DNA from: Paraurantiacibacter namhicola | GTDB lineage: Bacteria; Pseudomonadota; Alphaproteobacteria; Sphingomonadales; Sphingomonadaceae | Length of the DNA: 64,000 nucleotides | NCBI RefSeq assembly: GCF_001687545.1 | Contig: NZ_CP016545.1 | Location: 1,411,001-1,475,000, forward strand | Direction of reading: 5' to 3' | Shown here: positions 1 through 64,000 of the stretch, piece by piece | Layout of the letters: each line of letters opens with the position of its first letter | How positions within the stretch are numbered: position 1 is the stretch's first letter | Made by a program: the position numbers and the translations under genes | Notes under the pieces: model-generated | Databases searched by the model: none | The model's input: the letters and a program-made list of their open reading frames with translations, nothing else | Told to the model about the DNA's origin: nothing

Positions 1-1016
1 GTATTGCGCCGCGCACCCATCAGGCGCAGCAATATGCCGGTGATGACCGCTTTCACGCCCAGCACGCCGACCACCGCGACGGCAATCATGCCCAGGTTCT
101 GCCAAATCGTGTTGACATCGATCCCCATGCCCACGGTGATCAGGAAGATGCCCAGCGCGAGGCCCTTGAAGGGCTCCATGATGCCTTCGACTTCGGTGTG
201 ATACTCCGTCTCGGCGATTAGCAGGCCGGCAACCAGCGCGCCCACGATGGGCGAGAGGCCGACGACGCCTGTGGCGAGGCTGGCTCCGATGACGACCAGC
301 AGGCTGGCAGCGAGGAAGATCTCCGGGCTTTTCGTGCGTGCGGCCTGTGCGAACAGGCGGGGCAGGGCGATGCGGCCCAGCACCATCATGGCGATGACCA
401 CGGCCAGCCCCTTCCAGATGGTGTCGAACAGGCCGGTCATGCCGTCCGCGCCCGCATAGGGGGCCAGCGCGCCAAGCATGAAGATGATCGGCACGATGGC
501 GATATCCTCGAACAGCAGCATGGACAGCGCCGCCTTGCCCACCGGCGTTTGCGTACCGGCAATGGGCAGCACCAGCGCGGTGGAGGAGAGGGCGAGGGCC
601 AGCCCCAGGCCGATCGCGCCGGTCCAGTACTGCCCCATCATGGAGAGGATGGAGGCGAGCAGGCTGCCGATGATCAGCAGCTCCAGCGCGCCAAGCCCGA
701 ACACCAGCTTGCGCATGGCCCACAGGCGGTTGAACGACAGCTCCAGCCCGATGGTGAACAGCAGCAGGATGATGCCGAACTCGGCAAAGGGATCGAGCCG
801 CTCGGGGTCCGTGATGGTGAACCAGGTCAGCCATTCGAAGTCGTAGACCATGCGCCCAAGGCCGTATGGGCCCACCAGCAGGCCGACCAGGATGAAGCCG
901 ATCACCGGCGTCACACGGAAGCGCGCGAACAGGGGGATGACGATGCCGGCAGCGCCCAGGATGACCAGCGCATCGCTCATCAGGGGGGAGATGTGGCCGC
1001 CGTGCATGGCTGCCAT
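1..1016 (-). CDS. CPA2-family monovalent cation:proton antiporter (KefB/C-like), C-terminal part cut by window edge
   Basis: The frame is open from an ATG at 1016 through the left edge, giving about 338 visible residues with no stop. The translation begins MAAMHGGHISPLMSD and is almost continuous hydrophobic helices. Family-like stretches are GFILVGLLVGPYGLG, EFGIILLLFTIGLELS and LALSSTALVLPI, followed by SMLLFEDIAIVPII, the usual Na+/H+ exchanger-domain signature of KefB/KefC proteins. These exchange K+ or Na+ for protons across the inner membrane. Whether a TrkA-N nucleotide-binding domain follows cannot be seen. A second in-frame ATG lies at 1007 and neither start has a strong Shine-Dalgarno. 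It is transcribed away from putP. Confidence 0.9.
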   Translation of the reverse strand, partial: MAAMHGGHISPLMSDALVILGAAGIVIPLFARFRVTPVIGFILVGLLVGPYGLGRMVYDFEWLTWFTITDPERLDPFAEFGIILLLFTIGLELSFNRLWAMRKLVFGLGALELLIIGSLLASILSMMGQYWTGAIGLGLALALSSTALVLPIAGTQTPVGKAALSMLLFEDIAIVPIIFMLGALAPYAGADGMTGLFDTIWKGLAVVIAMMVLGRIALPRLFAQAARTKSPEIFLAASLLVVIGASLATGVVGLSPIVGALVAGLLIAETEYHTEVEGIMEPFKGLALGIFLITVGMGIDVNTIWQNLGMIAVAVVGVLGVKAVITGILLRLMGARRN

Positions 1017-1035
1017 ATGACAGGGCCGCGCGGGG

Positions 1036-1068
1036 CTGTCACCGGCCAAGGTGTGACAGGTGTTACAC
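1036..1068. promoter_or_regulatory. Inverted/direct repeat in the promoter region between the antiporter and putP
   Basis: CTGTCAC (1036-1042) and GTGACAG (1053-1059) form perfect 7-bp arms around 10 bases. GTGTGACAG and GTGTTACAC follow each other as near-direct 9-mers at 1051-1068. The site lies 20-50 bases upstream of the antiporter start, where an operator would be expected. A related palindrome occurs at 52029-52044. No specific regulator can be named. The rest of 1017-1201 shows nothing recognisable. Confidence 0.4.
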
Positions 1069-1201
1069 AGTCCTGGGCAAGAAATCGGTGAAGGCGGGAA
1101 GGGCACGGCCATGCGGCGCTGCTGGAGCGGCTGCGCCCCTGTAGGAAAGAGCGTCCCACGCGGCCCTAGCCAGCACCGTCCAGCGTGCTATCCCCGCGCG
1201 C

Positions 1202-2671
1202 ATGCAGACCGGCACACTGATTTCGCTCGCCCTCTATTTCATCCTGATGATCGCCATCGGCCTGTTCGCCTGGCGCAAATCCACCGCGGATAGCGAGGGA
1301 TACCTGCTGGGCGGCCGCAATTTGCATCCCGCCGTGGCGGCCCTGTCCGCCGGGGCGTCCGATATGTCGGGCTGGCTGCTGCTCGGCCTGCCGGGGGCGC
1401 TGTATGCCGCTGGCCTTGTGGAGGCGTGGATCGGCATTGGCCTGTTCGTGGGCGCGCTGGTCAACTGGATCGTGGTCGCGCCGCGCCTGCGCAAGCAGAC
1501 GGTGGAATATGGCAATGCGCTGACCATCCCGGAATTCCTGGCCAATCGCTTCCCGGACAGGGCCGTGGCCCTGCGCGTGGCGAGCGCGATCATCATCGTG
1601 CTGTTCTTCGCGGTCTATTCCGCCGCTGGTCTGGTGGGCGGCGGCAAGCTGTTCGAGACCGCCTTTGCGGGCATGCTGGGCGGCGCAGGCATGAGCGATT
1701 ACATGTTCGGCGTGTGGCTGACGGCAGGCGTGGTGCTGGCTTACACCATGGTCGGCGGTTTTCTTGCGGTGAGCCTGACTGACTTCGTGCAGGGCTGCAT
1801 CATGCTGGTGGCGTTGGTGCTGATGCCGCTGGTGGTGATGTTCGGCGAAGGCGGCAGCGCGGGCGCCTCGCTGACGCAGGTGCAGCCGGGCTTCCTGGAC
1901 ATCGGATACGGCCTGACCTTCATCGGCTTCCTCAGCGCGGTGACGTGGGGCCTGGGCTATTTCGGGCAGCCGCACATCATCGTGCGCTTCATGGCCGTGC
2001 GCGAAGGGGGCATCCCGGCGGCGCGGAATATCGGCATGGCGTGGATGGGCGTGTGCCTGCTGGGCGCAATCGGAGTGGGCCTTGCAGGCCGCGCTTATGT
2101 GGAGCGCAACGGACTGGTGGTGGATGACCCGGAGACGATCTTCATCGTACTCGCCAATCTGTTGTTCCATCCGCTGATCACCGGCTTCCTGCTGGCCGCG
2201 CTGCTGGCGGCGATCATGTCCACGATCAGTTCGCAGCTGCTCGTCGCATCCAGCTCGCTGACAGAGGATTTCTACCGCCTGTTCGTGCGCCGCGATGCCA
2301 GCGAGCACGAGCGGGTGAATGTCGGGCGGCTGTCCGTCCTGGTGGTGGCGCTGGCCGCCATCGCCATCGCATCGGACCGCGACAGCCAGGTGCTGGGCCT
2401 CGTCTCCAACGCATGGGCCGGCTTCGGCGCGGCTTTCGGCCCCCTGATCATCCTATCCCTGACGTGGAAGCGGATGACCGGCGCGGGCGCGCTGGCGGGC
2501 CTCGTGACCGGCGCTGGTGTGGTGATTTTCTGGATCTTCTCGGGGCTGGGCGGCGAGACGGGCATTTACGAGATCATCCCCGGCTTCATTGCGGCGTGGC
2601 TGGCGATTTTCGGGGTCAGCCTCGTCACAACACCAGCCCCGCCGCGTACCACGCAAAGCGCGTTCGACTGA
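1202..2671 (+). CDS. putP: Sodium/proline symporter PutP
   Basis: 489 residues, matching the usual length of about 490-500 for PutP, a sodium:solute symporter family inner-membrane protein that imports L-proline with Na+. The start MQTGTLISLALYFILMIAIGLFAWRK is the first helix. Conserved loop sequences follow: GYLLGGRNLHPAVAALSAGASDMSGWLLLGLPGA, the Na+/proline-binding core with its S-A-G-A-S-D-M-S-G run, and the later helix LLAAIMSTISSQLLVASSSLTEDFYR. About 12-13 hydrophobic segments are visible. The gene stands alone, and no putA neighbour is present here. A weak GC-rich leader precedes the start with no clear Shine-Dalgarno. Proline is the best substrate assignment from the family motifs, though a related amino acid is possible. 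Confidence 0.93.
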   Translation: MQTGTLISLALYFILMIAIGLFAWRKSTADSEGYLLGGRNLHPAVAALSAGASDMSGWLLLGLPGALYAAGLVEAWIGIGLFVGALVNWIVVAPRLRKQTVEYGNALTIPEFLANRFPDRAVALRVASAIIIVLFFAVYSAAGLVGGGKLFETAFAGMLGGAGMSDYMFGVWLTAGVVLAYTMVGGFLAVSLTDFVQGCIMLVALVLMPLVVMFGEGGSAGASLTQVQPGFLDIGYGLTFIGFLSAVTWGLGYFGQPHIIVRFMAVREGGIPAARNIGMAWMGVCLLGAIGVGLAGRAYVERNGLVVDDPETIFIVLANLLFHPLITGFLLAALLAAIMSTISSQLLVASSSLTEDFYRLFVRRDASEHERVNVGRLSVLVVALAAIAIASDRDSQVLGLVSNAWAGFGAAFGPLIILSLTWKRMTGAGALAGLVTGAGVVIFWIFSGLGGETGIYEIIPGFIAAWLAIFGVSLVTTPAPPRTTQSAFD

Positions 2672-2698
2672 GAATAGCGGTCACCGATCCCGCCGAAA

Positions 2699-4297
2699 TC
2701 AACCCCCGCCGGGGCTGCCCTTGTGCATCGGGGGTGGACCGTCGGGCAGGTCGCCGCCGGGGGAGGCTTCGTCCCATTCGATGCGGTAAAGGTCGAAGCG
2801 GCGGTCGGCGAGGTTCTTCACAGTGCCTTCAGCGCGCGCCCAGCTTAGGTCCGCCAGGTTCACGTCGCTGATGGTCAACGTCTCGACATTCTCGGTCGCC
2901 TCTGCCGCAATGCCGTCGCGGGCGAAGGGGAAATCGCAGGGCGTCAGGATGCAGCTTTGCGCATACTGGATGTCCATGTTGGCGACATTGGGCAGGTTCC
3001 CGACATTTCCGCTCATCACCACGTAGCACTGGTTCTCGATCGCGCGGGCGGCGGCGCAGTATCGCACGCGCATGTAGCCTTGCCGGCTGTCCGTGCAGAA
3101 GGGCACGAAGATGATGCGCGCGCCTTCATCCACCAGGCGGCGGCTGAGTTCCGGGAATTCGCTGTCATAGCAGATCTGCACGCCGATCGGGCCGCAGTCC
3201 GTCTGGATTACGTCGATGGAATCGCCGCCGCGGATGTTCCACCAGTATGCCTCGTTGGGCGTTGGGTGGATCTTCTCCTGCTCGTGGATCGATCCGTCGC
3301 GCAGGCAGACATAGGCGACATTGTGGATGTCACCGTCATCCATGCGCGTGGGGTGGCTGCCACCGATGATATTGATGTTGTACTTCAGCGCCATCTCGCT
3401 CAGCGCGTCGCGGATGCGCGGCGTGTAGGCGCTGAGGCATTCGATGGCCTGGGTGGAGGACAGCTCTTCCGCCTCCGCGCTCAGCAGCATCAGCGTGAAT
3501 AGTTCGGGAAACAGGATGAAGTCCGCTTCGTAATCCGCTGCAACATCGACGAAATAGCGGACATGACCGATGAACTCGTCGAAGTCCTTCACCGCGCGGG
3601 CCTGCAGCTGGCAGGTGGCGATGCGGACACTTTCGACACCGCGCGGGACACGCAGCTGGCTGCTGTCTTCCTGGTCCACCATGTGATTGCGCCACACCAT
3701 GTGCGCGGCGAACCCGCGGCTGCGGTGGTCTTCCGGCAGGTATCGCTTGAGCGCGCCGATCGGTTCAAAACCGTTGGCCAGCTGGAAGCGCAGCACGGGG
3801 TCATGCAGCTTCCCGGCGATGACCTGCTCGATGTAATCTTCGGGGCCGGAGACCTTCTTCCAGTGCCGCTTAAGGTTCGGCAGCCGCCCACCGAAGACAA
3901 TGCCTTTCAGCTCCTCGCGCTCGGCCAGCTTGCGGCGTTCCTCGTAAAGGCGGCGGCCGATGCGCGTGCCGCGGACCTTCGGGTCCACGACCATCTCGTA
4001 GCCGTAGAGGAAATCGCCATTGGGCTCGTGCCGGCTGCCGTATCCATTGCCGGTGATCTCGTCCCAGGTGTGCGGGCGCAGGGCCTTCTCGCCAGCAATG
4101 CGCATGGTGGCGCAGTAACCCACCATCGTATCGTCCAGGATCGCGACGAAGCAGCCTTCGGGGTAATTGTTCAGCTGCCCGCGGATTTCGCTCTGCGTGT
4201 AGGGGACGAAGTCTTCGTAAACGCGCTTCGCCAGTGCCGCGATGCGGCGGATATCGCCGGTTTCGGCCTGGCGGATGTCGAGACGTGCCTTGGTCAT
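2699..4297 (-). CDS. Bifunctional GNAT acetyltransferase / carbon-nitrogen hydrolase fusion
   Basis: 532 residues in two domains. Residues 1-200 form a GNAT fold, with the acetyl-CoA loop region VDPKVRGTRIGRRLYEER near 105-122. Residues 222-525 are a nitrilase-superfamily domain with a complete Glu-Lys-Cys triad: E265 in FPELF, K342 in EKIHP and C376 in GVQICYDSEFPEL. The domain order is known in bacteria, but the substrate is unassigned; amide hydrolysis coupled to N-acyl transfer is inference. The start ATG lies only six bases beyond the T-run of the upstream icd terminator. The only purine-rich candidate ribosome site, CGGGGG, is part of that terminator stem. The gene converges on putP with a 27-base gap. 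Confidence 0.9.
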   Translation of the reverse strand: MTKARLDIRQAETGDIRRIAALAKRVYEDFVPYTQSEIRGQLNNYPEGCFVAILDDTMVGYCATMRIAGEKALRPHTWDEITGNGYGSRHEPNGDFLYGYEMVVDPKVRGTRIGRRLYEERRKLAEREELKGIVFGGRLPNLKRHWKKVSGPEDYIEQVIAGKLHDPVLRFQLANGFEPIGALKRYLPEDHRSRGFAAHMVWRNHMVDQEDSSQLRVPRGVESVRIATCQLQARAVKDFDEFIGHVRYFVDVAADYEADFILFPELFTLMLLSAEAEELSSTQAIECLSAYTPRIRDALSEMALKYNINIIGGSHPTRMDDGDIHNVAYVCLRDGSIHEQEKIHPTPNEAYWWNIRGGDSIDVIQTDCGPIGVQICYDSEFPELSRRLVDEGARIIFVPFCTDSRQGYMRVRYCAAARAIENQCYVVMSGNVGNLPNVANMDIQYAQSCILTPCDFPFARDGIAAEATENVETLTISDVNLADLSWARAEGTVKNLADRRFDLYRIEWDEASPGGDLPDGPPPMHKGSPGGG

Positions 4298-4303
4298 GTT
4301 ATG

Positions 4304-4346
4304 AAAAAACCCCCGTTACGCCGATAGAATGGCGTAGCGGGGGTTT
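4304..4346 (-). terminator. Intrinsic terminator of icd
   Basis: Arms at 4307-4322 and 4331-4346 pair over 16 bases with one wobble (CCCCCG-TTACGCC type stem) around an 8-base loop. On the minus strand the stem is followed by six T residues. It lies 31 bases after the icd stop, and its T-run abuts the start of the next gene. Confidence 0.85.
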
Positions 4347-4376
4347 CGTTTCCTTTCAGGTCGCAGTCGCTGCGCT

Positions 4377-5603
4377 TCAGCCCAGGCCCTGCGCCTTCAT
4401 CTTGGCTTCCAGCCCATTCACGATGGCTTCGAAGAACTGCTCGGTCGTCATCCAGTTCTGGTCCGGGCCGATCAGCAGGGCGAGGTCCTTGGTCATCTTG
4501 CCGTTCTCGACGCACTCGATGCAGACTTCCTCCAGCGTTTCGGCGAAGGCGACCACGTCGGGCGTGTTGTCGAAGCGGCCACGATACATCAGGCCGCGGG
4601 TCCATGCGAAGATGCTGGCGATGGGGTTGGTGCTGGTTGCCTTGCCTTCCTGGTGTTGGCGATAGTGGCGGGTGACGGTGCCGTGGGCGGCTTCCGCTTC
4701 CACCGTCTTGCCGTCCGGTGTCATCAGCACGGAGGTCATCAAGCCGAGGCTGCCGAAGCCCTGCGCCACGATGTCCGACTGCACGTCGCCATCATAGTTC
4801 TTGCAGGCCCAGACGAACTTGCCGTTCCACTTCAGCGCGGCGGCGACCATGTCGTCGATCAGGCGGTGTTCGTAGGTGATCTTGGCTTCGGCGAACTTGT
4901 CGGCGAACTCGGTGTCGAAGATTTCCTGGAACAGGTCCTTGAAGCGGCCATCGTACTTCTTGAGGATGGTGTTCTTCGTGGAAAGGTACACCGGCCAGCC
5001 GCGGTCGAGACCGTAATTGAAGCTGGCGCGCGCGAAATCGCGGATGCTGTCGTCCAGATTGTACATCGCCATGGCGACGCCGGGTTCCTGGAATTCGAAT
5101 ACGTCGAGGTCGATGTTCTTGCCGTCCTCGCCCTCGAACACCAGGCGCAGCTTGCCCGCGCCGGGGATCAGCGTGTCGGTGGCGCGGTATTGGTCGCCGA
5201 ATGCGTGGCGGCCCACGACGATGGGATCGGTCCAGCCCGGCACCAGCCGCGGCACGTTGTCGATCACGATGGGCTCGCGGAAGACCACGCCGCCCAGGAT
5301 GTTGCGGATCGTGCCGTTGGGGCTGCGCCACATGCTCTTGAGGTTGAATTCCTCCACGCGCGCCTCGTCCGGCGTGATGGTGGCGCATTTCACGCCGACG
5401 CCGTGTTCCTTGATGGCGTTGGCCGCATCGACGGTGATCTGGTCATCCGTCTCGTCACGCTTCTCGATGGAGAGGTCGTAATATTTCAGGTCCACGTCGA
5501 GATAGGGCAGGATCAGCCTTTCGCGGATCCACTGCCAGATGATCTTCGTCATCTCGTCGCCGTCGATTTCCACGATGGGGTTCTTGACCTGGATTTTCGC
5601 CAT
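4377..5603 (-). CDS. icd: NADP-dependent isocitrate dehydrogenase (eukaryotic-like homodimeric type)
   Basis: 408 residues, close to the 404-414 of the alphaproteobacterial and mitochondrial NADP-IDH subfamily. It oxidatively decarboxylates isocitrate to 2-oxoglutarate in the TCA cycle, yielding NADPH. Diagnostic sequence includes [23 protein letters not shown] at the N-terminus, the substrate loop [40 protein letters not shown], the metal-binding region HRLIDDMVA and [22 protein letters not shown], and [36 protein letters not shown]. The gene is monocistronic, with a clear terminator downstream. Nothing is unusual. Confidence 0.97.
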
Positions 5604-5657
5604 GATGCGTGCCTGTCTTTCGTCTGGATGGAAGGTTTGGCCGCGTCCTAGCAGAGC

Positions 5658-6779
5658 CTAGGCAGCGCGCAAGTCAGCCAGATCGGATGAAGGGGCGGCA
5701 ATGCGCGCCCGGTCCGCATATCCGGCGACGAGGGAGGGGAACATGCGGGCAAGCGCGATGCCCGCCCGCGCGCCTAGCCGCGTCTCCGCCGCGTGCCATG
5801 CCAGCGAGGCGAGGCGTATGGGCTTGCGGGCGCGGGCGGCAAAATCGTGCTGGAAAGCGCGGGCATCGCCGCTGTCATGCCAATACTGGGCCGCCATGAT
5901 GCCGCTCGCCAGCGCAATGGAGATGCCTTCGCCGGCGAGGGAGGGGATGACTGCGGCCTGGTCCCCCAGGCGCCAGATTCTGGCCTCCGTTTCCTGCGCG
6001 ACATAGCCATAGGGCACGGCGCCGATCGTATCGAAACGCCCTTCGCGCCAGCCATCGCCCAGCCGCGCGGCAAAGGCGGGATTGCCGTCCGCCACCTGCG
6101 CAAACAGCGTTTCGGGCGAGCTGTCCGCGTCCCGCAGCGCGCTCTTGCGCAGGGCCAGGCAGATATTGGCGGAGCCGCCTTCCTGCAGGACGATACCGGC
6201 GTATCCGCCCGGGAACAGGTGCAGTTCGATGGCGGCCTCCAGCAGGGCCTCCCTCGCGGGCGAGGGCGGAAGGCGCAGGCGCAGGCCCAGCGCCGTGTCC
6301 TTGTGTTCGCGGGGCCGGGAGCGGCCGCGGATGTCATGCTTGCCACTGGCTAGGAAGATATCCCGTGCGGTCCATTCCTGCGTCTTGCCGGTGACATGGC
6401 CTGGCCGCACTTCGCGCACCGTGTCGAAAGCGATGCGCGCGCCTTCCTCCAGCGCCCTGGCTCGCAGCGCCGTGTCCATCGCGTGGCGCGAGAGGCCCCA
6501 TGCGGCGTGGGGGAGGTCCAGCTCCGCTTCGCGCTTGCCGTCGAACAGGCGCAGCGTCGTTACGCGGTGCGCGCCCAGCGCGGCGGGATCGATGCCGAGG
6601 GAGCTCAACTGCTCGGCCGTGCGCCAGCTCAGGAAGCCGCCGCACAGCGGGTCGCCGACCGTCTCGTCCCGGTCGATCAGCAGCGGATGCGCATCCATGC
6701 GCGCAAGGCAAATCGCCGCCGCGCAGCCGGCCGGGCCGGCACCGACAATCGGCAGGGCTAGCGGATCCGCGATACGCAT
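5658..6779 (-). CDS. FAD-dependent oxidoreductase (geranylgeranyl-reductase/monooxygenase type) of the type III PKS operon
   Basis: 373 residues from ATG 6779, which overlaps the methyltransferase stop by 22 bases. The frame stays open further upstream, but that part reads as a shadow of the methyltransferase. A dinucleotide-binding signature, GAGPAGCAAA, sits at residues 13-22. It is followed by LIDRDETVGDPLCGGFLS and, near 280-295, a second FAD motif, WRLGDQAAVIPSLAGEGISIALASG. This is the layout of PHBH-fold flavoproteins. By analogy with the Streptomyces srsABC alkylresorcinol operon, where a flavoprotein hydroxylates the phenolic lipid made by the synthase, it probably oxidises the polyketide product; this is inference. 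Reduction of a prenyl or lipid chain is the main alternative. Confidence 0.85.
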   Translation of the reverse strand: MRIADPLALPIVGAGPAGCAAAICLARMDAHPLLIDRDETVGDPLCGGFLSWRTAEQLSSLGIDPAALGAHRVTTLRLFDGKREAELDLPHAAWGLSRHAMDTALRARALEEGARIAFDTVREVRPGHVTGKTQEWTARDIFLASGKHDIRGRSRPREHKDTALGLRLRLPPSPAREALLEAAIELHLFPGGYAGIVLQEGGSANICLALRKSALRDADSSPETLFAQVADGNPAFAARLGDGWREGRFDTIGAVPYGYVAQETEARIWRLGDQAAVIPSLAGEGISIALASGIMAAQYWHDSGDARAFQHDFAARARKPIRLASLAWHAAETRLGARAGIALARMFPSLVAGYADRARIAAPSSDLADLRAA

Positions 6780-7435
6780 AGCCTGAAGGGGAAGCGGCGC
6801 TCCACGCGCGCCTGTGTGATGCCAGCCTGTTGCAGCAGCGGCTGCCATTCGGCCGGGCGATAGGACCGGGCGATGGAGGTATGTCCGTCGCTGCGAACGA
6901 TCGGGTGCCAGCGCGCCAGTCTGGCCAGCAGCGGATAGCCGAGCCAGGCGAGGGCATGGCGGTGCAGGTCGTTGACGAACCAGCCGCGCGCGCTTTCCGC
7001 TTCCATGAAGCGAAGGAAGGCCACCAACTGGCCGTGCGTCATGTGATGGGCGACCAGGCTGGAGATGACGCAATCGAAGCCCTGTCCGGCAAAGTCCGCG
7101 TAATCGCCGGTGACGTAGGTGATGTCGCCGCCATGCGCCTCTGCCGCGGGTTTGCTTCGCGGATTCAGGTCTACTCCGACTAGCTCCACCTTCTGGCCGC
7201 GATCCTGTGCCCAGCGGGCGATGCGGCGCAGCATGTCGCCATCGCCGAAGCCGACATCGAGGATCTTCAGCGTGCGCGAAGTGTCCTTCACGCGGTCCAG
7301 GAAAGCGAGTGTCGGGCGATAGGCCATCGTCATGCGGTTCACCCACGCAAGGTCCGCCAGAAGCGCGCGATATGTGTCCGGATCGAGCGACGGATCGTCC
7401 ATCAACTCGTCTGAGTGGAGGCGCTCAGTCAGCAT
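6758..7435 (-). CDS. Class I SAM-dependent methyltransferase of the type III PKS operon
   Basis: 225 residues from ATG 7435 (MLTERLHSDELMDDPS), which overlaps the stop of the upstream synthase by 11 bases, so translation is probably coupled. SAM-binding motif I is LKILDVGFGDGDMLRRIARWA, with the acidic ribose ligand in VELVGVDLN. The following motif region is FDCVISSLVAHHM. The length and fold match small-molecule methyltransferases of the Methyltransf_11/25 type. In this operon it most likely methylates the phenolic or pyrone product on O or C. The product is not predictable from sequence alone. Confidence 0.87.
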   Translation of the reverse strand: MLTERLHSDELMDDPSLDPDTYRALLADLAWVNRMTMAYRPTLAFLDRVKDTSRTLKILDVGFGDGDMLRRIARWAQDRGQKVELVGVDLNPRSKPAAEAHGGDITYVTGDYADFAGQGFDCVISSLVAHHMTHGQLVAFLRFMEAESARGWFVNDLHRHALAWLGYPLLARLARWHPIVRSDGHTSIARSYRPAEWQPLLQQAGITQARVERRFPFRLCVSRIR

Positions 7436-8489
7436 CGGTCCACCCGAAGCGCAGCCCTTCCATCGCCAGGCCGGGTCCGAAGGCGAGGGCAATGCCGTGG
7501 GGCGGGCGGTCCGCCATCATGCGCTCCAGCACGAACAGCACGGTGGCGGAGGACATGTTGCCATTGTCCGCCAGTACGCCGCGCGAGTGGTCCAGCGCAT
7601 TGGGGGCCAGGTCCAGTCCGCGCTCCACCGCATCTAGTACGGAGCGGCCGCCGGGATGCACCGCCCATGCCTTGCCGCGCCCATGCTCCAGCAGGTCCTG
7701 CTGCAGATCGCTGTCCGACAGGGCATCCGCCAGCCGCGCGGGCACTTCGCCCGAAAGATGCATGGCAAAGCCGGTATCACCGATGGTCCAGGTGATGAGC
7801 TCGCTCGATTCCTCCAGCGTGGCGGACAAACCATCGCCAAGGCCGAGCCCTTCGCCCGTGGCGGAGATGATCGCGGCGGCAGCACCGTCGGCGAATTGCG
7901 CCATGGCCAGCAGCCGCTCCAGATCGCCTGTCTGCTGCATGTGAAGGGTGCACAGCTCCACGGCCACGACAAGTACGCGTGCCGAAGGGTCGGAGCGGAC
8001 GATATGCGCGGCACTGCGCAGCGCGGTGACCCCGGCATAGCAGCCCATGAAACCGATCAGCGTGCGCTCCACATGGTGCGCGAGGCCCAGCTTGCGGGCG
8101 ATGACCTGGTCGATACCCGGCGCAATGAAGCCCGTGCAGCTTGCCACGACCATGTGAGTGACATCGCCCAGCTCCGGCAGCCTGCCGATTGCCTCCAGCG
8201 CAAGGCCCGGCGCGGCATCGGCGTAGCGGCGCATGCGGTCCGATGTGGAGGGGGAATGACCCGAATTGTAGAACGTGCCGGGCTCCAGCCGCGCCTCTTC
8301 GGGCGAAAGCACAGAATGGCGATGGGCGATGCCGCCGCGTTCCACCATGCGGCGCAGCAGCTTGCGCTGGCGCTCCTCACCCAGCTGCGCCGCAGCCCAG
8401 TCCGCGTAATTCGCGTGGACCTGGGCCTGCGGCACCGCCGTGGCGATGGCATTGATGCGCGGCTGATGCTGGTTGGTCATGCGTCCCAT
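7425..8489 (-). CDS. Type III polyketide synthase (chalcone synthase-like)
   Basis: 354 residues, the normal size for a bacterial type III PKS. The thiolase-fold catalytic triad is complete: Cys118 in VVASCTGF, His278 in AWAVHPGG and Asn311 in DNGNMSSAT. The GFMGCYAG loop near residue 147 and the C-terminal FGPGLAMEGLRFGW (the GFGPG-type loop) also match. Such enzymes extend an acyl-CoA starter with malonyl-CoA to give alkylresorcinols, alkylpyrones or phloroglucinols. The adjacent beta-oxidation genes suggest a fatty-acyl starter, which is inference. ATG 8489 and ATG 8480 (MTNQHQP) are both possible starts. It is first in a three-gene operon with overlapping cistrons. Confidence 0.93.
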   Translation of the reverse strand: MGRMTNQHQPRINAIATAVPQAQVHANYADWAAAQLGEERQRKLLRRMVERGGIAHRHSVLSPEEARLEPGTFYNSGHSPSTSDRMRRYADAAPGLALEAIGRLPELGDVTHMVVASCTGFIAPGIDQVIARKLGLAHHVERTLIGFMGCYAGVTALRSAAHIVRSDPSARVLVVAVELCTLHMQQTGDLERLLAMAQFADGAAAAIISATGEGLGLGDGLSATLEESSELITWTIGDTGFAMHLSGEVPARLADALSDSDLQQDLLEHGRGKAWAVHPGGRSVLDAVERGLDLAPNALDHSRGVLADNGNMSSATVLFVLERMMADRPPHGIALAFGPGLAMEGLRFGWTDAD

Positions 8490-8536
8490 TCAGCAGCTTA
8501 ACGGCTGGCAGGGAAGAGCGTGCCGTGTTCCAGCGA

Positions 8537-9445
8537 TTATCCGGCGCAGAACTTTTCCTTGGCTTCGCGATATTGGGCGATCAGCTCTTCGGACAGCTCC
8601 TTCGCGGAACGGCTGGACTTGGTCGCACCGACGCCGTGGCCGGCGGACCAGATGGTCTTCCATGCCTTGGCTTCCTCGTTCAGCGACATTTCGCCCGGCG
8701 CGTGTTCCAGCGATGCGGCGTTGAGGCTGGGCGTCATGAAATTGGCGCCAACACCCGTCACCTTGTCGGTGTAGGTGATGTCCTTCATCGTCAACTCGGT
8801 CATCATCTGCTTCTGTTCGTCCACCGCCATGCTCTCATGCGCGGGGATGAAATGACTGCCAAGATAGCCGTAGTCGGCCCCCATCACCTCTGCAGCGGCG
8901 ATTTGCCGCCCGTGGCTCATGGCGCCGGACAGGATCAGGATCCCGTCGAAGAATTCGCGGATTTCGGATGTGAGGGCGAAGGGGCTCATCTTGCCCGCAT
9001 GTCCGCCTGCACCGGCAGCGACGGCGATAAGGCCATCCACGCCGGCTTCAGCGGCCTTCTGCGCATGGCGCACGGTGGTCACGTCATGGAACACCATGCC
9101 GCCGTAGGAATGCACCGCTTCCACCAGTTCCGACACCGCGCCGAGCGAGGTGATGATGAAGGGGACCTTGTGCTTCACGCACAATTCCAGGTCCGCCTGC
9201 ACGCGCGGGTTGGACTTGTGAACGATCAGGTTCACGCCATAGGGCGCGTCGTCAGGGCCGAGCCGCTCCTGGATTTCCTCCAGCCATTCCTCGAAGCCTT
9301 CCGAAGTACGCTGGTTAAGTGCAGGAAAAGTCCCGGCCAGGCCGGCCTTGCAGCATTCCACCACAAGGTCCGGCCCGGAAACCAGGAACATCGGCGCGAC
9401 GATGGCCGGGATGGCCAGCCGCTCGCGAAATTCAGCCGGAGTCAT
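8537..9445 (-). CDS. Nitronate monooxygenase (2-nitropropane dioxygenase family)
   Basis: 302 residues from ATG 9445. An in-frame TTG at 9457 overlaps the previous stop and could initiate instead. The FMN-dependent TIM-barrel features are IPAIVAPMFLVSGPDLVVECCKAGLAGTFPALN at the N-terminus, GVDGLIAVAAGAGGHAGKMSPFAL (phosphate-binding glycines and the catalytic-His region), and LSGAMSHGRQIAAAEVMGADYGYLGSHFIPAHES. The family oxidises alkyl nitronates such as propionate-3-nitronate, a poison of TCA enzymes. Its place at the end of a beta-oxidation operon suggests detoxification or an acyl-CoA-linked role; this is inference. Confidence 0.9.
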   Translation of the reverse strand: MTPAEFRERLAIPAIVAPMFLVSGPDLVVECCKAGLAGTFPALNQRTSEGFEEWLEEIQERLGPDDAPYGVNLIVHKSNPRVQADLELCVKHKVPFIITSLGAVSELVEAVHSYGGMVFHDVTTVRHAQKAAEAGVDGLIAVAAGAGGHAGKMSPFALTSEIREFFDGILILSGAMSHGRQIAAAEVMGADYGYLGSHFIPAHESMAVDEQKQMMTELTMKDITYTDKVTGVGANFMTPSLNAASLEHAPGEMSLNEEAKAWKTIWSAGHGVGATKSSRSAKELSEELIAQYREAKEKFCAG

Positions 9446-9453
9446 ACCAACCG

Positions 9454-11244
9454 TCAAAACGCTTCTGCCGGCAGTTCCATCATGCTCTTCTTGCCAGCCT
9501 TGATTGCCATGAAGGCAGCCGTGGCGGGCGGCAGCAGACGGTCAAAGAAGTACTGCGCGGTGATGATCTTGCTCTTGTAGAACGACTCCTCATCAGTGCC
9601 TTCCTTCAGCTTGCGATGGGCAACCTGGGCTGCCTTGGCAAAGGTGTAACCCATGGCCACGAAGCCCAGCAGCTTCAGGTAATCGGTCGCGGCTGCGCCA
9701 GCCTCTTCCGGATCCTTCATGCCCTTCTGCGCGATGTGGCCGGTGCTCAGCTGCAGGGCGCCGAAGCTCTGCTGCAGGGCGATGACCATCGGGCCGATAT
9801 CCGCATCGGAGGTGTTGTCCTCGATGAAATTGGACACCGGGTGGAAGAAGGCGCGCAGATTGCGGCCCATCTTGTGCGGCAGCTTGCGCCCGACGAGGTC
9901 GAGGGCCTGGATGCCGTTCGTGCCTTCGTAGATCTGCGCGATGCGGGCATCGCGGGCGAACTGTTCCACACCCGTTTCCTGGATGTAGCCGTGGCCGCCA
10001 TAGACCTGCACCGCCAGATGCGCGCTGTCATGGCCGAGGTCCGTGAACAGGGCCTTCACCACCGGCGTCATCAGGGCGACGAAGTCCGCAGCGCGCTGCC
10101 GGGCTTCCGGTTCCTTCGCTGCGTGTTCGGCGTCGAGAGCGCGACTGACCCATGCGGACACCGCACGGCTGCCTTCGTTGTAAGCGCGCATGGTCATCAG
10201 CATGCGGCGCACGTCGGGGTGCACGATGATCGGATCGGCGGGGCCGTCCGGGTTCTTCACGCCTGACAGGGAACGGCCCTGCACGCGGTCCTTCGCGTAA
10301 TATACGGCGGACTGGTAAGCGATCTCGCCCACGCCCAGGCCCTGGATGCCCACGGCCACACGCTCGGTGTTCATCATCAGGAACATGGCTTCGAGGCCGC
10401 GATGCTTCTCGCCCACGAGCCAGCCCTTCGATTCGTCGAAGCTCATCTGGCAGGTGGCGGAGGCCTTGAGGCCCATCTTGTGCTCGATCGCCGTCGCCTT
10501 GACGTTGTTGTAATCGCCCAGCGATCCATCGTCGTTCGGCAGGTACTTGGGCACCAGGATCAGGCTGATGCCCTTCACGCCCGGAGGGGCATCGGGGAGG
10601 CGGGCCAGCACCAGGTGGATGACGTTTTCGGTCAGGTCATGGTCGCCGGCACTGATGAAGATCTTGTTGCCGGTGACGCGGTAGCTGCCGTCGTCCTGCG
10701 GCTCTGCCTTCGTGCGCAGCATGCCCAGGTCCGTGCCGCAATGCGGTTCGGTCAGGCACATGGTGCCGGACCATTCGCCGCTGACGAGGCGGGGCATGTA
10801 GAAGTCCTTCAGGTCTTCGCTGCCATAGCCTTCCAGCGCAATGCTGGCACCCGTCGTCAGGCCCGGATAGAGGCCGAAGGACAGGTTGGCGGAACAGGTC
10901 ATTTCCTCGACCATCTTGGCGAGCGAATGGGGCGCGCCCTGGCCACCGTATTTCGGGTTGGAAACCAGCGAGGTCCAGCCGCCATCGCGGAACTGGTTGT
11001 AGGCTTCCTGGAAACCTTTGGGTGTGCGGACAACGCCGTTCTCGATGCGGCACCCTTCCTGGTCGCCGGACCAGTTGATCGGCAGCAGCACGTCGCGGCA
11101 GAACTTGTTCGCCTCTTCAAGGATGGCGGCGGTCAGGTCGTCGTCGAAATCCTCGAACCCTTCGAGTTCGCCGAAGCCGTCGTCTTCATGCAGTTCGTTG
11201 ATGTTGAACAGCATGTCGCGGATGGGAGCTTCATAGACTTGCAT
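9454..11244 (-). CDS. Acyl-CoA dehydrogenase, large (about 600-residue) type with extra C-terminal domain
   Basis: 596 residues starting MQVYEAPIRDMLFNINELHEDDGF, typical of the approximately 600-residue acyl-CoA dehydrogenases that carry an extra C-terminal helical domain. The FAD-binding loop MCLTEPHCGTDLGMLRTKAEP lies near residues 160-180. RVAVGIQGLGVGEIAYQSAVYYAKDRVQGR is the conserved mid-domain. The active-site segment ARIAQIYEGTNGIQALDLVGRKLP carries the likely catalytic base, Glu about 437. It performs the first, FAD-linked step of beta-oxidation and passes electrons to ETF. It lies 17 bases after the dehydrogenase/hydratase gene, in one operon with thiolase, and its stop overlaps the possible TTG start of the next gene. 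Confidence 0.93.
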   Translation of the reverse strand: MQVYEAPIRDMLFNINELHEDDGFGELEGFEDFDDDLTAAILEEANKFCRDVLLPINWSGDQEGCRIENGVVRTPKGFQEAYNQFRDGGWTSLVSNPKYGGQGAPHSLAKMVEEMTCSANLSFGLYPGLTTGASIALEGYGSEDLKDFYMPRLVSGEWSGTMCLTEPHCGTDLGMLRTKAEPQDDGSYRVTGNKIFISAGDHDLTENVIHLVLARLPDAPPGVKGISLILVPKYLPNDDGSLGDYNNVKATAIEHKMGLKASATCQMSFDESKGWLVGEKHRGLEAMFLMMNTERVAVGIQGLGVGEIAYQSAVYYAKDRVQGRSLSGVKNPDGPADPIIVHPDVRRMLMTMRAYNEGSRAVSAWVSRALDAEHAAKEPEARQRAADFVALMTPVVKALFTDLGHDSAHLAVQVYGGHGYIQETGVEQFARDARIAQIYEGTNGIQALDLVGRKLPHKMGRNLRAFFHPVSNFIEDNTSDADIGPMVIALQQSFGALQLSTGHIAQKGMKDPEEAGAAATDYLKLLGFVAMGYTFAKAAQVAHRKLKEGTDEESFYKSKIITAQYFFDRLLPPATAAFMAIKAGKKSMMELPAEAF

Positions 11245-11260
11245 GTGCGTACCCTTTCAA

Positions 11261-13591
11261 TCAGTTGCGAAGCGGCTTGCCGGTTTCGAGCATGTGCTCG
11301 ACCCGTGCCTGCGACTTCGGATCCTTAGTTAAGCGCATAAATGCCGCGCGTTCCAGCTTCAGCATCTGGTCTTCGGTAACCGTCTCCGTCACGTCGGTGT
11401 CGCCGCCGGTCAGGATCCAGGCCAGTTCCTTGGACACGGTCACATCGTGGCTGGTGGCCTTGCCCTGCTTGTGGAAACTGTCGACCGCCAGCTGCAACGC
11501 TGCTGCACCGCTGGGGCCCGGCAGGTTGAATTCCGGCTTCTCGGGCGCGGTATAGCCATCGACCATCGCCAGTGCCTTCTGCTTGGCATCGAACAGCAGG
11601 CGATCGCGGTTCATGGTGACCTCGTCCGCCGGGCGCAGGAAGCCAAGCTCCTTCGCTTCGGCAGCCGACTTGGCGACCGTGGCGGTGGAGATGATTTCGA
11701 ACACCTTGCTGACGGCCGGCATCGGACCGCGCGGCTGGCGCTTGTTCTGGCGCCAGCGATCCAGCATTTCGCTGCAGCCGCCCCAGCCGGGGATCAGGCC
11801 CACGCCGCATTCGACCAGGCCGATGTAGCTTTCCGCATGCGCCTGCACACTGTCGCAGTGCAGCAGGATTTCGCACCCGCCGCCCAGCGCCATGCCGGAC
11901 GGAGCGCCGACCACGGGGAAGGGGGCGTATTTCAGCGCCTTGTAGGCATCCTGGCCACCCTTCACGAGCTTTTCGACTTCGCTCCACGCCGCGATGTTCA
12001 GCGCGAACAGCGCGAGGCCGAGGTTGGCACCGGCAGAGAAGTTGGAGCCTTCGTTGTAGACGACGAGGGCCTTGTATTCCTTCTGCACCAGCGGAACGGC
12101 CTTGCCGATCAGCTTCATCACCTCGTTATCGAGCGCATTCATCTTGCCTGTAAACTCGAGGCACAGGACGCCGTCGCCGATATCCCACAGCGCGGCGGAG
12201 CCGTTCTTCAGGACCGGTTCGGAATCGCGCTTGATGTCGGACAGCAGCAGCACGCCTTCGGCACGCTGGACGTCGTGATATTCGCCGTCCGTACCGAAAT
12301 ACTGACGCTTGCCGTCCTGCTCGCGGTAGAAAGTGCCGTCGCCGACCTTCTCGAGGATGGCGGGCACGGCAATGCCGTCTGCCGCCAGGCGCTCGCGCAG
12401 GTGCGCAGCGCCGATCTTGTCGATCATCTCGAACGGGCCGAACTTCCAGTTGTAGCCAAGGCGCATGGCCTCATCCACACCCAGGATCGTGGCGGTCGCT
12501 TCCGGCACGATGCTGGCGGCATAGGACAGGGTCGGGCCAAGCACGGCCCAGGCGTAATCGCCGACCTTGCCGTCTGCGGAGATGAGCGCCTTCAGGTCGC
12601 CCTTCGCAGCCGGGCCGCGCACGATGCCCGGACGGGCAGCAGCACGAAACTCGCCGGACTTGAAGTCGACAGCCTGCTTTTCCTTCTTATCGCCCACGCG
12701 GTTGAGGCGGTAGAAACCACCCTTGCCCTTGCGGCCGGTGTAGCCTTCCTTGATCAGCTTCTCGATCACAGGCTCGCTGCGGGCGATCTTCTGGTAAGGA
12801 TCGTCCTTGGGCAGCGTGCTGGTGAGGCTCTGCTGCAGGTAAGGCATCAGGTCGAGGCCGACGAGGTCGATCAGGCCGAACACGCCGGTCTTGGGCACAC
12901 CCATCGGGCGGCCACCGATCTCATCCGCTTCTTCCACGGTCAGGCCCTGGTCCACGGCGGCGTTGACCGCCTGCTGCAGCCAGAAGGTACCGATGCGGTT
13001 TGCGATGAAGCCGGGCGAATCCTCGGCATCGACGGGCGTCTTGCCCAGCCTGCGGTCCACGAAGTCGCGGACCATGTCGACGGTGCCGGCATCGCTGTGC
13101 GGGCCGGCCACGATCTCGATCAGGCGCATGTAGCGCGGCGGATTGAAGAAGTGCGTGACCAGGAAATCGCGCTTGAACGCATCGCTGCGACCGTCGGTCA
13201 GCTGCGCCAGCGGGATGGTGGAGGTGTTGGAGGACACGGCCGTGCCTTCCTTGCGCACCTTTTCCAGCTTTGCGTAGAGGTCCTGCTTGATGTCGAGCCG
13301 CTCGATGATGGCTTCCACGACCCAGTCGCACTCGGCGACCTTGTCGAGGTGATCTTCGATATTGCCGGTTTCCACCAGCTTGGCCGCGCGCTTGCCCATG
13401 AAGGGGGCAGGCTGCGTCTTCAGCATCTTGGCAACGGCACCTTCGGCCACGGCATTGCGGTTATCGCCATCCTTGGGGACGATATCCAGCAGCAGCACGG
13501 GCACGCCGGCATTGGCGACCTGGGCGGCGATACCGGCACCCATGGTGCCGGCGCCGATCACGCATACCTTATTGATCTGCTTGTCAGCCAT
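11261..13591 (-). CDS. 3-hydroxyacyl-CoA dehydrogenase / enoyl-CoA hydratase fusion (FadN-type domain order)
   Basis: 776 residues from ATG 13591, which overlaps the thiolase TAA by one base (TAATG). The N-terminal Rossmann motif is VCVIGAGTMGAGIAAQVANAG (residues 8-28). The 3HCDH C-terminal domain follows (SPGFIANRIGTFWLQQAVNA, GRKGKGGFYRLN). The C-terminal third is a crotonase fold with GAPSGMALGGGCEILLHCDS, and IGLVECGVGLIPGWGG holds the catalytic-Glu region. This dehydrogenase-then-hydratase order is that of Bacillus FadN and is the reverse of E. coli FadB. It carries out steps two and three of beta-oxidation. Thiolase, this fusion and an acyl-CoA dehydrogenase together resemble fadNAE content. 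Confidence 0.93.
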   Translation of the reverse strand: MADKQINKVCVIGAGTMGAGIAAQVANAGVPVLLLDIVPKDGDNRNAVAEGAVAKMLKTQPAPFMGKRAAKLVETGNIEDHLDKVAECDWVVEAIIERLDIKQDLYAKLEKVRKEGTAVSSNTSTIPLAQLTDGRSDAFKRDFLVTHFFNPPRYMRLIEIVAGPHSDAGTVDMVRDFVDRRLGKTPVDAEDSPGFIANRIGTFWLQQAVNAAVDQGLTVEEADEIGGRPMGVPKTGVFGLIDLVGLDLMPYLQQSLTSTLPKDDPYQKIARSEPVIEKLIKEGYTGRKGKGGFYRLNRVGDKKEKQAVDFKSGEFRAAARPGIVRGPAAKGDLKALISADGKVGDYAWAVLGPTLSYAASIVPEATATILGVDEAMRLGYNWKFGPFEMIDKIGAAHLRERLAADGIAVPAILEKVGDGTFYREQDGKRQYFGTDGEYHDVQRAEGVLLLSDIKRDSEPVLKNGSAALWDIGDGVLCLEFTGKMNALDNEVMKLIGKAVPLVQKEYKALVVYNEGSNFSAGANLGLALFALNIAAWSEVEKLVKGGQDAYKALKYAPFPVVGAPSGMALGGGCEILLHCDSVQAHAESYIGLVECGVGLIPGWGGCSEMLDRWRQNKRQPRGPMPAVSKVFEIISTATVAKSAAEAKELGFLRPADEVTMNRDRLLFDAKQKALAMVDGYTAPEKPEFNLPGPSGAAALQLAVDSFHKQGKATSHDVTVSKELAWILTGGDTDVTETVTEDQMLKLERAAFMRLTKDPKSQARVEHMLETGKPLRN

Positions 13592-14724
13592 TACGCGGCC
13601 TCCAGGATCGTCGCGATGCCCTGTCCGCCACCGATGCACTGGGTGACGAGGGCGTATTTCTTGCCTTCACGCTTCAGCAGGCTTGCCGCCTTGCCGACGA
13701 TGCGCGCGCCGGTTGCACCCAGCGGGTGGCCGACGGCGATGGCGCCGCCATCGAGATTGATCTTCTGTTCCGGGATGCCGAGGTCGCCGATGCAAGCCAG
13801 CGACTGGCTGGAGAAGGCTTCGTTCAGTTCCACGATGTCGATATCGTCGATGGTCAGGCCTGCGCGGGACAGCGCCTTCTTGGACGCCTCCACCGGGCCG
13901 ATGCCCATGATTTCCGGGGCACAGCCGCTGATGGCCATGCTCTTCACCTTGGCATAGACGGTAAGGCCGTTCTTGGCGGCGTAGTCCGCGCTGCAGACCA
14001 GCACGGCGGCGCAGCCATCGGTCAGCGGGCTGGCGGTGCCTGCGGTGACCGTGCCGCTTTCATCGAAGGCAAGCTTCAGGCCGGCAAGGTCTTCCGCCGT
14101 GGTGCCGGGGCGGGGCGTACCGTCCACTTCAACCAGGCCGCCATCGGTCTGGATCGGAACGATCTCTTCCTTGAAGCTGCCCTTTTCGACGGCCGCACCG
14201 GCCTTCTGCTGGCTCTTCACGGCGAAGGCTTCCTGCGCCTCGCGGTTGATTTCGTACTTCTTCGCGACGTTTTCCGCCGTGTCGCCCATGCCGACATAAG
14301 CGGCGCTCTTCTCGGCGAGCTTGGGGTTCGGCATCGGGTTGAAGCCGGTCATCGGCACGCGGCTCATCGATTCGACGCCTGCGCAGATAAACACTTCGCC
14401 AGCGCCCAGGGCGATCTGGCCAGCGGCATAATGCACCGCGCTCATGCTCGATCCGCAGAAGCGGTTCATGGTGATGCCACCGATGCTCTGCGGCAGGTCG
14501 CCCAGCAGCACGATCAGACGGGCGAGGTTGAAGCCCTGCTCACCTTCAGGGAAGGCGCAGCCCAGGACCAGATCCTCGATATCGTCGGCCTTCACGCCGG
14601 TTCGTTCGATCAGGCCCTTGATGGTGTTGGCTGCCAGATCGTCCGGACGGACCTTGGCAAGCGCCCCGCGGTAAGCGGGGTGGAACGGGGAGCGGACATA
14701 ACCGGCAATGACGACTTCACTCAT
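13591..14724 (-). CDS. fadA: Acetyl-CoA C-acyltransferase (thiolase)
   Basis: 377 residues. The nucleophile Cys90 lies in MNRFCGSSMSAVHYA. The other active-site residues are His333 in GGAIAVGHPLGATGAR and Cys363 in TQCIGGGQG. It cleaves 3-ketoacyl-CoA in the last beta-oxidation step. As first gene of the operon it reads into the dehydrogenase/hydratase fusion with a one-base overlap. A purine-rich GAAAGG lies about 11 bases before the ATG. It is slightly shorter than the usual 385-395 residues, but all catalytic blocks are present. Biosynthetic acetoacetyl-CoA thiolase is unlikely given the operon partners. Confidence 0.94.
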   Translation of the reverse strand: MSEVVIAGYVRSPFHPAYRGALAKVRPDDLAANTIKGLIERTGVKADDIEDLVLGCAFPEGEQGFNLARLIVLLGDLPQSIGGITMNRFCGSSMSAVHYAAGQIALGAGEVFICAGVESMSRVPMTGFNPMPNPKLAEKSAAYVGMGDTAENVAKKYEINREAQEAFAVKSQQKAGAAVEKGSFKEEIVPIQTDGGLVEVDGTPRPGTTAEDLAGLKLAFDESGTVTAGTASPLTDGCAAVLVCSADYAAKNGLTVYAKVKSMAISGCAPEIMGIGPVEASKKALSRAGLTIDDIDIVELNEAFSSQSLACIGDLGIPEQKINLDGGAIAVGHPLGATGARIVGKAASLLKREGKKYALVTQCIGGGQGIATILEAA

Positions 14725-14797
14725 GATTTATTTGGCCTTTCGAATCGAAATGCGCGTTTGACCTTTTGCGCTGATTGATTACCATAGGGTTCGTGGC

Positions 14798-14827
14798 TTG
14801 ACGTATAGGTTAAGCTGTTCGTTATGA
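14798..14827 (+). promoter_or_regulatory. Probable sigma70-type promoter for fadD-merR
   Basis: TTGACG (14798-14803) and TTATGA (14822-14827) are separated by 18 bases and end about 60 bases before the fadD ATG. The region between fadA and fadD is the only divergent control region of the fatty-acid block, so binding by the adjacent MerR protein here is plausible. No MerR dyad was firmly identified. Confidence 0.45.
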
Positions 14828-14887
14828 CAAGGGGCTGCGGCGCGCAATTTTCGGCGTGTCCGTGGGCCGCCCGGGAAAGGAATTGCC

Positions 14888-16588
14888 ATGGTCGCGGCCA
14901 GCGCCGCCTCTAAGCCTGATGTGAACCGCGTCCTTGCGGAAGACGGTTCGCTGCGTCCGCGCCTGCTGACGGAACCGTTCCGACGGGCGGTGGACCTTTA
15001 CCCTGACAGGGTGGGGATCGACTTCCTCGGGCTGGAATACACCTATGCCCAGATGGGCGAGGAAGTGGCCCGCGTGGCGCGCGGATTGCAGGACGCCGGA
15101 CTTGGCAAGGGCGACCGATTCGGCCTGTGCCTTCCCAACACGCCCTATTCGGTGATCCTGTACCAGGCCGTGCTGGCGGCTGGCGGCGTGGTGGTGAATT
15201 TGAACCCGCTCTATTCCAGTGCGGAGCTGGACCACCTTATCCAGGACAGCGGCGCCAAGATGGTGGCCGTGCCGGACCTGGAGATGATCCACGGCAAGGT
15301 CGCCGACGGTTTCGGCAAGAGCGCGCTGGAAAAGATCGTGCTGTGCCCGATGGCGGATGTGCTGCCCACGATCCAGAGCTGGGGCCTGCGCCTGCTGAAG
15401 CGCAAGGAACTGGCCAAGCCCGTGCCGGGCGTACCCTACATCAATTACGGCGAATTGAAGGCGGCGAAGGGCGATGCGGTCGACCACGGACTGGTGCCGG
15501 ACGACATTGCCGTGCTGCAATATACCGGCGGCACGACCGGACGCCCGAAAGGCGCGATGCTGTCGCACGCGAACCTGGCCGCAAACTCTGCGCAAATGCT
15601 CCTCCATCTGGGGGATGAACGGGACGTCCAGGAAAGAACGCTTGGCGTCCTGCCGCTGTTCCATGTCTTTGCGCTGACCTGCGTGATGAATTTCGGGATC
15701 GAGATCGCGGCCGAGCTGGTGCTGCTGCCGCGGTTCGAGATGGACCAGGTGCTGAAGACCATCAAACGCAAGCCGCCCACGCAATTCTTCGGCGTGCCCA
15801 CCATCTACACCGCGATGGGCAATTTGCCGGACAACAAGGTGCCGGACCTCACCGGCGTGCGGGCCAGCATCTCCGGCGGTGCGCCGCTGCCGCTGGAAGT
15901 GCGCAAGCTGTTCGAGGAAAAGACCGGCTCGCCGGTGGTCGAAGGCTACGGCCTGACCGAAGCGAGCCCCATCATCGTGTGCAACCCGCTGCTGGGCCAG
16001 GGCCCGGTCAAGGAAGACAGCTGCGGCCCGGCCTTCCCGCATACTCAGATCGAGCTGCGCGATCCGGAGACGGGCGAGCTGAACGTGAAGCAGGGCGAGA
16101 AAGGCGAAGTGTGCGCCCGCGGCCCGCAGGTCATGCTGGGTTACTGGAACCGCCCGGGCGCGACGGAAAAGACCTTCGTGGATGGCGCGCTGAAAACAGG
16201 CGACATCGGCTATCTGGACGAGGACGGTTACCTGTTCCTGGTCGACCGCATGAAGGACCTGATCCTGTGCAGCGGTTACAACGTCTATCCCCGCGCCATC
16301 GAGGATGCGACCTATGAGCATCCCGCGGTTGCAGAGGCGGTCGCGATCGGCGTGCCGGACAGCTATCGCGGCGAAAGCCCCAAGCTTTTCGTGGCGCTGA
16401 AGGAAGGCGAGGAACTGACCGAGGAAGAGCTGAACGCCTTCCTGACCGAGCGGCTAAACAAGATCGAGATACCGCGCGAATACGAGTTCCGCGACGAGTT
16501 GCCCAAGACGCTGATCGGCAAGCTGTCCAAGAAGGACCTGGTCGAGGAAGAGAAGGCGAAGCGCGCCGCTGCAAAGGATGCCGCATGA
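14888..16588 (+). CDS. fadD: Long-chain fatty-acid--CoA ligase
   Basis: 566 residues, the usual FadD size. ANL-superfamily motifs appear in order: the P-loop-like YTGGTTGRPKGAMLSHANL (about residue 213), GYGLTEASPII (about 353), GDIGYLDEDGYLFLVDRMKDLIL (about 437-460, with the adenylate-binding Asp) and C-terminal LPKTLIGKLSKKDL with the catalytic Lys. It activates long-chain fatty acids with ATP and CoA for the divergent beta-oxidation operon. Possible starter activation for the nearby type III PKS is only a guess. It overlaps the downstream regulator by four bases (ATGA). Confidence 0.93.
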   Translation: MVAASAASKPDVNRVLAEDGSLRPRLLTEPFRRAVDLYPDRVGIDFLGLEYTYAQMGEEVARVARGLQDAGLGKGDRFGLCLPNTPYSVILYQAVLAAGGVVVNLNPLYSSAELDHLIQDSGAKMVAVPDLEMIHGKVADGFGKSALEKIVLCPMADVLPTIQSWGLRLLKRKELAKPVPGVPYINYGELKAAKGDAVDHGLVPDDIAVLQYTGGTTGRPKGAMLSHANLAANSAQMLLHLGDERDVQERTLGVLPLFHVFALTCVMNFGIEIAAELVLLPRFEMDQVLKTIKRKPPTQFFGVPTIYTAMGNLPDNKVPDLTGVRASISGGAPLPLEVRKLFEEKTGSPVVEGYGLTEASPIIVCNPLLGQGPVKEDSCGPAFPHTQIELRDPETGELNVKQGEKGEVCARGPQVMLGYWNRPGATEKTFVDGALKTGDIGYLDEDGYLFLVDRMKDLILCSGYNVYPRAIEDATYEHPAVAEAVAIGVPDSYRGESPKLFVALKEGEELTEEELNAFLTERLNKIEIPREYEFRDELPKTLIGKLSKKDLVEEEKAKRAAAKDAA

Positions 16589-16998
16589 CCGCGCAGCAGA
16601 GCAGCGAGCAATCCGCCGATGGCGACCTGAAGAGCATCGCCGAGGTCGCAGAAGCTCTGGGCATCACCCAGCGCACGCTGCGCTTCTATGAGGACAAGGG
16701 CCTCATCCAGCCGACGCGCGTGGGCTCCATGCGCGTCTATTCGCGCCGCGAGATGGGCCGGATGCAGCTGATCCTGCGCGGCAAGCAGCTGGGCTTTTCC
16801 ATCCGCGAGATCGGCGAGTTCCTCGAACTGTATGATGGCGATCGCAACCATGCGCGCCAGACCCGCACCCTGCTGGACCGCGTGCGCCAGCGGCTGGCCG
16901 ACCTCAGTCACCAGCGCGAGGCAATCGACGAGACGATTGCCGAGCTGAAGAAGATCGAGGACGAGGCGCAGGAGCACCTCACCAAGCTGGAACGCTGA
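16585..16998 (+). CDS. MerR-family transcriptional regulator of fatty-acid/branched-chain catabolism type
   Basis: 137 residues. A winged HTH occupies residues 15-85: LKSIAEVAEALGITQRTLRFYEDKGLIQPTR, then MRVYSRREMGRMQLILRGKQLGFSIREIGEFLEL. A dimerisation coiled coil (LLDRVRQRLADLSHQREAIDETIAELKKIEDEAQ) follows. No metal-binding cysteine cluster is present, so it is not a metal sensor. It is close in build to LiuR-type regulators of acyl-CoA catabolism. Translational coupling to fadD (ATGA) suggests it senses an acyl-CoA and controls fadD and the divergent beta-oxidation operon; this is inference. Confidence 0.85.
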   Translation: MTAQQSSEQSADGDLKSIAEVAEALGITQRTLRFYEDKGLIQPTRVGSMRVYSRREMGRMQLILRGKQLGFSIREIGEFLELYDGDRNHARQTRTLLDRVRQRLADLSHQREAIDETIAELKKIEDEAQEHLTKLER

Positions 16999-17034
16999 TT
17001 TTCCGGGTATTTCTGGTGGAATTCGCGCCGCTAT

Positions 17035-17137
17035 CCGGCTTCGATGGTGGGCGTACCAAGGTTCGAACTTGGGACCCCTACGATGTCAACATAGTGCTCT
17101 ACCACTGAGCTATACGCCCGCACCATCGAATTGCCGG
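17035..17137 (-). repeat. Leader-trailer inverted repeat around tRNA-Val
   Basis: Bases 17035-17049 pair with 17121-17137 over 15 positions with a two-base bulge. The inner 10 pairs include part of the encoded CCA end. The helix would extend the acceptor stem of the primary transcript and bury the CCA. A shorter version flanks tRNA-Ala. Confidence 0.6.
17045..17119 (-). tRNA. tRNA-Val (anticodon GAC)
   Basis: 75 bases including the encoded CCA fold as a full cloverleaf. The acceptor stem is GGGCGTA/TACGCCC, the D stem GCTC/GAGC, the anticodon stem CTATG/CGTAG with loop TTGACAT (anticodon GAC), and the T stem CCAAG/CTTGG with loop TTCGAAC. It reads Val GUC and GUU codons. It stands alone between the MerR gene and the CpdR-like gene. 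Confidence 0.97.
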
Positions 17138-17188
17138 ATGAACGGCAGGCGCGCCATCTAGCGGCGGGCCGGTTGGCTTTCAAGCCTT

Positions 17189-17563
17189 TTAGAGCGAGGC
17201 GGTCGCCGCATCCTCGAAAACCCGCTCAACCTCCAGCACGAGGTCGCGCAGGTGGAAGGGCTTGGACAGGATTTTCGCCTCCGGCGCCTCGCGGCTGGCC
17301 TTCAGGCTGACGGCGGCAAAACCGGTGATGAACATCACCTTCGTGCGCGGGCTCACCTCGGCGCAGCGCTGCGCCAGTTCGATCCCGTCCATCTCCGGCA
17401 TCACGATGTCGGACAGCAGCAGGTCGTAATCCTGGTCTTCCAGCAGGGGCAGAGCGGCGGTGCCGCGGTCCACCGAATCGACGCTGTAGCCGGCGTTCTC
17501 CAGGGCCCGCGCGATATAGGTGCGCATGGACTGGTCATCTTCTGCCAGCAAAATTCGGATCAT
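17189..17563 (-). CDS. cpdR: CpdR-like single-domain response regulator
   Basis: 124 residues, a stand-alone receiver domain with no output domain. Acidic pocket ED at residues 8-9 (LLAEDDQSM), phospho-acceptor Asp52 in LLLSDIVMPEMDG, conserved Thr80 in MFITGF and Lys101 in LSKPF. In alphaproteobacteria CpdR, dephosphorylated, localises ClpXP to the pole and primes degradation of cell-cycle factors. Size and sequence match that family. The start is ATG 17563; the frame continues upstream but runs antisense to the amidohydrolase. It is divergent from that gene. Confidence 0.85.
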   Translation of the reverse strand: MIRILLAEDDQSMRTYIARALENAGYSVDSVDRGTAALPLLEDQDYDLLLSDIVMPEMDGIELAQRCAEVSPRTKVMFITGFAAVSLKASREAPEAKILSKPFHLRDLVLEVERVFEDAATASL

Positions 17564-17710
17564 GGTCGGTCTGCTCCCTTGCGACGGGCACGGCCATAGC
17601 GCGCCAGCCGTTAAAATTCTCGTTCCAAACCGGCATTGCCCACATATGAGACATCCCGGGCCGCGAACCCTGCTTTGACAGCGGGCTGTGGACAGGGCAG
17701 CAGGAGCGTG

Positions 17711-18607
17711 ATGAGCGAGCACGCGTTCCAGTTTTCCGGCAACATCCCCGCGCCGCCATTCACCCTCAGCCAATCCGGCGTTTCGCAGGTGCCGATCCTG
17801 ATCGCAGTGCCGCATGCCGGTAGGGCATACGGCGCGGATTTGCTGGCCCGGATGCGGCAGCCGGACCTCGCCCGCCTGAAGCTGGAAGACCGGCTGGTGG
17901 ATCGCATCGCGCAAATCGTCGCGGCCAATACCGGCGCGCCGCTGCTGGTGGCGCATGCCCCGCGCGCGCTGCTGGACCTGAACCGTGCGCCCGATGACAT
18001 GGATTGGTCGATGCTTTCGGGCGCGCATGACAAGCGGCTGGCCCACAGGCGCGAAGGTCCGCGGGCAAGGTCCGGCCTTGGCATCATCCCGCGCCGCCTG
18101 CCGTCTTCCGGCGAGATTTGGCGCGGGCAATTGCCGGTGGAGGAATACGAGGCGCGGATCGAAGGCGTGCACCGCCCCTATCACGATGCGCTCGCCGCGC
18201 AGCTCGCCGCGATCCGGCGGCGCTGGGGCGCGGCGCTGCTGCTGGATCTGCATTCCATGCCGCCACTGGGGCCGGGCGGAGCGCAATTCGTTGTCGGTGA
18301 CCGGTTCGGATCGTCCTGCGGCAGCTTCGTACCGGCACTCGCGCTCAGCACGCTATCGAGGGCGGGGTACACCGCCGGGCATAACCGGCCCTATGCCGGA
18401 GGATACGTGCTGGACCGTCACGCCGCGCCCTCTCGCGAGGTGCATGCCATGCAGCTGGAAATCTGCCGCAGCCTCTACCTGGACGAGGCGCTGGACGGGC
18501 CGGGGCCGGGTCTGGAGGAAACCGCAAATGCGGTGACGCAGCTCGTCCGCACCCTGGCCGCCGAAGTGGCTGCACGCGGGACCGCCGGGGCCATCGCTGC
18601 GGAGTAG
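17711..18607 (+). CDS. N-formylglutamate amidohydrolase family protein
   Basis: 298 residues from ATG 17711, chosen because AGGAG lies at 17702-17706 just upstream. Family signatures are ILIAVPHAGRAY near the N-terminus (metal-binding His), EDRLVDRIA, LLVAHAPRALLDLNRAPDDMD, and LLLDLHSMPP with another metal ligand His. The family hydrolyses N-formyl-L-glutamate (histidine degradation) or related N-acyl amino acids. No other hut genes are nearby, so the true substrate is uncertain. It is divergent from the CpdR-like gene. Confidence 0.88.
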   Translation: MSEHAFQFSGNIPAPPFTLSQSGVSQVPILIAVPHAGRAYGADLLARMRQPDLARLKLEDRLVDRIAQIVAANTGAPLLVAHAPRALLDLNRAPDDMDWSMLSGAHDKRLAHRREGPRARSGLGIIPRRLPSSGEIWRGQLPVEEYEARIEGVHRPYHDALAAQLAAIRRRWGAALLLDLHSMPPLGPGGAQFVVGDRFGSSCGSFVPALALSTLSRAGYTAGHNRPYAGGYVLDRHAAPSREVHAMQLEICRSLYLDEALDGPGPGLEETANAVTQLVRTLAAEVAARGTAGAIAAE

Positions 18608-18635
18608 CACGGCACTGCGGCGCACCGAGGACAGG

Positions 18636-18751
18636 CAAAGAAAAAGCCACCTCGTGCATGATGCCCGAGGTGGCCAAGGTTCAGGGAGGAGTGTGCCGAA
18701 GCACACTGTTCGATCAGGCCATGAGGGGAGCGCCGACCGAACGATTTCCTT
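18636..18751 (-). ncRNA. Probable trans-acting small RNA with CCUCC (anti-Shine-Dalgarno) motifs, MmgR-like
   Basis: The minus strand of this gene-free stretch folds into three hairpins. An 8-bp stem GTTCGGTC/GATCGAAC carries CTCCCCT in its loop. A 7-bp stem with a TTCG tetraloop lies at 18690-18707. An intrinsic terminator lies at 18641-18674. Between the second and third hairpins is the single-stranded TCCTCCCTGAACC, resembling the CCUCCCU core I remember for the rhizobial MmgR sRNA. A TATAAG box at 18758-18763 sets the approximate 5' end, without a clear -35. It could instead be processed from the sapC 3' UTR. Confidence 0.6.
18641..18674 (-). terminator. Intrinsic terminator of the small RNA / sapC transcript
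   Basis: GCCACCTCG (18646-18654) pairs perfectly with CGAGGTGGC (18666-18674). On the minus strand the stem is followed by five T residues. It lies 180 bases past the sapC stop, with the putative small RNA in between. Confidence 0.8.
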
Positions 18752-18853
18752 TTAGGACTTATACCCTGAACGGAAGGTGACCAGGCCGCCCGAAATCACG
18801 CGAAAAGCGCTGTGTTTCGGACGGGCCGGATCAAGTCATGCAATTACGCCGAA

Positions 18854-19660
18854 TCAGGCGTCCTTGGTGGCGTCAGCGCCCAGCGCTGCGCTGTCTGCGG
18901 CGGCCTTCACCGGGCCCTTGCCGGCTTCGACCTGGCGGGCGAAGACCGTGCGCATCAGGTCGAGCGAGAACAGGTGCGCCTGGATCAGCGGCAGCAGGCC
19001 GTTCTGGTTCCACTTGCGCAGCTGGTCGCCGGTCAGCTCACGCAGCTTTTCCTGGTTGACCATCTTGAAGCCGCGATAGGTGAAGGGCTGCTCGTCCGCA
19101 CCGCGCGAGATGGAGACTTCGCCGTCCATCAGCAGGTCGTGCTTCTGCAGTTCGTCGATGAACTGCTGCGTGCGCATGCCGGCTTCTTCGAACTGCTGGC
19201 AGAACTGCAGCAGGTTCTTGGTGTGATCGCTGGCTTCGTCACCGTCGAACAGCTTCTCGCCATCGTCGAATTCGCCGACCAGGCCGCTGGAGGGATCGAC
19301 GCAGAGCGACATCTGGTCCGTATCCGGCTGCAGCTTGGCGAGCAGGAAAGGATAGCGGCGCATGTAGGCCGGGACGTAGATCTCTTCCAGCGCCTTGCCT
19401 TCATCGTCGAAGAACACGTTCACGCCTTCGTTCAGGCCCATCAGTGCCAGCGGCACGGGCTTGTCGGAATTGCTGAACACGATCGGGAAGTTGCGCTGGG
19501 CCAGCGGGAACTCTTCCACGGTCAGCGGAAGGGCGTGCTGGTTCACGACCCACTTGGCGCGGTCCGTCGTGCGCGAGCGCCATTCGGCATGGTCGCGGCT
19601 GTTGAGCGGGGTGAGGTCGTTGTAGAACAGGGGCAGGTTCGCTTGCGGCGCGCTGGCCAT
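18854..19660 (-). CDS. SapC family protein
   Basis: 268 residues from ATG 19660, chosen because GGAGA lies eight bases upstream. The N-terminus PLFYNDLTPLNSRDHAEWR and the following FPLAQRNFPIVFSNSDKPVPLALMGL and YVPAYMRRYPFLLA match the SapC family, first named with the Campylobacter S-layer genes but widespread in proteobacteria without S-layers. There is no signal peptide or membrane segment. Molecular function is not established. The acidic stretch GLVGEFDDGEKLFDGDEASD and the C-terminal two-part composition are usual for the family. It appears monocistronic. Confidence 0.87.
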   Translation of the reverse strand: MASAPQANLPLFYNDLTPLNSRDHAEWRSRTTDRAKWVVNQHALPLTVEEFPLAQRNFPIVFSNSDKPVPLALMGLNEGVNVFFDDEGKALEEIYVPAYMRRYPFLLAKLQPDTDQMSLCVDPSSGLVGEFDDGEKLFDGDEASDHTKNLLQFCQQFEEAGMRTQQFIDELQKHDLLMDGEVSISRGADEQPFTYRGFKMVNQEKLRELTGDQLRKWNQNGLLPLIQAHLFSLDLMRTVFARQVEAGKGPVKAAADSAALGADATKDA

Positions 19661-19736
19661 GAGATTTCTCCGAAAAGGTCTGAAACTGGTCTCTCGCGCA
19701 GGCCGTGCAGCCACTCGCGGGTGATGCGCGGGGGCT

Positions 19737-21194
19737 TTAGGCGTTCGCGCCCTCCGGTGCAAGCGCCTGCTCGTCCGGCAGCAGCTTGCCCGGGTTAAGC
19801 AGGCCCTGCGGGTCCAGCGCCCGCTTCACGGCGCGCATCATGCTGCGGCGGGCCGGATCGTCCAGGCGCGCCAGTTCGTCCACCTTCATCTGGCCAATTC
19901 CATGCTCTGCGCTGATGGAGCCGCCCCAGCGCGCGACCAAGTCATGCACGAAGCGGCTCACGGCCTTGCCCTCGCTCGCTTCCCACTCGCCGCGCACTGC
20001 GCCTTTCGGGGCCAACACGTGATAATGGACATTGCCATCGCCAAGATGGCCGAAGGCGACCGCCCGCATGCCGGGGAAGCGTTCTTCCACCAGCGGCAGC
20101 GTCTCGGCCACGAAATCGGCCATGCGATCCACCGGAACGGAGATGTCGTGCTGCATCGCCGGGCCGATGGCCCGCTCTGCCGGTGCGATTTCGTCGCGCA
20201 GCGCCCAGAAGCCATCGGCCTGCCCTTCGCTGGCGGCAATCGTCGCGTCCGCGATCTCGCCTGCGTCCAGCGCCTGCGAAAGCAGGTCCTCGGCCATGGA
20301 CATCAGCTGGTTTGCGCCGGGCGCATCGGCGGCGAACTCAATCAGCGCGTTCCACTCATGCGGCTGCGAAAGCGGCGCACGGGCCCCGTCCGAATGGGCG
20401 AGCACGGCCTCGAGCGCGTGACGCGGCATCACTTCGAAGCCTTCCAGAACCTGCGCGCACTGCCTCTGCGCGCGCACCAGCAACCGGCGCGCGTCGCGCA
20501 CATCATTCATGCCGGCCCACATCACCACCCGCCCGCCAAGCGCTGGCAGCAGGCGCAGCGTCGCGGCGGTGACAATGCCCAGCGTGCCTTCGGACCCGAT
20601 CAGGAGCTGCTTCAGGTCGAAGCCGCGGTTGTCCTTCTTCAGCGGGGCGAGCGCATCGAAGATTTCGCCATCGGCCAGCACGGCCTCTATCCCCAGAACC
20701 TGCGCGCGCATCGTCCCATGACGCAGCACCTGCGTGCCCCCGGCATTGGTGGAAACGAGGCCGCCGATGGTCGCCGAACCCTTGCCGCCCAGCGTCAGCG
20801 GGAAACGCAGGCCGGCCTCGTCAGCGGCCTCGTGCAATGTCTGCAGGATCACGCCCGCCTCGCAAGTCGCCTGCATGCCATCGGCATCGAGGGAACGGAT
20901 CGCGTTCATGCGCCGCAGGGACAGCAGCACGGACCGGCCCTGGCCATCCGGTGTGGCCCCGCCGCTCATCCCGCTGTTGCCGCCTTGGGGCACGATGGGC
21001 ACGCCGTGCGCAGCGCACAGCTTCACGAAAGCAGCGACTTCCTGCGTGGAGGCGGGGGAGGCGAGGCCGATGGCCTTGCCCGAGTAGCGTCCGCGCCAGT
21101 CGGTCAGCCACGGCTCCATCAGCTCGGCATCCTGCGTGAAACCGCGCGGGCCAAGCAGGGCACGCGCTTCGGCCGGGAAGGCTGTGTCGTTCAT
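19737..21194 (-). CDS. FAD-binding oxidoreductase, D-2-hydroxyacid (2-hydroxyglutarate/lactate) dehydrogenase type
   Basis: 485 residues from ATG 21194 (MNDTAFPAEARALLG); an earlier ATG at 21239 would add 15 residues. The PCMH-type FAD fold shows GVPIVPQGGNSGMSGGATP (about residues 64-82) and LGGKGSATIGGLVSTNAGGTQVLRHGTMRAQVLGIEAVLADG. The C-terminal metal-binding oxidase domain has VAFGHLGDGNVHYHV and SAEHGIGQMKVDEL. It oxidises a D-2-hydroxy acid to the 2-oxo acid with electrons to the respiratory chain or ETF. D-2-hydroxyglutarate is the leading candidate in this subgroup, but D-lactate or glycolate cannot be excluded. Confidence 0.88.
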   Translation of the reverse strand: MNDTAFPAEARALLGPRGFTQDAELMEPWLTDWRGRYSGKAIGLASPASTQEVAAFVKLCAAHGVPIVPQGGNSGMSGGATPDGQGRSVLLSLRRMNAIRSLDADGMQATCEAGVILQTLHEAADEAGLRFPLTLGGKGSATIGGLVSTNAGGTQVLRHGTMRAQVLGIEAVLADGEIFDALAPLKKDNRGFDLKQLLIGSEGTLGIVTAATLRLLPALGGRVVMWAGMNDVRDARRLLVRAQRQCAQVLEGFEVMPRHALEAVLAHSDGARAPLSQPHEWNALIEFAADAPGANQLMSMAEDLLSQALDAGEIADATIAASEGQADGFWALRDEIAPAERAIGPAMQHDISVPVDRMADFVAETLPLVEERFPGMRAVAFGHLGDGNVHYHVLAPKGAVRGEWEASEGKAVSRFVHDLVARWGGSISAEHGIGQMKVDELARLDDPARRSMMRAVKRALDPQGLLNPGKLLPDEQALAPEGANA

Positions 21195-21320
21195 GGCCAC
21201 TCTTGTGCCAGCGGCGCTGCGGGGTTGCAAAGCAATCATGGGCGATTAAGCGGGTATTCAATCGCGCCGGTTAAGGAGGGGCCAGGCCGGGTTTTCCGGC
21301 AAAGGACCGATACTTCACGG

Positions 21321-21824
21321 ATGACCCTGCTTTCGACCTTCCTGGCCAGCACCCTGCTGCTGCTGCAATCCGCTGGCGGTGCGCCGGCGGTGAAAATTGC
21401 GCCGGAAGCGGTGCTCGAAAACGCGCAGCCGGCCATTCAGGGACAGGTTCGCGTGCGCCAGAGCGTCGTCATCCGCATCTCGCCCCCGGCACCTGCTGAA
21501 AGTGACCGTGCGCTGGCGGAAGTGCCGCGGCGCAAGATGAATGCCCGCTACCAGGAAGAGCGCGTAGATGGCTGCGTGCGGATAGAATCGATTGCGGGCA
21601 GCAAGCCGCTGGCGAACAATCGCCTCCTCCTGTTCATGCGCGACCGCGGCATCCTGACGATCTCGCTCGACCGGGTGTGCAGCGCGCAGAGCTTCTATTC
21701 CGGCTTCTATGTCGAGCGGAATGGCGATGGGATGCTGTGCCCGGGGCGTGACAAGCTGCGCTCGCGCAACGGGATGGAATGCGAAGTGGGCGGCCTGGGC
21801 CGGCTGGTGGCCATTCGCGACTGA
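21321..21824 (+). CDS. Hypothetical exported protein
   Basis: 167 residues, unrecognised family. The N-terminus MTLLSTFLASTLLLLQSAGGAPA looks like a signal peptide cleaved near residue 20. The mature part holds four cysteines (DGCVRIES, DRVCSAQS, LCPGRD, ECEVGG), possibly two periplasmic disulfides, and basic segments such as EVPRRKMNARYQEERV. Similar proteins are often annotated hypothetical in Sphingomonadales. It is divergent from the FAD enzyme and 141 bases upstream of the helicase. No function is proposed. Confidence 0.75.
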   Translation: MTLLSTFLASTLLLLQSAGGAPAVKIAPEAVLENAQPAIQGQVRVRQSVVIRISPPAPAESDRALAEVPRRKMNARYQEERVDGCVRIESIAGSKPLANNRLLLFMRDRGILTISLDRVCSAQSFYSGFYVERNGDGMLCPGRDKLRSRNGMECEVGGLGRLVAIRD

Positions 21825-21965
21825 GCGGGCGCTGGCCAGTGGCGGCGTGCTTTTCTTGACTTTTTCGCCTTGCGGTGCATAGCGCGCGGGCGGTCTTCGC
21901 CAGACGACGCTGGCACCGTTATCCCGCAAATTTGCAAGCGCTCGGGCGGACCGGGCATTTATGGA

Positions 21966-23450
21966 ATGTCCAAACCTATGAACTTCGCCGATCTCGGCCT
22001 TTCCCCCGAACTGCTCAAGGCGGTCGATGACGCGGGCTACACCACGCCCACACCGATCCAGGCCGAAGCCATCCCGCCCGTGCTGATGATGAAGGACATC
22101 ATCGGTATCGCGCAGACCGGGACGGGCAAGACAGCCAGCTTCGTCCTGCCGATGATCGACATCATGGCCAGCGGCCGCCGCCGCGCCCTGATGCCGCGCA
22201 GCCTGATCCTTGAACCCACGCGCGAACTGGCCGCGCAGGTTGCCGAGAACTTCGAGAAGTACGGCAAGAACCACGACCTGAAGATGGCGCTGCTGATTGG
22301 CGGCGTGCAGATGGGCGACCAGCTGAAGGCGCTGAACGAAGGCGTGGACATCCTGATCGCCACGCCGGGCCGCCTGATGGACCTGTTCGAACGCGGCAAG
22401 ATCCTGCTGAACGGCTGCGAGCTGCTGGTGATCGACGAAGCGGACCGCATGCTCGACATGGGCTTCATCCCGGACATCGAGTTCATCTGCGACAAGCTGC
22501 CCGACACGCGCCAGACCATGCTGTTTTCGGCCACCATGCCGAAGCCGATCGAGAACCTGGCCAAGAAGTTCCTCGACAATCCCAAGCGCATCGAGGTGAG
22601 CCGCGCGGCCACCACCAACAAGGACATCACCGCCTTCAAGGTGCCGGTGAAGTCCAACAAGAAGCGCGAGACGCTGGAATGGCTGCTGCGGCACGACCAG
22701 GTAGAAACCGCCATCGTGTTTTCCAACCGCAAGACCACTGTGCGCGAGCTGAACAAATATTTGCAGCGCAATGGCTTCTCCAGCGGCGAGATCCATGGCG
22801 ATATCGACCAGGCTTCCCGCCAGAAGGAACTGGAGCGGTTCAAGTCCGGCGACATCAACATCCTGGTCGCCAGCGACGTCGCAGCGCGCGGGCTGGACAT
22901 CAAGGGCGTGTCCCATGTCTTCAACTTCGACACGCCGTGGCATCCGGACGACTACGTCCACCGCATCGGCCGTACGGGCCGCGCAGGGGCCAAGGGCCGC
23001 GCATTCACCTTCGTGACGCCGGAAGACGCCGAGGCGATCGACAATGTCGAGAAGCTGACCAAGAATGTGATCAAGGTCTTCGGCAAGGAAGACGTGCGCG
23101 TCGAGCTGAAGGAGCCGGGGGCTTCTTCGGACAAGCCCAAGGGGCGCAAGCCCCGCTCCGATGACCGCAGCGAGCAGCGCGAAGAGCGCGAAGAGCGTCC
23201 GCAGGCGGATGAGGCGAAGGCTGACGAAAAGCCGAAGCGCGCACGCAAACCGCGCCAGGACCGCGACGAGGATGCACCCCGGGAACGGGCGAAAGCTCCC
23301 CGCGCGCCGCGCGAAGACAGGCCGAAGCGCGACGACACGGCCAAGCGCGAAGACAAGCCGCGGCGCCGCAGCGAGCCGAAGGAAGATCCCGTGCCGCCCG
23401 GCGAGTGGAACGGACCGCAGCCCGGCTTCCTTGGCGTCGGCTTCGACTAG
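21966..23450 (+). CDS. DEAD-box ATP-dependent RNA helicase (RhlE-like)
   Basis: 494 residues from ATG 21966; ATG 21978 (MNFADLGL) is an alternative. Q motif FADLGLSPELLKAV...YTTPTPIQ, motif I AQTGTGKT (49-56), PTRELA, motif II DEAD (157-160), motif III SAT, and C-terminal VASDVAARGLDIKGV and HRIGRTGRAG are all present. From about residue 370 a long basic and acidic low-complexity tail (KRARKPRQDRDEDAPRERAKAPRAPRE) should bind RNA. Such helicases act in ribosome assembly and RNA turnover, often in the cold. A TTGACT (21856-21861) plus CATAGC (21878-21883) pair is a possible promoter. Confidence 0.94.
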   Translation: MSKPMNFADLGLSPELLKAVDDAGYTTPTPIQAEAIPPVLMMKDIIGIAQTGTGKTASFVLPMIDIMASGRRRALMPRSLILEPTRELAAQVAENFEKYGKNHDLKMALLIGGVQMGDQLKALNEGVDILIATPGRLMDLFERGKILLNGCELLVIDEADRMLDMGFIPDIEFICDKLPDTRQTMLFSATMPKPIENLAKKFLDNPKRIEVSRAATTNKDITAFKVPVKSNKKRETLEWLLRHDQVETAIVFSNRKTTVRELNKYLQRNGFSSGEIHGDIDQASRQKELERFKSGDINILVASDVAARGLDIKGVSHVFNFDTPWHPDDYVHRIGRTGRAGAKGRAFTFVTPEDAEAIDNVEKLTKNVIKVFGKEDVRVELKEPGASSDKPKGRKPRSDDRSEQREEREERPQADEAKADEKPKRARKPRQDRDEDAPRERAKAPRAPREDRPKRDDTAKREDKPRRRSEPKEDPVPPGEWNGPQPGFLGVGFD

Positions 23451-23502
23451 GAACGCGGTTTAACGCCTTGTTACCCATCGCGCGGCTATCCTGCGCGGCG
23501 CG

Positions 23503-24330
23503 ATGGAAAACCTGCTCGCAGATGTGGAGGCGTTGGTGCTGGGGCTTGCCCCGGCAGCGGCCGTGTTCGCCTTGCTGGCGCTGGTGCTGAAGCGCCGCCG
23601 CATCCTGTCCGCCCTGCGCAATTCGTGGCGCGAGACGCTGACGAACCTTGGCCTGATTGCGCTCAGTTCCATCGTGCTGGGCGCCGCGTTTCACTTCGTC
23701 GAACAGAACGCCAGCGCGCATCTCGCACTGTTCCCGCAGCTCGCCGCGACATGGGACGCGTTGCCGCAGGTCTGGCTGTTGGTGCTGGCCCTGCTGATCG
23801 ACGATTTCATCGTCTATTGGCGGCACCGGTTCGAACATATGCCGCTGTGGTGGCCAGTTCATGCCGTGCACCATTCGGACGAGGCGATCACCTGGCTGAC
23901 GCTGCAGCGCAAGCATCCGCTTGGCAAGCTGCTTGGCCTGCTGGTGGACGCAGCACCGCTGATCATCCTCGGCTTCCCGCTCTGGGTCATCGCCGCATCG
24001 GCCTTCATCCGCACGTGGTGGGGATACTTCATCCATGCGGACCTGCCATGGACGCTGGGCCCGCTCGGCCGAGTGCTGCTCAGCCCCGCCGCGCACCGCA
24101 TGCACCACATCGATGACGAGGAGCTGATGGGCCGCAATTACGGCGGGTTCTTCACGCTGTGGGACCGCGTCTTCGGCACATGGGACGATGCCGCAGAGCA
24201 TGTCGGCTGCCGCACGGGTATCGCCGGTGGCAGCAAGCACCTCGGCGGTGAACTTCTGCGGCCCTTCGCGGCGTGGTTCGGCAAACCCGCAAAGCCGCCC
24301 GCATCGGGGCAGGCCCAGGCCGAGGCCTAA
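23503..24330 (+). CDS. Sterol desaturase / fatty acid hydroxylase family membrane protein
   Basis: 275 residues. Three to four hydrophobic helices carry the di-iron histidine motifs HRFEH, HAVHH and HRMHH in order, with a further conserved GRNYGGFFTLWDRVFGTW near the C-terminus. The superfamily uses di-iron and O2 to hydroxylate or desaturate lipids, for example carotenoids, sterols or sphingolipid chains. In Sphingomonadales a role in sphingolipid or carotenoid modification is plausible, but nothing adjacent points to one. The stop overlaps that of the convergent uvrD by four bases. Confidence 0.9.
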   Translation: MENLLADVEALVLGLAPAAAVFALLALVLKRRRILSALRNSWRETLTNLGLIALSSIVLGAAFHFVEQNASAHLALFPQLAATWDALPQVWLLVLALLIDDFIVYWRHRFEHMPLWWPVHAVHHSDEAITWLTLQRKHPLGKLLGLLVDAAPLIILGFPLWVIAASAFIRTWWGYFIHADLPWTLGPLGRVLLSPAAHRMHHIDDEELMGRNYGGFFTLWDRVFGTWDDAAEHVGCRTGIAGGSKHLGGELLRPFAAWFGKPAKPPASGQAQAEA

Positions 24331-26624
24331 TCCGCCGCCTTCACGAAGCTGTCGATCACGCGCTTCGTGCCCGCCTTTTCGAATTCGATTTCCAGCTTGT
24401 TGCCTTCCTGGCCCATCACGGTGCCATAACCGAACTTGTCATGGAACACGCGCGAGCCCAGCGGCAGGTCGCTGCGCGGCTTGGCGGCGAAGCTGGCGGC
24501 GCTGCGGGTGTTCTCCCGCACGCGGACCTGCTTGGTGTCATATCCTGTGGCCAATGCGCGCTGCCAGCCGGGGCCGCGCGCCTGTGAGCGTTCAGGGCGA
24601 TTCTGCACGACATGCGCGAAGGGGTCTTCGCTTTCCGACCAGTTCGCCTGCCACAGCGAGCGGCCGCCGGTCATCGTCGTCTCGCTCTCCACATGCTCGT
24701 CGGGAAGTTCTTCCACGAAGCGACTGGGGATGGAGCTGGTCCACTGGCCGTAAATGCGCCGATTCGCGGCGTGCAGGATTGTGCAGCGGCGTCGAGCGCG
24801 TGTGATGGCCACATAGGCCAGGCGGCGTTCCTCCTCCAGGCTGGCGAGCCCGCCTTCGTCCAGCGCGCGCTGGCTGGGGAACACGCCTTCCTCCCAGCCA
24901 GGCAGGAACACATGGTCGAATTCCAGCCCCTTAGCCGCGTGCATGGTCATGATGGTGACCTTCTCGCCGCCGCCGTCGCGGTCGTTATCCATCACCAGGC
25001 TCACATGCTCCAGGAAGTCGCCCAGCGTCTCGTATTCCTCCATCGCGCGGGCGAGCTCGACCAAGTTGTCGGCGCGGCCGGCGCTCTCGGCAGAGCGGTC
25101 GGCGGAGAGCATGGCGTTGTAGCCGCTTTCCTCCAGCACGATGCGCAGCAGTTCGGACGGGGTGACCTTCTCGGCCTGCTCGCGCCAGTGGAGGAAGCCC
25201 TGCATCAGGCCGGCAATGGTGTTGCGGGCTCGGGCAGGCAGTTCGTCGCTATCGGCCAGCTCCAGGGCGGCGGCGGCCAGCGGCTGGTCCGTGCGGCGCG
25301 CGTGCTGGTGCATCTTTTCCAGCGTCTTTGCGCCAAGGCCGCGCTTGGGCGTGTTGTAGATCCGCTCGAACGCAAGGTCGTCCGCCGGCTGGGCCACCAC
25401 GCGCAAGTAAGCGAGTGCATCGCGGATTTCGGCGCGTTCGTAAAAGCGGAAGCCGCCCACGATGCGGTAATTCAGGCCGATCTGGATGAAGCGGTCCTCA
25501 AATTCGCGCGTCTGGTATTGCGCGCGCACAAGGATGGCGACCTGTTCCAGCGGCGCGCCTTCGCGCTCCAGCCGTTCGATCTCCTCGCCCACGCGGCGCG
25601 CTTCTTCCGGGGCGTCCCACACGCCGATCACGCGAACCTTCGTGCCTTCGGGCATCTCGGTCCACAGCGTCTTGCCAAGCCGTTCACTGTTGGCCGCGAT
25701 CAGCCCCGATGCGGCGGCCAGGATCTGCGGGGTGGAGCGGTAATTCTGTTCCAGCTTGATCACGGCCGCGCCGGGAAAATCTTTCTCGAAGCGCAGGATA
25801 TTGGCCACTTCCGCGCCGCGCCAGGAATAGATAGACTGGTCGTCATCCCCCACGACGCAGATATTCTTGCGCTCCTGCGCGATGAGCCGCAGCCACAGAT
25901 ACTGCACGGCATTGGTATCCTGGTATTCGTCCACCAGAACGTATTTGAAGCGCTGCTGGTATTGCTTCAGGATGTCCGGTTCGCGCCGCAAGATGTTGAG
26001 AACATGCAACAACAGGTCGCCGAAATCGCAGGCGTTCAGCGCCTTCAGCCGGTCCTGGTACTTGCGATAGAATTCCTGCCCGCGCCCATTGGCATAAGCC
26101 TCGTTCTCCACCGCATCGAGGTCTTCGGGATTGAGCCCGCGGTTCTTCCAGCGGTCAAGCAGGCCGGCCAGCTGACGCGGGGGCCAGCGCTTCTCGTCCA
26201 GCTCCGCATCGCGGATCAGCTGTTTCAGCAGCCGCAGCTGGTCGTCCGTGTCGATGATGGTGAAATTGCTCTGCAGTCCCACCAGCTCCGCATGGCGGCG
26301 CAGCATCTTTGCGCCGATGGAATGGAAGGTGCCGAGCCAGGGCATGCCCTCCAGCGCGCCGCCCGTCAGCTTGCCCACACGCTCGCGCATTTCGCGCGCC
26401 GCCTTGTTGGTGAAGGTGACGCACAGGATCTCGCTGGGCCATGCCAGCCGCTCTCGCACGATATGGGCCAGGCGGTGGGTGAGGGCGGCCGTCTTGCCTG
26501 TTCCCGCACCTGCCAGCATCAGCACCGGCCCCTGTGTCGTCATCACCGCCTCCCGCTGCGGCGGGTTCAGGTGCGACAGCCACTCGGGCGCGGCTTCGAC
26601 AGGCAGGTTTGCGGGGGTGTTCAC
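24327..26624 (-). CDS. uvrD: UvrD/PcrA-type ATP-dependent DNA helicase
   Basis: 765 residues if the GTG at 26624 is used (reading NTPANLPVEAAPEWLSHLNPPQREAV). The frame stays open upstream but loses homology-like character. Superfamily 1A motifs are Walker A AGAGTGKT (38-45), Walker B VDEYQDTN, GDDDQSIYSWRGA, motif IV EQNYRS and motif VI VAITRARRRC. The C-terminal GSRVFHDKFGYGTVMGQEGNKLEIEFEKAGTKRVIDSFVKAA is the Tudor-like RNA-polymerase-binding domain of PcrA/UvrD. It unwinds DNA 3'-5' in excision and mismatch repair. No clear Shine-Dalgarno supports the GTG, so the exact start is uncertain by a few residues. Confidence 0.94.
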   Translation of the reverse strand: MNTPANLPVEAAPEWLSHLNPPQREAVMTTQGPVLMLAGAGTGKTAALTHRLAHIVRERLAWPSEILCVTFTNKAAREMRERVGKLTGGALEGMPWLGTFHSIGAKMLRRHAELVGLQSNFTIIDTDDQLRLLKQLIRDAELDEKRWPPRQLAGLLDRWKNRGLNPEDLDAVENEAYANGRGQEFYRKYQDRLKALNACDFGDLLLHVLNILRREPDILKQYQQRFKYVLVDEYQDTNAVQYLWLRLIAQERKNICVVGDDDQSIYSWRGAEVANILRFEKDFPGAAVIKLEQNYRSTPQILAAASGLIAANSERLGKTLWTEMPEGTKVRVIGVWDAPEEARRVGEEIERLEREGAPLEQVAILVRAQYQTREFEDRFIQIGLNYRIVGGFRFYERAEIRDALAYLRVVAQPADDLAFERIYNTPKRGLGAKTLEKMHQHARRTDQPLAAAALELADSDELPARARNTIAGLMQGFLHWREQAEKVTPSELLRIVLEESGYNAMLSADRSAESAGRADNLVELARAMEEYETLGDFLEHVSLVMDNDRDGGGEKVTIMTMHAAKGLEFDHVFLPGWEEGVFPSQRALDEGGLASLEEERRLAYVAITRARRRCTILHAANRRIYGQWTSSIPSRFVEELPDEHVESETTMTGGRSLWQANWSESEDPFAHVVQNRPERSQARGPGWQRALATGYDTKQVRVRENTRSAASFAAKPRSDLPLGSRVFHDKFGYGTVMGQEGNKLEIEFEKAGTKRVIDSFVKAAD

Positions 26625-26726
26625 AGGTGAACAGCTAGGGAACACCGGCCAGCTGCGCAAGGGCTTCGGAACCTCGGTTGCGGCCTTCCGTTGGAAGGGC
26701 GGACGAAGACAAGAGGACGTAACCTT

Positions 26727-27014
26727 ATGAAAAAGCTGACAGCCATCATTGCCGCAGGTGCATTTGCCGCCATCGCCACCCCCGCAATGGCCGATCACCA
26801 CATGGAAGGTGAGAAGAAGGCGAAGTCCGACAAGTGGGAAGTGGTCGAGACCAATTCCCGCGGACAGGCCACCATGGTGCGCAATGGCGACACCACGATT
26901 GCCGTGTGCATGAAGGGCAAGACGGACAATTGTATCAACCCGCGCGAAGCGGGCCTGAAGTGGGGCAACCGCCCGCTGGCCTACTGGCCGGGCCAGCCTG
27001 CCAGCTCGATGTAA
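26727..27014 (+). CDS. Small exported hypothetical protein
   Basis: 95 residues. The signal peptide is MKKLTAIIAAGAFAAIATPAMA, with cleavage after AMA and the mature start DHHMEGEKKAKSDKW. A GAGG lies at 26713, ten bases before the ATG. The mature part contains two cysteines (AVCMKGKTDNC), a likely disulfide pair, and ends NRPLAYWPGQPASSM. The family is not recognised, but such short periplasmic proteins are common in Erythrobacteraceae. It is monocistronic, ending in a strong terminator, and divergent from uvrD. No function is proposed. Confidence 0.8.
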   Translation: MKKLTAIIAAGAFAAIATPAMADHHMEGEKKAKSDKWEVVETNSRGQATMVRNGDTTIAVCMKGKTDNCINPREAGLKWGNRPLAYWPGQPASSM

Positions 27015-27056
27015 GCTGACGGCAGCAATTTGCCGCGCCTGAGGGCGTGGCTGGAC

Positions 27057-27095
27057 GGGCGGCCGCGTTGGAGAGACGCGGTCGCCCTTTCTCTT
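27057..27095 (+). terminator. Intrinsic terminator after the 95-residue exported protein
   Basis: GGGCGGCCGCGT (27057-27068) pairs with ACGCGGTCGCCC (27076-27087) with one G-U pair around a short loop, followed by TTTCTCTT. It lies 42 bases past the stop. Confidence 0.85.
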
Positions 27096-27269
27096 ATCCG
27101 GCCAAGGACGGTTGCAAATTTCGCCCCGGCCCGTTCGCGGCACCGGTTTCGGTGAAGGTTGGCAGGTGCGCGGCAGCCGGTGCGTCGCAGCATTGCTTGT
27201 CAAAGCGAACGCCCGCATCAGGGCGGCGGTCGTTCGTTGCGCATGATCTATCCACTAAAGGAGAATGAC

Positions 27270-27710
27270 ATGCGTATTTCCCTAATCATTGCTGCCATGG
27301 GGTTGGCAGCACCCGGCATTGCCTTTGCGCAGGACGTGCCGCCCGATCCGATGCAATCGGAACACGGCGTGCCGGATACCTCTCCGCCCGTTGTTCCGGA
27401 TACCGGTGACCCGATGGCTCCGCCCGGTGATGCCGAAAGGCAGGCGGCCTATGACAGCTGGTCGCCCGAACGGCAGGGCGAATACACGCTCTGGTCCGAG
27501 GCCGCGCAGGATTACTTCTGGACGCTGAGCGAACAGCGCAAGGAGTGGTTCTGGCTGCTCGTGCCCGACGACCGGATCGCCCTGCTGGCCATGCAGCCGG
27601 AGCAGCGGGAGATGGCCTGGACCCGGCTGGAACAGCGGGTGAAGAGTGCGCCTCCCGAGGCAGAGCCCGAAACATCGCCGGACCAGCCAGCCGAACCGGA
27701 TGGTCGCTGA
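27270..27710 (+). CDS. Exported hypothetical protein, Pro- and acid-rich
   Basis: 146 residues from ATG 27270, with AAAGGAG at 27257-27263 as ribosome site. The signal peptide is MRISLIIAAMGLAAPGIAFA, then QDVPPDPMQSEHGVPDTSPPVVPDTGDPMAPPGD, a proline-rich spacer. A central aromatic block, YDSWSPERQGEYTLWSEAAQDYFWTLSEQRKEWFWLL, is followed by RIALLAMQPEQREMAWTRLEQRV and an acidic tail. No family is recognised. The Trp/Tyr-rich repeats of the form (Y/F)xxW suggest a helical periplasmic domain. It is flanked by terminators on both sides, so it is its own transcription unit. Confidence 0.8.
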   Translation: MRISLIIAAMGLAAPGIAFAQDVPPDPMQSEHGVPDTSPPVVPDTGDPMAPPGDAERQAAYDSWSPERQGEYTLWSEAAQDYFWTLSEQRKEWFWLLVPDDRIALLAMQPEQREMAWTRLEQRVKSAPPEAEPETSPDQPAEPDGR

Positions 27711-27729
27711 GCCGACAGGCATAAAAGAG

Positions 27730-27770
27730 AGGGCGGCTGCGCAGCGGATGTGCCGCCGCCCTTTCCTTTT
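27730..27770 (+). terminator. Intrinsic terminator after the 146-residue exported protein
   Basis: AGGGCGGC (27730-27737) pairs with GCCGCCCT (27755-27762), followed by TTCCTTTT. It lies 20 bases after the stop and just before the GFA gene. Confidence 0.8.
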
Positions 27771-27797
27771 GCGCTATGCAGGGGCAGGGTCCGCGCC

Positions 27798-28211
27798 ATG
27801 AGCGAGACAGAGACCTTTTCCGGCAGCTGCCATTGCGGCGCCATCCGCTATGAAATCAGCGGCGCGCCGATGAACCACACGCTGTGCCACTGCGCCGATT
27901 GCCGCCGCGCGACGGGCGCGCCCATGGTTGGCTGGGCGATGGTCGCGATGGACCAGCTTGCCGTCAGTGGGGAGCCTGCAATTTACGCCAGCGGCGAGGA
28001 TGCCCGGCGGCATTTCTGCATCCAGTGCGGCACGTCCCTGTTCTACAGCAATGCGGCGCTGCTGCCCGGCGTTGCCGACGTGACCACCGCCACGCTCGAC
28101 GATCCCGAGGCGCTGCCGCCCGACTGCCATATCCAGGTGGCCGAGCGGATCGGCTGGATGGCCACGCAGCATGATCTGGCAGCTTTCGAGCGGTTCCCGC
28201 CGCACGACTAG
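27798..28211 (+). CDS. GFA family zinc protein (glutathione-dependent formaldehyde-activating-like)
   Basis: 137 residues. The Mss4-like zinc fold is shown by GSCHCGAIRYE (residues 9-19), LCHCADCRRATGAP and HFCIQCGTSLFY, all cysteine pairs of the GFA domain being present. Characterised members bind zinc, and one binds S-hydroxymethylglutathione, but most paralogues have no assigned reaction. It starts 28 bases beyond the preceding terminator. The stop is followed at once by the octamer repeat at the end of convergent rsmD. Confidence 0.88.
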   Translation: MSETETFSGSCHCGAIRYEISGAPMNHTLCHCADCRRATGAPMVGWAMVAMDQLAVSGEPAIYASGEDARRHFCIQCGTSLFYSNAALLPGVADVTTATLDDPEALPPDCHIQVAERIGWMATQHDLAAFERFPPHD

Positions 28212-28216
28212 GGGGC

Positions 28217-28256
28217 GTCAGCCGGTCAGCCGGTCAGCCGGTCAGCCCGTCAGCCG
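28217..28256. repeat. Five tandem copies of an 8-bp repeat (GTCAGCCG) at the rsmD 3' end
   Basis: GTCAGCCG occurs at 28217, 28225, 28233 and 28249 and as GTCAGCCC at 28241, head to tail. The last copies lie inside the final codons and stop of rsmD; the others separate it from the GFA stop. An 8-bp unit shifts frame at each gain or loss, but on the minus strand every unit holds a TGA. Confidence 0.85.
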
Positions 28257-28787
28257 CGCCAGCGTCAGCTTCGCCTTGCCGACCTTGCGTTCGCTGTCGA
28301 CGGTCAGCGATTTCAGCCGCACTTCCTCGTCCGCCGCGGTTTCCAGTGCCACCCACGTCGCCGGGCCGATCCAGCCAAGACGTGCCAGCCTGTCCAGCGC
28401 CACTGCGCCAGCGCCGGTGTGATAGGGCGGGTCCAGCAGGACCAGGTCGGTCGGCGCCTTCGCCGGGCCGAGCGAGAGCACGCTGCCTGCCTTCACATCG
28501 CACCGCTGCTGCGCGCGAAGGGCGGCAATGTTGTCGCGAATGGCGCGCACGGCGGCGGCGTCCTGCTCCACGAAAAGGCAATGCGCCGCGCCCCGGCTAA
28601 GCGCCTCCAGCCCCAGCGCGCCGGAGCCGGCAAACAAATCCGCCACGCTCAGCTCCTCGAAGCTGCCGATGCGGCTCGCCAGCATGGAGAACAGCGTCTC
28701 CCGCGTGCGATCCGCCGTCGGCCGCGTGCCGTCACCGGGCGGAGCCTTCAGCTGCCGCCGTTTCCATTCACCTGCGATAATCCTCAT
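28242..28787 (-). CDS. rsmD: 16S rRNA (guanine(966)-N(2))-methyltransferase RsmD
   Basis: 181 residues from ATG 28787, with AGGAG eight bases upstream; a GTG one codon earlier also fits. The N-terminus MRIIAGEWKRRQLKAPPGDGTRPTADRTRETLFSML is characteristic. SAM motif I is VADLFAGSGALGLEALSRGA, and catalytic motif IV is LVLLDPPYHTG. It methylates N2 of G966 in 16S rRNA on the assembling 30S subunit. The C-terminus ends inside a tandem octamer repeat that supplies the stop codon. It is divergent from the NTF2-like gene. Confidence 0.95.
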   Translation of the reverse strand: MRIIAGEWKRRQLKAPPGDGTRPTADRTRETLFSMLASRIGSFEELSVADLFAGSGALGLEALSRGAAHCLFVEQDAAAVRAIRDNIAALRAQQRCDVKAGSVLSLGPAKAPTDLVLLDPPYHTGAGAVALDRLARLGWIGPATWVALETAADEEVRLKSLTVDSERKVGKAKLTLARLTG

Positions 28788-28868
28788 CACGTCGCTCCTA
28801 CGGAACCTGCGGTGCTATGGTCCATTTTTATCTGCGACCGTCCCGGAAAAACAACAGAGGAGAATGAC

Positions 28869-29279
28869 GTGCCCGACGTCTCAGCCAAACTTGAAATCCT
28901 GGAAACGCTCGCGCGGGCCAATCGCGCTTCGGATGAGAAAGACGTCCAAGGTGCGGCCCGCTGCTACACCGACGATGGCTTCATCGAAGGCGACATGCAG
29001 GCGGCGCAGGACAGCTTCGAGCAGGACCTGCAGCAGATCTACGATAACGAGCCGGGCCTGAAACGGCACGTAGGCTCCGGTCATATCTTCACGGACCATG
29101 ACGAGAGCGTGCTGGTCGAATCACTCCTGACCGTGCTGGAGGGCGACGATGCGCCCAGCGTCGTTGCCACGGCGCAGATCGAAGACGAGGTCCGCCTGGT
29201 CGACGGAGAATGGAAGATCGCACGCCACCGGGTGGAGATGGACCCCGGCACGAAGAAGGCCATGGCCGCCGCCGGTTAA
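28869..29279 (+). CDS. NTF2-like (SnoaL/DUF4440-type) fold protein with GTG start
   Basis: 136 residues from GTG 28869 (PDVSAKLEILETLARANRASDEKD). AGAGGAG at 28855-28861 gives the ribosome site seven bases away, and no in-frame ATG is better. The sequence TLARANRASDEKDVQGAARCYTDDGFIEGDM and the end LVDGEWKIARHRVEMDPG fit the cone-shaped NTF2-like superfamily used by SnoaL cyclases, steroid isomerases and many proteins of unknown role. No catalytic residues can be assigned. It is divergent from rsmD and converges on the pseudouridine synthase, six bases apart. Confidence 0.8.
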   Translation: MPDVSAKLEILETLARANRASDEKDVQGAARCYTDDGFIEGDMQAAQDSFEQDLQQIYDNEPGLKRHVGSGHIFTDHDESVLVESLLTVLEGDDAPSVVATAQIEDEVRLVDGEWKIARHRVEMDPGTKKAMAAAG

Positions 29280-29285
29280 GCGGCG

Positions 29286-30134
29286 TCAGACCTTCTTCAG
29301 GCCGCTGCGGAACCGGTCCACGTCCTGCTTCTTCAGCTCGTCCGCCTGCCCGCGCGGCAGGTCGGCCAGCGGGAAGGGGCCGTAGGCGGTGCGGATCAGG
29401 CGGCTGACCTTCAGGCCGAGGTGTTCCAGAACGCGGCGAACCTCGCGGTTCTTGCCTTCCGCCAGCGTCAGTTCGATCCACTGGTTGCGGCCCGTGCGCC
29501 GCTCCAGATTCGCGTCGATCGGGCCGTAACGCACGCCCTCGACCTCGATACCGTCCATCAAATCTTCCAGCTGGGCTTGGCTGATGTCGCCGAAGGTGCG
29601 GGCGCGGTACGTGCGCGGGATTCCGCTGCTGGGCAGTTCCATGGCGCGTTTCAGCTCGCCATCGTTGGTCATCAGCAACAGGCCCTCGGTATTGAGGTCC
29701 AGCCGCCCGACCGGCATCAGCCGCGGCGTATCGGCGGGCAGGGCATTGCGCAGCGCGGTGTAAATCGTGGGCCGGCCTGAGAAGTCGCGCTCCGCCGTCA
29801 GCAGGCCTTCGGGTTTGTGGAAGCGGTAAAGCCGCGTGCGGTCGGGCTTGCCCACCGGCTTGCCGTCCACCGTCACGCCGCGCAGGTGCGGGATGATGGT
29901 GGCGGGCGTGTCCAGCACCTTCCCATCGATGGCGATGCGGCCATCGCCGATCATGCGCTCCACCTCGCGCCGGCTGGCGACACCGGCGCGGGCCAGCAGC
30001 TTTGCGATACGTTCGCCTTCCGGGCGGCCCGAGGGATCGGAGCCGGCGGCCTCGGGCGTTTTCGCGGGGCTGGCTGAGTTCTTGAGGGGATCGTAATCGG
30101 ACATGGCATCGGCGCTTAGCTGTTGAGGCTGCAT
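29286..30134 (-). CDS. rluB: Pseudouridine synthase, RsuA/RluB/E/F family
   Basis: 282 residues from ATG 30134, preceded by GGGAAGG; ATG 30104 (MSDYDPLKN) is an alternative without a ribosome site. The S4 RNA-binding domain is RIAKLLARAGVASRREVERMIGDGRIAIDGK (about 41-71). The catalytic block PVGRLDLNTEGLLLMTNDGELKRAM contains the nucleophilic Asp. GKNREVRRVLEHLGLKVSRLIRTAYGPF closes the domain. The S4 plus RsuA layout points to 23S U2605 (RluB), with RsuA or RluE as alternatives. It is divergent from ampG. Confidence 0.9.
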   Translation of the reverse strand: MQPQQLSADAMSDYDPLKNSASPAKTPEAAGSDPSGRPEGERIAKLLARAGVASRREVERMIGDGRIAIDGKVLDTPATIIPHLRGVTVDGKPVGKPDRTRLYRFHKPEGLLTAERDFSGRPTIYTALRNALPADTPRLMPVGRLDLNTEGLLLMTNDGELKRAMELPSSGIPRTYRARTFGDISQAQLEDLMDGIEVEGVRYGPIDANLERRTGRNQWIELTLAEGKNREVRRVLEHLGLKVSRLIRTAYGPFPLADLPRGQADELKKQDVDRFRSGLKKV

Positions 30135-30202
30135 TCATCCAGCCTTCCCATGCTGGCAATTGCCGCTAGAGCGAAACGGTAACCGGCCACGAGGGAGAAG
30201 GC

Positions 30203-31936
30203 ATGGCAGAGGCAGCAGCGAAGACGAAGCCGGGATGGGGCACGCTCGCCCGGTCGCTGAAGAACCCCAAGAGCGGGTTCATGGCGCTGTTTGGCTTCGC
30301 GCAGGGCCTGCCGCCCGCGCTGTTCCTCGGCACGCTGTATGCCTGGCTGAGCGAGGCGGAAGTGGATCTGGAGACGATGGGAGTCTTCAGCCTCGTCGGC
30401 CTGGCCTACGCCTTCCAGTTCCTGTGGTCGCCGCTGCTCGACAAGGTCGACATCCCGGGCCTTAGGCGGCTGGGCAAGCGCAAGCAGTGGATTGCGCCCA
30501 TGCAGCTGACGGTGGGCATCGCGCTGCTGGTGATGAGCTTCCTCGACCCCGGTAGCGCGCTCGGCTGGTTCAGCCTGCTGGCCGCCATCGGCGCCTTCGC
30601 CAGCGCCACGCAGGACATTGCCATCAACGCCTGGCGTATCGACGTGGCGGACGAGGTCGCGACGCTGGATATCCTTTCCACCATCACGCAGATGGGCTTC
30701 CGCATGGCGGCGCTGGTCGGCGGCGCGCTGGGCCTGATCATCGCCGAGCGGATCGGCTGGCCGCAGACTTACCTGATCATGGGCGGCATCATGCTGGCCA
30801 TCGGTATCGCCAGCCTGTTCGCGCCCGATGCGGATGTGGCGAAGCGCAGCGCCGCCACGGATGCCGCCGCCGATGCCGAGGTCGCCGAGCTGTACAACGC
30901 TGGCGAAGTCACCCCGCAGGTCCGTAATCGCGCGCTGCTGGCGGTGGGCATCTTGTGGGCCTGGGCCATCGGGACGGTCGTTGTCTTCATGGTGCGCAGC
31001 ATGACTGCCATGCCGGAGGACCGGCCGGATGTGACGCTGTTCACGGCCACCTATGGCCCGCTGATCGTGCTTGCCACGGTGGTGCTGCCGGCCTTCATCG
31101 CCGCCTGGGTCGCCCGCCAGAAGCGCAACGGTACCAATGTTATCACCGCCGCGCCGGGCGTGGGGGCAGGGCACAAGGTGACCTTTGCGGACCACCTGTA
31201 CCGCGCGCTCGTGCTGCCACTGGTCGAATTCGTCGGCCGCATCGGCTGGTCGCTGGTGCTGATCCTGGCGCTGGTACTGACTTATCGCATCTGCGATTCC
31301 ATCTGGGGCGTGTTCGCGTATCCGTTCTACCTGGGTGAGCTGGGTTACACCGGGGACGAAGTGGCCTTTGCCTCCAAGTTCTTCGGTGTCTTTGCCATCA
31401 TCCTGGGCCTCGCGCTGGGCGGGTGGATCATCACCAAGTTCGGCCGCATGTTCACGCTGACGCTGGGCGCGATCCTGGCCGCTGCAACCAACCTGCTTTA
31501 TGCGGACCTGGCCGCGGGCGGGGCGACCATGCAGGCGGCGAGCGATTTCATCGGCTTCACCAAGCTGATCGCCTGGATGGCGCCATTTGGTAGCGAAGGC
31601 CTGCCGCGCCTAACCTTCACGATCTTCTGGGAAAACCTCGCCATCGGCATCGCGGGCGCAGCCTATATCGCCTGGCTTTCCAGCATCGTGGCAAAGGAAT
31701 ATGCCGCCGTGCAATATGCCCTGCTGGCCTCGCTCACGCTGCTGGTCGGCACGCTGGGCCGCGGTGCGCTGGGGCAGATGATCGAGGATCGCGGCTATTA
31801 CTTCGTCTTCATCTTCACCGCGCTGATCGGTGTGGTCGCTGTGGTGCTGTGCATCATGGAATGGATCCGCGAGGCGCGCGGCGGCAAGGATGCGGGCGTG
31901 GTGCAGCCGGACCCGGTGGTGGCGCGCGGCGCCTAG
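30203..31936 (+). CDS. ampG: AmpG-family major facilitator (muropeptide permease-like)
   Basis: 577 residues with about 14 hydrophobic helices; the E. coli protein has 491. Signature stretches are FGFAQGLPPALFLGTLYAWLSE, YAFQFLWSPLLDKVDIPGLRRLGKRKQWIAP, ATQDIAINAWRIDVA and C-terminal RGALGQMIEDRGYYFVFIF. The family imports anhydromuropeptides released by wall turnover. An insert between helices 6 and 7 (PDADVAKRSAATDAAADAEVAELYNAGEVTPQVRN) lengthens the central cytoplasmic loop. GGAGAAGG precedes the ATG. The stop overlaps that of convergent folC by four bases (CTAG). Confidence 0.9.
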   Translation: MAEAAAKTKPGWGTLARSLKNPKSGFMALFGFAQGLPPALFLGTLYAWLSEAEVDLETMGVFSLVGLAYAFQFLWSPLLDKVDIPGLRRLGKRKQWIAPMQLTVGIALLVMSFLDPGSALGWFSLLAAIGAFASATQDIAINAWRIDVADEVATLDILSTITQMGFRMAALVGGALGLIIAERIGWPQTYLIMGGIMLAIGIASLFAPDADVAKRSAATDAAADAEVAELYNAGEVTPQVRNRALLAVGILWAWAIGTVVVFMVRSMTAMPEDRPDVTLFTATYGPLIVLATVVLPAFIAAWVARQKRNGTNVITAAPGVGAGHKVTFADHLYRALVLPLVEFVGRIGWSLVLILALVLTYRICDSIWGVFAYPFYLGELGYTGDEVAFASKFFGVFAIILGLALGGWIITKFGRMFTLTLGAILAAATNLLYADLAAGGATMQAASDFIGFTKLIAWMAPFGSEGLPRLTFTIFWENLAIGIAGAAYIAWLSSIVAKEYAAVQYALLASLTLLVGTLGRGALGQMIEDRGYYFVFIFTALIGVVAVVLCIMEWIREARGGKDAGVVQPDPVVARGA

Positions 31937-33267
31937 CCCGGGATTTCGCCGTTCGCTTCCAGGACCTGTCCCGCGAGGTATAGCGAGCCGCAGATGAGGA
32001 CCGTCCCCTGTGCAGGCGTGTTGTCGGCAATCGCCTGAAGGGCTGCCTTTACGCTGGTAGCTGGCTGGCTGGCGGGCAGGGTCTCGCGCGCGATCTCCAC
32101 CAGTTCCTGCGTATCGATGTGGGCGGAGCCGACGATGGGCACGGCCTGCAGGCTTTCGAAGAACGGGCCGAGGATGGCGAGGAAGGTGCGCGCATCCTTC
32201 GCCGCCATCATCCCCACCACCGCATGCACGGGCTGCGGCAGCCCGGCGACATGCGCCGCCAGCGCGTCTGCCGCATCGGCATTGTGCCCGCCGTCCAGCA
32301 GCACGGTGCGGCCGGGCAGGATGCGGGTGAGCGGGCCTTCGCCCAACGTCTGGATACGCGCAGGCCAGCTGGCACTGCGGATACCCTCTGCCATGGCGGC
32401 GGGGGAGACGGTAACGAAGTCCTGGTGCCGCAACATGGCGACGGCCAGTGCGGCATTGTCGGCCTGGTGCCTGCCGGGCAGAGTCGGCAGGGGTAGGGCG
32501 AGCTCGCCATGCTTGTCGCGGTAATTGATGGCGTCACCCACATCGGCCCACCATTCGCGCCCGCGCATGTGCAGCGGCGCCTCGGCCAGCCCCGCGCGGC
32601 GCTCGATCTCCAGCCGTACGTCCTCGCGCAGATATTCCTGCACGCATAGCGGCGAGCCCGGGCGGGCGATGCCGGATTTCTCGAAGGCGATGCGCACGAT
32701 GGGCGTTTCCGGCACGCCTTCCTCCGGCACCAGCAGGAAATGCTCGTGATCGATGCCAAGGCTGGCGATCCCGCAGGCGGCGGGGCGCTGCATCACATTG
32801 GTCGCATCGAAGCGTCCGCCCAGCCCGACCTCGATGATGCAGGCATCCGCAGGCTCGCGCGAGAAGGCGAGGAAAGTGGCAGCCGTCGTGACCTCGAAGA
32901 AGCTGGGGTCAAGGTCCTCGCTGGCGTCCAGCACCTCCTTCAGCAGCGCGGCCAGCATTGCGTCGGACACCAGCTCGCCCGCGATGCGGATGCGTTCGTT
33001 ATAGCGTACGAGGTGCGGCTTGGTGGCGGAGTGGACCGTCTTCCCGTCCGCCTCCAGCATGGCGAGCAGGAAGGCGCAGGTGCTGCCCTTGCCATTGGTG
33101 CCAGCGACATGGAATGTGGGCGGCAGGCTGTCTTGCGGATTGCCGAGCCGGTCCAGCAGCGTGCGGATGGTTTCCAGCCCGATGCGCCCATGGGGCAGGC
33201 TGAGCGCCTGCAGGCGGTTCAGCTGCGCCTGCACCGCCGGATCGTCATGCGTGGCGAAATCCTTCAT
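31933..33267 (-). CDS. folC: Bifunctional folylpolyglutamate synthase / dihydrofolate synthase
   Basis: 444 residues. The Mur-ligase P-loop is VAGTNGKGSTCAFLLAMLEADGKTV (about residues 54-78). TKPHLVRYNERIRIAGE, the conserved ATFLAFSREPADACIIEVGLGGRFDATNV, and C-terminal ILPGRTVLLDGGHNADAADAL complete the family pattern. It adds glutamate to dihydropteroate and to tetrahydrofolate. It ends the lapA-pyrF-trp-accD operon, 18 bases after accD, as in many Sphingomonadales and in E. coli's accD-folC pair. Confidence 0.95.
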   Translation of the reverse strand: MKDFATHDDPAVQAQLNRLQALSLPHGRIGLETIRTLLDRLGNPQDSLPPTFHVAGTNGKGSTCAFLLAMLEADGKTVHSATKPHLVRYNERIRIAGELVSDAMLAALLKEVLDASEDLDPSFFEVTTAATFLAFSREPADACIIEVGLGGRFDATNVMQRPAACGIASLGIDHEHFLLVPEEGVPETPIVRIAFEKSGIARPGSPLCVQEYLREDVRLEIERRAGLAEAPLHMRGREWWADVGDAINYRDKHGELALPLPTLPGRHQADNAALAVAMLRHQDFVTVSPAAMAEGIRSASWPARIQTLGEGPLTRILPGRTVLLDGGHNADAADALAAHVAGLPQPVHAVVGMMAAKDARTFLAILGPFFESLQAVPIVGSAHIDTQELVEIARETLPASQPATSVKAALQAIADNTPAQGTVLICGSLYLAGQVLEANGEIPG

Positions 33268-33285
33268 CGCGGTTTGTCGCGCGCT

Positions 33286-34137
33286 TTAAGCGGCGGCGGC
33301 TTCCGGATTGAGGTAAGCCAGCGTTCGGGCCAGCGTTTCCTTCAGCTCGCTGCGGTGGACTACCATGTCCACCATGCCGTGCTCGTAAAGGTATTCGGCG
33401 CGCTGGAAGCCTGCGGGCAGCTGCTCGCGGATCGTCTCCTGGATCACGCGTTGCCCGGCAAAACCGATCAATGCATCGGGCTCGGCAATCTGGACATCGC
33501 CCAGCATGGCATAGCTGGCAGTGACGCCGCCGGTGGTCGGATCCGCAAGAACCACGATATAGGGCAGGCCTGCCTCTTTCAGGCGGCGCGTCATCACCGT
33601 GGCGCGGGGCATCTGCATTAGCGACAGGATGCCTTCCTGCATGCGCGCGCCCCCGGCTGCGGTGACGACCACGAAGCCGCATTGTTCATCCAGCGCGCGC
33701 TCAGCCGCCTCGCAGAAGGCCGTGCCCACGGCCATGCCCATGCTGCCGCCCATGAAGGTGAAGTCCTGCACGCCCACGACCGCCGGATTGCCGCCAATCG
33801 TCCCATAGGCGGACTGGAAGGCATCGCGATGCGGGTTGTTGGCGCGCGCGGCCTTCAGCCGGTCAGAATAGCGCTTGGAATCCTTGAACTTCAGCGGGTC
33901 TTCGCGGACCTCCGGTTCGGGGAGCACTTCGTAACCCTGGTCCAGCAGCTGCATCAGCCGCTCGTCCGCGCCGATGCGGCCGTGATGGTCGCAGCGCGGG
34001 CAGACAGACAGGTTCTCCGCATATTCCTTGGCGAAGATCATTTCGCTGCAGCGCGGGCATTTCACCCAGAGGTTATCGGGCGTGTCGCGCTTCTGGACGA
34101 AGGGCAGCGAATTGCGGACGCGGGAAAGCCAGTTCAT
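33286..34137 (-). CDS. accD: Acetyl-CoA carboxylase carboxyltransferase subunit beta
   Basis: 283 residues. The N-terminal zinc ribbon is [33 protein letters not shown] (four cysteines, about 25-56). The crotonase-like domain has [43 protein letters not shown] and [22 protein letters not shown]. It transfers the carboxyl group from carboxybiotin to acetyl-CoA together with AccA, making malonyl-CoA for fatty-acid synthesis. It is separated from trpA by a palindromic repeat, and a start at ATG 34137 is standard ([17 protein letters not shown]). Confidence 0.97.
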
Positions 34138-34162
34138 GGTGGGTGCTCTAATCCAGTTTTTC

Positions 34163-34267
34163 CGTCTTTGCGAGCGACGAAGTCGCGCGGCAATCCATCA
34201 TCTGAGTTCTCCGGCACGTGCCCGGGGAGATGGATTGCCACGTCGCCTGCGGCTCCTCGCAATGACG
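34163..34267. repeat. Imperfect 105-bp palindrome (GCAATCCATC-type intergenic repeat)
   Basis: The left arm 34163-34199 and right arm 34229-34267 are inverted copies with a few mismatches. Both end in GGCAATCCATC or its complement and begin near CGTC(A/T)TTGCGAG. The core resembles a widespread bacterial repeat. It separates accD from trpA inside the operon and would form a long hairpin in the mRNA. Confidence 0.85.
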
Positions 34268-34272
34268 TAATC

Positions 34273-35058
34273 TCAGCTGTTTCGCGCAGAATGCACGGCT
34301 TCGGCAAGGGCCGAGACGAGCTCGCGCAGCTTCGCCGGGGCATCCTTGCCATGCTCGCCCACGATTTCGACCAGCGCGCTGCCGACCACGACGCCGTCCG
34401 CCACGCGGGCAAAGGCGCGGGCCTGGTCCGGCGTGCGCACGCCGAAGCCGACGGCGACGGGCAGGTCGGTGTGCCTCTTGAGCCGCGCGACCGCTTCCTC
34501 GATGCTGTCCAGCGCCGCCTGCTGCTTGCCGGTGATGCCCGCAACGCTGACGTAATAAAGGAACCCGCCCGAGCCATTGAGCACGGCGGGCAGGCGCGCA
34601 TCGTCTGTGGTCGGCGTGGCGAGGCGGATGAGGGCGATGTCCTTCGCGCGCAGGGCAGGCCCGAGGTCGCGGTCCTCCTCCGGCGCGAGGTCCACGCAGA
34701 TCACCCCGTCGACGCCCGCCTTGGCGGCTTCGTCCGCGAACCATTCCGGCCCGCGCCGCACCATCGGGTTGGCATAGCCCATCAGCACCAGCGGCACATC
34801 CGGATGCCGCGCGCGGAAATCGGCGGCGATCTGCATGACATCTGCGGTGCGCGTCCCCGCGCCGAGGCTGCGGATATTCGCCGCCTGGATCGCCGGACCA
34901 TCGGCCATCGGATCGGTGAAGGGCATGCCCAGCTCGATCACATCCGCGCCGCCCGCTACGAGCGCATCGAGATTGGCCGCCGTGTCGCCATCGCCAGCGG
35001 TGACGAAGCAGACGAGCGCAGGACGCGGGGCTGAGAAGGTGGTGGAAAGGCGGGTCAT
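34273..35058 (-). CDS. trpA: Tryptophan synthase alpha chain
   Basis: 261 residues. The TIM-barrel signatures are ALVCFVTAGDGD, the active-site ADVIELGMPFTDPMADGPAIQAANIRSL (catalytic Glu in IELG and Asp in FTDPMADGP), VPLVLMGYANPMVRRG, GVDGVICVDLAPEED and PVAVGFGVRTPDQARAFARVADGVVVGSALV. It cleaves indole-3-glycerol phosphate to indole for TrpB. The ATG overlaps the stop of the inserted DUF559 gene by four bases (ATGA). In the uninterrupted ancestor it would presumably have followed trpB directly. Confidence 0.97.
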   Translation of the reverse strand: MTRLSTTFSAPRPALVCFVTAGDGDTAANLDALVAGGADVIELGMPFTDPMADGPAIQAANIRSLGAGTRTADVMQIAADFRARHPDVPLVLMGYANPMVRRGPEWFADEAAKAGVDGVICVDLAPEEDRDLGPALRAKDIALIRLATPTTDDARLPAVLNGSGGFLYYVSVAGITGKQQAALDSIEEAVARLKRHTDLPVAVGFGVRTPDQARAFARVADGVVVGSALVEIVGEHGKDAPAKLRELVSALAEAVHSARNS

Positions 35059-35510
35059 GGCTTTCCCCTCTCCCCGACCCTCTCCCCTGAAGGGGAGAGG
35101 GAGTTCGTGGCGCCGGAAATAGCCCTCTCCCCTTCAGGGGAGAGGGTTGGGAGAGGGGGCTGCGCACGCAAGCTTGCGATCACGTCGGCAAGTCGTGTCA
35201 GAACGCCGTGCATGTTTCCCATTACGTCAGAGTTTGTGAACCTGATCACCGTGTATCCTTGAGCTTCCAAACTTTCAGTGCGGCGTCCGTCATAATTATG
35301 TTGGCCGGCGTGCGTGTCGCCATCTACCTCCACAACCAGCTTGGGATCGTTGGCCGCGAAGTCTACAATATACCGCCCAATGACCTTCTGCCGCCGGAAT
35401 TTAACGCTCTGAAACCGCGAAGCGCGCAGTTCGAGCCACAAACGCGTTTCCGGCTCGGTCATTTCCCGCCGCATGGCTTTGGCGTGCCTCGTGAGATCTG
35501 CGTCGCGCAT
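35055..35510 (-). CDS. DUF559 / Vsr-like endonuclease-domain protein carried by a palindrome-bounded element
   Basis: 151 residues. The start MRDADLTRHAKAMRREMTEPETRLWLELR, then FRRQKVIGRYIVDFAANDPKLVVEVDGDTHAG, is the DUF559 fold, a PD-(D/E)xK relative of very-short-patch-repair nucleases. The probable acidic residues are D50, E61 and D63, with H67. From residue 117 the protein is translated repeat: PLPTLSPEGERAISGATNSLSPSGERVGERG encodes two flanking palindromes. Its ATG lies three bases inside the right inverted repeat, and its stop overlaps trpA. Function in the host is unknown; a role in spreading the repeat is inference. Confidence 0.85.
   Translation of the reverse strand: MRDADLTRHAKAMRREMTEPETRLWLELRASRFQSVKFRRQKVIGRYIVDFAANDPKLVVEVDGDTHAGQHNYDGRRTESLEAQGYTVIRFTNSDVMGNMHGVLTRLADVIASLRAQPPLPTLSPEGERAISGATNSLSPSGERVGERGKP
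35078..35101. repeat. 24-bp CCCTCTCCCC palindrome (extra copy at the trpA side)
   Basis: Perfect 11-bp arms CCCTCTCCCCT/AGGGGAGAGGG surround GA. Two further copies sit at 35123-35146 and 35525-35548 inside the terminal inverted repeats of the element. This copy lies outside the inverted repeats, within the DUF559 C-terminal codons. Confidence 0.9.
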
Positions 35511-35550
35511 GGCCCCTCTCCCAACCCTCTCCCCTCAAGGGGAGAGGGCT
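35121..35550. mobile_element. 430-bp nuclease-coding element with 38-bp terminal inverted repeats between trpB and trpA
   Basis: 35121-35158 and the reverse complement of 35513-35550 agree at 37 of 38 positions. Each end contains a CCCTCTCCCC palindrome followed by an AACCCTCTCCC-type half repeat. Most of the DUF559 gene lies between. Inverted repeats around a single gene inside a conserved operon suggest an inserted cassette. No target-site duplication was identified with confidence, and no transposase is present. The right end lies two bases from the trpB stop. Confidence 0.7.
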
Positions 35551-35551
35551 A

Positions 35552-36787
35552 TTAGATCTCCACTCCCAGCGCTTCCGCCACGGTGAAGATGTCCTTGTCC
35601 CCGCGGCCGCACAGATTCATCAGGATGGTCTGGTCGCGGCGCATGGTCGGGGCGAGTTTCGCCACGGCGGCGATGGCGTGGCTTGGCTCCAGCGCGGGGA
35701 TGATACCTTCGGTGCGGCAGAGCAGCTGGAAGGCGTCGAGTGCCTCCTTGTCCGTCGCGCTGGTGTATTCGACGCGGCCGGTTTCCTTCAGCCACGCGTG
35801 TTCCGGGCCGATGCCGGGGTAATCGAGGCCTGCGCTTATCGAGTGGCCCTCGGTGATCTGGCCATCCTCGTCCTGCAGCAAATAGGTCTTGTTGCCGTGC
35901 AGCACGCCGGGGAAGCCGCCCGCCAGGCTGGCGGCGTGTTCGTCTCCGTCCAGCCCGTGGCCCGCGGCCTCCACGCCCAGCAGGCGGACATCGGGATCGT
36001 CGAGGAAGGGATGGAACAGGCCGATGGCATTGCTGCCGCCGCCGATGCAGGCCACTGCCATGTCCGGCAGCTTGCCCGTGCGCTCCTGCATCTGGACGCG
36101 GGCTTCCTTGCCGATCACGCTCTGGAAATCGCGCACCAGCTCCGGATAGGGGTGCGGGCCGGCGGCCGTGCCGATGATGTAGAAGGTGTCGTGGACGTTG
36201 GCGACCCAGTCGCGCAGCGCCTCGTTCATCGCATCCTTTAGCGTGCCTCGCCCACTTTCGACCGGGTTGATGGTCGCGCCCAGCAGCTTCATGCGGAAGA
36301 CGTTGGGCGATTGCCGCCGCACGTCTTCGGCGCCCATGTAAACCGTGCAGGGCAGGCCGAAGCGCGCGCAGACCGTCGCGGTGGCGACGCCGTGCTGGCC
36401 CGCCCCGGTTTCCGCGATGATGCGTGTCTTGCCCATGCGGATGGCGAGCAGGATCTGCCCGATGCAATTGTTGATCTTGTGCGCGCCGGTGTGGTTCAGC
36501 TCGTCCCGCTTGAACCAGACTTCCGCGCCCATGCCTTCCGGCGCGTCCTTGCGCAGTTCCTCGGTCAAGCGTTCAGCGTGATAGAGCGGGCTGGGACGGC
36601 CGACGTAATGTTCCAGCAGGTGATCGAACTCGGCCTTGAAATCCGGGTCCGCCTGCGCGGCGCGGTAATGCTTTTCCAGGTCCAGGATCAGCGGCATCAG
36701 CGTTTCGGCGACATAGCGCCCGCCGAACTGGCCGAAATGCCCGCGATCATCGGGCTGGTTGCGGAAGCTGTTTGCCTGATTACCCAC
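35552..36787 (-). CDS. trpB: Tryptophan synthase beta chain
   Basis: 411 residues from a GTG at 36787 ([29 protein letters not shown]). PLP-enzyme signatures are [19 protein letters not shown], with the Schiff-base Lys in [31 protein letters not shown] with the catalytic Glu, and [17 protein letters not shown] for phosphate binding. C-terminal [20 protein letters not shown] is complete. It joins indole and serine to tryptophan. The GTG has no good ribosome site, so it probably depends on read-through from trpF, from which it is separated by a palindromic element. Confidence 0.97.
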
Positions 36788-36793
36788 AAAAAA

Positions 36794-36888
36794 TTCCGTT
36801 CGGGCTGAGCCTGTCGAAGCCCCGTTCTTGCTTCTTGCCCAGCGCTATAAGGAAAGACGGCCCTTCGACAAGCTCAGGGCGAACGGAA
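36794..36888. repeat. Palindromic element between trpB and trpF, relative of the insert inside trmD
   Basis: TTCCGTTCG (36794-36802) and CGAACGGAA (36880-36888) are the perfect outer arms. Inside lie GGGCTGAGCCTGTCGAAGCCC and the inverted GGCCCTTCGACAAGCTCAGG, each arm differing in the same three-base pattern as in trmD. The reverse complement aligns along nearly its whole length with 60989-61081, including the central GTC.TTC and AGCGC blocks. It occupies almost all of the trpF-trpB gap. Confidence 0.9.
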
Positions 36889-36890
36889 AC

Positions 36891-37523
36891 TTACGCTGCG
36901 CGAACCGCCTCGCAGAAGGCGCGGATCAAGTCCACGTCCTTTACGCCCGGCGCGCTTTCAACGCCGCTGGATACGTCCACCAGCGGCGGGCGTGTTGTGC
37001 GGATGGCATCGCCGACATTGTCCGGCGTCAGCCCGCCAGCCAGACCCCAGGGAACGGGATGCTGGTATCCGGCGAGCAGGTCCCAGTCGAGCGCCAGGCC
37101 ATTGCCGCCCGGCAGCACGCCCGGCGCGGCATCGTACAGGATCAGGTCAAGCGCGCCGTGGTAGCGCTTCACGTCTTCCAGCGATTGCGCGTTCTTGATG
37201 CCGCAAGCCTTCCATACTTCCACCGGTGCGTTCTTGCGCAGCAGGCCGAGGTATTCGGCGCGCTCGTTCCCATGCGCCTGGGCGATGTCCGGCTTCACCG
37301 CATCCAGCGCGCGGATGTGGGAGACGGCGTCCATGTTCACCGTCAGCAGCACGCTCTTCACCTCGCGCGGGACGCGGGCGCGTAGGGCGGCTGCCTGCTC
37401 CACCGAGACATGCCGCGGGCTCTTCTCGAAATGGACGAAGCCCACATGCGTCGCCCCTGCGGCCACGGCTGCATCGACGGTTTCGGGCGTGGAAAGCCCG
37501 CAAATCTTGATTCCGGTCTGCAT
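36891..37523 (-). CDS. trpF: Phosphoribosylanthranilate isomerase
   Basis: 210 residues. TIM-barrel signatures are IKICGLSTPETVDAAVAAGATHVGFVHFEKSPRHVS (catalytic Cys in KICG), PDIAQAHGNE, LILYDA with the catalytic Asp, and C-terminal GLAGGLTPDNVGDAIRTTRPPLVDVSSGVESAPGVKD. It performs the Amadori rearrangement before indole-glycerol-phosphate synthesis. It is followed by a palindromic element that abuts its stop and then trpB. Confidence 0.95.
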   Translation of the reverse strand: MQTGIKICGLSTPETVDAAVAAGATHVGFVHFEKSPRHVSVEQAAALRARVPREVKSVLLTVNMDAVSHIRALDAVKPDIAQAHGNERAEYLGLLRKNAPVEVWKACGIKNAQSLEDVKRYHGALDLILYDAAPGVLPGGNGLALDWDLLAGYQHPVPWGLAGGLTPDNVGDAIRTTRPPLVDVSSGVESAPGVKDVDLIRAFCEAVRAA

Positions 37524-37574
37524 GGGGGCGGGACTAGGACAATCGCTGCGCGCTTGAAAGACCGGATGGGGCCT

Positions 37575-38081
37575 TCAGGCCGTCTCCAGCCGCTTTTCCA
37601 GTATCGTGAAGGTGAGGGGCGGATCGAGCGACACCGGAAAGGGCGCAGTCTCGCCGGTTTGCGCGTAGCCGCGCCGCTCATACCACGCGATCAGGGAATG
37701 GCGTGTGTCGATGACCTGCATCGTGATCGTCAATGTCCCCTCTTCGCGGGCCAGGTCTTCCGCTGCGTCGAGCAAGGTTCGGCCCAGACCTGCCGATTGC
37801 AGGTCCGGCATCACGCAGAGCATGCCCAGATATAAGACGCCGCCGGGCCGCCGGGTGAGCGCGACACAGCCAAGCAATTCTTTCCCGGATCGTGCGAGCA
37901 GGATGGTCACGGCCGGGTCGGCGAGCATGCCCGCAATCTGTCCGGGCGCGCATCTCTTGTCGTAAAGGATATCGGCTTCGTGGGTCCAGCCGCGCCGCGC
38001 GCTGTCTCCGCGATAGCCGCATTCTATCAGTTCTTCGACCTCGGGGGCATCGTCGGGGCGAGCCGCAACGACAGTCGTCAA
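37575..38081 (-). CDS. GNAT-family N-acetyltransferase (TTG start)
   Basis: 168 residues from TTG 38081, reading TTVVAARPDDAPEVEELIECGYRG. The TTG overlaps the pyrF stop by four bases (TTGA) and has GAGG eight bases upstream. No in-frame ATG precedes the conserved fold. Acetyl-CoA binding motif A is LCVMPDLQSAGLGRTLLDAAEDLAR (about 100-125), and motif B is MQVIDTRHSLIAWYERRGYAQTGE. The substrate is unknown. Its place between pyrF and trpF suggests small-molecule modification, but the pair may simply share a promoter. Confidence 0.85.
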   Translation of the reverse strand: MTTVVAARPDDAPEVEELIECGYRGDSARRGWTHEADILYDKRCAPGQIAGMLADPAVTILLARSGKELLGCVALTRRPGGVLYLGMLCVMPDLQSAGLGRTLLDAAEDLAREEGTLTITMQVIDTRHSLIAWYERRGYAQTGETAPFPVSLDPPLTFTILEKRLETA

Positions 38082-38752
38082 AGCGTCGCCTCTATATCCC
38101 TCGCCGCCTGTGCGGGATCGTCCGCGCGGCTGATGGGGCGGCCGATGACGAGGACGCTGGCGCCGTCGTCGCGGGCATGGCGGGGGGTGACGACGCGTTT
38201 CTGGTCGCCCACGGATGCACCCGCAGGGCGCAGGCCGGGAACGACGAAATAGCCATCCTTCCACTGGTCATGGACCGATTTCACCTCGTGGCCGGAGCAC
38301 ACGATACCGTCCAGCCCGCTCGCCTCTGCCAGTTCGGCCAGGCGCAGGACGTGTTCGTGCGGCGTGCCGGTGATGCCCGTGCGCGCCATGTCGCGCTCGT
38401 CCAGGCTGGTGAGCATGGTGACGGCCACGACCTTGCAATGCTCGCCCGCCGCAGCCTTGGCGTCTTCCATCATCGCGCGCCCGCCGCTGGCGTGGACGGT
38501 GACGATGGCGGGTTCCAGCACGTGGATCGCCTGCATTGCGCCTGCGACCGTATTGGGAATGTCATGCAGCTTCAGGTCGAGGAAGATCGGCAGGCCCAGA
38601 TGCGCAATCTCGTGCACGCCATGGTGGCCATGCGCGCAGAAAAATTCGAGGCCCAGCTTCACCCCGCCGACATGGCCCTTCACCTTCTGCGCCAGCGCCT
38701 TGGCAGCATCGAGCTGCGGAAGGTCGAGCGCGAGGTAGACCGGGTTGCTCAC
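38078..38752 (-). CDS. pyrF: Orotidine 5'-phosphate decarboxylase
   Basis: 224 residues from GTG 38752 (SNPVYLALDLPQLDAAKALAQKVKGHVGGVKLGLEFF). The catalytic tetrad segment is LPIFLDLKLHDIPNTVAGAM (Asp-Lys-x-x-Asp). GLDGIVCSGHEVKSV and VVPGLRPAGASVGDQKRVVTPRHA carry the phosphate loop. It makes UMP in de novo pyrimidine synthesis. GTGA overlaps the lapA stop and TTGA overlaps the next start, so the three genes are translationally linked. Confidence 0.96.
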   Translation of the reverse strand: MSNPVYLALDLPQLDAAKALAQKVKGHVGGVKLGLEFFCAHGHHGVHEIAHLGLPIFLDLKLHDIPNTVAGAMQAIHVLEPAIVTVHASGGRAMMEDAKAAAGEHCKVVAVTMLTSLDERDMARTGITGTPHEHVLRLAELAEASGLDGIVCSGHEVKSVHDQWKDGYFVVPGLRPAGASVGDQKRVVTPRHARDDGASVLVIGRPISRADDPAQAARDIEATL

Positions 38753-39159
38753 GGCGTGGTTTCATCCGGGCGCAGCTTGTCGCTTTCCGGCTGCGGCGCG
38801 CTGGTGGTGACCGTGGTCGGCTTGTCGCTGCTGGACGGCGAGGGCGGCGTGGCTTCGCGCGCGGTCACGGAGCTGGGCGTGATCGCATCGGTGGAACCGG
38901 TTGCCGTGCCGACGGAGGCATTGCGCGTCTGGCTTTCCAGCGTGCGGATCTTGCGATTGTAGTGCCAGCTCTTGCCCCGATGCAGCAGCCACATCGGCAG
39001 CAGGCCCGCCAGGAATGAGACGATGACCAGCGCCGGGATCTTGGTCTGCAGCAGCAGGCCTTCCCAGATGCGGACTTCCACATCGGTCCAGTTATAGACC
39101 GAAAACAGCAGCAGCGCGGCCAGCAGCAGCGCCCAGACTATCGTGCGAAAAACAGCCAT
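38749..39159 (-). CDS. lapA: LapA-domain inner-membrane protein
   Basis: 136 residues. Two membrane helices, TIVWALLLAALLLFSVYNW (about 6-24) and IPALVIVSFLAGLLPMWLLHRG (about 42-63), followed by a basic segment HYNRKIRTLESQT match the LapA (YciS) domain. The rest is a Ser/Thr/Pro-rich low-complexity tail (TSSVTAREATPPSPSSSDKPTTVTT) ending at the pyrF overlap. In enterobacteria LapA with LapB regulates LpxC and hence LPS synthesis; here only the domain match is seen. It is the first gene of the pyrF-trp-accD-folC operon. Confidence 0.82.
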   Translation of the reverse strand: MAVFRTIVWALLLAALLLFSVYNWTDVEVRIWEGLLLQTKIPALVIVSFLAGLLPMWLLHRGKSWHYNRKIRTLESQTRNASVGTATGSTDAITPSSVTAREATPPSPSSSDKPTTVTTSAPQPESDKLRPDETTP

Positions 39160-39180
39160 GTGATCCTCCAGAACCTTTCC

Positions 39181-39203
39181 ACCGGCTTAGGCAGGAAAGC
39201 CGG
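39181..39203 (-). terminator. Weak hairpin between purB and lapA genes
   Basis: ACCGGCTT and AAGCCGGT arms enclose eight bases. No T-run follows on either strand. It lies downstream of lapA's start and upstream of the purB stop. It may be an mRNA-processing or attenuation hairpin rather than a true terminator. Confidence 0.3.
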
Positions 39204-39223
39204 TTAAGGGAAGGGGTGCACCC

Positions 39224-40534
39224 TTATCCGAAAACCCGGTCGAAGATCGTGTCGACGTGCTTGAAATGGTAATCGAGGTCGAAACGCTCTTCCAACTGCT
39301 CATGCGTGAGGGCGGCGGTGACTTCATCGTCGGCCTTCAACAGGTCGAGCAGCGAAAGCGCGCCGTCCGATTCCCACACCTTCATCGCGTTGCGCTGGAC
39401 GAGGCGGTAGGCATCCTCGCGGCTCACCCCGTTCTGGGTGAGGGCCAGAAGCACGCGCTGCGAATGGATAAGGCCGCCCATGCGGTCCATGTTTTTCTGC
39501 ATGCGCTCGGGATAGACGAGCAGCTTCTCCACCACGCCGGTCAGGCGGGCGAGGGCAAAGTCCAGCGTGATGCAGGCGTCCGGGCCGATGAAGCGTTCCA
39601 CGGAGGAGTGGGAGATGTCCCGCTCGTGCCACAGCGCCACGTTTTCCATCGCCGGGACCACCGCGCCGCGGACCACGCGGGCGAGGCCGGTGAGGTTTTC
39701 CGTCAGGATCGGGTTGCGCTTGTGCGGCATGGCGCTCGACCCCTTCTGGCCGGGGGAGAAATACTCCTCCGCTTCCAGAACTTCGGTGCGCTGCAAGTGG
39801 CGCACTTCCACCGCCAGCCGCTCGATGGAACTGGCGATGACGGCCAGCACGGCAAAGAACATGGCGTGCCGGTCGCGCGGGATCACCTGCGTGCTTACCG
39901 GTTCGACGGCCAGGCCCAGCCGTTCCGCCACATGGGCTTCCACGGCCGGGTCGATATTGGCAAAGGTGCCCACTGCGCCGCTGACTGCGCAGGTCGCGAT
40001 TTCGCGCCGGGCGAAGACCAGCCGCTCGCGGCAACGGCTGAATTCGGCATAGGCCTCGGCCAGCTTCAGGCCGAAGGTGACGGGTTCTGCGTGGATGCCA
40101 TGGCTACGGCCGATGGTGGGAGTGAACTTGTGCTCCTGTGCGCGGGTCTTCAGCGCGGCCAGCAGGCGGTCGAGGTCTTCCAGCAGGATATCGGCGGAGC
40201 GGGCAAGCTGCACCGCCAGCGTGGTGTCCAGCACGTCCGAACTGGTCATGCCCTGGTGCATGAAGCGGGCCTGGTCGCCCACATTGTCCGCCACCCATGT
40301 CAGGAAGGCGATGACATCGTGCTTTGTCACCGCCTCGATCGCGTCGATGGCTTCCACGTCGATCTTTGGATCGGTGGCCCACCAAGCCCACAGCGCCTTG
40401 CCCGCACTTTCCGGCACGACGCCCAGCTCGCCCAGCTTTTCCGTCGCATGCGCCTCGATCTCGAACCAGATGCGGAATTTCGCCTCCGGCTCCCACAGGG
40501 CGGTCATGGCGGGGCGGGAATAACGGGGGACCAT
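39224..40534 (-). CDS. purB: Adenylosuccinate lyase
   Basis: 436 residues. MVPRYSRPAMTALWEPEAKFRIWFEIEAHA is the typical start. The fumarase/aspartase-superfamily signature GSSAMPHKRNPILTENLTGLARVVRG (about 262-287) carries the catalytic Ser loop. GRSHGIHAEPVTFGLKLAEAYAEF holds an active-site His, and TSSDVLDTTLAVQLARSADIL holds substrate-binding residues. It cleaves SAICAR and adenylosuccinate in purine synthesis. It is transcribed ahead of lapA with a 64-base gap. Confidence 0.96.
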   Translation of the reverse strand: MVPRYSRPAMTALWEPEAKFRIWFEIEAHATEKLGELGVVPESAGKALWAWWATDPKIDVEAIDAIEAVTKHDVIAFLTWVADNVGDQARFMHQGMTSSDVLDTTLAVQLARSADILLEDLDRLLAALKTRAQEHKFTPTIGRSHGIHAEPVTFGLKLAEAYAEFSRCRERLVFARREIATCAVSGAVGTFANIDPAVEAHVAERLGLAVEPVSTQVIPRDRHAMFFAVLAVIASSIERLAVEVRHLQRTEVLEAEEYFSPGQKGSSAMPHKRNPILTENLTGLARVVRGAVVPAMENVALWHERDISHSSVERFIGPDACITLDFALARLTGVVEKLLVYPERMQKNMDRMGGLIHSQRVLLALTQNGVSREDAYRLVQRNAMKVWESDGALSLLDLLKADDEVTAALTHEQLEERFDLDYHFKHVDTIFDRVFG

Positions 40535-40604
40535 CTGAAGGACTCCGGACTGGCAGTGGATGTGCGGGGCTGCTTACGGGGGCGCGGCTAGGCTGCGCGC
40601 AGGG

Positions 40605-41324
40605 TCAAATCAAGCCCTTGGCTTTCAGGCTGACATGGCCCTCGCGCCCGACAATGACATGGTCGTGCACACTTATGCCCAGCAATCGCCCGGCATCGGC
40701 GATCCGCTGCGTGACCTGGATATCGGCGCGGCTGGGTTCGGGATTGCCGCTGGGGTGGTTGTGGACAAGGATCATGGCCGTCGCACCCACCTCCAACGCG
40801 GTCTTGACCACTTCGCGCGGATGGATTGCCGCCTCGTCAATGCTTCCATCGCCAAGGTGGTGATCGCGGATCAGGCGGTTGCGCGTGTCGAGATACAGCA
40901 CGCGCACGCGCTCCACGGTCAGGTGCGCCATGTCTATCGCCAGGTAATCGAGCAGCGCCTGCCAGCTGCCCAGCACGGGTTTCTGCTGCACCTGGCTGCG
41001 GGCCATGCGCCGGGCGGCAAGGGCGGTGGCCTTCAGAGCGCCTGCTGCGGCCTCTCCCACGCCGGACACATCCTGCAGGGCGCCGGCATCCGCATTCAGC
41101 ACGCCGGCGAGCGAGCCGAAGCGTTCCAGCAGGGCGTTGGCCGCCGGCTTGGTGTCGCCGCGCGGGTTGCCGGCGAACAGGAGATATTCCAGCACCTCGT
41201 AATCCGCCAGCGCCTCAGCGCCGCCGGACAGCAGCCGCTCGCGCAGCCGCGCGCGATGGCCGGTATGGCCCGCAGCTGGGGCGGACTTGCCGTTCGCCTG
41301 CGGTTCAGCGCGCCTGGCCGACAT
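40605..41324 (-). CDS. radC: RadC-family JAB-domain protein
   Basis: 239 residues from ATG 41324, with GAGGA about nine bases upstream. An N-terminal helix-hairpin-helix-like part (HRARLRERLLSGGAEALADYEVLEYLLF, then LQDVSGVGEAAAGALKA) precedes the MPN/JAB metal site HNHPSGNPEPSRADIQVTQRI and the VHDHVIVGREGHVSLKAKG end. RadC homologues are often annotated DNA-repair proteins, but a repair function is not firmly established; the JAB site predicts a metal-dependent hydrolase. It is divergent from ydbH. Confidence 0.9.
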   Translation of the reverse strand: MSARRAEPQANGKSAPAAGHTGHRARLRERLLSGGAEALADYEVLEYLLFAGNPRGDTKPAANALLERFGSLAGVLNADAGALQDVSGVGEAAAGALKATALAARRMARSQVQQKPVLGSWQALLDYLAIDMAHLTVERVRVLYLDTRNRLIRDHHLGDGSIDEAAIHPREVVKTALEVGATAMILVHNHPSGNPEPSRADIQVTQRIADAGRLLGISVHDHVIVGREGHVSLKAKGLI

Positions 41325-41398
41325 GGAACTTTTCCTCACACACGGTTGCGTCTGCCGCATTGCCTTTGTCGCAGCGGTCGCGCAAGTGAAGCGACACG

Positions 41399-44300
41399 AT
41401 GGCTCAGTCCGCTCAAAACACAAGCGAAACCGGGCGAGAGCCGGAGCCGAAGGCGGGCAAGCGCAGGCTTGTGTGGCGCTGGTTCCTGATGCCCGTGCTG
41501 CTGATTGTGGGGCTGGCGGTGGCGGCCGCATGGCTGCAGCGGCAGGAGCTCGCCCGCAGTGCGATCGAGGACTATTTCGAAGGGCACGGCGTCGAAGCGC
41601 GCTACGACATCACCCGCATCAGCCCGCGCAAGCAGGTGATCGAGAATGTCGTCCTGGGCGATCCGGCAAGCCCGGACCTGACGGTGAAGCGCATCATCGT
41701 CTCCATCATCCCGAAGCTTGGCCTGCCCACGGTCCGGCGCGTGAAGCTGGAGGGCGCACGGCTTTACGGGACGTTCCGCGATGGCGAGCTGAGCTTCGGC
41801 GCGCTGGACCCGATCCTGCTGGCAGGCGACGGCGGCGAGCCGGAGCTGCCCGATCTCGACATGACCATCCGCGACGGCCGCGTGCTGATGCAGACAGATT
41901 TCGGCGATTTCGGCGTGAAGCTTTCCGGCGCGGGCAATCTCAGCGGCGGCTTCGAGGGCGTGCTGGCTGTTGCGTCGCGCGATGCCGCTTTCGGAGGCTG
42001 CACGCTGGACGGGGCGACCCTGTATGGCGACTTCGCCATCGAGGCACAGCGACCGCTGTTCCAGGGGCCGCTGAGGATAGCAGATGCGCGCTGCGCCGAT
42101 GCGGGCGTGGAGCTGGCGGACGTGGCTGTCACGCTGGACGCGCTGGTCGATGCCGGCCTGAAGGGTGTCGACGCGACGTACGAGCTTGCCGCCGGGCGCG
42201 GCGCCATCGGCGATGCGCGCATGGCCAGCCTGCGCGGCGAGGGGCGCGTCAGTTACCGCGATGCGGAATTCAACGCACGTTACGACCTTGTCGGCAGCGA
42301 TGTGCGTACATCGCAGGCCAATCTGGCAGCGCTGTCGCTGGACGGCACGATCCGCGCGCTGGACGGCTTCTCCAGCCTGCGCGCGGAGGCCGGGTTCGAG
42401 GGTACGGGCCTGCAACCGGGCACCGGCCTCACCGGATCGCTGGCCTCCGCCGCCGCTGCTGCCGAGGGCACGCTGGCCAGCGACCTGCTGCGCAAGTTCG
42501 GTGCCGCAGTCGAAGCGGAGCTGCCGGGCAGCGCCCTGTCGGGTAAGGTGACGCTGCGGCGTACCGGCTCCGTTACCTCGGTCATCGTGCCGCGCGCCGA
42601 TGTCAGCGGGCGTACTGGGCGGCTGCTCCAGCTTTCGGACCTGCAATATGCTGCGGGCGGAAACGGTCCCATGCGCCTGTCCGGTCGTTTCGTCACCGGC
42701 GGGCGCGACCTGCCGCGGATCGATGGACGGATAGAGCGGCGCGGATCGGGCGGCTTCGATGCGCGGCTGTCGATGGCGCGATATACTGCCGGAAACAGCA
42801 GCCTCGCGCTGCCATCGCTATCGATCAACAGCATTCCGGGCGGCTTTCGTTTCAGCGGCGATGCGCTGGCCAGCGGGGACATTCCCGGCGGCGCGGCGCA
42901 GGGGCTGCAATTGCCACTGGCGGGGACCTGGACGAATGGCCAGCTGGCCATGTGGCAGGGCTGCACCGATGTGCGGTTCGACAGGCTGGCACTGGCCGAC
43001 CTTTCGCTGGATGGCCGCGCGCTCACCCTGTGCCCGGCACGCGGGCAGCCGATCCTGCGCTATGGCCCCGGTGGCTTGAGGCTGGCGGCAGGCGCGCCCT
43101 CGCTGGACCTGTCCGGACGGCTTGGCTCCACGCCCGTCCGCGTGGCTAGCGGGCCCGTCGGCATGGCCTGGCCCGGCACGCTGTCGGCGCGCAATTTGGA
43201 CGTGGCGCTTGGCCCTGCAGGCAATGCCACGCGTTTCCAGCTTGCGGGCCTGACCGCGCAGCTCGGTGGGCCGCTGGCGGGGACATTCGAAGGGACGGAC
43301 ATCCTGCTCGACGCCGTGCCACTCGACATGCGCGATGCGTCGGGGGCGTGGAGGTATAGCGGCGGGCGGCTGGAAATCACCGATGCGGAACTGCGGGTGG
43401 AGGACCGGGCCGAGCCTGATCGTTTCAACCCGCTGTTCGCGCGCGGTGCGGCGCTGACCCTGTTCGACAATCTTGTGACCGCGAATGCGGACCTGCGGCA
43501 CCCGCTGGGCGACCGGCTGGTGGCGCGGACCGCCATCCGGCATGACCTCTCCACCAGTATCGGCAGCGCGGATCTGGATGTGCCCGGCATCACCTTCGTC
43601 AGCGGGACGCGGGCCGTGTCCGTGCCCCAGATCGACCAGGTGGCATCGGGCGGGTTCCAGCCCACCGACCTGACCCCGCTCGCTCTCGGCGTGGTCGCAC
43701 TGGTCGATGGGACGGTGACGGGGCAGGGCCGTATAGACTGGGACGATGCCGGCGTGCGCAGCACCGGACAGTTCACAACGGATGCGCTCGACCTGGCTGC
43801 GGCGTTCGGGCCTGTCGAGAAGGCACGCGGCACGATCGTCTTCACGGACCTGCTGGGGCTCACCACCGCGCCGGACCAGCTGATCGAGGTTGGAACAATC
43901 AATCCGGGTATCGAGGTCTATGACGGCGAAATTCGCTTCCAGATGACTGATGGCGAGCGGCTGGCCGTGACCAGCGCGCGCTGGCCGTTCCTCGGCGGCT
44001 TCTTGAGCATGCGGCCTGTCACCTTGAACCTGGGCGTGGAGGAATTCCGCACTTACCAGCTAGATGTGGAGGGCATGGAAGCAAGCATGTTCGTCGCCCG
44101 GATGGAGCTCAACAATTTCAGCGCCACGGGTACCTTCGACGGTACGATCCCGCTGGTCTTCGATCCTCAGGGCAACGGGCGGATCGAAGGCGGCATGCTC
44201 GTCTCTCGCCCACCCGGGGGCAATGTCTCCTACCAGGGCGACCTGCTCTACGAGGACATGCCGATGATGGCGGAGTTCGCCTTCCAGGCGCTGCGCTCAC

Positions 44301-44668
44301 TCGATTTCAAGCGGATGCGGATTGCGCTGGACGGCGCGCTGGCCGGTGAACTGGTCACCCGCGTACGCTTTGACGGCGTCTCGCAAGGGGAGGGCGCGGA
44401 GAACAACCTTATCACCCGCCAGTTCGCCAAGTTGCCGCTGCGCTTCGACGTCAATATCCGCGCGCCGTTCCAGCAATTGCTCAGCTCCGTGCGCTCGCTC
44501 TACGATCCCTCGGCCATTCGCGACCCACGCGACCTGGGGCTGGTGGATGCCGATGGCCGCGTGATCCGGGCCAGCATTTCCGGGCAGGAAGCCCCGCCCG
44601 AACCCGATCCCATGGATATACCCGATGAAGCCGTCATTCAGCGGCCCGAAAGCGAGGATGTGGAATGA
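41399..44668 (+). CDS. ydbH: YdbH-like AsmA/TamB-type intermembrane lipid-transport protein
   Basis: 1089 residues; E. coli YdbH has 879. An N-terminal cytoplasmic stub with basic residues precedes the membrane anchor RRLVWRWFLMPVLLIVGLAVAAAWL (about 22-46). The large periplasmic part is a beta-rich, glycine-spaced repeat region with the conserved C-terminal block ALAGELVTRVRFDGVSQGEGAENNLITRQFAKLPLRFDVNIRAPFQQLLSSVRSLYDPSAI. YdbH, TamB and YhdP are known to form hydrophobic bridges moving phospholipid to the outer membrane. The presence of ynbE and ydbL directly downstream supports this identification. ATGA overlap with the lipoprotein gene suggests coupling. Confidence 0.88.
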   Translation: MAQSAQNTSETGREPEPKAGKRRLVWRWFLMPVLLIVGLAVAAAWLQRQELARSAIEDYFEGHGVEARYDITRISPRKQVIENVVLGDPASPDLTVKRIIVSIIPKLGLPTVRRVKLEGARLYGTFRDGELSFGALDPILLAGDGGEPELPDLDMTIRDGRVLMQTDFGDFGVKLSGAGNLSGGFEGVLAVASRDAAFGGCTLDGATLYGDFAIEAQRPLFQGPLRIADARCADAGVELADVAVTLDALVDAGLKGVDATYELAAGRGAIGDARMASLRGEGRVSYRDAEFNARYDLVGSDVRTSQANLAALSLDGTIRALDGFSSLRAEAGFEGTGLQPGTGLTGSLASAAAAAEGTLASDLLRKFGAAVEAELPGSALSGKVTLRRTGSVTSVIVPRADVSGRTGRLLQLSDLQYAAGGNGPMRLSGRFVTGGRDLPRIDGRIERRGSGGFDARLSMARYTAGNSSLALPSLSINSIPGGFRFSGDALASGDIPGGAAQGLQLPLAGTWTNGQLAMWQGCTDVRFDRLALADLSLDGRALTLCPARGQPILRYGPGGLRLAAGAPSLDLSGRLGSTPVRVASGPVGMAWPGTLSARNLDVALGPAGNATRFQLAGLTAQLGGPLAGTFEGTDILLDAVPLDMRDASGAWRYSGGRLEITDAELRVEDRAEPDRFNPLFARGAALTLFDNLVTANADLRHPLGDRLVARTAIRHDLSTSIGSADLDVPGITFVSGTRAVSVPQIDQVASGGFQPTDLTPLALGVVALVDGTVTGQGRIDWDDAGVRSTGQFTTDALDLAAAFGPVEKARGTIVFTDLLGLTTAPDQLIEVGTINPGIEVYDGEIRFQMTDGERLAVTSARWPFLGGFLSMRPVTLNLGVEEFRTYQLDVEGMEASMFVARMELNNFSATGTFDGTIPLVFDPQGNGRIEGGMLVSRPPGGNVSYQGDLLYEDMPMMAEFAFQALRSLDFKRMRIALDGALAGELVTRVRFDGVSQGEGAENNLITRQFAKLPLRFDVNIRAPFQQLLSSVRSLYDPSAIRDPRDLGLVDADGRVIRASISGQEAPPEPDPMDIPDEAVIQRPESEDVE

Positions 44669-44934
44669 AGGATGCAACATTGACCGGAGCTGCCATTTGC
44701 GCGCACATGCCAGCCATGAGGCGGCAAGGCAGCACAGGCGGGCGAACCCGCGGAAGTACGGTCAGGGTGGCGATGGCGCTGGCCCTTGGCGCGTCGGCCG
44801 CCGGTTGCGTGACGGTAAACGCACCGGACGAGCCGATCGTGATCGAGCTGAACGTCAACATCACCCAGGAAGTGATTTATCGCCTGGCACAGGATGCCGG
44901 CAACACGATTGAAGAGCAGCCGGGCATTTTCTGA
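44665..44934 (+). CDS. ynbE: YnbE-family outer-membrane lipoprotein
   Basis: 89 residues from ATG 44665, or 72 from ATG 44716 (MRRQGSTGGR), which gives a more normal signal peptide. The hydrophobic stretch VRVAMALALGASAAGC ends in a lipobox Cys at about residue 48. The mature part VTVNAPDEPIVIELNVNITQEVIYRLAQDAGNTIEEQPGIF is the YnbE pattern. E. coli YnbE stacks onto the C-terminus of YdbH at the outer membrane. The order ydbH-ynbE-ydbL is the same. Confidence 0.85.
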   Translation: MKDATLTGAAICAHMPAMRRQGSTGGRTRGSTVRVAMALALGASAAGCVTVNAPDEPIVIELNVNITQEVIYRLAQDAGNTIEEQPGIF

Positions 44935-44946
44935 CCCGGCAGGAGC

Positions 44947-45351
44947 ATGATGATGAAGACGATGTCCAAATTTTCGCAAGCCGCACTGGCCGGTGCAGCC
45001 ATCGCCATGGCCGTGGGCGGCGCGGTCTCTCCCGCATTCGCGCAGCGCGATGCCGCTTACGAGCAGGCCCGCCAGAGCGGCCAGGTGGGCGAGAAGATGG
45101 ATGGCTACCTCGGCGTCGTGGGCAGCGGCAATGCCGCGCTGCGCGCCATGGTGGATGACATCAATATCAAGCGCCGCGCGGTTTATGCCGAGAAGGCTAA
45201 GGCTGCGAATGCCACGCTGGAGGAATACGCGTTCACCTCCGGCTGCCTGCTGATTTCCCGCACCGTGCCGGGCGAGAAGTACCAGGCGCCCGATGGCAGC
45301 TGGCAGACCCGCACGTCCGCGCCTCCAATGCGCGATTCGCGCTGCCCGTAA
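44947..45351 (+). CDS. ydbL: YdbL-family (DUF1318) periplasmic protein
   Basis: 134 residues from the first of three consecutive in-frame ATGs (44947, 44950, 44953). The ribosome site AGGAG at 44941-44945 is best spaced for 44953. The signal peptide ends GGAVSPAFAQRD. The mature helix-rich part YEQARQSGQVGEKMDGYLGVVGSGNAALRAMVDDINIKRRAVYAEKAKAANATLEEYAFTSG is characteristic of DUF1318. E. coli YdbL modulates the YdbH-YnbE interaction. Two cysteines (SGCLLI, DSRCP) may form a disulfide. Confidence 0.87.
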   Translation: MMMKTMSKFSQAALAGAAIAMAVGGAVSPAFAQRDAAYEQARQSGQVGEKMDGYLGVVGSGNAALRAMVDDINIKRRAVYAEKAKAANATLEEYAFTSGCLLISRTVPGEKYQAPDGSWQTRTSAPPMRDSRCP

Positions 45352-45412
45352 TGCGGCGACGTGCAGGCACCATTTCGCGCTGCACAATGGTTGCAAAACG
45401 CCACCACATCGG

Positions 45413-45441
45413 TTGACTCCCCCATAGCCCCCGCCTAAGGG
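45413..45441 (+). promoter_or_regulatory. Probable promoter of the atpI-atpB-atpE-atpF' operon
   Basis: TTGACT (45413-45418) and TAAGGG (45436-45441) are separated by 17 bases, 62 bases before the atpI start. The gap 45352-45502 holds no other recognisable feature apart from this pair. Confidence 0.5.
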
Positions 45442-45502
45442 GACCGCGCCTTTGGCGGGCAGCTCTTTGCCCGTGCCGCATTATCTCTCTAAGGGGTTCG
45501 GC

Positions 45503-45817
45503 ATGAGTAAAGAAAAACCCGCCCGGGACCCCATCGTCGAGGATGCGCGGATCGACGCGCTCGAGGAGCGGCTCAAGTCCGCACGCGAGCGTGAAGAGGA
45601 GCGCAACCGGCCAAGTGTTAAGGGCGCCGATGCCAATGAAAAGCTCGGCAACCAGGTGCTTGGCCATTTGCTCGGGGGGCCTCTCGGGGGCGCGCTCATC
45701 GGCTGGGTCATCGACCAGTTCGCCGGTACGTCGCCCTGGGGTCTGTTGGTGATGCTCGGCCTAGGGATCGTCGTCGCCTTCAGGAACATCATACGGATTT
45801 CAGGCACGCGCCCCTGA
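45503..45817 (+). CDS. atpI: AtpI-family F0F1 ATP synthase assembly protein
   Basis: 104 residues from ATG 45503, with AAGGGG six bases upstream. A charged N-terminal helix (DARIDALEERLKSAREREEERNR) is followed by two membrane helices, GNQVLGHLLGGPLGGALIGWVIDQF and GLLVMLGLGIVVAFRNIIRI, the AtpI pattern of alphaproteobacteria. AtpI is thought to aid c-ring assembly or Mg2+ handling. It is the first gene of the F0 operon, directly before subunit a. Confidence 0.85.
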   Translation: MSKEKPARDPIVEDARIDALEERLKSAREREEERNRPSVKGADANEKLGNQVLGHLLGGPLGGALIGWVIDQFAGTSPWGLLVMLGLGIVVAFRNIIRISGTRP

Positions 45818-45859
45818 TCGGGCGATACGTGTAAGCGAGCCAAGGGGCGCGAGAGACAA

Positions 45860-46648
45860 GTGGCAGGCGAGACGGCTAAGGTCGATCCGATGTACCAGTT
45901 CACCATCGAACCGCTTTTCGGTTCGCAGGGCTGGGAACTGGCGGGTTTCAACATTGCATTCACCAACAGCGCGTTGTGGATGACGATCACGCTGGTCGTG
46001 CTGTGGGTATTCATGCTTGGCGGCATGAAGCGCCAGCTGGTGCCGGGCCGCTGGCAGATGATGGTGGAAACCTTCACCGGCTTCATCGACGACATGCTGG
46101 AAGCCAACATCGGCAAGGCCGGGCGCAAATATGTGCCTTATATCTTCAGCCTGTTCATGTTCATCCTCTTCGCCAACCTGCTTGGCCTCATGCCGCTGGG
46201 CGTCGTCGGCGTGCACCCGTTCACCTTTACCAGCCACTTCACCGTCACCGGTGTGCTGGCCATCCTGTCCTTCGCGATCGTCCTGGTCGTCGGCTTCTTC
46301 AAGCACGGCATCAAGTTCTTCAGCCTGTTCATTCCCAGCGGCACGCCGCTGCCGATGGTGCTGGTGATCTTCCCGATCGAGCTGGTGTCCTTCCTGTTCC
46401 GCCCGTTCAGCCTGGCGCTGCGACTGTTCGTTGCAATGATGGCCGGCCACGTGCTGCTGGAAGTGCTGTCCAGCTTCGTGATCGACGGCTGGAATGCCGG
46501 CGCCGGTTTCGGCCTGCTGGTGGGCCTTCCCAGCTTCCTGCTGATGATTGCCATCTGCGCGCTGGAAATCCTGGTTGCCGGCATCCAGGCCTACGTCTTC
46601 GCATTGCTCAGCTCGCTGTACATCAACGACGCTGAAAACCTTCACTAA
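45860..46648 (+). CDS. atpB: ATP synthase F0 subunit a
   Basis: 262 residues from GTG 45860; ATG 45890 (MYQFTIEPL) is an alternative with AAGG eight bases upstream. Five or six membrane helices are present. The proton-channel helix FLFRPFSLALRLFVAMMAGHVLLEVL carries the essential Arg188, and a following helix GLLVGLPSFLLMIAICALEILVAGIQAYVFALLSSLYI holds the partner Glu and Gln residues. It forms the proton half-channels beside the c-ring. Confidence 0.97.
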   Translation: MAGETAKVDPMYQFTIEPLFGSQGWELAGFNIAFTNSALWMTITLVVLWVFMLGGMKRQLVPGRWQMMVETFTGFIDDMLEANIGKAGRKYVPYIFSLFMFILFANLLGLMPLGVVGVHPFTFTSHFTVTGVLAILSFAIVLVVGFFKHGIKFFSLFIPSGTPLPMVLVIFPIELVSFLFRPFSLALRLFVAMMAGHVLLEVLSSFVIDGWNAGAGFGLLVGLPSFLLMIAICALEILVAGIQAYVFALLSSLYINDAENLH

Positions 46649-46684
46649 GTCACTTAATCACACGTATTTTCAAGGAGTTTAGTC

Positions 46685-46909
46685 ATGGATCTCGAAGCTG
46701 CAAAGATGATCGGTGCCGGTCTGGCCGCAATCGGTGCCGGCATGGCCGCACTGGGCGTGGGTAACGTCTTCGGTTCGTTCCTGGAAAGCGCCCTGCGCAA
46801 CCCGGGTGCTGCAGACGGCCAGCAGGGCCGCCTGTTCATCGGCTTCGCCGCTGCCGAGCTTCTCGGCCTGCTGGCGTTCGTCGTTGCAATGATCATTCTG
46901 TTCGTCTGA
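46685..46909 (+). CDS. atpE: ATP synthase F0 subunit c
   Basis: 74 residues, a two-helix hairpin. Helix 1 is glycine-rich (MIGAGLAAIGAGMAALGVGNVFGSFL), the polar loop RNPGAADGQQ joins it to helix 2, and the ion-binding residue is Glu58 in FAAAELLGLLAFVV. The ring of these subunits drives rotation. AAGGAG lies eight bases before the ATG. A hairpin with a T-run follows the gene. Confidence 0.97.
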   Translation: MDLEAAKMIGAGLAAIGAGMAALGVGNVFGSFLESALRNPGAADGQQGRLFIGFAAAELLGLLAFVVAMIILFV

Positions 46910-46918
46910 TCGAATTGG

Positions 46919-46951
46919 GGCCGGGCGCAAATGCCCGGTCCACCCTTTTTT
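46919..46951 (+). terminator. Hairpin with T-run between atpE and atpF' (partial terminator?)
   Basis: CCGGGC (46921-46926) and GCCCGG (46933-46938), plus two outer pairs, form a stem with loop GCAAAT. TCCACCC then TTTTTT follows. It lies inside the operon, so it may reduce downstream expression so that more c subunit is made than b and b'. Confidence 0.5.
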
Positions 46952-46975
46952 CCGCTTGAAAACGGGACATAGACA

Positions 46976-47470
46976 ATGCCCCAGATAGCCCAGATCGCCG
47001 AGACATACTCCAGCCAGGTTTTCTGGCTGCTGGTCATCTTCGGCCTGGTTTTCTTCGTCATCGGCCGCGGGATGGTTCCCAAGGTCATGGACACCGTTGC
47101 CCAGCGCGACGGCCAGATCGCGTCGGACCTCGCAGCAGCGCAGGCTGCCCGCGACGGTGCGGACGAGCAGGAGGAAGCCTGGCGCAAGCGTGAGAATGCC
47201 AACCGCGCCCGCGCGCAGGACATCGTGGCCGAGGCGAAGGCAGGTGCCAACGCCTCGACCGAGAAGAAGCTGGCCGCTGCGCAGAAGCGTATCGACAAGA
47301 AGCTGGACGAGGCGGAAGCACGGATCTCCGAATCCCGCACCGCCGCTGCGTCCGAAATCGAAGCCGTCGCCGCCGAGGCCGCGCAGGACATCGTCGAGCG
47401 CCTGGCCGGTATCAAGGTGGCCAAGGCCAAGGCCGGCAAGGCCGTGAAGGAAGCAATGCACCATGGCTGA
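46976..47470 (+). CDS. atpF': ATP synthase F0 subunit b' (AtpF2/AtpG)
   Basis: 164 residues. One N-terminal membrane helix, YSSQVFWLLVIFGLVFFVIGRGMVPKV, is followed by a long alanine-, lysine- and glutamate-rich coiled coil (QAARDGADEQEEAWRKRENANRARAQDIVAEAKAGANASTEKKLAAAQKRIDKKLDEAEARI). It forms the peripheral stalk with b. It overlaps the next gene by eight bases. Alphaproteobacteria and photosynthetic bacteria usually carry this b plus b' pair. Confidence 0.93.
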   Translation: MPQIAQIAETYSSQVFWLLVIFGLVFFVIGRGMVPKVMDTVAQRDGQIASDLAAAQAARDGADEQEEAWRKRENANRARAQDIVAEAKAGANASTEKKLAAAQKRIDKKLDEAEARISESRTAAASEIEAVAAEAAQDIVERLAGIKVAKAKAGKAVKEAMHHG

Positions 47471-48044
47471 GCAGAGCGACCTGCCCGAAGTGTTCGCCAC
47501 CGATGCGGCGGAAACGACGGCCACGACCACCGTGGATGTCGGTGCCGGCAAGCATGTCGAACCCGAACTGCTGGGCCTTGCGCCTTACCAGTGGGTTTCG
47601 CTCAGCATGGTGGTGCTGCTGCTGATCGCGTTCTTCGGCGCGAAGGTTCACAAGACCATCGCGGGCGGCCTGGACAACAAGATCGCGGCCATTCGGGACC
47701 AGCTGGAAGAAGCCAAGACGCTCCGCGCCGAGGCCGAAGCCCTGCGCGACGAATACGCCAGCAAGATCGCCAACGCGGAAAAAGACGCCGAAGCGATGCT
47801 GGATAACGCCCGCGTGGAAGCGGACGCCATCGTGGCCAAGGCGGAAGCCGACACGAAGGCGACCATCGCGCGGCGCAAGCAGATGGCGGAAGACAAGATC
47901 GCCGCTGCGGAGCGCGATGCCATCCAGGACCTGAAGGCGCGCGCCGCCGATGCGGCCACTGCTGCCTCGCGCAAGCTGATCGCCGAGGAAATGGGTGCCG
48001 AATCGGACCGCGCAATGGTCGATTCCACGATCGCCCAGCTCTGA
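47463..48044 (+). CDS. atpF: ATP synthase F0 subunit b
   Basis: 193 residues. An unusual soluble N-terminal extension of about 40 residues (DLPEVFATDAAETTATTTVDVGAGKHVEPELLGL) precedes the membrane helix YQWVSLSMVVLLLIAFFGAKV. A long coiled coil follows: IRDQLEEAKTLRAEAEALRDEYASKIANAEKDAEAMLDNARVEADAIVAKAEADTKATIARRKQMAEDKIAAAERDAIQDLKARA. It is the second stalk subunit and last gene of the F0 cluster; F1 genes are not in the window. Confidence 0.93.
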   Translation: MAEQSDLPEVFATDAAETTATTTVDVGAGKHVEPELLGLAPYQWVSLSMVVLLLIAFFGAKVHKTIAGGLDNKIAAIRDQLEEAKTLRAEAEALRDEYASKIANAEKDAEAMLDNARVEADAIVAKAEADTKATIARRKQMAEDKIAAAERDAIQDLKARAADAATAASRKLIAEEMGAESDRAMVDSTIAQL

Positions 48045-48136
48045 TCGGCCTTGCTCCAGCCCGCAGTCTGGCGTGCTTTTGCTAAATCATTGAATTTCCT
48101 GTAGTCAGCGCCGCAGCTCCCGAGGAGGGGGCTTCG

Positions 48137-49180
48137 ATGGCCGTAACCAGGGAACCCGAACTCAGCAGAACCTTGTCCGCAAATGCGGATGGAATGCTGT
48201 GGGCAATGCTGGACCAGAGCACCGACTGCGTGAAGCTGGTCAATCTGGATGGCTATCTCGAATACATGAACGCCAATGGCCGCGCGGCCATGGAGATCGA
48301 CGACTTTTCGGGTGTTGCAGGTACGGCGCTGACCAGCCTGTGGCCGGCGTCGAGTGCAAAGCGCCTGTCCCTCGCCATCGAACGCGCCAGCAAGGGCGAC
48401 AAGGATCGCTTCGAAGCCTTCTGCCCCACGGCCAAGGGCAATGACCGCTGGTGGGACGTGTCTGTGTCGCCTGTGCGCAATGACGGCGAAGTCAGCCGTA
48501 TCCTGATATCCTCGCGCGATGTGACCGACAGGCACCTTGCGGAGCGTGACAGCGAGACTCGCCGCGAAGCCGACATCTCCGCCAGGCAGGACCGCATCGT
48601 CGCGGGCGAGCTGGCGCATAAGGCCCGCAACCAGATCGCGGTCATCACCGCCCTCACGCGCCTGACCCTGCGCGGCGATCCCGCGCTTGAAGACGGGGCA
48701 AAGCGGCTGATCGAGCGGATTACGCACCTAGGGTTAGCCATCAACGCGCTGGTCGGCACGGAAGGCAAGTCTGCCCGGCTGCTGGAAGATATCGTCTCTG
48801 CAGTGCTGGGCGATGGGGACGGCAGCGGACCCGTGATGATCGGCGCTATACCGCCCCTTTCCCTAACCGAGAACGATGTCCGGACCATGGCGCTGGTGCT
48901 GGGCGAGCTGCACTCGAACGCGCTGAAGCACGGCGCGCTGTCGCACGAGGGCGGTAGCCTTGTGCTCTATTTCGATCCTGTGCCGGGCGGCGTTCGCATG
49001 CGCTGGAAGGAAACCGGCATGGCCGATTGCCGTGAGCCATCGCAGCTGGGCACGGGCAGCGACCTGATCCGCCGCATGACGATGGGCCAGCCCAAGGCCG
49101 GGACTTTCGAATGGGAGCCGGACGGGCTCTATTTCGAGATGATTATCAACGCCAGCAGCCCGCCGCCGCGCGCAGGCTAA
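48137..49180 (+). CDS. PAS-domain HWE-family sensor histidine kinase
   Basis: 347 residues, soluble. A PAS domain covers about residues 20-135 (LWAMLDQSTDCVKLVNLDGYLEYMNANGRAAMEID, ending ILISSRDVTDRHLAE). The phospho-acceptor helix is RIVAGELAHKARNQIAVITALTRLTLR with the His near 159. The kinase N-box is LVLGELHSNALKHGALS, followed by VRMRWKET with the WxE signature of HWE/HisKA_2 kinases. No response regulator is adjacent. HWE kinases in alphaproteobacteria often feed the general stress response; whether this one does cannot be told here. Its stop overlaps gloB by four bases. Confidence 0.88.
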   Translation: MAVTREPELSRTLSANADGMLWAMLDQSTDCVKLVNLDGYLEYMNANGRAAMEIDDFSGVAGTALTSLWPASSAKRLSLAIERASKGDKDRFEAFCPTAKGNDRWWDVSVSPVRNDGEVSRILISSRDVTDRHLAERDSETRREADISARQDRIVAGELAHKARNQIAVITALTRLTLRGDPALEDGAKRLIERITHLGLAINALVGTEGKSARLLEDIVSAVLGDGDGSGPVMIGAIPPLSLTENDVRTMALVLGELHSNALKHGALSHEGGSLVLYFDPVPGGVRMRWKETGMADCREPSQLGTGSDLIRRMTMGQPKAGTFEWEPDGLYFEMIINASSPPPRAG

Positions 49181-49932
49181 AACGCGTCCTTTGCGGCCCT
49201 GAGCGCAGCAAAGGTCTCGTGCGGCTGCTCGCCGCCCCATTTCTCACGCATCTCCGCAGCGTCCGCTCGCAGGAACGGGTTGGTCGCCAGCTCGCGTTCC
49301 AGCGTAAAGGGCACGGTGGGTTCGTTCCGCTCGCGCCTATTGGCGATGTCCTGAGCATATTCGGCAAGCGCCGCGTTATCCGGGTCTGCGTGGAGCGCGA
49401 AGGCGGCGTTGGCCTGCGTGTACTCATGCGCGCAATAGAGCGTGGTCTCCGGCGGGAGTGATTTCAGCCGCTGGAGGCTCGCCCAGAATTGCGGCGGGGT
49501 GCCCTCGAACATGCGGCCGCAGCCCAGCGCGAAAAGCGAATCGCCGACAAAGGCGATGCCGTCGCCGGGCAGGTGGAAGGCCACATGCCCGTTCGTATGG
49601 CCGGAGACGTCGATCACATCCGCAATGTGCTGACCCAGGCTGACGCTATCCCCATCTGCCACGACGCGGTCGATGGGGGCGATGCGGTCGACTTCCTGCG
49701 GGGCAATGGTCCTCGCGCCTGTAGCCTCCACGATAGCCTTGTTACCGCCGGCATGGTCAGGATGCCAGTGGGTGTTCCAGATCTGCGTGATGCGCCAGCC
49801 CTTCGCCTCTGCCTGTCGCAGGTACTCAGCACCATCTGGCGTGTCGATTGCTGCGGTCTCGCCGCTGGCGTCGTCATGGACGAGGAAGCCGTAATTGTCG
49901 GACAGGCAAGGGAACTGGTGGATTTGCAGCAT
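49177..49932 (-). CDS. gloB: Hydroxyacylglutathione hydrolase (glyoxalase II)
   Basis: 251 residues from ATG 49932 (MLQIHQFPCLSDNYGFLVHDDASGETAAIDTPDG). The metallo-beta-lactamase motif is NTHWHPDHAGG (about 63-73, THxHxDH). Further metal ligands lie in VIDVSGHTNGHVAFHL, FVGDSLFALGCGRMFEGTP and YCAHEYTQANAAFA, and the C-terminal domain PFLRADAAEMREKW is typical. It releases D-lactate and glutathione from S-lactoylglutathione. It lies 162 bases after rpsA, beyond a terminator. Confidence 0.95.
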   Translation of the reverse strand: MLQIHQFPCLSDNYGFLVHDDASGETAAIDTPDGAEYLRQAEAKGWRITQIWNTHWHPDHAGGNKAIVEATGARTIAPQEVDRIAPIDRVVADGDSVSLGQHIADVIDVSGHTNGHVAFHLPGDGIAFVGDSLFALGCGRMFEGTPPQFWASLQRLKSLPPETTLYCAHEYTQANAAFALHADPDNAALAEYAQDIANRRERNEPTVPFTLERELATNPFLRADAAEMREKWGGEQPHETFAALRAAKDAF

Positions 49933-49965
49933 GGCTCGCAGCGTAAGCCAGCACTGCGCCATAGG

Positions 49966-50001
49966 AAAGGCCCGCCTGCTCGGGTGAGCGGGCGGGCCTT
50001 T
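49966..50001 (-). terminator. Bidirectional-type hairpin terminator after rpsA
   Basis: AAAGGCCCGCC (49966-49976) pairs with GGCGGGCCTTT (49991-50001) around 14 bases, followed by TTTCC on the minus strand. It ends the rpsA transcript 93 bases after its stop. It lies 34 bases upstream of gloB, leaving little room for a separate gloB promoter. Confidence 0.7.
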
Positions 50002-50010
50002 CGCTTCAAG

Positions 50011-50044
50011 TGATCCCCGGCGAAGGCCGGGGTCTCACTCGAGA
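50011..50044. repeat. CCCCGGC palindromic repeat between rpsA and gloB
   Basis: AGTGATCCCCGGC and GCCGGGGTCTCACT surround GAAG, with near-perfect arms of about 12 bases. This resembles short REP-type palindromes of proteobacteria. There is no T-run, so a terminator role is unlikely. Confidence 0.6.
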
Positions 50045-50093
50045 TCGTTTTTGCGGCGTGAGGTCCCTGCCTGCGCAGGGCCCCGCACCCTGC

Positions 50094-51803
<1,710 letters not shown>

Positions 51804-52147
51804 AAGGGTAAGTCCTTCGATCGTTTTGCTACCGGCCACCGGTTTTTCCGGGGTCTTAAACCGTCTCCTGCACGATTGCAGGGCGAACGGGGCAAGAGGG
51901 CCGCGTTCCACGCAGGGGCCGGATGCCACCGCGCGGGTTCTATCAATCCGTACGATTGGTTGAACGGCCGCGCGCCTAGGCGAAACGGGCGCGCAAGGCA
52001 AGGCGTTTGCGCCATGCCGAGCGCCAAGTGTCACAGGTGTGACAGTGTACTGGTACGGAAAACCGTGGCGGGCGCGAAGGCGGGGCGCGTGCGTGTGCGA
52101 GACATGCCGGGTTCCATGCGCGCGGGTTTCTGGTGTAGGCAAGCTGC
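51804..52147. other. Divergent intergenic region between rpsA and the Mpo1-like gene (344 bases)
   Basis: No gene is seen. The half nearest rpsA is a GC-rich leader that includes the weak hairpin ACCGG/CCGGT region at 51836-51855. An operator-like palindrome lies at 52029-52044. No convincing sigma70 boxes were fixed for rpsA. An open frame that extends rpsA upstream through this region is a GC-rich artefact. Confidence 0.6.
52029..52044. promoter_or_regulatory. Perfect palindrome TGTCACA-GG-TGTGACA
   Basis: Seven-base arms surround GG in the divergent region between rpsA and the Mpo1-like gene, 104 bases before the latter. The half-site GTGACA recurs at 1036-1068 before the antiporter gene. 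This is the shape of a dimeric regulator's operator, but the regulator is unknown. Confidence 0.5.
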
Positions 52148-52639
52148 ATGACACAGCTGGAATCGCTTCTTACAAAATACGCCGCCTATCACCGCGACCG
52201 GCGCAATATCGTGACGCACTTCATCGGCATTCCGCTGATCGTGCTGGCAGTGGTGGTCCTGCTGGCCCGCCCGACTTTCGAGCTGGGCGGCTTCACCTTG
52301 TGTCCCGCCGTCTTCCTGGCTGCCGCTGCGGCGGTCTGGTACCTGACGGTAGACTTCCGCCTCGGCATCGCGATGTTCGTCTTCCTGTCGCTGTGCGTGG
52401 CCATCGCCATCCCACTCGCCGCCGCCCCGACATCGGTGTGGCTGGGCAGCGGCATAGCCCTGTTCGTGGTGGGCTGGATCATCCAGTTCGTCGGCCACGG
52501 TTATGAAGGCCGTAAGCCAGCATTCCTCGACGATATGAAGAGCCTGCTGGTTGGCCCGCTGTTCGTGATGGCAGAACTCGCCTTCCTTTTGGGCATGCGC
52601 AAGGAATTGCAGAGCCGGATCGAGGCGGCCCACCCGTAA
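52148..52639 (+). CDS. Mpo1-like (DUF962, YGL010w-type) membrane protein
   Basis: 163 residues. The N-terminus LLTKYAAYHRDRRNIVTHFIGIPLIVLAVVVLL has the conserved Y-x-x-x-H and N-x-x-x-H-x-x-G-I-P motif of the family. IQFVGHGYEGRKPAFLDDMKSLLVGPLFVMAEL is the second conserved block, with the metal-type His. Four hydrophobic helices are present. Yeast Mpo1 is an Fe(II) dioxygenase removing one carbon from 2-hydroxy fatty acids made from sphingoid bases. In a sphingolipid-making bacterium such a role is plausible but unproven. It separates rpsA from cmk. Confidence 0.85.
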   Translation: MTQLESLLTKYAAYHRDRRNIVTHFIGIPLIVLAVVVLLARPTFELGGFTLCPAVFLAAAAAVWYLTVDFRLGIAMFVFLSLCVAIAIPLAAAPTSVWLGSGIALFVVGWIIQFVGHGYEGRKPAFLDDMKSLLVGPLFVMAELAFLLGMRKELQSRIEAAHP

Positions 52640-52643
52640 GGGG

Positions 52644-53273
52644 TCAGCCGCCGGTCGCGCGTCGTTCTTCCACCACTTCGATTGCCATCGCGATGGCTGC
52701 GTCCTTGCCCAGCTGCGTGGTGTCCAGGATCAGCGCATCGGAGGCGGGTTTCAGCGGCGCATCCTCGCGGTTCATGTCGCGCGCGTCCCGGCGGGCGATA
52801 TCCGCCTCGATATCGGCCTGAGCCACGTCCAGCCCGCGGCCTGTCATTTCCTTCCAGCGCCGCTCCCCGCGTGCCTGCACGCTGGCGGTGACGAACAGCT
52901 TTACGTCCGCATCGGGCGCGATCACCGTGCCGATATCGCGCCCGTCCAGCACCGCGCCGCCCGGCTGCGTCGCAAAGGCGCGCTGCCGTTCGAACAGGGC
53001 CTGGCGCACGCTGGAGTGGACGGAGACACGGCTGGCTAGCCCGCCCGTTTCCTCGCTGCGCAAGGCATCGTCCAGCAACAGGCTGTCGGGAAAGCTGGTC
53101 GCTGCCAGCGCGTCGCCGCCATTGTCGGGATCGCCGCCATCCAGGAACACCTGCCGACCCACGGCGCGGTAAAGCAGGCCGGTATCGAGATGCGGCAGGC
53201 CGAAATGCGCGGCGAGTGCCTGCGCAATCGTACCCTTGCCGGATGCGGTGGGTCCATCGACGGCAATGATCAT
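52644..53273 (-). CDS. cmk: Cytidylate kinase
   Basis: 209 residues from ATG 53273, with GAGGAG nine bases upstream. P-loop IIAVDGPTASGKGTIAQALAAHFG (residues 2-25), LDTGLLYRAVGRQVF, the CMP-binding block LDGRDIGTVIAPDADVKLFVTASVQARGERRWKEMTGRG, and ARDMNREDAPLKPASDALILDTT are canonical. It phosphorylates CMP and dCMP. Its start overlaps the stop of the preceding small membrane-protein gene (ATGA). Confidence 0.96.
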   Translation of the reverse strand: MIIAVDGPTASGKGTIAQALAAHFGLPHLDTGLLYRAVGRQVFLDGGDPDNGGDALAATSFPDSLLLDDALRSEETGGLASRVSVHSSVRQALFERQRAFATQPGGAVLDGRDIGTVIAPDADVKLFVTASVQARGERRWKEMTGRGLDVAQADIEADIARRDARDMNREDAPLKPASDALILDTTQLGKDAAIAMAIEVVEERRATGG

Positions 53274-53524
53274 TTGGCTGCGCTCCTCGCCCGCATGGCC
53301 TTTACCAGCCCGAAAATCGCGATAGCCGCCCAGAAGCCTTCCAGCACCAGGCTGGGCCAGTTGGTGTGGACCAGCAGCGATATGGTCAGAAGCGCCGCGC
53401 CGGTCAGGTTGGTTGCGTGCAGGATGTAGGGGTTCGGCTCGTCCTTGATGGTCAGGTAGGCATAGGCACCGATGATGCACGCCGTGCCGACGAAGCCGAT
53501 AAGCGAGAAGATATCGAGGGGCAT
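53270..53524 (-). CDS. Small membrane protein, CBU_0592 family
   Basis: 84 residues with three hydrophobic segments: MPLDIFSLIGFVGTACIIGAYAYL, NPYILHATNLTGAALLTISLLVH and WPSLVLEGFWAAIAIFGLVKAM. The pattern, including IGAYAYL...N and EGFWAAIAIFGL, matches the CBU_0592 family of conserved inner-membrane proteins with no known role. It overlaps cmk by four bases and follows aroA after a palindromic repeat, so it is probably co-transcribed with both. Confidence 0.8.
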   Translation of the reverse strand: MPLDIFSLIGFVGTACIIGAYAYLTIKDEPNPYILHATNLTGAALLTISLLVHTNWPSLVLEGFWAAIAIFGLVKAMRARSAAK

Positions 53525-53544
53525 GGCGGGGCCTTAGACCAAAC

Positions 53545-53622
53545 CGTCATCCCAGCGAAAGCTGGGATCTCTGTCAGCCTGGTCCAGACCATGGGCAGAT
53601 CCCAGCGTGCGCTGGGATGACG
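53545..53622. repeat. GTCATCCCAGC-type palindromic repeat between aroA and the small membrane protein
   Basis: CGTCATCCCAGC...GCTGGGATCT on the left and AGATCCCAGC...GCTGGGATGACG on the right form nested perfect hairpins (53545-53570 and 53597-53622) that are also inverted relative to each other. This is a common intergenic element type in alphaproteobacteria. Confidence 0.9.
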
Positions 53623-53634
53623 CAACTTGCCCAA

Positions 53635-55005
53635 TCATCCACCCGCCGCCTGCGCCATTAGGTCCGAGAAATTGGGGAAGCTCGTCGCGATGGGACGGGT
53701 GTCGTCCACCAGCACGCCCTTGCGGCTGGCGAGGCCGGCCACCGCCATGCTCATAGCGATGCGGTGATCGAGATGTGTGGTGATCTCGGCCTCGCGCCCG
53801 GCGGCGGTGCTGGTGCCGGGTAGCGGATCCCCGCCGGTCCCTTCGATCACCAGGCCATCGTCGCGTTCCTCGACCTGCGCACCGGCCAGCCGCAGCGCGT
53901 CGGCCATGGCGGTGAGGCGATCCGATTCCTTGACCCGCAGCTCTTCCAGCCCGCGCGTGACGGTGGTGCCCTGTGCCAGCGCGGCGGCCACGAACAGGAC
54001 AGGAAATTCGTCGATCATGGCAGGGGCGATTGCCGGATCGACCTCCACGCCGGTCAGCGCGGCATGGCGCACCCGCAGGTCCGCCACCGGCTCCCCGCCG
54101 ACTTCGCGCCGGTCCAGCTCTTCCACACTCCCGCCCATCTGGCGCAGCACTTCAAACAGGCCTGCGCGGGTTGGATTCAGGCCGACATTCTCGATGATGA
54201 GGTCGCTGCCGGGCACCACGCTGGCCGCGACCGCGAAGAACGCAGCGGAGGAGGGATCGCCCGGCACGGTGATGTCCTGCGGCTGCAGGTCCGCCTCGCC
54301 ATGGATGGAGATGACGCGCTCCATCCCCTCAGCGCCATCCCGCTCTTCCACGTCCAGCTTCGCGCCGAAGCCGCGCAGCATGCGCTCGGTATGGTCGCGG
54401 GTCGGGACGGGCTCGATCACACCGGTGATGCCTGCGGTGTTGAGGCCCGCGAGAAGCACGGCGCTCTTCACCTGCGCGCTGGCGACCGGCAGACGATATT
54501 CGATCGGCACGGCGGGATGCGCACCGCGCAGCATCAGGGGCAGGGTGCCGCCCGGACTCGCCTCGAAAGCGGCGCCCATCTGCGAAAGCGGCTCTATCAC
54601 GCGGCCCATCGGGCGGCCGGAGAGGCTGGCATCGCCGGTGAATACGGCGCAAATCCCGTGACTCGCGACAAGGCCCATCAGCAGGCGGGTGGAGGTGCCG
54701 GAATTGCCCATGGCCAGCGCGCCATCGGGCTGCAGCAGGCCGCCAACGCCCACGCCATTGATGTGCCAGGCGCCATCATCGCGGCGCTCGATGCTCGCGC
54801 CCATTGCCCGCAGCGCGGCCGCGGTGGCCAGCACGTCCTCGCCTTCCAGCAGGCCGGTCACGCGGGTTTCGCCCACGGCCAGCGCGCCGAACATCAGGCT
54901 GCGATGGCTGATGGATTTGTCGCCCGGCACCCGCACGCGCCCGGTCAGCGGCCCGGCAGGCCGGAAGCGGCGCGGTTGCGGTTTGCTGGCAGGATCGGCG
55001 GACAA
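53635..55005 (-). CDS. aroA: 3-phosphoshikimate 1-carboxyvinyltransferase (EPSP synthase)
   Basis: 456 residues. The conserved blocks are GRVRVPGDKSISHRSLMFGALA (about 23-44), LAMGNSGTSTRLLMGL (about 96-111), GDASLSGRPMGRVIEPLSQMGA and TRGLEELRVKESDRLTAMADAL. The RPMGRV run and length fit the class II enzymes of the Agrobacterium CP4 type. The position that is Ala in the glyphosate-tolerant CP4 motif GNAATG is Gly here. It makes EPSP for aromatic amino acids, the pathway served by the trp genes upstream. Confidence 0.96.
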   Translation of the reverse strand: MSADPASKPQPRRFRPAGPLTGRVRVPGDKSISHRSLMFGALAVGETRVTGLLEGEDVLATAAALRAMGASIERRDDGAWHINGVGVGGLLQPDGALAMGNSGTSTRLLMGLVASHGICAVFTGDASLSGRPMGRVIEPLSQMGAAFEASPGGTLPLMLRGAHPAVPIEYRLPVASAQVKSAVLLAGLNTAGITGVIEPVPTRDHTERMLRGFGAKLDVEERDGAEGMERVISIHGEADLQPQDITVPGDPSSAAFFAVAASVVPGSDLIIENVGLNPTRAGLFEVLRQMGGSVEELDRREVGGEPVADLRVRHAALTGVEVDPAIAPAMIDEFPVLFVAAALAQGTTVTRGLEELRVKESDRLTAMADALRLAGAQVEERDDGLVIEGTGGDPLPGTSTAAGREAEITTHLDHRIAMSMAVAGLASRKGVLVDDTRPIATSFPNFSDLMAQAAGG

Positions 55006-55170
55006 CGGTATGCTCCTTCAGGTCGGGCGCGCTTTGACAGCGCTATGGCCGTGTGGCAAGGCGCGCGCCGCTGACGTAGTGGCCCTTGATTTGATTGCTG
55101 GCCGCTCCCATCACAGAACTCGAATTTTTACAGGCGCGCGGCAAAGCGCGCCAGCATGAAGGACTTTACA

Positions 55171-55500
55171 ATGGTCAAGGCGGAATGGGGCTCCAAGCGC
55201 ACCTGCCCCAAGTGCGGCGAGCGTTTCTACGACCTGGGCAATGAAGACCCGGTCACCTGCATCGAATGCGGCAACGAATGGACGCCGGAACCGGTGCTGA
55301 AGACGAAGCAGCCGATCCCCTTCGAAGAAGAGAAGAAGAAGAAGGACGGCGAGGCCGATAGCGACCTGGCCGATGACGATCTGGAAGATATCGACGACGA
55401 CGAGGAAAACTCGCCCGACGCCGATGTGGATCTCGACACCGGTGACGACGACCTTGGCGTGTCCAAGGGCAAGGGCGACGACGACAGCGACGATAATTGA
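55171..55500 (+). CDS. TIGR02300 (FYDLN acid) family protein
   Basis: 109 residues from ATG 55171 (MVKAEWGSKRTCPKCGERFYDLGNEDPVTCIECGNEW). AAGGA lies seven bases upstream; an earlier in-frame ATG at 55156 has no site. An N-terminal zinc ribbon of two C-x-x-C pairs contains the FYDLG motif that names the family. The remainder is an extremely acidic tail (DLADDDLEDIDDDEENSPDADVDLDTGDDD). The family is largely alphaproteobacterial and has no known function. Confidence 0.92.
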   Translation: MVKAEWGSKRTCPKCGERFYDLGNEDPVTCIECGNEWTPEPVLKTKQPIPFEEEKKKKDGEADSDLADDDLEDIDDDEENSPDADVDLDTGDDDLGVSKGKGDDDSDDN

Positions 55501-55853
55501 TTTGTCTTGAGAACCCGCCTTCGCGGGTTCATCCTCGGTGCTGTTCCCTCCGCCCGGCGTTGCCGGACTGCGGGGCACCTGCGGGCGGCCAGTCGGCCTT
55601 GCGGCTCGCTGATGGCGAACCGGATTCGCGCTGTCCATTTCGGCTGATCCGGCTTCGGTCGATGCAATCGACCGCAAGGGCGACCGCCCGCCCGGACCGG
55701 CCCCGTAGCGTAGCGAAGGGAACAGCCGGGAGGACGAAGCCGCGGAGGCGGCTTCATGAAACAAAAATACTTGCCTTGGCGGGCGGTGGCACATAAAGGG
55801 CCACCTCCCGCAAGGGTGGTGCCGCTTCGGCGGTGCCGAGACATCGATGGCGT
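55501..55853. other. Structured 350-base intergenic region before tRNA-Ala
   Basis: No convincing gene. It opens with the hairpin GAACCCGCC/GGCGGGTTC type at 55511-55530. Next come CTGTTCCCT (55541-55549) and its inverse AGGGAACAG (55717-55725), bracketing a perfect hairpin CGGTCGAT-gca-ATCGACCG at 55656-55674. It closes with GAAGCCGC...GCGGCTTC (55736-55755). A CATAAA box near 55791-55796 and TTGCCT near 55770 may be the tRNA promoter. The nested symmetry suggests a degenerate palindromic element or an unknown structured RNA. Confidence 0.5.
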
Positions 55854-55929
55854 GGGGCCTTAGCTCAGCTGGGAGAGCGCAACACTGGCAGTGTTGAGGT
55901 CAGCGGTTCGATCCCGCTAGGCTCCACCA
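55854..55929 (+). tRNA. tRNA-Ala (anticodon GGC)
   Basis: 76 bases with encoded CCA. Acceptor stem GGGGCCT/AGGCTCC, D arm GCTC-AGCTGGGA-GAGC, anticodon stem CAACA/TGTTG with loop CTGGCAG (anticodon GGC), and T arm AGCGG-TTCGATC-CCGCT. It reads GCC and GCU. The leader TCGATGG (55844-55850) is complementary to the CCA-trailer junction CCATCGA (55927-55933). Confidence 0.97.
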
Positions 55930-55973
55930 TCGAACCAAGACAAAGTCGGCTTTCCGCATCAGGAAGTCCGCAC

Positions 55974-56010
55974 GCTGGCCGACGAGGTTTCGTCCGCCGG
56001 CGTTTTTCGC
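55974..56010 (+). terminator. Possible terminator of tRNA-Ala
   Basis: GGCCGACGA...TCGTCCGCCGGC forms a bulged stem followed by GTTTTT. A second candidate, AAAAAGTG/CACTTTTT at 56033-56053, lies downstream. Neither is a textbook terminator. The 179 bases before ffh hold no gene. Confidence 0.4.
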
Positions 56011-56112
56011 GTTTCAGGGAGTTTTCCAGAAAAAGTGCGCACCACTTTTTCGGTTCGGGAAGCGACCAGATTTCATGGCGGATCGTCCGCCGCACTGGAG
56101 TGACACGGGCCT

Positions 56113-57573
56113 ATGTTCGATACGCTATCCGATCGCCTTACCGGGGTCTTCGACCGCCTGCGTGGGCGTGGTAGCCTGAACGAACAGGACGTGCGCGACG
56201 CGATGCGCGAAGTGCGCGTCGCGCTGCTGGAAGCGGACGTGGCGCTGCCCGTTGCGCGGTCCTTCATCGACAAGGTCACCGAAAAGGCTGTCGGCTCGCA
56301 GGTGCTGAAGTCCGTCACGCCGGGCCAGCAGGTCGTCAAGATCGTCAATGACGAGCTGGTCGCCATGCTGGGCGGTGAGGGCGAAGATGGCGCGCAGGCC
56401 GCGCCGCTGCTGCTGGATGCCAAGCCGCCCGTCGTCATAATGATGGTCGGCCTGCAGGGCTCCGGTAAGACCACCACGACCGCCAAGCTTGGCCGCCTGA
56501 TCCGCGAGAAGCACGGCAAGAAGGCCCTGATGGCCTCGCTGGACGTCAACCGTCCGGCGGCGCAGGAACAGCTCAAGGTGCTGGGCGAGCAGGTCGATGT
56601 GGCCACTCTGCCGATCGTCGCGGGCCAGCAGCCGGTCGATATCGCCCGCCGCGCCATGGAAAGCGCGCGCCTGCAGAATTCCGACGTGCTGCTGCTGGAC
56701 ACCGCCGGCCGCCTGCATGTCGACGAAGCGCTGATGGCCGAGATGAAGGCCGTGGCCGGCGTCTCCGTCCCCACCGAAGTGCTGCTGGTGGTGGACAGCC
56801 TGACCGGCCAGGACGCGGTCAATGTCGCCAAGAGCTTCAGCGACGAGGTTCCGCTGACGGGCGTGGTGCTGACCCGGATGGACGGCGATGCGCGCGGCGG
56901 TGCGGCGCTCTCCATGCGCGCGGTCACTGGCAAGCCGATCAAGTTTGCCGGCACGGGCGAGAAGCTGGACGCCATCGAGGCCTTCCACCCCGGCCGCGTG
57001 GCCGACCGGATCCTGGGCATGGGCGATGTCGTCAGCCTGGTGGAAAAGGCCGCCGCCGTCGTCGAGAAGGAAGACGCGGACCGCCTTGCCAAGCGGATGA
57101 TGCAGGGCAAGTTCGACATGAACGACCTGCGCATGCAGCTGAAGCAGATGCAGAACATGGGCGGGCTGGGCATGCTCGCCGGAATGCTGCCGGGCATGAA
57201 GAAGGCGAAGGCCGCGATGGCCGCCAGCAATATGGACGACAAGGTGCTGGTGCACATGGACGCCGTGATCGGCTCCATGACCGCGAAGGAACGCGCCAAT
57301 CCCGCCCTGATGAATGCCAAGCGCAAGAAGCGCGTCGCGGCAGGCAGCGGCACATCCGTTCAGGAAGTGAACAAGCTGCTGAAGATGCACCAGGAAATGG
57401 GCCGCGCGATGAAGCAGATCAAGAAGATGGGCGGGCTGAAGGGCCTTGGCGCCCTGTTCGGCGGCGGTGGTGGCATGGGTGCAGGCATGCCCGGCCTGCC
57501 CGGTGGCCCCGATGCCGGTTTGCCGGGTGGCCAGCTGCCGCCCGAGATGCAAGATTTTCTCAAAAAGAAGTAA
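56113..57573 (+). CDS. ffh: Signal recognition particle protein Ffh
   Basis: 486 residues. The N-domain MFDTLSDRLTGVFDRLRGRGSLNEQDVRDAMREVRVALLEADV is followed by the GTPase motifs G1 GLQGSGKTTTTAKL (about 114-127), G3 DTAGRLHVDE and G4 TRMDGDARGG. The methionine-rich M domain (MQLKQMQNMGGLGMLAGMLPGM) binds the signal peptide and 4.5S RNA, and the tail is Gly/Pro-rich (GGGGGMGAGMPGLPGGPDAGLPGG). It targets nascent membrane proteins. It starts the rpsP-rimM-trmD-rplS region. Confidence 0.97.
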   Translation: MFDTLSDRLTGVFDRLRGRGSLNEQDVRDAMREVRVALLEADVALPVARSFIDKVTEKAVGSQVLKSVTPGQQVVKIVNDELVAMLGGEGEDGAQAAPLLLDAKPPVVIMMVGLQGSGKTTTTAKLGRLIREKHGKKALMASLDVNRPAAQEQLKVLGEQVDVATLPIVAGQQPVDIARRAMESARLQNSDVLLLDTAGRLHVDEALMAEMKAVAGVSVPTEVLLVVDSLTGQDAVNVAKSFSDEVPLTGVVLTRMDGDARGGAALSMRAVTGKPIKFAGTGEKLDAIEAFHPGRVADRILGMGDVVSLVEKAAAVVEKEDADRLAKRMMQGKFDMNDLRMQLKQMQNMGGLGMLAGMLPGMKKAKAAMAASNMDDKVLVHMDAVIGSMTAKERANPALMNAKRKKRVAAGSGTSVQEVNKLLKMHQEMGRAMKQIKKMGGLKGLGALFGGGGGMGAGMPGLPGGPDAGLPGGQLPPEMQDFLKKK

Positions 57574-57606
57574 TTTCAGATAGTTCGATTCGAAAGGTAA
57601 AGTATT

Positions 57607-58131
57607 ATGGCAGTTGCAATCCGTCTCGCCCGTGGTGGCGCGAAGAAGCGTCCGTATTATCGCATCGTCGTGGCAGACAGCCGCGCTTCGCGTGACGGCA
57701 AGTATCTGGAGCAGATCGGGACCTACAACCCGCTGCTCGCCAAGGATGACGACAAGCGCGTCACCCTGAACGAAGACCGCGCCAAGTACTGGCTGGGCGT
57801 CGGCGCGAAGCCGTCCGACCGCGTGCTGCGCTTCCTCGACGCCGCCGGCATCATGGAACGCGCCGCTCGCAACAACCCCAAGAAGGGTGAGCCGGGCGAA
57901 GCCGCCAAGGAGCGCGCTGAGGAAAAGGCCGCCAAGGAAGCTGAAGCCGAAGAAGCCAAGAAGGCTGCCGACGAAGAAGCCAAGGCCGCAAGCGAAGCTC
58001 CCAAGGAAGAAGCTCCCGCTGAGGAAGCTCCGGCCGAAGAAGCTGCTGCCGAAGAAGGCGCTGCTGCCGAAGCTGCGGAAACCGCAGACGAAGCCAAGGA
58101 AGAAGCTTCCGAGGACAAGGCAGAGGGCTGA
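57607..58131 (+). CDS. rpsP: 30S ribosomal protein S16 with long Ala/Glu-rich tail
   Basis: 174 residues; S16 is usually 80-90. Residues 1-88 are a complete S16 ([42 protein letters not shown], ending [13 protein letters not shown]). Residues 92-174 are a repetitive tail of Ala, Glu and Lys ([32 protein letters not shown], then [23 protein letters not shown]), expected to be a long helix or disordered. Tails of this kind occur in other alphaproteobacterial S16 proteins. The function is unknown. It lies 33 bases after ffh. Confidence 0.96.
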
Positions 58132-58148
58132 GCCCTCTCGCTTGACCC

Positions 58149-58643
58149 ATGACAGGACGTACCAAGCCCCTCACCCTGGCCGCCATCACCGGCGCGCACG
58201 GGGTGGCGGGCGAGGTGCGCCTTAAGCTGCTGGGCGAGGGGCTGGACGCGCTGAAGGCTCACAAGAGCTTCAATGACGGCGCGCTGACCCTCACCGAGAT
58301 CCGCAGCGACAACAAGGGCGGGGCCGTCGCCCGCTTCGCCGAATGCAGCGGCCGCAACGAGGCCGAGGCCCTGCGCGGCACAACCCTGACCGTCCCGCGC
58401 GAGGCGCTGCCGCCGCTGGAAGAGGGCGAATATTACCACGCCGACCTGCTGGGCCTCGCCGTCGTCACCGATGCGGGCGAGCCGGTTGGCAAGGTCGTCG
58501 ACGTGCAGAATTTCGGCGCGTCCGACGTGGTCGAGATCGAAAAGCCCGACGGCAAGAAATTCATGGTCCCTCTGATCGACGCCGCCGTGCCCGAATGGGA
58601 TGGCGAGCGGCTGGTCGTTAATTCCGGATTCGCCGAAGGGTGA
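58149..58643 (+). CDS. rimM: Ribosome maturation factor RimM
   Basis: 164 residues. The N-terminal RimM domain is LTLAAITGAHGVAGEVRLKLLGE, and a conserved EGEYYHADLLGLAVVTDAGEPVGKVVDVQNFGASDVVEIEKPDGKKFMVPLIDAAVPEWD forms the PRC-barrel domain. It binds S19 and aids 30S 3' domain assembly. It follows rpsP as usual, but trmD is displaced by 2.1 kb. GTGA overlap joins it to the next small gene. Confidence 0.95.
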   Translation: MTGRTKPLTLAAITGAHGVAGEVRLKLLGEGLDALKAHKSFNDGALTLTEIRSDNKGGAVARFAECSGRNEAEALRGTTLTVPREALPPLEEGEYYHADLLGLAVVTDAGEPVGKVVDVQNFGASDVVEIEKPDGKKFMVPLIDAAVPEWDGERLVVNSGFAEG

Positions 58644-58927
58644 GCACGCTTCTCACCCTGCTCGTGCTCGGGGTGCTGATAGGCGCGGTCGCTTCGGTGA
58701 TTGCTTATGTGCTGATCCACGCCGCGCCCCGGCTTTCCCAGCGCGCTCGCCGGATTGCTGCGCCGATGGCGGCAGCTCTGCTGGTCATGATCCCCGCACT
58801 CAGCAATGCCATACCGGCCGGAGCGGGCGCGGTGGCGCAAGTGCTGCTGTTCGGCGGCGCTCTCGCTCTCGTATTCGGCTATCCCATGGTCCGCCTGTTC
58901 GAGCCCAAGCCGCGCGAGAAGGACTAG
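58640..58927 (+). CDS. Small two- to three-helix membrane protein (hypothetical), GTG start
   Basis: 95 residues from GTG 58640, overlapping rimM by four bases. Three hydrophobic stretches, LLTLLVLGVLIGAVASVIAYVLIHAA, IAAPMAAALLVMIPALSNAI and GAVAQVLLFGGALALVFGYPMVRLF, are followed by a charged end, EPKPREKD. No family is recognised. It is the first of the genes that separate rimM from trmD; its codon use is like the chromosome's. Confidence 0.7.
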   Translation: MSTLLTLLVLGVLIGAVASVIAYVLIHAAPRLSQRARRIAAPMAAALLVMIPALSNAIPAGAGAVAQVLLFGGALALVFGYPMVRLFEPKPREKD

Positions 58928-58960
58928 TGCGCGCCTGCTGCGCCGCCTAAGCCGGACGCC

Positions 58961-59917
58961 ATGACCAAGCTAAATGTCGCCATCTGCCAGGCCGCGCCGA
59001 TCCCGCTCGCCATCGATCATGGGATTGCGAAGGCGGTGAAACTCGCGCGCGAGGCCATCGAGGGCGGGGCGCAGCTTGTCGCATTCGGAGAGACCTTCCT
59101 CGGCGGCTACCCGCTCTGGCTGGACGAGGCGCCCGGCGCCGCGCTGTGGGACCATCCCGGCAGCAAGGCGCTGCACCGCATCCTGCTGGAACAGGCGGTG
59201 GTGGCGAATGACGAGCGGCTGCTGCCGCTTCAGGAGTTGTGCGATGAAAGCGGCGCGGTGATCTCCATCGGTGCGCATGAGCGGGTGCGGCAAAGCCTCT
59301 ACAACAACCAGATGACCTTCCGGACGGGCCTGCCCGTGCTGGACCATCGCAAGCTGGTGCCCACCCATGGCGAGCGGCTCGTGTGGATGCGCGGCGATGG
59401 CTCCACGCTCGGCACGCACCAGGCGGAGTGGGGCCGCGTCGGCTCGCTCATCTGCTGGGAGCACTGGATGCCGCTGGCCCGCGCGGCGATGCACAACCTC
59501 GGCGAGAGCGTCCACGTCGCCGCATGGCCGACCGTGCGCGAGCCATATGCGCTCGCCAGCCGCCATTACGCGATGGAGGGGCGCTGCTTCGTGCTCGCGG
59601 CAGGGCTGGTTCAGGCGAGGGACGATTTGTTCGACGGGCTGGAGCGTGTCGGCGGCAATGCCGACGCGCACGAGCTGTTCGAGGCGATTGGCGCCGATGC
59701 ACTCAATCGCGGCGGTTCACTGATCGCGGCGCCAGATGCGAGGGTCGTGGCGCAGGCGGGCGAGGGCGAGGCAATGCTGTTCGCAGAGCTCGATCTGTCC
59801 GAGGTCGAGGAGGGCTTGGCATCGCTCGACTCGGACGGCCATTACGCAAGGCCAGACGTATTCGAATTGCGCGTGGACACACGCGCCAAGCCCGGAGTGG
59901 ACTGGACCGATGATTGA
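58961..59917 (+). CDS. Nitrilase-family carbon-nitrogen hydrolase
   Basis: 318 residues, the typical size of aliphatic nitrilases. The triad is Glu44 (VAFGETFLGGYPLWLD), Lys131 (DHRKLVPTHGERLVW) and Cys165 (GSLICWEHWMPLARAAMHNLGE). The CWEHWMPL sequence around the cysteine is diagnostic for true nitrilases rather than amidases or NAD synthetases. It hydrolyses a nitrile to the acid and ammonia. The native substrate is unknown. Its presence inside the rimM-trmD interval is unusual. Confidence 0.9.
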   Translation: MTKLNVAICQAAPIPLAIDHGIAKAVKLAREAIEGGAQLVAFGETFLGGYPLWLDEAPGAALWDHPGSKALHRILLEQAVVANDERLLPLQELCDESGAVISIGAHERVRQSLYNNQMTFRTGLPVLDHRKLVPTHGERLVWMRGDGSTLGTHQAEWGRVGSLICWEHWMPLARAAMHNLGESVHVAAWPTVREPYALASRHYAMEGRCFVLAAGLVQARDDLFDGLERVGGNADAHELFEAIGADALNRGGSLIAAPDARVVAQAGEGEAMLFAELDLSEVEEGLASLDSDGHYARPDVFELRVDTRAKPGVDWTDD

Positions 59918-60206
59918 CGATCCCCTTGCGATAACAGCGCTTTATGCCTCCGGCGCTGCCGCGCTCAGCCTCGCCATGGCGAAATTCTCGCCCAGCATCG
60001 GCCGCCGCCTGCGGCACCTGTTCTCCGGCTTCGCCCCGCTTGCCGGCCTCTACGGAGGCGTGATCGCGCGCGACGATGTAATCAGGCTGGATTTCGGCGA
60101 CATCCTGTTTTCCGCTTTCCTGGTGCTGACCGGTGTGGCCGCATCGGTCGCCCTCACAGGCAACCGGTCGCGCGGCAAGAGGGAGCTGACGTCGGGGCAA
60201 GCTTGA
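59910..60206 (+). CDS. Small hypothetical membrane protein after the nitrilase
   Basis: 98 residues from ATG 59910, overlapping the nitrilase by eight bases. Two or three hydrophobic segments are visible (LAITALYASGAAALSLAMAKF, FSGFAPLAGLYGGVIA, GDILFSAFLVLTGVAASVAL) with a basic C-terminus, NRSRGKRELTSGQA. No family is recognised. The overlap suggests co-transcription with the nitrilase. Confidence 0.65.
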   Translation: MIDDPLAITALYASGAAALSLAMAKFSPSIGRRLRHLFSGFAPLAGLYGGVIARDDVIRLDFGDILFSAFLVLTGVAASVALTGNRSRGKRELTSGQA

Positions 60207-60260
60207 CGCGCGTGCGGCTGGCGCTTGCCAAGTGAACAGCGCTCGCACATTGCGCGTGCC

Positions 60261-60395
60261 ATGACCTTCGCCGCGACGCTCCTAACGCTTCACACGGACA
60301 TTTTTCTAAAGCCCTTTGGGTTGGCAATGCGTTGCGTCACGGAGTATGGCGCTTCGGGTGGAGAGATACATCCTAGCAGTTGCTGTAGGTTCTGA
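60261..60395 (+). pseudogene. Truncated, diverged copy of the trmD 5' end
   Basis: The frame MTFAATLLTLHTDIFLKPFGLAM (60261-60329) matches the first 23 residues of TrmD ([23 protein letters not shown]) at about 14 positions and then runs 21 unrelated codons to a TGA at 60395. The DNA ATGACCTTCGCCGC is identical at both starts, and similarity begins at the ATG itself. It is either the remnant of the original trmD start, displaced by insertion of 60346-60747, or a partial duplication. No ribosome site is evident. Confidence 0.65.
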
Positions 60396-60735
60396 CGAAC
60401 CGACGAACCAATTTTGCTTCGATTGCTCGACTGAGACCTTCTTAAATCCGGAGATCGTGGCAATTTGGTTTGTCTTCTCGATGTTGATCGCGAGTCCAGC
60501 TGTTTTCTTCGGTATCGTCATTCACCGCAAATTGCACCGATTGCCCATGGTCGTTCGCGCGTTGCTTGTTGGTGTGAGCGTGTGCGTTCTCTGGTCCATC
60601 GTGTATGGTGCAGCATGGATCAGCTTAAATGCTGAGGTTTTCCTGTCCGGTTCGCTAATGGCTGCTGCCATATCATATTTCGACGGTGCGCGCGTGGACG
60701 CTGCTCGAGCAGCTACAAGATTTTCCGACTATTAA
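60346..60735 (+). CDS. AT-rich orphan membrane protein between the trmD remnant and trmD
   Basis: 129 residues from ATG 60346 (MALRVERYILAVAVGSDEPTNQFCFDCSTETF). Hydrophobic segments are IVAIWFVFSMLIASPAVFFGIVI and VRALLVGVSVCVLWSIVYGAAWI, then SGSLMAAAISYFDGARVDA. The base composition is visibly lower in GC (28 of 60 bases at 60421-60480) and codon use differs from all neighbours, a sign of acquired DNA. No family is recognised. Stop TAA lies 12 bases before the trmD ATG. Confidence 0.6.
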   Translation: MALRVERYILAVAVGSDEPTNQFCFDCSTETFLNPEIVAIWFVFSMLIASPAVFFGIVIHRKLHRLPMVVRALLVGVSVCVLWSIVYGAAWISLNAEVFLSGSLMAAAISYFDGARVDAARAATRFSDY

Positions 60736-60747
60736 TTGGGCAAACGA

Positions 60748-61587
60748 ATGACCTTCGCCGCCACCATCCTCACCCTTTACCCGGACATGTTCCCGGGGCC
60801 GCTGGGGCTATCGCTCGCGGGCCGTGCGCTGGAGCGGGGGGACTGGTCTTGCGAGGCTGTCCAGATACGTGACTTTGCGACGGACAAGCATCGCACGGTG
60901 GACGACACGCCCGCTGGCGGCGGGGCGGGCATGGTTCTGAAGGCAGATGTGTTGGCGGCGGCGCTTGACTCGGTCCAACCACCCGCATCCGTTCGCCCTG
61001 AGCTTGTCGAAGGGCCGTCCTTCACTTCCAGCGCAGCGCAACAAGAAAAAAGCGGGGCTTCGACAAGCTCAGCCCGAACGGAAACCTACGTTGGGAGACC
61101 CATCCTCGCCATGACGCCGCGCGGGAAGCCTATCACGCAGGCCCGTATACGCGAGCTGGCGGCGGGGCCGGGGGCCATCATCCTTTGCGGCCGGTTCGAG
61201 GGGTTTGACGAGCGGATCTTCGCAGCGCGCGGCGTGGAGGAAGTCAGCGTTGGCGATATCGTCCTGTCGGGCGGGGAGCCTGCCGCGCTGATGATTCTGG
61301 ACGCTTGCATTCGCCTGCTTCCCGGCGTAATGGGCGCGGCTTCCAGCGGGCATGAGGAATCGTTCGAGAACGGATTGCTCGAATACCCGCAATATACCCG
61401 ACCATATGAATGGGAAGGGCGCACGATCCCTGAAGTGCTGCGATCGGGGGATCATGCGAAGATCGCTGCTTGGCGCAAGGCAAGGAGCGAGGAAGATACA
61501 CGGTTACGCAGGCCGGACCTTTGGGATCGCCATGGTGGCGGTCGGGGCCAGCCTGCCTCTGGCGAGCAGTCGAAGAAGAAGGACTAG
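60748..61587 (+). CDS. trmD: tRNA (guanine(37)-N1)-methyltransferase TrmD with in-frame palindromic-element insertion
   Basis: 279 residues from ATG 60748. The SPOUT-family features are present: [42 protein letters not shown], then [70 protein letters not shown], and the end [29 protein letters not shown]. Residues 81-111 or so ([31 protein letters not shown]) are the translation of a 93-bp palindromic repeat, an insertion in a surface region between two conserved blocks. The frame and all catalytic blocks are intact, so the enzyme is probably active. Confidence 0.95.
60989..61081. repeat. 93-bp palindromic element inserted in frame in trmD
   Basis: CCGTTCG (60989-60995) and CGAACGG (61075-61081) are outer arms. 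Inside are CCCTGAGCTTGTCGAAGGG and the inverted GGCTTCGACAAGCTCAGCCC. The length is 31 codons exactly, so it keeps the reading frame. It is homologous, in inverted orientation, to the trpB-trpF intergenic element at 36794-36888. Confidence 0.92.
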
Positions 61588-61592
61588 GGCAT

Positions 61593-61961
61593 ATGGGCCT
61601 GATCCAGGAACTCGAAGCCGAAGCCATCCAGGCACTCGGCAAGGACATCCCCGAATTTCGCGCGGGCGACACCGTTCGCGTGGGCGTGAAGGTCGTCGAA
61701 GGCACGCGTGAGCGTGTGCAGAACTTCGAAGGCGTCGTCATCGCCCGCTCCAACCGCGGCATGGGCAGCAATTTCACCGTGCGCAAGATGAGCTTCGGCG
61801 AAGGCGTGGAACGTGTGTTCCCGCTGTATTCGCCGATCGTCGACAGCATCACCGTGGTTCGCCGCGGCGTGGTGCGCCGGGCCAAGCTGTATTACCTGCG
61901 TGGCCGCACCGGTAAGCGTGCGCGCATCGCGGAACGCCGCGACAACACGCCGAAGAAATAA
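61593..61961 (+). CDS. rplS: 50S ribosomal protein L19
   Basis: 122 residues from ATG 61593 ([112 protein letters not shown]), a complete L19 at the 30S-50S interface. It lies five bases after trmD with AAGGA upstream, and is followed by a strong terminator. Confidence 0.97.
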
Positions 61962-61989
61962 GCTTCGGCGCGTCCATTGAGACAACAGG

Positions 61990-62024
61990 AAGGGCGTCCC
62001 GGCAGCGGGGCGCCCTTTCTCTTT
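61990..62024 (+). terminator. Intrinsic terminator of rplS
   Basis: AGGGCGTCCCG (61991-62001) pairs with CGGGGCGCCCT (62006-62016) with one wobble, then TTCTCTTT. It shares a 27-base core with the terminator at 62317-62349. Confidence 0.9.
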
Positions 62025-62116
62025 GGCTAGGCGGAGATACGGAGCCGGTGCTTAGCCCGCTGCGAGGGGCTGGCCGTCCAACAGGCGATATCTGTTCTTA
62101 TGAGAGGATATCGCAA

Positions 62117-62296
62117 ATGAAGGCCCTTCTGTCCGTCGCACTTGTCGCAGCATCGCTGGCCGCCACCCCCGCAGCCATGGCGAATACGAAGAATGACAGG
62201 AATCATTCGAACGACCGGTTCTTCAAATGCCATGTCCTGGAAGACAATCTGTGGCGCGCGATCATGACCGGCAAATGGCCGTTCTATTGCGATTGA
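62117..62296 (+). CDS. Tiny exported protein (59 residues)
   Basis: 59 residues from ATG 62117, with GAGG nine bases upstream. The signal peptide MKALLSVALVAASLAATPAAMA is cleaved before NTKNDRNHSNDRF. The mature 37 residues hold two cysteines (FKCHVL, FYCD), a probable disulfide. No family is recognised. It is flanked by two copies of the same terminator sequence. Confidence 0.7.
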   Translation: MKALLSVALVAASLAATPAAMANTKNDRNHSNDRFFKCHVLEDNLWRAIMTGKWPFYCD

Positions 62297-62316
62297 GCCG
62301 CCACCCGGTTTCGATA

Positions 62317-62349
62317 GGGGCGTCCCGGCAGCGGGGCGCCCTTTTTGTT
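62317..62349 (+). terminator. Intrinsic terminator of the 59-residue exported protein
   Basis: GGGGCGTCCCG and CGGGGCGCCC arms are followed by TTTTTGTTT. The core 62318-62344 is identical to 61992-62018 after rplS. Confidence 0.9.
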
Positions 62350-62432
62350 TGTGCGGATCACGGGGCTTGCGGGGCGTGGGCCTGCGCGCCTACCTAGCGC
62401 GCATATGCAATTCCCGGAGAGAATGCCTGCCC

Positions 62433-64000
62433 ATGCGCAAACTGATCGCTGCCGCCCTTCTGGCCACCACCGCCATCGCCACGCCTGCCTTCGCGCAGGA
62501 GGCTGAGATGGAAACCACGGATGAGGCCGAAACGGCCGGCGACCTGCCGCTGGAGCGCGTATTTGCCAGCCCCGGCCTGAACGGCCCAAGCCCGCGCGGC
62601 ATGCAGCTGTCTCCCGATGGGCGTTACCTGACCCTGCTGCGCAACCGCGAGGACGACCTGCAGCGCTACGACCTGTGGGCTTATGACCGGCAGACGGGCG
62701 AGTGGTCCATGCTGGTCGATTCCGAAGCCTTCGGACCGGGCCGCGAGCTGTCCGAGGCGGAAAAGATGCAGCGTGAGCGCATGCGTGTCGGCAGCCTGAA
62801 GGGCATCATTTCCTACCAGTGGAACAGCGATGGCGAGAGCCTGCTCGTCCCGCTGGACGGTGACCTCTACCTTGCCCGGCTGGACGGGACCACGCAGCAG
62901 CTGACCGATACCGAAGAAGGCGAGCTCAATCCCAAGCTCAGCCCCGGCGGCAAGTTCGTCAGCTTCGTGCGCGACCGCCAGCTCTATGTCGGCGAGCTGG
63001 GCGGGGCGGAAGCCGCGCCTGTCACGCCCGAAGAGGGCGAGCTGGTCCTGTGGGGCGAGGCGGAATTCGTCGCGCAGGAAGAAATGGGCCGCCGCACCGG
63101 ATACTGGTGGGGCCCGAACGATGATCGCATCGCCGTCGCCCGCGTGGATGAAAGCCCCGTCGGTGTCGTCACCCGCGCCTCCATCGGCGCGGAAGGCACC
63201 AGCACTTACGAGCAGCGCTATCCGGCGGCAGGCACGCCCAATGCGGACGTGCGCCTGTTCGTGATGGACCCCGATGGCGGGGAGCGCGTGGAAGTGGACC
63301 TTGGGCCGGAGCGGGACATCTACATTGCCCGCGTCGACTGGGCGCCGGACGGCAGCAAGCTCTATGTCCAGCGGCAGGATCGCAAGCAGTTCAAGCTGGA
63401 CATGCTGGAAGTCGATCCCGCCACCGGCGCATCCAGCGTGCTGTTTACCGAGAACGCCGCCGAGGGGCACTGGATCAACCTGTCCGACAATTACAAATGG
63501 CTGTCCGACGGCAGCCTGATCTGGTGGAGCGAGCGCGATGGCTACGGCCACCTCTACCACTTCGCGGATGGCGAGTGGCGCCAGCTGACCGATGGCGACT
63601 GGGTGGTGTTGGGCCTGCTGGGCGTGGACGAGGCGGCCGGCAAGGTCTTCATCAGCGGCACGAAGGACGATGTGCTGGCCAGCCAGGTCTACAGCTTCGA
63701 CATGGCCAATCCGGGCGAGATGACGCGGCTGACCGATCCGGCCTTCGTCAATGGCGCCAGCATGGATGGCAAGGCGCAGACGATGACCGTGGTGCGCCAC
63801 AACACGAACCAGCCGCCGCAATATTACCTGGCGGATGCGGAAGGCACGCGGCTGGCCTGGATCATGGAAAACGCGCTGGACGCGGACCATCCTTACACGC
63901 CCTATCTCGCCAGCCACCGCACGCCGACCTTCGGCACCATCACCGGGCCCAGCGGCGACACGCTGTACTGGACGATGATCGCGCCGGAGATGGAGGAGGG
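62433..64000 (+). CDS. S9 family dipeptidyl peptidase IV-like protease, C-terminal part cut by window edge
   Basis: ATG 62433 opens a frame that runs past the right edge (522 codons visible). The signal peptide is MRKLIAAALLATTAIATPAFAQEAEMETT. The visible part is the N-terminal beta-propeller domain of DPP IV: SPRGMQLSPDGRYLTLLRNREDD, FVAQEEMGRRTGYWWGPNDDRIAVARVDESPV, and repeated DRKQFKLDMLEVDPATG and ERDGYGHLYHF. The catalytic alpha/beta-hydrolase domain with GWSYGG lies beyond the edge. It would act in the periplasm, trimming dipeptides after proline. Confidence 0.92.
   Translation, partial: MRKLIAAALLATTAIATPAFAQEAEMETTDEAETAGDLPLERVFASPGLNGPSPRGMQLSPDGRYLTLLRNREDDLQRYDLWAYDRQTGEWSMLVDSEAFGPGRELSEAEKMQRERMRVGSLKGIISYQWNSDGESLLVPLDGDLYLARLDGTTQQLTDTEEGELNPKLSPGGKFVSFVRDRQLYVGELGGAEAAPVTPEEGELVLWGEAEFVAQEEMGRRTGYWWGPNDDRIAVARVDESPVGVVTRASIGAEGTSTYEQRYPAAGTPNADVRLFVMDPDGGERVEVDLGPERDIYIARVDWAPDGSKLYVQRQDRKQFKLDMLEVDPATGASSVLFTENAAEGHWINLSDNYKWLSDGSLIWWSERDGYGHLYHFADGEWRQLTDGDWVVLGLLGVDEAAGKVFISGTKDDVLASQVYSFDMANPGEMTRLTDPAFVNGASMDGKAQTMTVVRHNTNQPPQYYLADAEGTRLAWIMENALDADHPYTPYLASHRTPTFGTITGPSGDTLYWTMIAPEMEE

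Follow-up and report, generated by a model that had tools for sequence, protein, structure and literature searches.

The window, a stretch of 64,000 bp from the genome of Paraurantiacibacter namhicola, contains a trmD gene with a short palindromic element lying inside its reading frame. Three open reading frames that we take to be ffh, rpsP and rimM, ffh being additionally matched in the Ffh search described below, precede the gene in the same orientation, and a fourth, presumably rplS as judged from its protein sequence, directly follows it. The features discussed here are as follows.

36796..36886, reverse strand: second copy of the element, 91 bp, inverted relative to the copy in trmD, intergenic between trpB and trpF
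56113-57573, forward strand: presumed ffh, upstream of trmD
57607-58131, forward strand: presumed rpsP, upstream of trmD
58149-58643, forward strand: presumed rimM, upstream of trmD
60748..61587, forward strand: trmD, tRNA (guanine-N1)-methyltransferase, an open reading frame of 279 residues including the insert (PF01746, E 4.8e-47)
60989..61081, forward strand: REP-like palindromic dimer (kind A) of 93 bp, lying in frame within trmD
60989..61015, forward strand: left half-element, a CCGTTC lead followed by the hairpin GCCCT-GAGCTTGTCGA-AGGGC
61055..61081, reverse strand: right half-element, inverted, a CCGTTC lead followed by the hairpin GGGCT-GAGCTTGTCGA-AGCCC
61593..61961, forward strand: open reading frame directly downstream of trmD, presumed rplS (L19)

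TrmD is regarded as essential (PMC8643618). The original prediction, made from the letters alone, held that a 93-bp element with inverted ends had entered this gene in frame, and closer inspection bore this out. The element runs from CCGTTCG to CGAACGG at 60989-61081 and its arms were recovered as an inverted repeat. It lies in the TrmD frame and is stop-free, as seen from both the open reading frame and the PF01746 match, and 31 residues of the protein are its translation. Relative to the usual empty loop the net gain is about 33–37 residues (24–28 residues in relatives and 61 in the window by the same measure). The region 60980-61090 folds at −49.6 kcal/mol, compared with a mean of −29.1 for shuffled sequences (z −6.1; 0/200 shuffles as good). 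Several other repeats were observed around the gene. A 44-bp stretch at 60261-60304, 487 bp upstream of the real start, is 82% identical to the start of trmD and is followed by a 139-residue open reading frame (60316-60735) with no Pfam match, an arrangement suggestive of a partial duplication with an inserted segment within it. Downstream of rplS, two terminator-like hairpins (61992-62025 and 62318-62351) are 94% alike and lie 326 bp apart.

The half-elements of the repeat, which we call kind A, consist of a lead (CCGTTC in the trmD copy) and a hairpin around the core CTGAGCTTGTCGAAG. Across 121 half-sites, 32 from the own genome and 89 from four relatives, most had the lead CCGYTC. The triplet preceding CTGAGC is variable, and its bases covary with the triplet that follows the core: positions −1/+1, −2/+2 and −3/+3 pair in 96%, 90% and 67% of the half-sites, compared with shuffle means of 54%, 36% and 43%, and position −4/+4 pairs no more than shuffles do. 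Because pairing of the flanking bases exceeds that in shuffles, each half can be described as a covarying hairpin, with a stem made up of CT/AG and three covarying pairs that encloses an 11-base middle; the core was fixed by the search pattern, so that this description covers variation outside the core only. No Rfam model scored above its curated cut-off (AaHKsRNA41 reached 30.6 bits, E 1.8e-5, against a cut-off of 97). A plasmid search returned 23 places in ten Sphingobium records at 60–80% identity, none covering 80% of the query, and a phage search returned no match.

Kind A is not confined to trmD. In the own genome (2.59 Mb, one contig), the long half-site pattern with at most one mismatch was found 17 times and the short pattern 38 times, 32 of the latter with exact cores, while the corresponding reversed controls gave 0, 2 and 1. 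Since these counts are far over the controls, the repeat is not due to chance. With one-mismatch sites counted, the half-sites of the own genome form 24 clusters. Among 149 family genomes, 94 had the core and 55 lacked it; copy numbers reached 217 and the reversed control was near zero, making kind A a dispersed repeat family. Pairs of half-sites (n = 57) fall into two size classes of 63–81 and 90–102 bp, and single halves occur as well. The inverted copy that had been predicted between trpB and trpF is real, although the predicted span of 36794-36888 was slightly long, the CCG...CGG core occupying 36796-36886. Its two arms match the inverted trmD copy at 97% and 92%. The flanking open reading frames match PALP and PRAI (TrpF), and we take the former to be TrpB.

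Putative insertions of kind A into coding sequence, which the original prediction had proposed to look for elsewhere, were found both in the own genome and in relatives. The own hrpB gene (L046) carries two, one pair and one single copy, in frame, and the linker of a 2-oxoacid dehydrogenase E2 protein (L235) carries a degenerate pair that was judged by eye to be in frame; none of the remaining clusters in this genome has a convincing coding frame across the element. In a non-random sample of 60 clusters, the first listed places of four relatives, three were in frame in genes, namely those for methylmalonyl-CoA mutase, UvrA and a class I tRNA synthetase (L264, genome G097) that we take to be IleRS. 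Coding status was assigned from a codon score and by eye, with borderline scores of 0.09–0.12 settled by eye. The L264 protein also carries the sequence HPGLDPGSR...GTPDQVRGDD, which resembles another in-frame palindromic element.

The next question is whether the extra TrmD residues are an insertion or an ancestral loop. Of the 572 confirmed TrmD relatives, the best 80 (the nearest named loci) comprised 62 with a short loop lacking extra residues and 18 with some insert, among them Citromicrobium bathyomarinum (L097) and Erythrobacter longus (L121). The refutation condition set by the original prediction is thereby answered in favor of an insertion. The query used to choose this set carried the insert itself, so for a second sample 397 family genomes were searched with an insert-free TrmD. 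A match was obtained in 394, with no TrmD match in G033, G240 and G353, and in 49 of the 394, the own genome included, the match was in two pieces with a lowered score. Four of the 49 were dropped because their TrmD was split elsewhere or fragmented (G117, G135, G178 and G218). Three genomes other than these 49 were also left out: G256 and G380, with two matches each of which at least one was full length, and G319, split at a contig end near residue 200. The loop was thus scored as occupied in 45 of 397 family genomes and in 17 of 91 genera, the 45 comprising 40 loci fetched whole, four with a contig break in or beside the loop, and the window itself. This number is a lower bound, since smaller inserts could be bridged by a single match and the G301 contig ends at the loop. 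In 13 of the 17 occupied genera there are also genomes in which the match is single and unbroken. The 30 best single-piece matches yielded 28 parsable loops, all of them empty; two low-scoring genomes, G143 and G325, owe their scores to contigs that end further on, and their loops are empty. Outside the family, 375 of 382 genomes were matched, four of them in two pieces, and among the spans listed none is an insertion at the loop. In an Ffh control, all 199 genomes gave a match and, among the spans listed, no comparable fall in score was seen except in the fragmented G178. Each genome also gave a second match, presumably the paralogue FtsY, and G032 gave three matches in all.

All 40 occupied loops that were fetched whole (38 plus L164 and L188, from the unbiased draw) are in frame and free of stops, and they add about 27–90 residues. 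A further set of 54 occupied loops agrees in having an open frame, but parsing of that set required one. In 141 parsed sequences the loop length is bimodal, with 28–37 or 58–119 residues and none between, in line with the prediction that the family tolerates length change at this site. Ten sequences were unparsed for length, of which L050, L054 and L065 were returned for the tree described below and L164 and L188 were read separately. Translational bypassing of the hairpin, considered as a separate candidate, is unsupported, as 40/40 of the whole-fetched loops are in frame and stop-free. In four assemblies (G150, G326, G350 and G249; L198-L205) a contig breaks within the trmD insert or next to it, which could be an effect of a strong palindrome.

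An ancestral variable loop that is palindromic by chance or through shared codon use would have to be reconciled with a short loop in most relatives, with DNA that matches a dispersed repeat family, and with the presence of unrelated kinds of element at the same place. One solved TrmD, 7kff, may have a long loop, with about 40 extra residues near the insertion point, as such a view would allow. We nevertheless regard an ancestral loop as extremely improbable, and the empty sites contradict it.

The occupied loops do not hold a single type of insert. Sorted by eye, the 45 contain kind A (12, one degenerate), A with B (1), D with A (1), B (4), C (9), E (10), F (5), and D, G and H (1 each). Kinds C, E, F and H are similar to one another and may form one superfamily, so that the count of unrelated kinds is at least five (A, B, C/E/F/H, D and G). 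Clustering by blastn did not separate the kinds, merging 46 of 50 distinct inserts into one component, an outcome for which composite inserts and G-rich sequence may be responsible. Genus g20 includes three genomes whose inserts, of kinds A (degenerate), B and F, sit at almost the same point; between kinds, insertion points differ by several bases. A FastTree phylogeny was built from 141 TrmD cores after removal of the loop; it requires a minimum of 24 switches between the occupied and the empty state, or 37 when kind is counted. This tree is rough (about 240 residues), and some genomes enter it twice, once per collection; the unrelated insert sequences by themselves nonetheless imply several insertion events. 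The trmD loop therefore appears to be a recurrent landing site in the family that unrelated kinds entered independently. Composite inserts were also observed, with L185 combining A with B and L194 combining D with several A units, and these add about 67–90 residues. Elsewhere in the window, two 41-bp inverted arms (35118-35158 and 35513-35553) that are 98% complementary and 354 bp apart have the look of the kind E inserts in trmD of relatives.

The TrmD domain and fold are retained despite the insert, as judged from the PF01746 match (E 4.8e-47) and a predicted model that matches solved TrmD structures, best of all 3ief_A with a Z of 21.1 (rmsd 2.5, 159 residues aligned). This AlphaFold2 model, for which 37 proteins of the window and the loci were aligned, has a pLDDT below 50 at residues 85–110, between a helix at 66–76 and a strand at 119–128. 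Most of the insert in the window is thus predicted to be disordered, and the earlier suggestion that it forms a loop is borne out at the level of structure prediction; the mean pLDDT of this model is modest (66.8) and three other segments also fall below 50. Pairs of the same kind gave dN/dS values of 0.6–1.3 in the insert versus 0.05–0.15 in the rest of the gene (12 pairs, 11 with a ratio, the L097 and L168 inserts being identical). The inserts are therefore under little constraint at the protein level. The solved Corynebacterium diphtheriae TrmD (7kff, 308 residues) seemingly has its extra residues near the same loop, a hint of a permissive loop elsewhere.

We looked for signs of the machinery that might move kind A. 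The own genome has no match to the Y1_Tnp/RAYT family (PF01797), and RAYTs were found in 24 of 149 family genomes. Of this draw, 18 genomes are occupied, membership being taken from the kind A core list, and 3 of them have a RAYT. Among 26 RAYT loci in relatives, two of which are pieces of one gene, a kind A pair lies in the flanks of one; the kind B motif occurs in the fetched flanks of two. RAYT-driven mobility of kind A, with no RAYT in the own genome and a pair at 1/26 of the loci in relatives, is accordingly unsupported. No signal of a target-site duplication was detected at the 57 pairs (mean flank repeat 1.42 versus 1.29 in shuffles, sd 0.16), data with which a short or decayed duplication would be compatible. 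Given that neither a transposase link nor a target-site duplication was found, we infer mobility indirectly, and the machinery may act in trans or may now be lost.

Taken together, we think it quite probable that a non-autonomous REP-like dimer inserted in trmD at a loop that is a recurrent site for such events, that in-frame events are kept, and that the insert then drifts. The dimer, two inverted copies of a CCGYTC-led hairpin, would have entered a loop of the N-terminal domain that lies between a helix and a strand and can take up additional residues. As its length is divisible by three and it contains no stops, the ribosome would read through it, leaving TrmD functional with an unstructured spacer; translation of the insert and an unharmed enzyme are both presumed here. 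Unrelated kinds (A, B, C/E/F/H, D and G) would have entered the loop independently, sometimes side by side, with selection on the enzyme retaining only in-frame, stop-free events and the residues drifting afterward under little constraint. The spread is probably selfish rather than a benefit to the host.

Tolerance by the protein seems to explain why hits survive but not how many there are, and on its own predicts too few. At intergenic density, 0.2–0.3 kind A insertions would be expected in the loop across 149 genomes, whereas 5 were observed (one degenerate); at average coding density, 0.03 would be expected in the whole of trmD. Both are rough estimates that assume an intergenic share of 8–12%, a mean genome of 3.2 Mb and a 45-bp loop, and they also use the cluster ratio and the coding share from 80 sampled clusters, with counts typed for 148 of the 149 genomes. 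Three local density scans over the 80 named loci (516 kb) disagree. A scan with insert-derived motifs, which is biased by construction, found 13 pairs in trmD versus 3 elsewhere, while an ungapped inverted-repeat scan found 5 versus 13 and a fold-energy scan (z under −4) found 6 versus 24, ten of the 24 lying 1.15–1.4 kb downstream of the start of trmD. Most inserts escape the generic scans, which may also pick up terminators and hence neither prove nor exclude an excess; in the absence of a clear excess in them, the case for a hotspot rests on recurrence across genera and on the density estimate.

The gap between the 5 kind A loops observed and the 0.2–0.3 expected could be closed if the machinery is drawn to the trmD loop by its sequence, its structure or the state of its transcription and tolerance only spares the hits. 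Such targets could be the remnants of old palindromes, or DNA that becomes single-stranded where a gene row is highly expressed. The composites in L185 and L194, which look as if old elements attract new ones, and the three kinds at nearly one point within genus g20 fit this idea. On the other hand, no common motif was apparent by eye, no target-site duplication signal was seen, insertion points lie several bases apart between kinds, and RAYTs are uncommon both in the family (24/149) and among its occupied genomes (3/18). Such an insertion preference is possible, but on the unlikely side.

The same excess over intergenic density, unexplained by tolerance alone, would also follow if the hairpin itself, as RNA or DNA, were kept by selection, acting as a brake or as an element of stability and so reducing TrmD output relative to S16 and L19 from the same gene row, with different selfish elements acting as different hairpin donors. 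The unrelated inserts share only palindromy and place, and the position of trmD, directly before rplS and after ffh, rpsP and rimM, would suit such a role. Furthermore, 16 of 18 comparisons showed same-kind inserts to be better folded than versions with random substitutions, 12 of the 18 at ≤5%, in a test comprising nine pairs in two non-independent directions each. This test is confounded, however, if the pairs are separate insertions of one kind with conserved ends. About 88% of family genomes show no split at the loop, hairpins are weakened in some inserts (L048, L166 and L196), and the fold-energy scan placed more strong hairpins elsewhere (24) than in trmD (6). We consider selection for the hairpin unlikely. 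That the loop is a genuine attractor in either sense, a targeted site or a place where a hairpin is beneficial by tuning TrmD output within a row of ribosomal-protein genes, strikes us as fairly unlikely; were it true, unrelated selfish elements would have been repeatedly recruited as an exchangeable regulatory hairpin within a gene.

Under the favored reading of a tolerated, recurrent insertion, the trmD loop appears to be a place in an essential gene where selfish DNA docks repeatedly. In-frame palindromic insertions otherwise look like scattered accidents, but here at least five unrelated kinds have entered one small loop. Occupied loops and apparently empty ones coexist within genera, and the locus offers a natural experiment in which selfish DNA becomes protein sequence, one that covers how often elements land, which are purged, how fast the new residues drift and whether the mRNA hairpin plays a role. 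As a practical matter, element-encoded residues in predicted sphingomonad proteins should not be taken as conserved features.

Several known systems invite comparison. A REPIN is an inverted pair of REP-like hairpins that is mobilized by RAYT transposases. Kind A likewise occurs in inverted pairs (57 here), but its genome has no cognate RAYT and a single kind A pair lies near the 26 RAYT loci of relatives (for REPINs see PMC3116915). Across the 121 half-sites kind A lacks the GTAG tag that GTAG-REPs and REPINs carry at one end, and, in contrast to MITEs, its 57 pairs show no signal of a target-site duplication. GTAG and CGTC REPs are short hairpins, often inverted dimers, that are dispersed and sometimes intragenic (PMC3733652, main text, like the other statements taken from it here). 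The CGTC families, for which no dedicated transposase is described there, occur in S. wittichii, S. chlorophenolicum and N. aromaticivorans, and intragenic REPs are described for E. litoralis and S. alaskensis, where genes for tRNA synthetases and TruB carry them, and for uvrA of other species. Kind A has neither constant tag, being marked instead by its CCGYTC lead and covarying stem positions, and it does not share the 8–9 bp stem and 4–5 base loop of the CGTC-REP. REPs at about the same site are described in one case, recB of two Xanthomonas species, and trmD has 0 mentions in that main text (PMC3733652). The available part of PMC12306157 makes no mention of sphingomonads, and no description of recurrent TrmD insertion was found in the open-access literature searched.

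A close parallel had been predicted with the Rickettsia palindromic elements (RPEs), and this holds as an analogy: both are palindromes lying in frame in coding genes, with membership of the same family forming no part of the likeness. According to the available text of PMC10969869, RPEs comprise several families of small palindromes that lie in frame within many unrelated genes. Kind A is similarly in frame in trmD and hrpB and, in relatives, in the mutase, UvrA and synthetase genes; it differs in belonging to another host lineage, and the two are likened by description rather than by sequence. The same text does not describe several unrelated RPE families at one enzyme loop across genera. 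In-frame palindromic insertion is thus already known from Rickettsia and from sphingomonad REPs, and what is unusual here is its recurrence at a single loop of an essential enzyme.
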